Assembly (NCBI GenBank): GCA_946539475.1
Contig: CAMNHM010000117.1
Coordinates: 1-8,389 of the forward strand
Reading direction: 5' to 3'
Length of the DNA: 8,389 nt
From: an uncultured Prevotellaceae bacterium
Lineage (GTDB): Bacteria > Bacteroidota > Bacteroidia > Bacteroidales > Bacteroidaceae
How positions within the stretch are numbered: the stretch's first letter is position 1; each line of letters starts with the position of its first letter. The notes below the pieces were generated by a model, which did not search any database, was not told where the DNA came from, and worked only from the letters and a program-made list of their open reading frames with translations. Positions 1 to 8,389 of the stretch are shown piece after piece. The position numbers and the translations under genes were made by a program.

Positions 1-276
1 AAAGTTTTTCCAGAGAAAGCCAGTGTCGAGTGGTTGCTCTTTGTTGATGCAAACCGCGACAAAAAGAATATTGTCCCCATACACGATTATGATATTGTGA
101 TTGGTCCTATTGCCGATGACGGGGTGGTTCTTCAGCTTACCAACTATCACGAAGGTATCTATTCGCCAGAACAAGCTGCCCAATTGCTGCAAGATAAATA
201 TCTTGACCAGCAATACTACTTCGGGACAGAACGTTCACTGCTTTATCTCAATAAGTCAAACTCCCAAACAGTATGA
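1..276 (+). CDS. DUF3990-family protein, C-terminal part (5' end outside window)
   Basis: The frame is open from base 1, so this is the last 91 residues of a longer protein; the internal TTG at 34 is not needed as a start. The segments YDIVIGPIADDGV and QQYYFGTERSL match what I recall as the C-terminal hallmarks of DUF3990 proteins. That family is of unknown function and is often placed near ADP-ribosyltransferase-like folds; I cannot verify this from a C-terminal fragment. The stop overlaps the next start by 4 bp (ATGA at 273-276), so the two genes are probably translationally coupled. DUF3990 genes commonly sit beside small DUF3791 genes, as here, in a toxin-antitoxin-like layout. Base composition is clearly more AT-rich than the xylan genes to the right, which suggests the cassette was acquired separately. 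The family call is by recollection of motifs; biological function is unknown. Confidence 0.7.
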   Translation, partial: KVFPEKASVEWLLFVDANRDKKNIVPIHDYDIVIGPIADDGVVLQLTNYHEGIYSPEQAAQLLQDKYLDQQYYFGTERSLLYLNKSNSQTV

Positions 277-500
277 ACAATCCCTCTCATCAGCAAATAG
301 CCACCTATCTTACAAACTATGCTCTGAGCGAGCTGGTGAAATATGTGATGGAAGATACTGGTTGTACGATTGAACAAGCTATGGAACGCGTGTATAACTC
401 TCCGTTAATGCAAGCACTGCAGGATGAAGAAGGCGAACTTTATGTACAAAGCCCGGCGTATCTCTATGAGCTAATGCAGTCATACAGGATTCAGTCGTGA
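273..500 (+). CDS. Small DUF3791-like protein, partner of the DUF3990 gene
   Basis: This 75-residue protein starts in the ATGA overlap with the preceding gene, which fixes the start at 273. It has no signal peptide or membrane segment and looks like a small helical, acidic, cytoplasmic protein. Residues 13-38 (TNYALSELVKYVMEDTGC and on) and the region from about residue 44, with spaced aromatic residues near the end, resemble small DUF3791 proteins. Those are usually 65-80 residues long and are encoded beside DUF3990. The role is unknown; by position it would be the antitoxin-like or accessory partner. The last 21 bases overlap, on the opposite strand, the end of the small ORF at 480-560. No clear intrinsic terminator follows it. 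The reading frame and coupling are firm; the family assignment is moderate. Confidence 0.6.
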   Translation: MNNPSHQQIATYLTNYALSELVKYVMEDTGCTIEQAMERVYNSPLMQALQDEEGELYVQSPAYLYELMQSYRIQS

Positions 501-560
501 TGTATTCTCCTGATATTCCGTCCTGATGAGCTCGTATTCCTCTATCTCTTTCTCAAACAT
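480..560 (-). CDS. Possible 26-residue ORF or remnant of a disrupted gene
   Basis: On the minus strand an ATG at 560-558 opens a 26-codon frame ending in TGA at 482-480. The product is highly acidic (it begins MFEKEIEEYELIRTEY). The reason to list it is its position: a good Bacteroidota-type promoter ends only five bases before the ATG, so any transcript would be leaderless or nearly so. It runs convergently into the 3' end of the DUF3791-like gene. Two readings are possible. It may be a genuine small protein, or it may be the surviving 5' end of an older gene cut off when the AT-richer DUF3990/DUF3791 cassette arrived. I do not recognise the peptide, and 26 codons could be open by chance. 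Confidence 0.3.
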   Translation of the reverse strand: MFEKEIEEYELIRTEYQENTSRLNPV

Positions 561-565
561 CGTGG

Positions 566-597
566 CAAAGATAAGCATTATTTGGCAATGCGCCAAA
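566..597 (-). promoter_or_regulatory. Bacteroidota-type promoter reading leftward
   Basis: Read on the minus strand, TTTG (597-594) is followed after exactly 20 bases by TATCTTTG (573-566). This matches the TTTG / TAnnTTTG form of the major Bacteroidota sigma factor with near-standard spacing. The predicted transcription start falls about at the ATG at 560. The promoter lies downstream of the sigma-factor gene's stop, so it cannot serve that gene. It drives the 26-codon ORF, an antisense RNA to the DUF3990/DUF3791 pair, or a gene now lost. Confidence 0.6.
581..597. promoter_or_regulatory. Perfect 17-bp dyad overlapping the -33 box
   Basis: TTTGGC-AATGC-GCCAAA is a perfect inverted repeat with 6-bp arms and a 5-base centre. 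Its right arm contains the -33 TTTG element of the leftward promoter, so it is placed where a repressor or activator would act. It could also be read as a short hairpin after the sigma-factor gene, but no T-run follows on the minus strand, so it is a weak terminator candidate. Confidence 0.4.
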
Positions 598-620
598 CAT
601 TCAGGGAAATTTTTAAGATG

Positions 621-1118
621 TCATGCGTAGTTCAGCAGAGCCTGACGGACGGCTTTGCGGGCGGCACCGAGACGGTGCTCCACGCTCTTGTAGCCCTCAC
701 CGAGGCGCTGGGAGATCTCGCTGACCTTCATGCCGCCGTAGATGTGGAGGCGGTAGACCCGGCGGCTGCTTTCGGGCAGACGGGCAAGGCTGCGCTCCAG
801 GCGCTCGGTAATCTCGCGGATGCTGAGTACCGACTCGGCAGAATCGGCGGTTTCATCGGTGTTTTTCAGATAGTGTTCGTAGGTTTCGATGGTGTGTCGG
901 CGACGGTAGTAGTCGGCGATCAGGTGTCGGGCCGTGGTGTAGGCCAGTGCGGGCAGGGTGACGTCGGTGATCATCTTGCCCGACGTAAGAAGGCGGAGGA
1001 AGACATCCTGTACGATGTCCTCCGCCTCTACGCCTCCGCGAAGACGGCTGCTGACGTAGGCCAGCAGCTCGTCGCGGTGGCTGCTATAATAGTTGATTAA
1101 TAAGTTGGTCTCACTCAT
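621..1118 (-). CDS. ECF-type RNA polymerase sigma factor
   Basis: This 165-residue protein has the two-domain layout of extracytoplasmic-function sigma factors. Region 2 spans about residues 9-75, with AEDIVQDVFLRLL (32-44) and ARHLIADYYRRR (63-74), the -10-recognition helix area. Region 4 spans about 106-162, beginning LARLPESSRRVYRLH and continuing through a helix-turn-helix (VSEISQRLGEGYKSVEHRL). Length is normal for the family. The ATG (1118-1116) lies inside the end of the GH43 gene: the two overlap by 8 bp, which implies translational coupling and places the sigma factor last in the symporter-xylanase-xylosidase operon. No FecR-type or other anti-sigma factor is visible. Bacteroidota ECF factors usually pair with an anti-sigma factor and SusCD genes, so a lone one coupled to a catabolic enzyme is uncommon. 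Its target promoters cannot be read from the window. Confidence 0.9.
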   Translation of the reverse strand: MSETNLLINYYSSHRDELLAYVSSRLRGGVEAEDIVQDVFLRLLTSGKMITDVTLPALAYTTARHLIADYYRRRHTIETYEHYLKNTDETADSAESVLSIREITERLERSLARLPESSRRVYRLHIYGGMKVSEISQRLGEGYKSVEHRLGAARKAVRQALLNYA

Positions 1119-2115
1119 TCACTACCTTTTGGATCGTGCCGTCCTCATTGTAGAACAGGCGCTGCACCTTCAGCGAGCGCAGGTGGGTAATGCCGTTGGA
1201 GGGTACGCAGTCGTGGTAGAAGAGGAACCACTCGCCCTTGTACTGCAGGATGCTGTGGTGGGTGGTCCAGCCCACGACGGGGTCGAGGATGACGCCCTGA
1301 TAGGTGAACGGTCCGTAGGGATTGTCGCCGATGGCATAGCAGAGCAGGTGGCTGTCGCCAGTGGAGTAGCTGAAGTAGTACTTGCCATTGTACTTGTGCA
1401 TCCACGATGCCTCGAAGAAGCGGTGGGGATCGCCGGCCTTCAGCGGCTGTCCGTCCTTGTCGACGACGAGCACGCTGCGGGGTGCTTCGGCAAACTGCAT
1501 CACGTCGTCGCTCAGACGGGCCACGAAGCTGGGCAGGGCAGGCACGTCGGCAGGGGCATAGAGCTGGGTCTTGCGGTCACCGGCAGGGCCGAGGTCGACA
1601 CCGCCTTCCTTGACCAGCTGCTGCGGAGCCTGGTACCACTGGAGCTGTCCGCCCCAGAGTCCACCGAAGTAGACATAGATCTGGCCGTCGTCATCCTTGA
1701 ACACGCTGGGGTCGATGCTCATCGATCCGCGGATGGGGTGCTCCTGAGGGATGAAGGGGCCTTCGGGCTTGTCGGCGACAGCCACGCCGAGGTGGAACAC
1801 GCCGTTGTAGTCCTTGGCAGAGAAGATGAGGTAGTACTTGCCGTCCTTCTCGACGACGTCGTTGTCCCACATCTGTTTCTCAGCCCATGCCACCTGACTG
1901 ACGTCGAGGATCATGCCGTGGTCGGTCACCTCGCCGTTCTCCACATCGTCGAGGGAGAGCACGTGGTAGTCTTTCATCTGGAAGTGTCCGCCATCATCGT
2001 CGAAGGCAGCACCAGCCTCCCAGTCGTGTGAGGGATAGACATAGATACGTCCGTTAAACACATTGGCAGAGGGGTCTGCCATATAGTCACTCGGGAAAAG
2101 ATAACGCGGTTTCAT
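1111..2115 (-). CDS. xynB: GH43 beta-xylosidase / alpha-L-arabinofuranosidase, cytoplasmic
   Basis: This 334-residue protein is a single five-bladed propeller glycoside hydrolase of family 43, probably the GH43_1 type. The three expected catalytic acids are visible: D14 in YMADPSANVF (general base), D135 in SMSIDPSVFKD (pKa modulator) and E235 in HRFFEASWMHK (general acid). GWTTHHSIL (282-290) carries the conserved active-site histidine. There is no signal peptide, so it should act in the cytoplasm on imported xylo- or arabinoxylo-oligosaccharides. The gene order symporter-GH10-GH43 resembles xynD-xynA-xynB of Prevotella bryantii, which is the reason for the symbol. The start at 2115 is secure because the spacer upstream is a repeat array containing stops. 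The gene overlaps the sigma-factor start by 8 bp. Sequence alone does not separate xylosidase from arabinofuranosidase activity. Confidence 0.9.
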   Translation of the reverse strand: MKPRYLFPSDYMADPSANVFNGRIYVYPSHDWEAGAAFDDDGGHFQMKDYHVLSLDDVENGEVTDHGMILDVSQVAWAEKQMWDNDVVEKDGKYYLIFSAKDYNGVFHLGVAVADKPEGPFIPQEHPIRGSMSIDPSVFKDDDGQIYVYFGGLWGGQLQWYQAPQQLVKEGGVDLGPAGDRKTQLYAPADVPALPSFVARLSDDVMQFAEAPRSVLVVDKDGQPLKAGDPHRFFEASWMHKYNGKYYFSYSTGDSHLLCYAIGDNPYGPFTYQGVILDPVVGWTTHHSILQYKGEWFLFYHDCVPSNGITHLRSLKVQRLFYNEDGTIQKVVNE

Positions 2116-2155
2116 ACTGTAAACTATAAACTGTAAACTATAAACTGTAAACTAT
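2116..2155. repeat. Tandem 7-bp array (RTAAACT) between the GH10 and GH43 genes
   Basis: On the plus strand the units GTAAACT and ATAAACT alternate, giving five heptamers, also readable as a 14-bp unit present about 2.8 times. The array fills the whole 36-bp gap and includes the TAG stop of the GH10 gene (2154-2152). It therefore sits exactly where ribosomes must leave the GH10 gene and initiate on the GH43 gene, and it abuts the GH43 ATG. Copy-number change would alter this spacing without touching either protein. Confidence 0.9.
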
Positions 2156-3264
2156 CTGTAGAGATTGATGATGTCCTGTAGGACAGGCTTCTCGCCGTAG
2201 CAGCGGTCGAAGAGCACGCCATAGTTGGTGCGGCCATGCACGGGGAAGTCGTTGAGCCACGAGTTGGCATCGCTGATGCCCCAGAGGGTGACGCGGCTGA
2301 TCTGTGAACGGTGCTTATGGTAGATCTTGAAGAACTGCATCCATCGGTCGTTCACCTTCTTGGCCATGTCGGCAGGCAGTCCGGCAGTATAGGGATTATA
2401 CTTCTGCTTCAGCTCGAAATTCTGGTTGATGTCAGCCCCGCTGAAGCCCTCGGGATTGGGCAGCACGTTGAGGTCGAGTTCGGTAATCATCACCTTGACG
2501 CCACAGGCGGCGAAGGCATCGATGCTCTTCTCATACTCCGTCAGGTCGGGGTAGTCCATGCCATTGTGGCTCTGCATGCCCACGCCGTCGATGCGCAGGC
2601 CCTTGGCCTTGAGGTTCTTCACCAGACGGCAGACGGCCTCGCGCTTGCCAGGCTTCGACATCGAGTAGTCATTATAGTACAATTCCATATTGGGGTCGGC
2701 CTCATGGGCAGCACGGAAGGCAATCTCGATGAACTCCTCGCCGAGGATCTTGTAAAGGGGCGACTGGCGCCAGGAGCCGTCGTCCTCGATGGCCTCGTTG
2801 ACCACGTCCCAGCCGTGAATCTGGCCTTTGTAGTGTCCTACGACGGTGGCGATATGCTTCTCGAGACGGCTTTTCAGCACCTCCTTGGATACAGGCCGTC
2901 CCCAGCTGTCGGTGAACATCCAGTCGGGTGCCTGCGAATGCCAGCAGAGGTTATGGCCGATGATGGTCAGACCGTTCTGCTTGCAGTAATTGACAAACTT
3001 ATCGGCCACGCGGAAGTCGAAGATTCCCTCAGCGGGCTGGAGCACCTCCATCTTCATACAGTTCTCGGCAGTGGCACAGTTGAAGTGCTTCCTGACGACG
3101 GCAGTGGCTGCTGCGTCCTGTCCGTCGGACTGCCACTGATTGAGCGATGTGCCGATCAGGAAATGTTTTCCCACTGCATCCTTCAGTCCACCCTGGGCAA
3201 GGGCGGGGGATGCGCCCAAGAGTGCAAATAGTATGCACAATACGTTGCTTGCTTTTTTTCTCAT
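2152..3264 (-). CDS. xynA: GH10 endo-1,4-beta-xylanase, secreted
   Basis: The product is 370 residues, a single GH10 (beta/alpha)8 barrel with no carbohydrate-binding module. It begins with a signal peptide (about residues 1-23, cleavage after ALA before QGG), so it works outside the cytoplasm; no lipobox is seen. The acid/base glutamate is E157 in GWDVVNEAI and the nucleophile is E262 in MITELDLNVLP. H109 in LCWHSQ and the tryptophans of TLWGISDANSWL (326-337) are the usual substrate-cleft residues. In the FN-x-ATAEN segment (61-70), C63 and C69 replace residues that are more often non-cysteine. It would cut the xylan backbone to oligosaccharides for the adjacent symporter and the GH43 enzyme. 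The gene lies 26 bp after the symporter stop and 36 bp before the GH43 start. The symbol follows the Prevotella bryantii cluster. Confidence 0.95.
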   Translation of the reverse strand: MRKKASNVLCILFALLGASPALAQGGLKDAVGKHFLIGTSLNQWQSDGQDAAATAVVRKHFNCATAENCMKMEVLQPAEGIFDFRVADKFVNYCKQNGLTIIGHNLCWHSQAPDWMFTDSWGRPVSKEVLKSRLEKHIATVVGHYKGQIHGWDVVNEAIEDDGSWRQSPLYKILGEEFIEIAFRAAHEADPNMELYYNDYSMSKPGKREAVCRLVKNLKAKGLRIDGVGMQSHNGMDYPDLTEYEKSIDAFAACGVKVMITELDLNVLPNPEGFSGADINQNFELKQKYNPYTAGLPADMAKKVNDRWMQFFKIYHKHRSQISRVTLWGISDANSWLNDFPVHGRTNYGVLFDRCYGEKPVLQDIINLYR

Positions 3265-3290
3265 TCTTACAGACTTGTTAGTTTTAGTTA

Positions 3291-4745
3291 TTATAAAGTT
3301 ATCTCGTCGCTGTCAGCAGCACGGCGGCGTGCAGTCAGTTCAGCTTGCATTTTCTCATTGAATTCCTTGGTGATGGGGTAGAAATAGAGTGCTATCACGC
3401 CTACGCCGAAGAGCACGGCGGGGATGATGCTCGATGCCAGGCGGATACCCTCCATGGCGCTCTCGTTCTGGACGGCCACGTTGCCCGACTGATAGCCGAA
3501 GGCCGAGATGATGATGCCTGCCAGGGCGCCGCCCAGGCCGAGGCCCACCTTGAGGGCCATCACGATGCCCGAGAAGCAGAAGCCGGTGGCACGGCGATAG
3601 TTCTCATACTCGATATGGTCGGCCACGTCGCCAATCATCGCCCAGAGCAGTGGGACGGTGGGGGCATAGGCCAGCGACTTCATGAAGTTCAGCGCAAAGA
3701 GCAGGCTGACATCAGTAGGCGAGGGGATATAGAAGAGGGCTGTGAAGAAGGTGGTGAGCGACAGGCACACCATGAACACTTTCTTCTTGCCGTACTTGTT
3801 GGCTAAATAACGGGACAATAGTATCACGCCGAGGAACTGGACGATGGCTCCCATCATATTGAATACGGAGAAGCCGACGGAATAGGCCTCGCTGACATTG
3901 TCGCATAAGCCGAAGAAATGGAGGAAGTCGTAGAGCGACTTCTGGTCGACGTTGTACTGGAAGTAGAAACTCATGGCCGACCCCCATACCGCCAGGGTGA
4001 TGAAGAGCGAGAAGGTGAGTAGGAACATGGCCGTCCAGGGCAGGTTGGAGATGGTGTTCTTCACATCCTCCATGATGCTCGTCTCCTGCTTGGGAGGTGG
4101 CTGGATGCGCTCACGACTGATGCTGAACGTGATGAGGAAGAACACGAGGGCAATCACGGCAAAGACAGAGACGGTGCATAGCCAGCCGTGCTGGAGGTCG
4201 CCTTGTCCGAAGTGGTCTACCAACGGCAGGGTGAGTCCCTGAACGACGAATTGGGCGATGGTGACGGCAATGAAGCGTATCGTGGTGATGTTGGTGCGCT
4301 CCTTGATGTCGCTCGTGATGACGCCTCCTAAAGATGTGTAAGGTATATTATTAAAAGAGTACGCGACGAGCAGCAGCACGTAGGACACCGTGGCATAGGT
4401 GGCTACCTGAGCCTTCTCCTGTATGCCGGGATTGTAGAAAGCGAGTACGTAGAATACGGCAAAGGGTACTGCCGTCCAGAGGACCCAGGGCCGGAACTTG
4501 CCCCATCGCGTGTTGGTATGGTCAGCCAGGATGCCTACGGTGGGGTCGATGATCGCAGCCACCACGCAGGCGATGAGCAATACGCTGCCAGCCACAGCAC
4601 CGTCGAGTCCGAACACGTCGGTGTAGAACTTCAGCTGGAAGATCATCATCATCTGGAACGCCAGGTTGGCACCGGCATCTCCCAGTGAGTAGCCAATCTT
4701 CTCGCGCAATGATATCTGCTGTGACTTTTTGTTATTGATAATCAT
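3291..4745 (-). CDS. xynD: GPH-family (MFS) xylo-oligosaccharide:cation symporter, usual helix order
   Basis: This 484-residue inner-membrane protein has about 12 hydrophobic segments. GPH signatures are present: D67-P68 followed by the helix 2-3 loop ADHTNTRWGKFRPW (74-87), and NNIPYTSLGG after helix 4. The cytoplasmic SRERIQPPPKQ loop comes after helix 6, the KYGKKKVF loop between helices 8 and 9, and the GDVADHIEYENYRRATG loop between helices 10 and 11. The order is the family norm. It should import xylo-oligosaccharides with Na+ or H+; the exact substrate is inferred from neighbours. It is the first gene of the leftward operon. A TACCTTTG -7 box ends four bases before the ATG, so the message may be leaderless; the alternative is a TTG start at codon 13 (ISLREKIGY region). 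The extra loop DFLHFFGLCDNVSEAY between helices 7 and 8 looks like a small insertion. Confidence 0.92.
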   Translation of the reverse strand: MIINNKKSQQISLREKIGYSLGDAGANLAFQMMMIFQLKFYTDVFGLDGAVAGSVLLIACVVAAIIDPTVGILADHTNTRWGKFRPWVLWTAVPFAVFYVLAFYNPGIQEKAQVATYATVSYVLLLVAYSFNNIPYTSLGGVITSDIKERTNITTIRFIAVTIAQFVVQGLTLPLVDHFGQGDLQHGWLCTVSVFAVIALVFFLITFSISRERIQPPPKQETSIMEDVKNTISNLPWTAMFLLTFSLFITLAVWGSAMSFYFQYNVDQKSLYDFLHFFGLCDNVSEAYSVGFSVFNMMGAIVQFLGVILLSRYLANKYGKKKVFMVCLSLTTFFTALFYIPSPTDVSLLFALNFMKSLAYAPTVPLLWAMIGDVADHIEYENYRRATGFCFSGIVMALKVGLGLGGALAGIIISAFGYQSGNVAVQNESAMEGIRLASSIIPAVLFGVGVIALYFYPITKEFNEKMQAELTARRRAADSDEITL

Positions 4746-4749
4746 GCTG

Positions 4750-4771
4750 CAAAGGTACAGAGATTTCTGTA
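4750..4771 (-). promoter_or_regulatory. -7 box and adjoining dyad of the leftward xylan operon
   Basis: On the minus strand TACCTTTG (4757-4750) fits the Bacteroidota -7 consensus TAnnTTTG; no clear TTTG is found at the -33 distance, so it may depend on an activator. Directly upstream and touching the box is a perfect dyad, TACAGA-GATT-TCTGTA (4756-4771), positioned as a possible operator. The ATG at 4745 follows the box by four bases, which predicts a leaderless or near-leaderless transcript. Confidence 0.5.
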
Positions 4772-4817
4772 AATTAACGTTTTAAAATGTCACAGATGCT
4801 TTTTCTTGTGTTTCATT

Positions 4818-4850
4818 TTGGAATTATTTATTTGTTTTTTGCCATTCCAA
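4818..4850. promoter_or_regulatory. Wide perfect dyad in the divergent promoter region
   Basis: TTGGAAT (4818-4824) and ATTCCAA (4844-4850) form a perfect 7-bp inverted repeat separated by 19 bases, about 26 bp centre to centre. It lies between the two -7 boxes and spans the proposed -33 element of the rightward promoter, so a dimeric regulator bound here could control both xylan operons. The binding protein is not identifiable. Confidence 0.35.
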
Positions 4851-4871
4851 CGCTTTTTTTTGTTATATTTG
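4838..4871 (+). promoter_or_regulatory. Candidate promoter of the esterase-transporter operon
   Basis: TATATTTG (4864-4871) fits TAnnTTTG. The nearest TTTG upstream (4838-4841) is 22 bases away, slightly wider than usual. A start near 4876 would give a leader of about 35 bases before the ATG at 4912. The surrounding T-rich tracts are typical of Bacteroidota promoters. Confidence 0.5.
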
Positions 4872-4888
4872 CATCCAAAAATATGCAA
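4869..4888. promoter_or_regulatory. Dyad at the predicted transcription start
   Basis: TTGCAT (4869-4874) and ATGCAA (4883-4888) form a perfect 6-bp inverted repeat with an 8-base spacer. It begins inside the -7 box and covers the predicted start site. It could be an operator or a small 5' hairpin; short AT-rich dyads also arise by chance. Confidence 0.3.
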
Positions 4889-4911
4889 CAAGTCTGTTAT
4901 CAGAACAATTT

Positions 4912-6933
4912 ATGAAGAAAATTCTTTTTATCATCGCCTCGTTGCTGCTCGCCTCGGCCACCGAAGCCAAGGTCGTACTGCCCCAGCTGTTCCAGTCGGG
5001 GATGGTCATGCAGCGCGGTAAGTCCATACCCGTCTGGGGATGGGCCGACAAGGGCGAGCAGGTGTCCATCCAGTTCAACAAGAAACAGTATTCAACCATT
5101 GCCGACGAGCAGGGCCGCTGGCGCATCGACCTGCCGAAGATGAAGGCCGGAGGGCCGTATATAATAGAGGTGAGAGGTGAGGGGCAAGAGGTGAGAGAAA
5201 TCACCGACGTGCTCATCGGCGACGTGTGGCTCTGTTCAGGACAGTCGAACATCGATGTCCATATCGAGAGGGTCTATCCCCAATATGTGCAGGAGATTGA
5301 CAGTTACGAGAATCCCCAGATCCGCCTTTTCCGGGTACAGAACGACACTGATACTCACGGCCCCAAGAGCGACATCATGCCGACAGCCATCAACTGGAAG
5401 CCGCTGACGAAGCAGAATGCCTGGCCATTCTCTGCCGTGGGCTATTTCCTGGGCAAGCGTATGTACGAAAAGACGAAGGTGCCCCAGGGCATCATCGTCA
5501 ATAGCTGGGGCGGCACGCCCATCGAGGCCTGGATATCAGCCGACTCGTTGCGGCAAGACTATCCCATGCTGCTCAAGCGCACGGAGATGATGCAGAGCGA
5601 CAAATATGTGGAAGCGCAAAGGCAGGCCAATGCCTTCGCATCGCAGCAGTGGCAGCAGATACTCGACGGCAGCGACCCAGGGCTACCCCCCTCTTCCTCC
5701 CCCCAAAATGGGGGGAGAATTGGGGGGTGGACGGCCGCCAACTACGATGACAGCCAGTGGCAGACCATCGACCAGGACGGCTGGCAGTGGCGTGGCTGCG
5801 GCACCGTATGGCTCCGTCAGCACATACAGATAGACCAGGCCCATGCCAGCAAACCTGCCCGGCTGTTGCTCGGCACCCTTTTCGACCAGGATGTCACCTA
5901 CGTCAACGGGCGCGAGGTGGGACATACCTACTATCAGTACCCTCCGCGTCGCTATGACCTGCCCGAAGGACTGCTCCGCGAGGGCGACAATGTGATAACC
6001 ATTCGCTTTATCAACAAATACGGTGCTGTGCATTTCATTCCCCAAAAGCCCTACCTGATCGCCTTCGGTGACGACCGTTTCTCGCAGAACCCGATGCCGA
6101 AGGACATCATACCTCTCGGCAAGACGTGGAAGATGCACGTCGGTGCCGAGATGCCGGGTTGTCCCAGTGGCGATGTCTCCTTGCAGAACCTGCCTACGAC
6201 GCTCTACAATGCCGTCGTCCATCCCCTGGCTCCCTATGCCGTCAATGGTGTGGTGTGGTATCAGGGGGAGTCGAACACAGGCAACCCTGCTCCCTATGCC
6301 GACTATCTCAGGAAGATGATGGGTTGCTGGCGTGACCTCTGGCACGATCAGCAGATGCCTTTCACCATCGTTCAGCTGGCCAATCACGACGGGCGTCAGC
6401 AGACGGGCAATCCGCAACCCCTCACGCCACAGACGGAACCCGTGAGAAGCGGATGGGCACAACTCCGTGAGGCCCAGCGCCTCGTGGCGAAGGCAGACCC
6501 ATGGGCAGAACTGGCCGTCATCAACGACTTGGGAGAGAGTGTCGACATCCATCCCCTGCGCAAGAAAGAGGTGGCCGAGCGCATCGGCCTCTGCTTTGAC
6601 CGCCTCGTATATAATAATAAGGTGAAGCTATCGCCGGAGGTCGTGTCGGCTGAGGTGAAGGACGGTAAGATAATCCTTACCCTCGACCAGCCCATCCAGT
6701 CTGGTGAGCTCTACGGTTTCGAGATTGCCGGAGACGACGGCAAATATCACAATGCCGCCGCATCATCAGACGGGAGCCGCATCAATGTTCAATGTTCAAT
6801 GTTCAATGTTCAATGTTCAATGTTCAATGTTCAATCTCTGCGCTACGCCTGGAAGGACGACCCTCAGCAGGCCAATGTCCGATCACTCAGCGGACTCCCC
6901 ATGTCATCGTTCGAATTAAAAATCAATCAATAA
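4912..6933 (+). CDS. Secreted SGNH/SASA-family carbohydrate acetylesterase
   Basis: The 673-residue product has a signal peptide (about residues 1-19, cleavage near TEA/K). It belongs to the sialate O-acetylesterase-like (SASA) group, whose members in xylan loci remove acetyl groups from xylan; this substrate is inferred from context. Residues 20-100 form a beta-rich N-terminal domain. The SGNH core follows: nucleophile S112 in LCSGQSN, WGGTPIEAW (199-207), VVWYQGESN (447-455), and D545/H547 in ESVDIHP. A jelly-roll-like domain (about 272-390) interrupts the core. The C-terminal motif LRYAWKDDP...GLPMSSFE (643-668) is the family's usual ending. The frame contains three unusual low-complexity stretches: residues 86-95, 259-272 and 625-641. 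It is the first gene of the rightward operon, with the next start 9 bp after its stop. CE20-like or CE6-like activity cannot be resolved by eye. Confidence 0.88.
   Translation: MKKILFIIASLLLASATEAKVVLPQLFQSGMVMQRGKSIPVWGWADKGEQVSIQFNKKQYSTIADEQGRWRIDLPKMKAGGPYIIEVRGEGQEVREITDVLIGDVWLCSGQSNIDVHIERVYPQYVQEIDSYENPQIRLFRVQNDTDTHGPKSDIMPTAINWKPLTKQNAWPFSAVGYFLGKRMYEKTKVPQGIIVNSWGGTPIEAWISADSLRQDYPMLLKRTEMMQSDKYVEAQRQANAFASQQWQQILDGSDPGLPPSSSPQNGGRIGGWTAANYDDSQWQTIDQDGWQWRGCGTVWLRQHIQIDQAHASKPARLLLGTLFDQDVTYVNGREVGHTYYQYPPRRYDLPEGLLREGDNVITIRFINKYGAVHFIPQKPYLIAFGDDRFSQNPMPKDIIPLGKTWKMHVGAEMPGCPSGDVSLQNLPTTLYNAVVHPLAPYAVNGVVWYQGESNTGNPAPYADYLRKMMGCWRDLWHDQQMPFTIVQLANHDGRQQTGNPQPLTPQTEPVRSGWAQLREAQRLVAKADPWAELAVINDLGESVDIHPLRKKEVAERIGLCFDRLVYNNKVKLSPEVVSAEVKDGKIILTLDQPIQSGELYGFEIAGDDGKYHNAAASSDGSRINVQCSMFNVQCSMFNVQSLRYAWKDDPQQANVRSLSGLPMSSFELKINQ
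5167..5194 (+). repeat. Short degenerate 7-bp array (GAGGTGA) inside the esterase gene
   Basis: Four consecutive heptamers read GAGGTGA, GAGGTGA, GGGGCAA, GAGGTGA, and a further GAG follows. They encode residues 86-94 of the esterase, just before the conserved VLIGDVWLCSGQSN segment. The purine-rich composition differs from the flanking codons. Confidence 0.55.
5685..5728. repeat. G/C-rich inverted-repeat element inside the esterase gene
   Basis: A strong imperfect hairpin. On the left, six Cs (5686-5691), TCTTCCT, and six Cs (5699-5704); the loop is AAAA; on the right, T, six Gs (5710-5715), AGAATT, six Gs (5722-5727) and T. It encodes the low-complexity residues PPSSSPQNGGRIGG, in the linker just before the jelly-roll-like insert domain. 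It resembles the C-run/G-run hairpin repeats I recall from intergenic regions of Prevotella and Bacteroides genomes, which suggests an in-frame insertion of a mobile or dispersed element. Confidence 0.75.
6783..6835 (+). repeat. Perfect 7-bp tandem array (CAATGTT)7 inside the esterase gene
   Basis: Seven identical copies of CAATGTT (6783-6831) are followed by a partial CAAT. Because 7 is not a multiple of 3, the array encodes a 7-residue peptide cycle (NVQCSMF) and all three forward frames are open through it. It covers residues 625-641, directly before the conserved C-terminal motif RYAWKDDP. Loss of one unit would end the protein at 6919; gain of one would extend it to 7214, inside the transporter gene. 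Confidence 0.95.
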
Positions 6934-6942
6934 ATAAGTATT

Positions 6943-8355
6943 ATGTCAACAACAAACGAAACGAAAGGCTTCTACAAGCTGTCATGGGTGCAGCGTATCG
7001 GCTTCGGTGCCGGCGACCTGGCCCAGAACCTCATCTATCAGACCATCTGTATGTACCTGCTGTTCTTCTACACCGATGTCTATGTGCTCGGTGGCGATGC
7101 AGCAAAGTCTGCCGGACTGGCAGGCACCATGTTCCTCGTGGTGCGACTCGTCGACGTGCTCTGGGATCCCCTCGTGGGCACCTTCGTCGACAAGCACAAC
7201 CCTGTTTGGGGTAAATACCGCAGCTACCTCGTCATGGGCGGTATCCCCCTGACCATCCTGGCCATCCTCTGTTTCTGGGACGGTTTTGCTCCCTCGCTCA
7301 TTTACGCCTATCTGACCTACGTGGGCATGTCGATGCTCTACACGCTGATCAATGTGCCCTACGGTGCCCTGAACTCCTCGCTGACACGCGACACCGACGA
7401 GATCACCATCCTCACCTCCGTCCGTATGTTCATGGCCAATGTGGGTGGTCTGGCCGTCTCGGCTGGTGTGCCCATCATCGTGGCCATCTTCGCCTCGTCG
7501 CAGACGCTGCCCATCGAGATGGCGCTCTTCATGGGTCTCGGTTCGCTGCCCTCGTTCATCTTCATGCCCCTCGTTCCGGCCATCAAGAAGAAGGTGGGCA
7601 AGAAGAATATGTTCTACATCTTCCTCAGCATCGCCATCATCGGTATGGCCCTGCTCTACGTGATCAGCAAGATGGGTACGGTGAAGGAGAACATCACGCT
7701 GGTGTACATCGCTCAGTTCATCAAGTCGACGGGTGTCATCGTGGCCACGGGTTACATGTGGGCTCTCATCCCCGAGGTGATCTCCTATGCTGAGTATACC
7801 ACGGGCCGTCGTATCGCCGGTATCGTGAACGCCCTGACGGGTATCTTCTTCAAGGCCGGTATGGCTCTGGGAGGCGTCGTTCCCGGACTGGTGCTTGCCA
7901 TGACCAACTATGTGCCTGCCGAGGAGGCCACCACACTGCCGAAGGACAGCAGCGCCTGGTTCTACACCATGCTGCTCTACTCGCTCGTCGGTCTGGCCCT
8001 GCTCATCTTCTGCTTCTCGCAGACCAAGGAGCGCGTCGTGATGGATGCTTCCGAAGCAGAGAATGTGAAGGTGAGTGACCTGTGGATGGAGTTCATGCGC
8101 AACCGTCCGCTGCGTATCATCGCCCTCTTCTTCATCACTGCCTTCGCCATGATGTCGGTGGGCAATGCTGCCGGTGCCTATTTCATGAACGACCTTGAGC
8201 TGCAGACACCGCTGGCTCAGGAGGGCATCCGCTGGCTCGTCTGCATCATTCCTGCTATCCTGCTGATCGTCGCTATGTTCATCATCTCGAAGTACGAACT
8301 GACTGACGAGGTGATCGACGACATCAACAAGAAGATTGAGGAGCGCAATAAGTAA
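6943..8355 (+). CDS. GPH-type sugar transporter with permuted helix blocks
   Basis: A 470-residue inner-membrane protein with about 12 hydrophobic segments, starting 9 bp after the esterase stop. The N-terminal part is normal for GPH symporters: D75-P76, the helix 2-3 loop VDKHNPVWGKYRSY (82-95), and LINVPYGALNSSLTRD (135-150). After helix 5 (to about residue 185) comes the block that normally forms helices 8-11: AIKKKVGKKN (213-222), MWALIPEVISYAEYTTGRR (272-290), and helix 11 to about 321. Only then come helix 6, the central loop CFSQTKERVVMDASEAENV (357-375) with NRPLR, and helix 7 (about 390-415). Helix 12 (428-449) ends the protein. The other GPH protein in this window has the standard order. 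Frame and codon use are uniform throughout. Substrate is inferred from context as oligosaccharide or pentoside. It could be functional, degenerate or an assembly artefact. Confidence 0.88.
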   Translation: MSTTNETKGFYKLSWVQRIGFGAGDLAQNLIYQTICMYLLFFYTDVYVLGGDAAKSAGLAGTMFLVVRLVDVLWDPLVGTFVDKHNPVWGKYRSYLVMGGIPLTILAILCFWDGFAPSLIYAYLTYVGMSMLYTLINVPYGALNSSLTRDTDEITILTSVRMFMANVGGLAVSAGVPIIVAIFASSQTLPIEMALFMGLGSLPSFIFMPLVPAIKKKVGKKNMFYIFLSIAIIGMALLYVISKMGTVKENITLVYIAQFIKSTGVIVATGYMWALIPEVISYAEYTTGRRIAGIVNALTGIFFKAGMALGGVVPGLVLAMTNYVPAEEATTLPKDSSAWFYTMLLYSLVGLALLIFCFSQTKERVVMDASEAENVKVSDLWMEFMRNRPLRIIALFFITAFAMMSVGNAAGAYFMNDLELQTPLAQEGIRWLVCIIPAILLIVAMFIISKYELTDEVIDDINKKIEERNK

Positions 8356-8389
8356 TAAACAAAAATCTTCAAAAATCAGACACAAATCT

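Follow-up and report, generated by a model that had tools for sequence, protein, structure and literature searches.

Gene content of the locus

The window analysed here is the whole 8,389-nucleotide stretch of contig CAMNHM010000117.1, from an uncultured Prevotellaceae bacterium. Its minus strand carries genes for an ECF-type sigma factor, a GH43 glycosidase, a GH10 xylanase and a GPH-family transporter with the canonical order of helices; the plus strand carries a gene for a SASA-domain esterase and, beyond it, the gene that concerns us, which encodes a GPH/MFS transporter with a permuted order (Table 1). The latter open reading frame, at 6943-8355, encodes 470 residues (P0001) and is intact, its frame running unbroken through three junctions as the original prediction had it. 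The family profile PF13347 matches P0001 at 2.1e-87 (293.9 bits, cut-off 27).

Table 1. Genes of the window and parts of the permuted transporter gene, by nucleotide position
Feature	Position	Strand	Remarks
GH43 glycosidase	1111..2115	-	
GH10 xylanase	2152..3264	-	
Canonical-order GPH paralog, about 30% identical to P0001	3291..4745	-	One full-length MFS_2 match
Carbohydrate esterase (SASA domain), upstream of the permuted gene on the same strand	4912..6933	+	
Block N, TM1-5 (residues 1-183), canonical position	6943..7491	+	79-81% identity to P0138/P0122; AlphaFold helices 15-183
Junction 1 (residues 184-190), TM5 to TM8, predicted periplasmic loop	7492..7512	+	AlphaFold model loops
Block A, TM8-11 (residues 191-320), precedes TM6-7	7513..7902	+	Block order and model helices
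Junction 2 (residues 321-335), TM11 to TM6, predicted periplasmic loop	7903..7947	+	AlphaFold model loops
Block B, TM6, central cytoplasmic loop and TM7 (residues 336-414), between TM11 and TM12	7948..8184	+	Block order and model helices
Junction 3 (residues 415-422), TM7 to TM12, predicted periplasmic loop	8185..8208	+	AlphaFold model loops
Block C, TM12, cytoplasmic tail and stop codon	8209..8355	+	ORF, AlphaFold, BLASTP

Two tandem repeats also lie in the window. A perfect 7-bp repeat in the esterase gene (TCAATGT, 7.7 copies, 6782-6835) encodes NVQCSMFNVQCSMFNVQ near the end; the homologs aligned at this place have unrelated sequence there, shorter by 4-6 residues, and three exact copies in a row are absent from the 234 fetched loci. 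Between the GH43 and GH10 genes, 2116-2155 holds 2.9 copies (100%) of the 14-bp repeat ACTGTAAACTATAA.

Block order and topology of P0001

Four blocks can be followed through the family: N (TM1-5), B (TM6, central loop and TM7), A (TM8-11) and C (TM12). Canonical relatives run N-B-A-C and P0001 runs N-A-B-C; for comparison P0001 was cut into N (residues 1-184), A (187-322), B (323-416) and C (417-470). In BLASTP, P0001 aligns to each of the canonical proteins P0122 and P0138 in four significant segments, with A and B exchanged. Against P0138, residues 2-184 of P0001 match 4-180 (79%, 7e-101), 187-374 match 280-471 (59%; block A and a weak extension), 312-468 match 168-314 (48%; block B and an extension) and 414-470 match 416-472 (63%). 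The segments score 80-300 bits, against a top score of 25.4 among 200 shuffled copies of P0001. The Pfam MFS_2 profile matches P0001 in three stretches, versus one in the neighbour at 3291-4745. The BLASTP segments and the AlphaFold helices thus bear out the helix order that had been read from the letters, 1-5, 8-11, 6-7, 12. The loops of the AlphaFold model fall where its junctions had been placed, and the short DNA similarities noticed between the junctions are present.

The positive-inside count (25 K/R close to inside loops against 4 close to outside ones) predicts that all three new loops are outside, in keeping with the periplasmic position first proposed. Together with the AlphaFold model it predicts twelve helices (a broken TM8 counted once), cytoplasmic ends and a central cytoplasmic loop; in the models of both P0001 and the canonical control, TM8 is split into short helices. 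Canonical helix order, by which GPH/MFS_2 membership would be judged, is absent from P0001, and our claim is therefore of a rearranged relative that would work like a GPH transporter.

Distribution of the permuted order

The original prediction treated the permuted order as a single oddity; it is instead widespread and common to hundreds of relatives. Of the 120 best matches listed out of 6758 (E <= 0.001), 119 read N-A-B-C and the remaining one, P0014, reads N-B-A-B-C. The best 80 of 276 named-genome loci (79-99% identity), taken with the window, hold 81 N-A-B-C ORFs. Permuted copies occur in the records of Prevotella aff. ruminicola Tc2-24, Prevotella sp. tf2-5, Segatella maculosa DSM 19339 and Segatella copri iA622, and another (L153) lies on a 3.3 Mb contig.

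Canonical relatives were searched for using the first 430 residues of P0014. The 240 proteins compared comprised 120 N-A-B-C, 114 N-B-A-C, four N-B-A-B-C and two shorter N-B-A proteins. Block by block, single canonical proteins share about 65-82% identity with P0001 and, in the case of P0138 and P0122, are of similar length. With each group represented by no more than 22 or 23 sequences, mean identities of blocks N, B, A and C are 76, 67, 72 and 67 when permuted group I is compared with the canonical group, close to the 78, 73, 78 and 74 found within the latter. The objection that close homologs might all share one linear order does not apply: close homologs are permuted, and block-by-block alignment finds a clear correspondence kept in the canonical relatives.

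Searched with the canonical query P0138 at 1e-50, 57 of 100 genus genomes were positive: 29 with a full-length canonical match (67-89%), 16 with the split pattern of group I, and 12 with a match ending at residue 177-181 (50-52%), a set in which all 12 loci read N-A-B-C and which constitutes group II. Matches of group II lie near the threshold, so some may have been missed among the 100. None of the 57 genomes falls into two of the three sets, and in none of them do canonical transporters of the P0138 and P0122 kind accompany a permuted group. A further canonical paralog (61-63%) is present in six of the 57: it accompanies group II in three and the closer canonical form in the other three. Two 62% canonical paralogs, L200 and L201 (G039:C163 and G026:C218), were reported with one TAA inside the match; their loci nonetheless hold 470-aa ORFs with all four blocks.

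In the family sample, P0001 has a collinear match at 1e-110 in 76 of 399 genomes, at 69-95% identity in 15 and at 41-46%, the level of group II, in 61; 75 of the matches are full-length, one (G661) is cut by the contig end, and none has an internal stop. Block order was checked by HMM for 30 of the 76 loci. These counts rule out a rare event, as group II rules out one narrow group. At the level of order, a group II query at 1e-60 found 5 of 295 genomes (four with group II, and G001), and a canonical query found 7 of 257, among them G001 as a split permuted match. The phylum sample (395 genomes, 1e-60) gave a full-length match only in the reference genome itself; a match in G1053 covers residues 3-184 only, and that gene is canonical in order. 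In total we collected 234 distinct N-A-B-C and 160 N-B-A-C proteins, leaving out 20 others (partial, split or N-B-A-B-C). The 394 sort into groups I (197), Ib (6) and II (31), canonical (147), distant canonical (7) and outgroup (6).

Gene neighbourhood

Canonical and permuted forms occupy one common xylan neighbourhood. Counting loci of at least 12 kb, which leaves out the shorter loci of group Ib, a GH43 gene lies within 7.5 kb in 69/70 group I, 11/11 group II and 21/21 canonical loci. It is found downstream on the transporter's strand, no more than 3.2 kb away, in 61/70, 10/11 and 18/21, respectively; GH10 is next downstream in 31/70, 8/11 and 16/21. In most relatives the focal transporter itself stands directly before the GH10/GH43 genes. 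In the window that place belongs to the canonical paralog at 3291-4745, not to the permuted gene. The window's layout of sigma factor, GH43, GPH paralog, esterase and focal transporter recurs at two canonical loci (L223, L225) and a permuted one (L007), where no GH10 was detected. Two distant-canonical loci of at least 8 kb, one of them L200, gave neither GH10 nor GH43.

A review (PMC8002723) describes a Prevotella xylan cluster of a transporter, XynD, with XynA and XynB. By position only, XynD can be likened to the focal transporter of most relatives, which likewise precedes GH10/GH43. A clean XynD-operon reading was dropped for the window because the canonical paralog holds the transporter's place there.

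A probable topology-preserving exchange of blocks

Very probably, a block swap with even helix numbers, which preserved topology, gave a working GPH-type MFS symporter that probably imports xylo-oligosaccharides. That the swap respects topology, as originally proposed, is upheld by the block correspondence and the predicted sides of the loops. In an ancestor, the segment TM6-central loop-TM7 would have exchanged places with TM8-11, the chain being cut in the periplasmic loops that follow TM5, TM7 and TM11. As first suggested, it may have come about by duplication plus deletion or by excision as a circle. Both moved blocks have an even number of helices and the three new junctions are predicted to be periplasmic, so that each helix would keep its direction. 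The chain could then pack into the usual two-domain bundle through the new connections TM5-TM8, TM11-TM6 and TM7-TM12. We infer transport, the xylo-oligosaccharide substrate and the usual docking of TM6-7 for the permuted protein.

Number of origins

The permutation may have arisen more than once, or the canonical order may have been regained; we regard this as possible, if on the doubtful side. It would fit the best maximum-likelihood tree with an outgroup, in which groups I and Ib and three canonical proteins form one clade (99/96) inside the canonical proteins, with group II outside. In that tree, however, the long branch of group II meets the long branch of the outgroup, and the test does not reject placing all permuted proteins in a single clade (p-AU 0.21 with the outgroup; 0.61 without it, where this clade also has the higher likelihood). 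One clade of I and Ib is likewise unrejected (p-AU 0.41 and 0.57). Block-wise trees were poorly resolved, and a first tree, needing two changes of order, was set aside because its branches were implausibly long under the mixture model. Junction 2 is partly alike in groups I and II, which argues against several origins: SEESTLPNDSG in P0121 and SEESALPTDPNA in L175 form a close pair across the two groups (P0001 has AEEATTLPKDS; Ib differs). Some canonical-type sequences (L132, P0155) have its LPxD part in their TM5-TM6 loop, so only the rest of the junction can argue for one origin.

Four proteins (P0014, P0155, P0158 and P0189; 559-565 aa) read N-B-A-B-C, with 14 predicted helices by block count. 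MFS transporters of 14 helices, for example DHA2, have one helix pair more than 12-TM members, and these four resemble them in the extra pair; they differ in that it is a second copy of TM6-7 placed after TM11 and in looking like canonical/permuted chimeras. Within the compared sample, the best matches of their N and first B are canonical proteins (88-95%, not counting the mutual match of P0155 and P0158). For the second B and C, permuted proteins match at 83-100% in P0014, P0158 and P0189, and at only 84% and 79% in P0155; the C of P0155 lies just as close to a canonical protein. The longest contigs that bear them measure 2.8-6.2 kb. A P0155 query gave a match at 1e-190 in 72 of 299 genus genomes, none extending past residue 419 of 561. 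Judged by these matches, canonical and permuted genes may have recombined naturally to give the four proteins, or may have been joined in assembly. Such forms would be the intermediates expected of a route by duplication and then deletion; we refuse them as proof of that route, as they look like chimeras and none was seen in the 299 genus genomes. A rather improbable extension would make the TM6-loop-TM7 hairpin a mobile two-helix module that moved between the TM5/TM8 and TM11/TM12 gaps more than once, with either order filling the same role and the 14-helix forms as real intermediates.

Fold of the permuted protein

It is unlikely that the permuted protein folds differently, with TM6-7 newly placed or the two blocks in each other's positions, and perhaps with a changed function. 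The AlphaFold pTM of P0001 (0.85) is on a par with that of the canonical control (0.83), and MelB is the best PDB match to P0001 by both sequence and structure. Superposed in sequence order on MelB (452 residues), the model covers 355 residues and the control 443; a superposition of this kind cannot place TM6-7 of P0001. The 355 residues would fit ten helices in place with TM6-7 out of chain order, whereas blocks in each other's places should let a sequential aligner cover nearly the whole chain. Block B has near-invariant residues that are alike in groups I and Ib and in the canonical group, if more diverged in II; this likeness and the neighbourhood shared by the two forms also argue against a different fold.

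Selection and integrity of the gene

The permuted gene is under purifying selection, with dN/dS of about 0.06-0.10. Medians are 0.10 for group I (1491 pairs, including Ib genes passing the N-block cut-off), 0.059 for group II (58 pairs) and 0.055 for the canonical group (247 pairs), from pairs with 0.15-0.62 synonymous differences per site, and are rough because dS medians are near 1.1. Of the stretches tested, constraint is weakest in the junction 2 region of group I (0.28). The group I value, about twice the canonical one, would suit a decaying or non-transporting relic, which the dN/dS values themselves, the full-length and stop-free family matches and the absence of a close canonical copy (1e-50) from all 16 group I genomes in the 100-genome genus sample make very improbable. 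An assembly artefact, a chimeric contig of the sort that the N-B-A-B-C proteins on short metagenomic contigs bring to mind, has practically no chance of explaining the order: misassembly, named from the outset as what would undo the finding, is excluded because the same order recurs in independent genomes (80 named loci of differing origin, strain genomes and a 3.3 Mb contig) and in the separate group II.

Relation to known systems and significance

All four blocks of P0001 are homologous to those of the MelB/GPH family (Pfam MFS_2, PF13347), from which it differs in having TM6-7 between TM11 and TM12 and in meeting the profile in pieces. That helix units were rearranged in the MFS has been proposed, and also disputed: the 'mix-and-match' view of Madej, Kaback and colleagues, that MFS proteins differ in the order of helix modules, stands against one of no rearrangement (PMC4889909, PMC3962082). 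Mix-and-match, as given there, compares distant proteins (LacY, FucP) in units of three helices; the present case has blocks of two and four helices in a different order between close relatives. A search of the open-licence PMC literature, outside which most subscription papers lie, found no report of a natural permuted MFS transporter.

The transporter is a natural, non-circular permutation between close relatives in one neighbourhood, with permuted copies in the genomes of named strains. Rearrangement of helix modules in the MFS thereby becomes testable by direct comparison. The permuted order warns against taking collinearity for granted in alignments, profiles and annotation, and it provides a natural test of how far the folding of a membrane protein depends on the order in which its helices are inserted.
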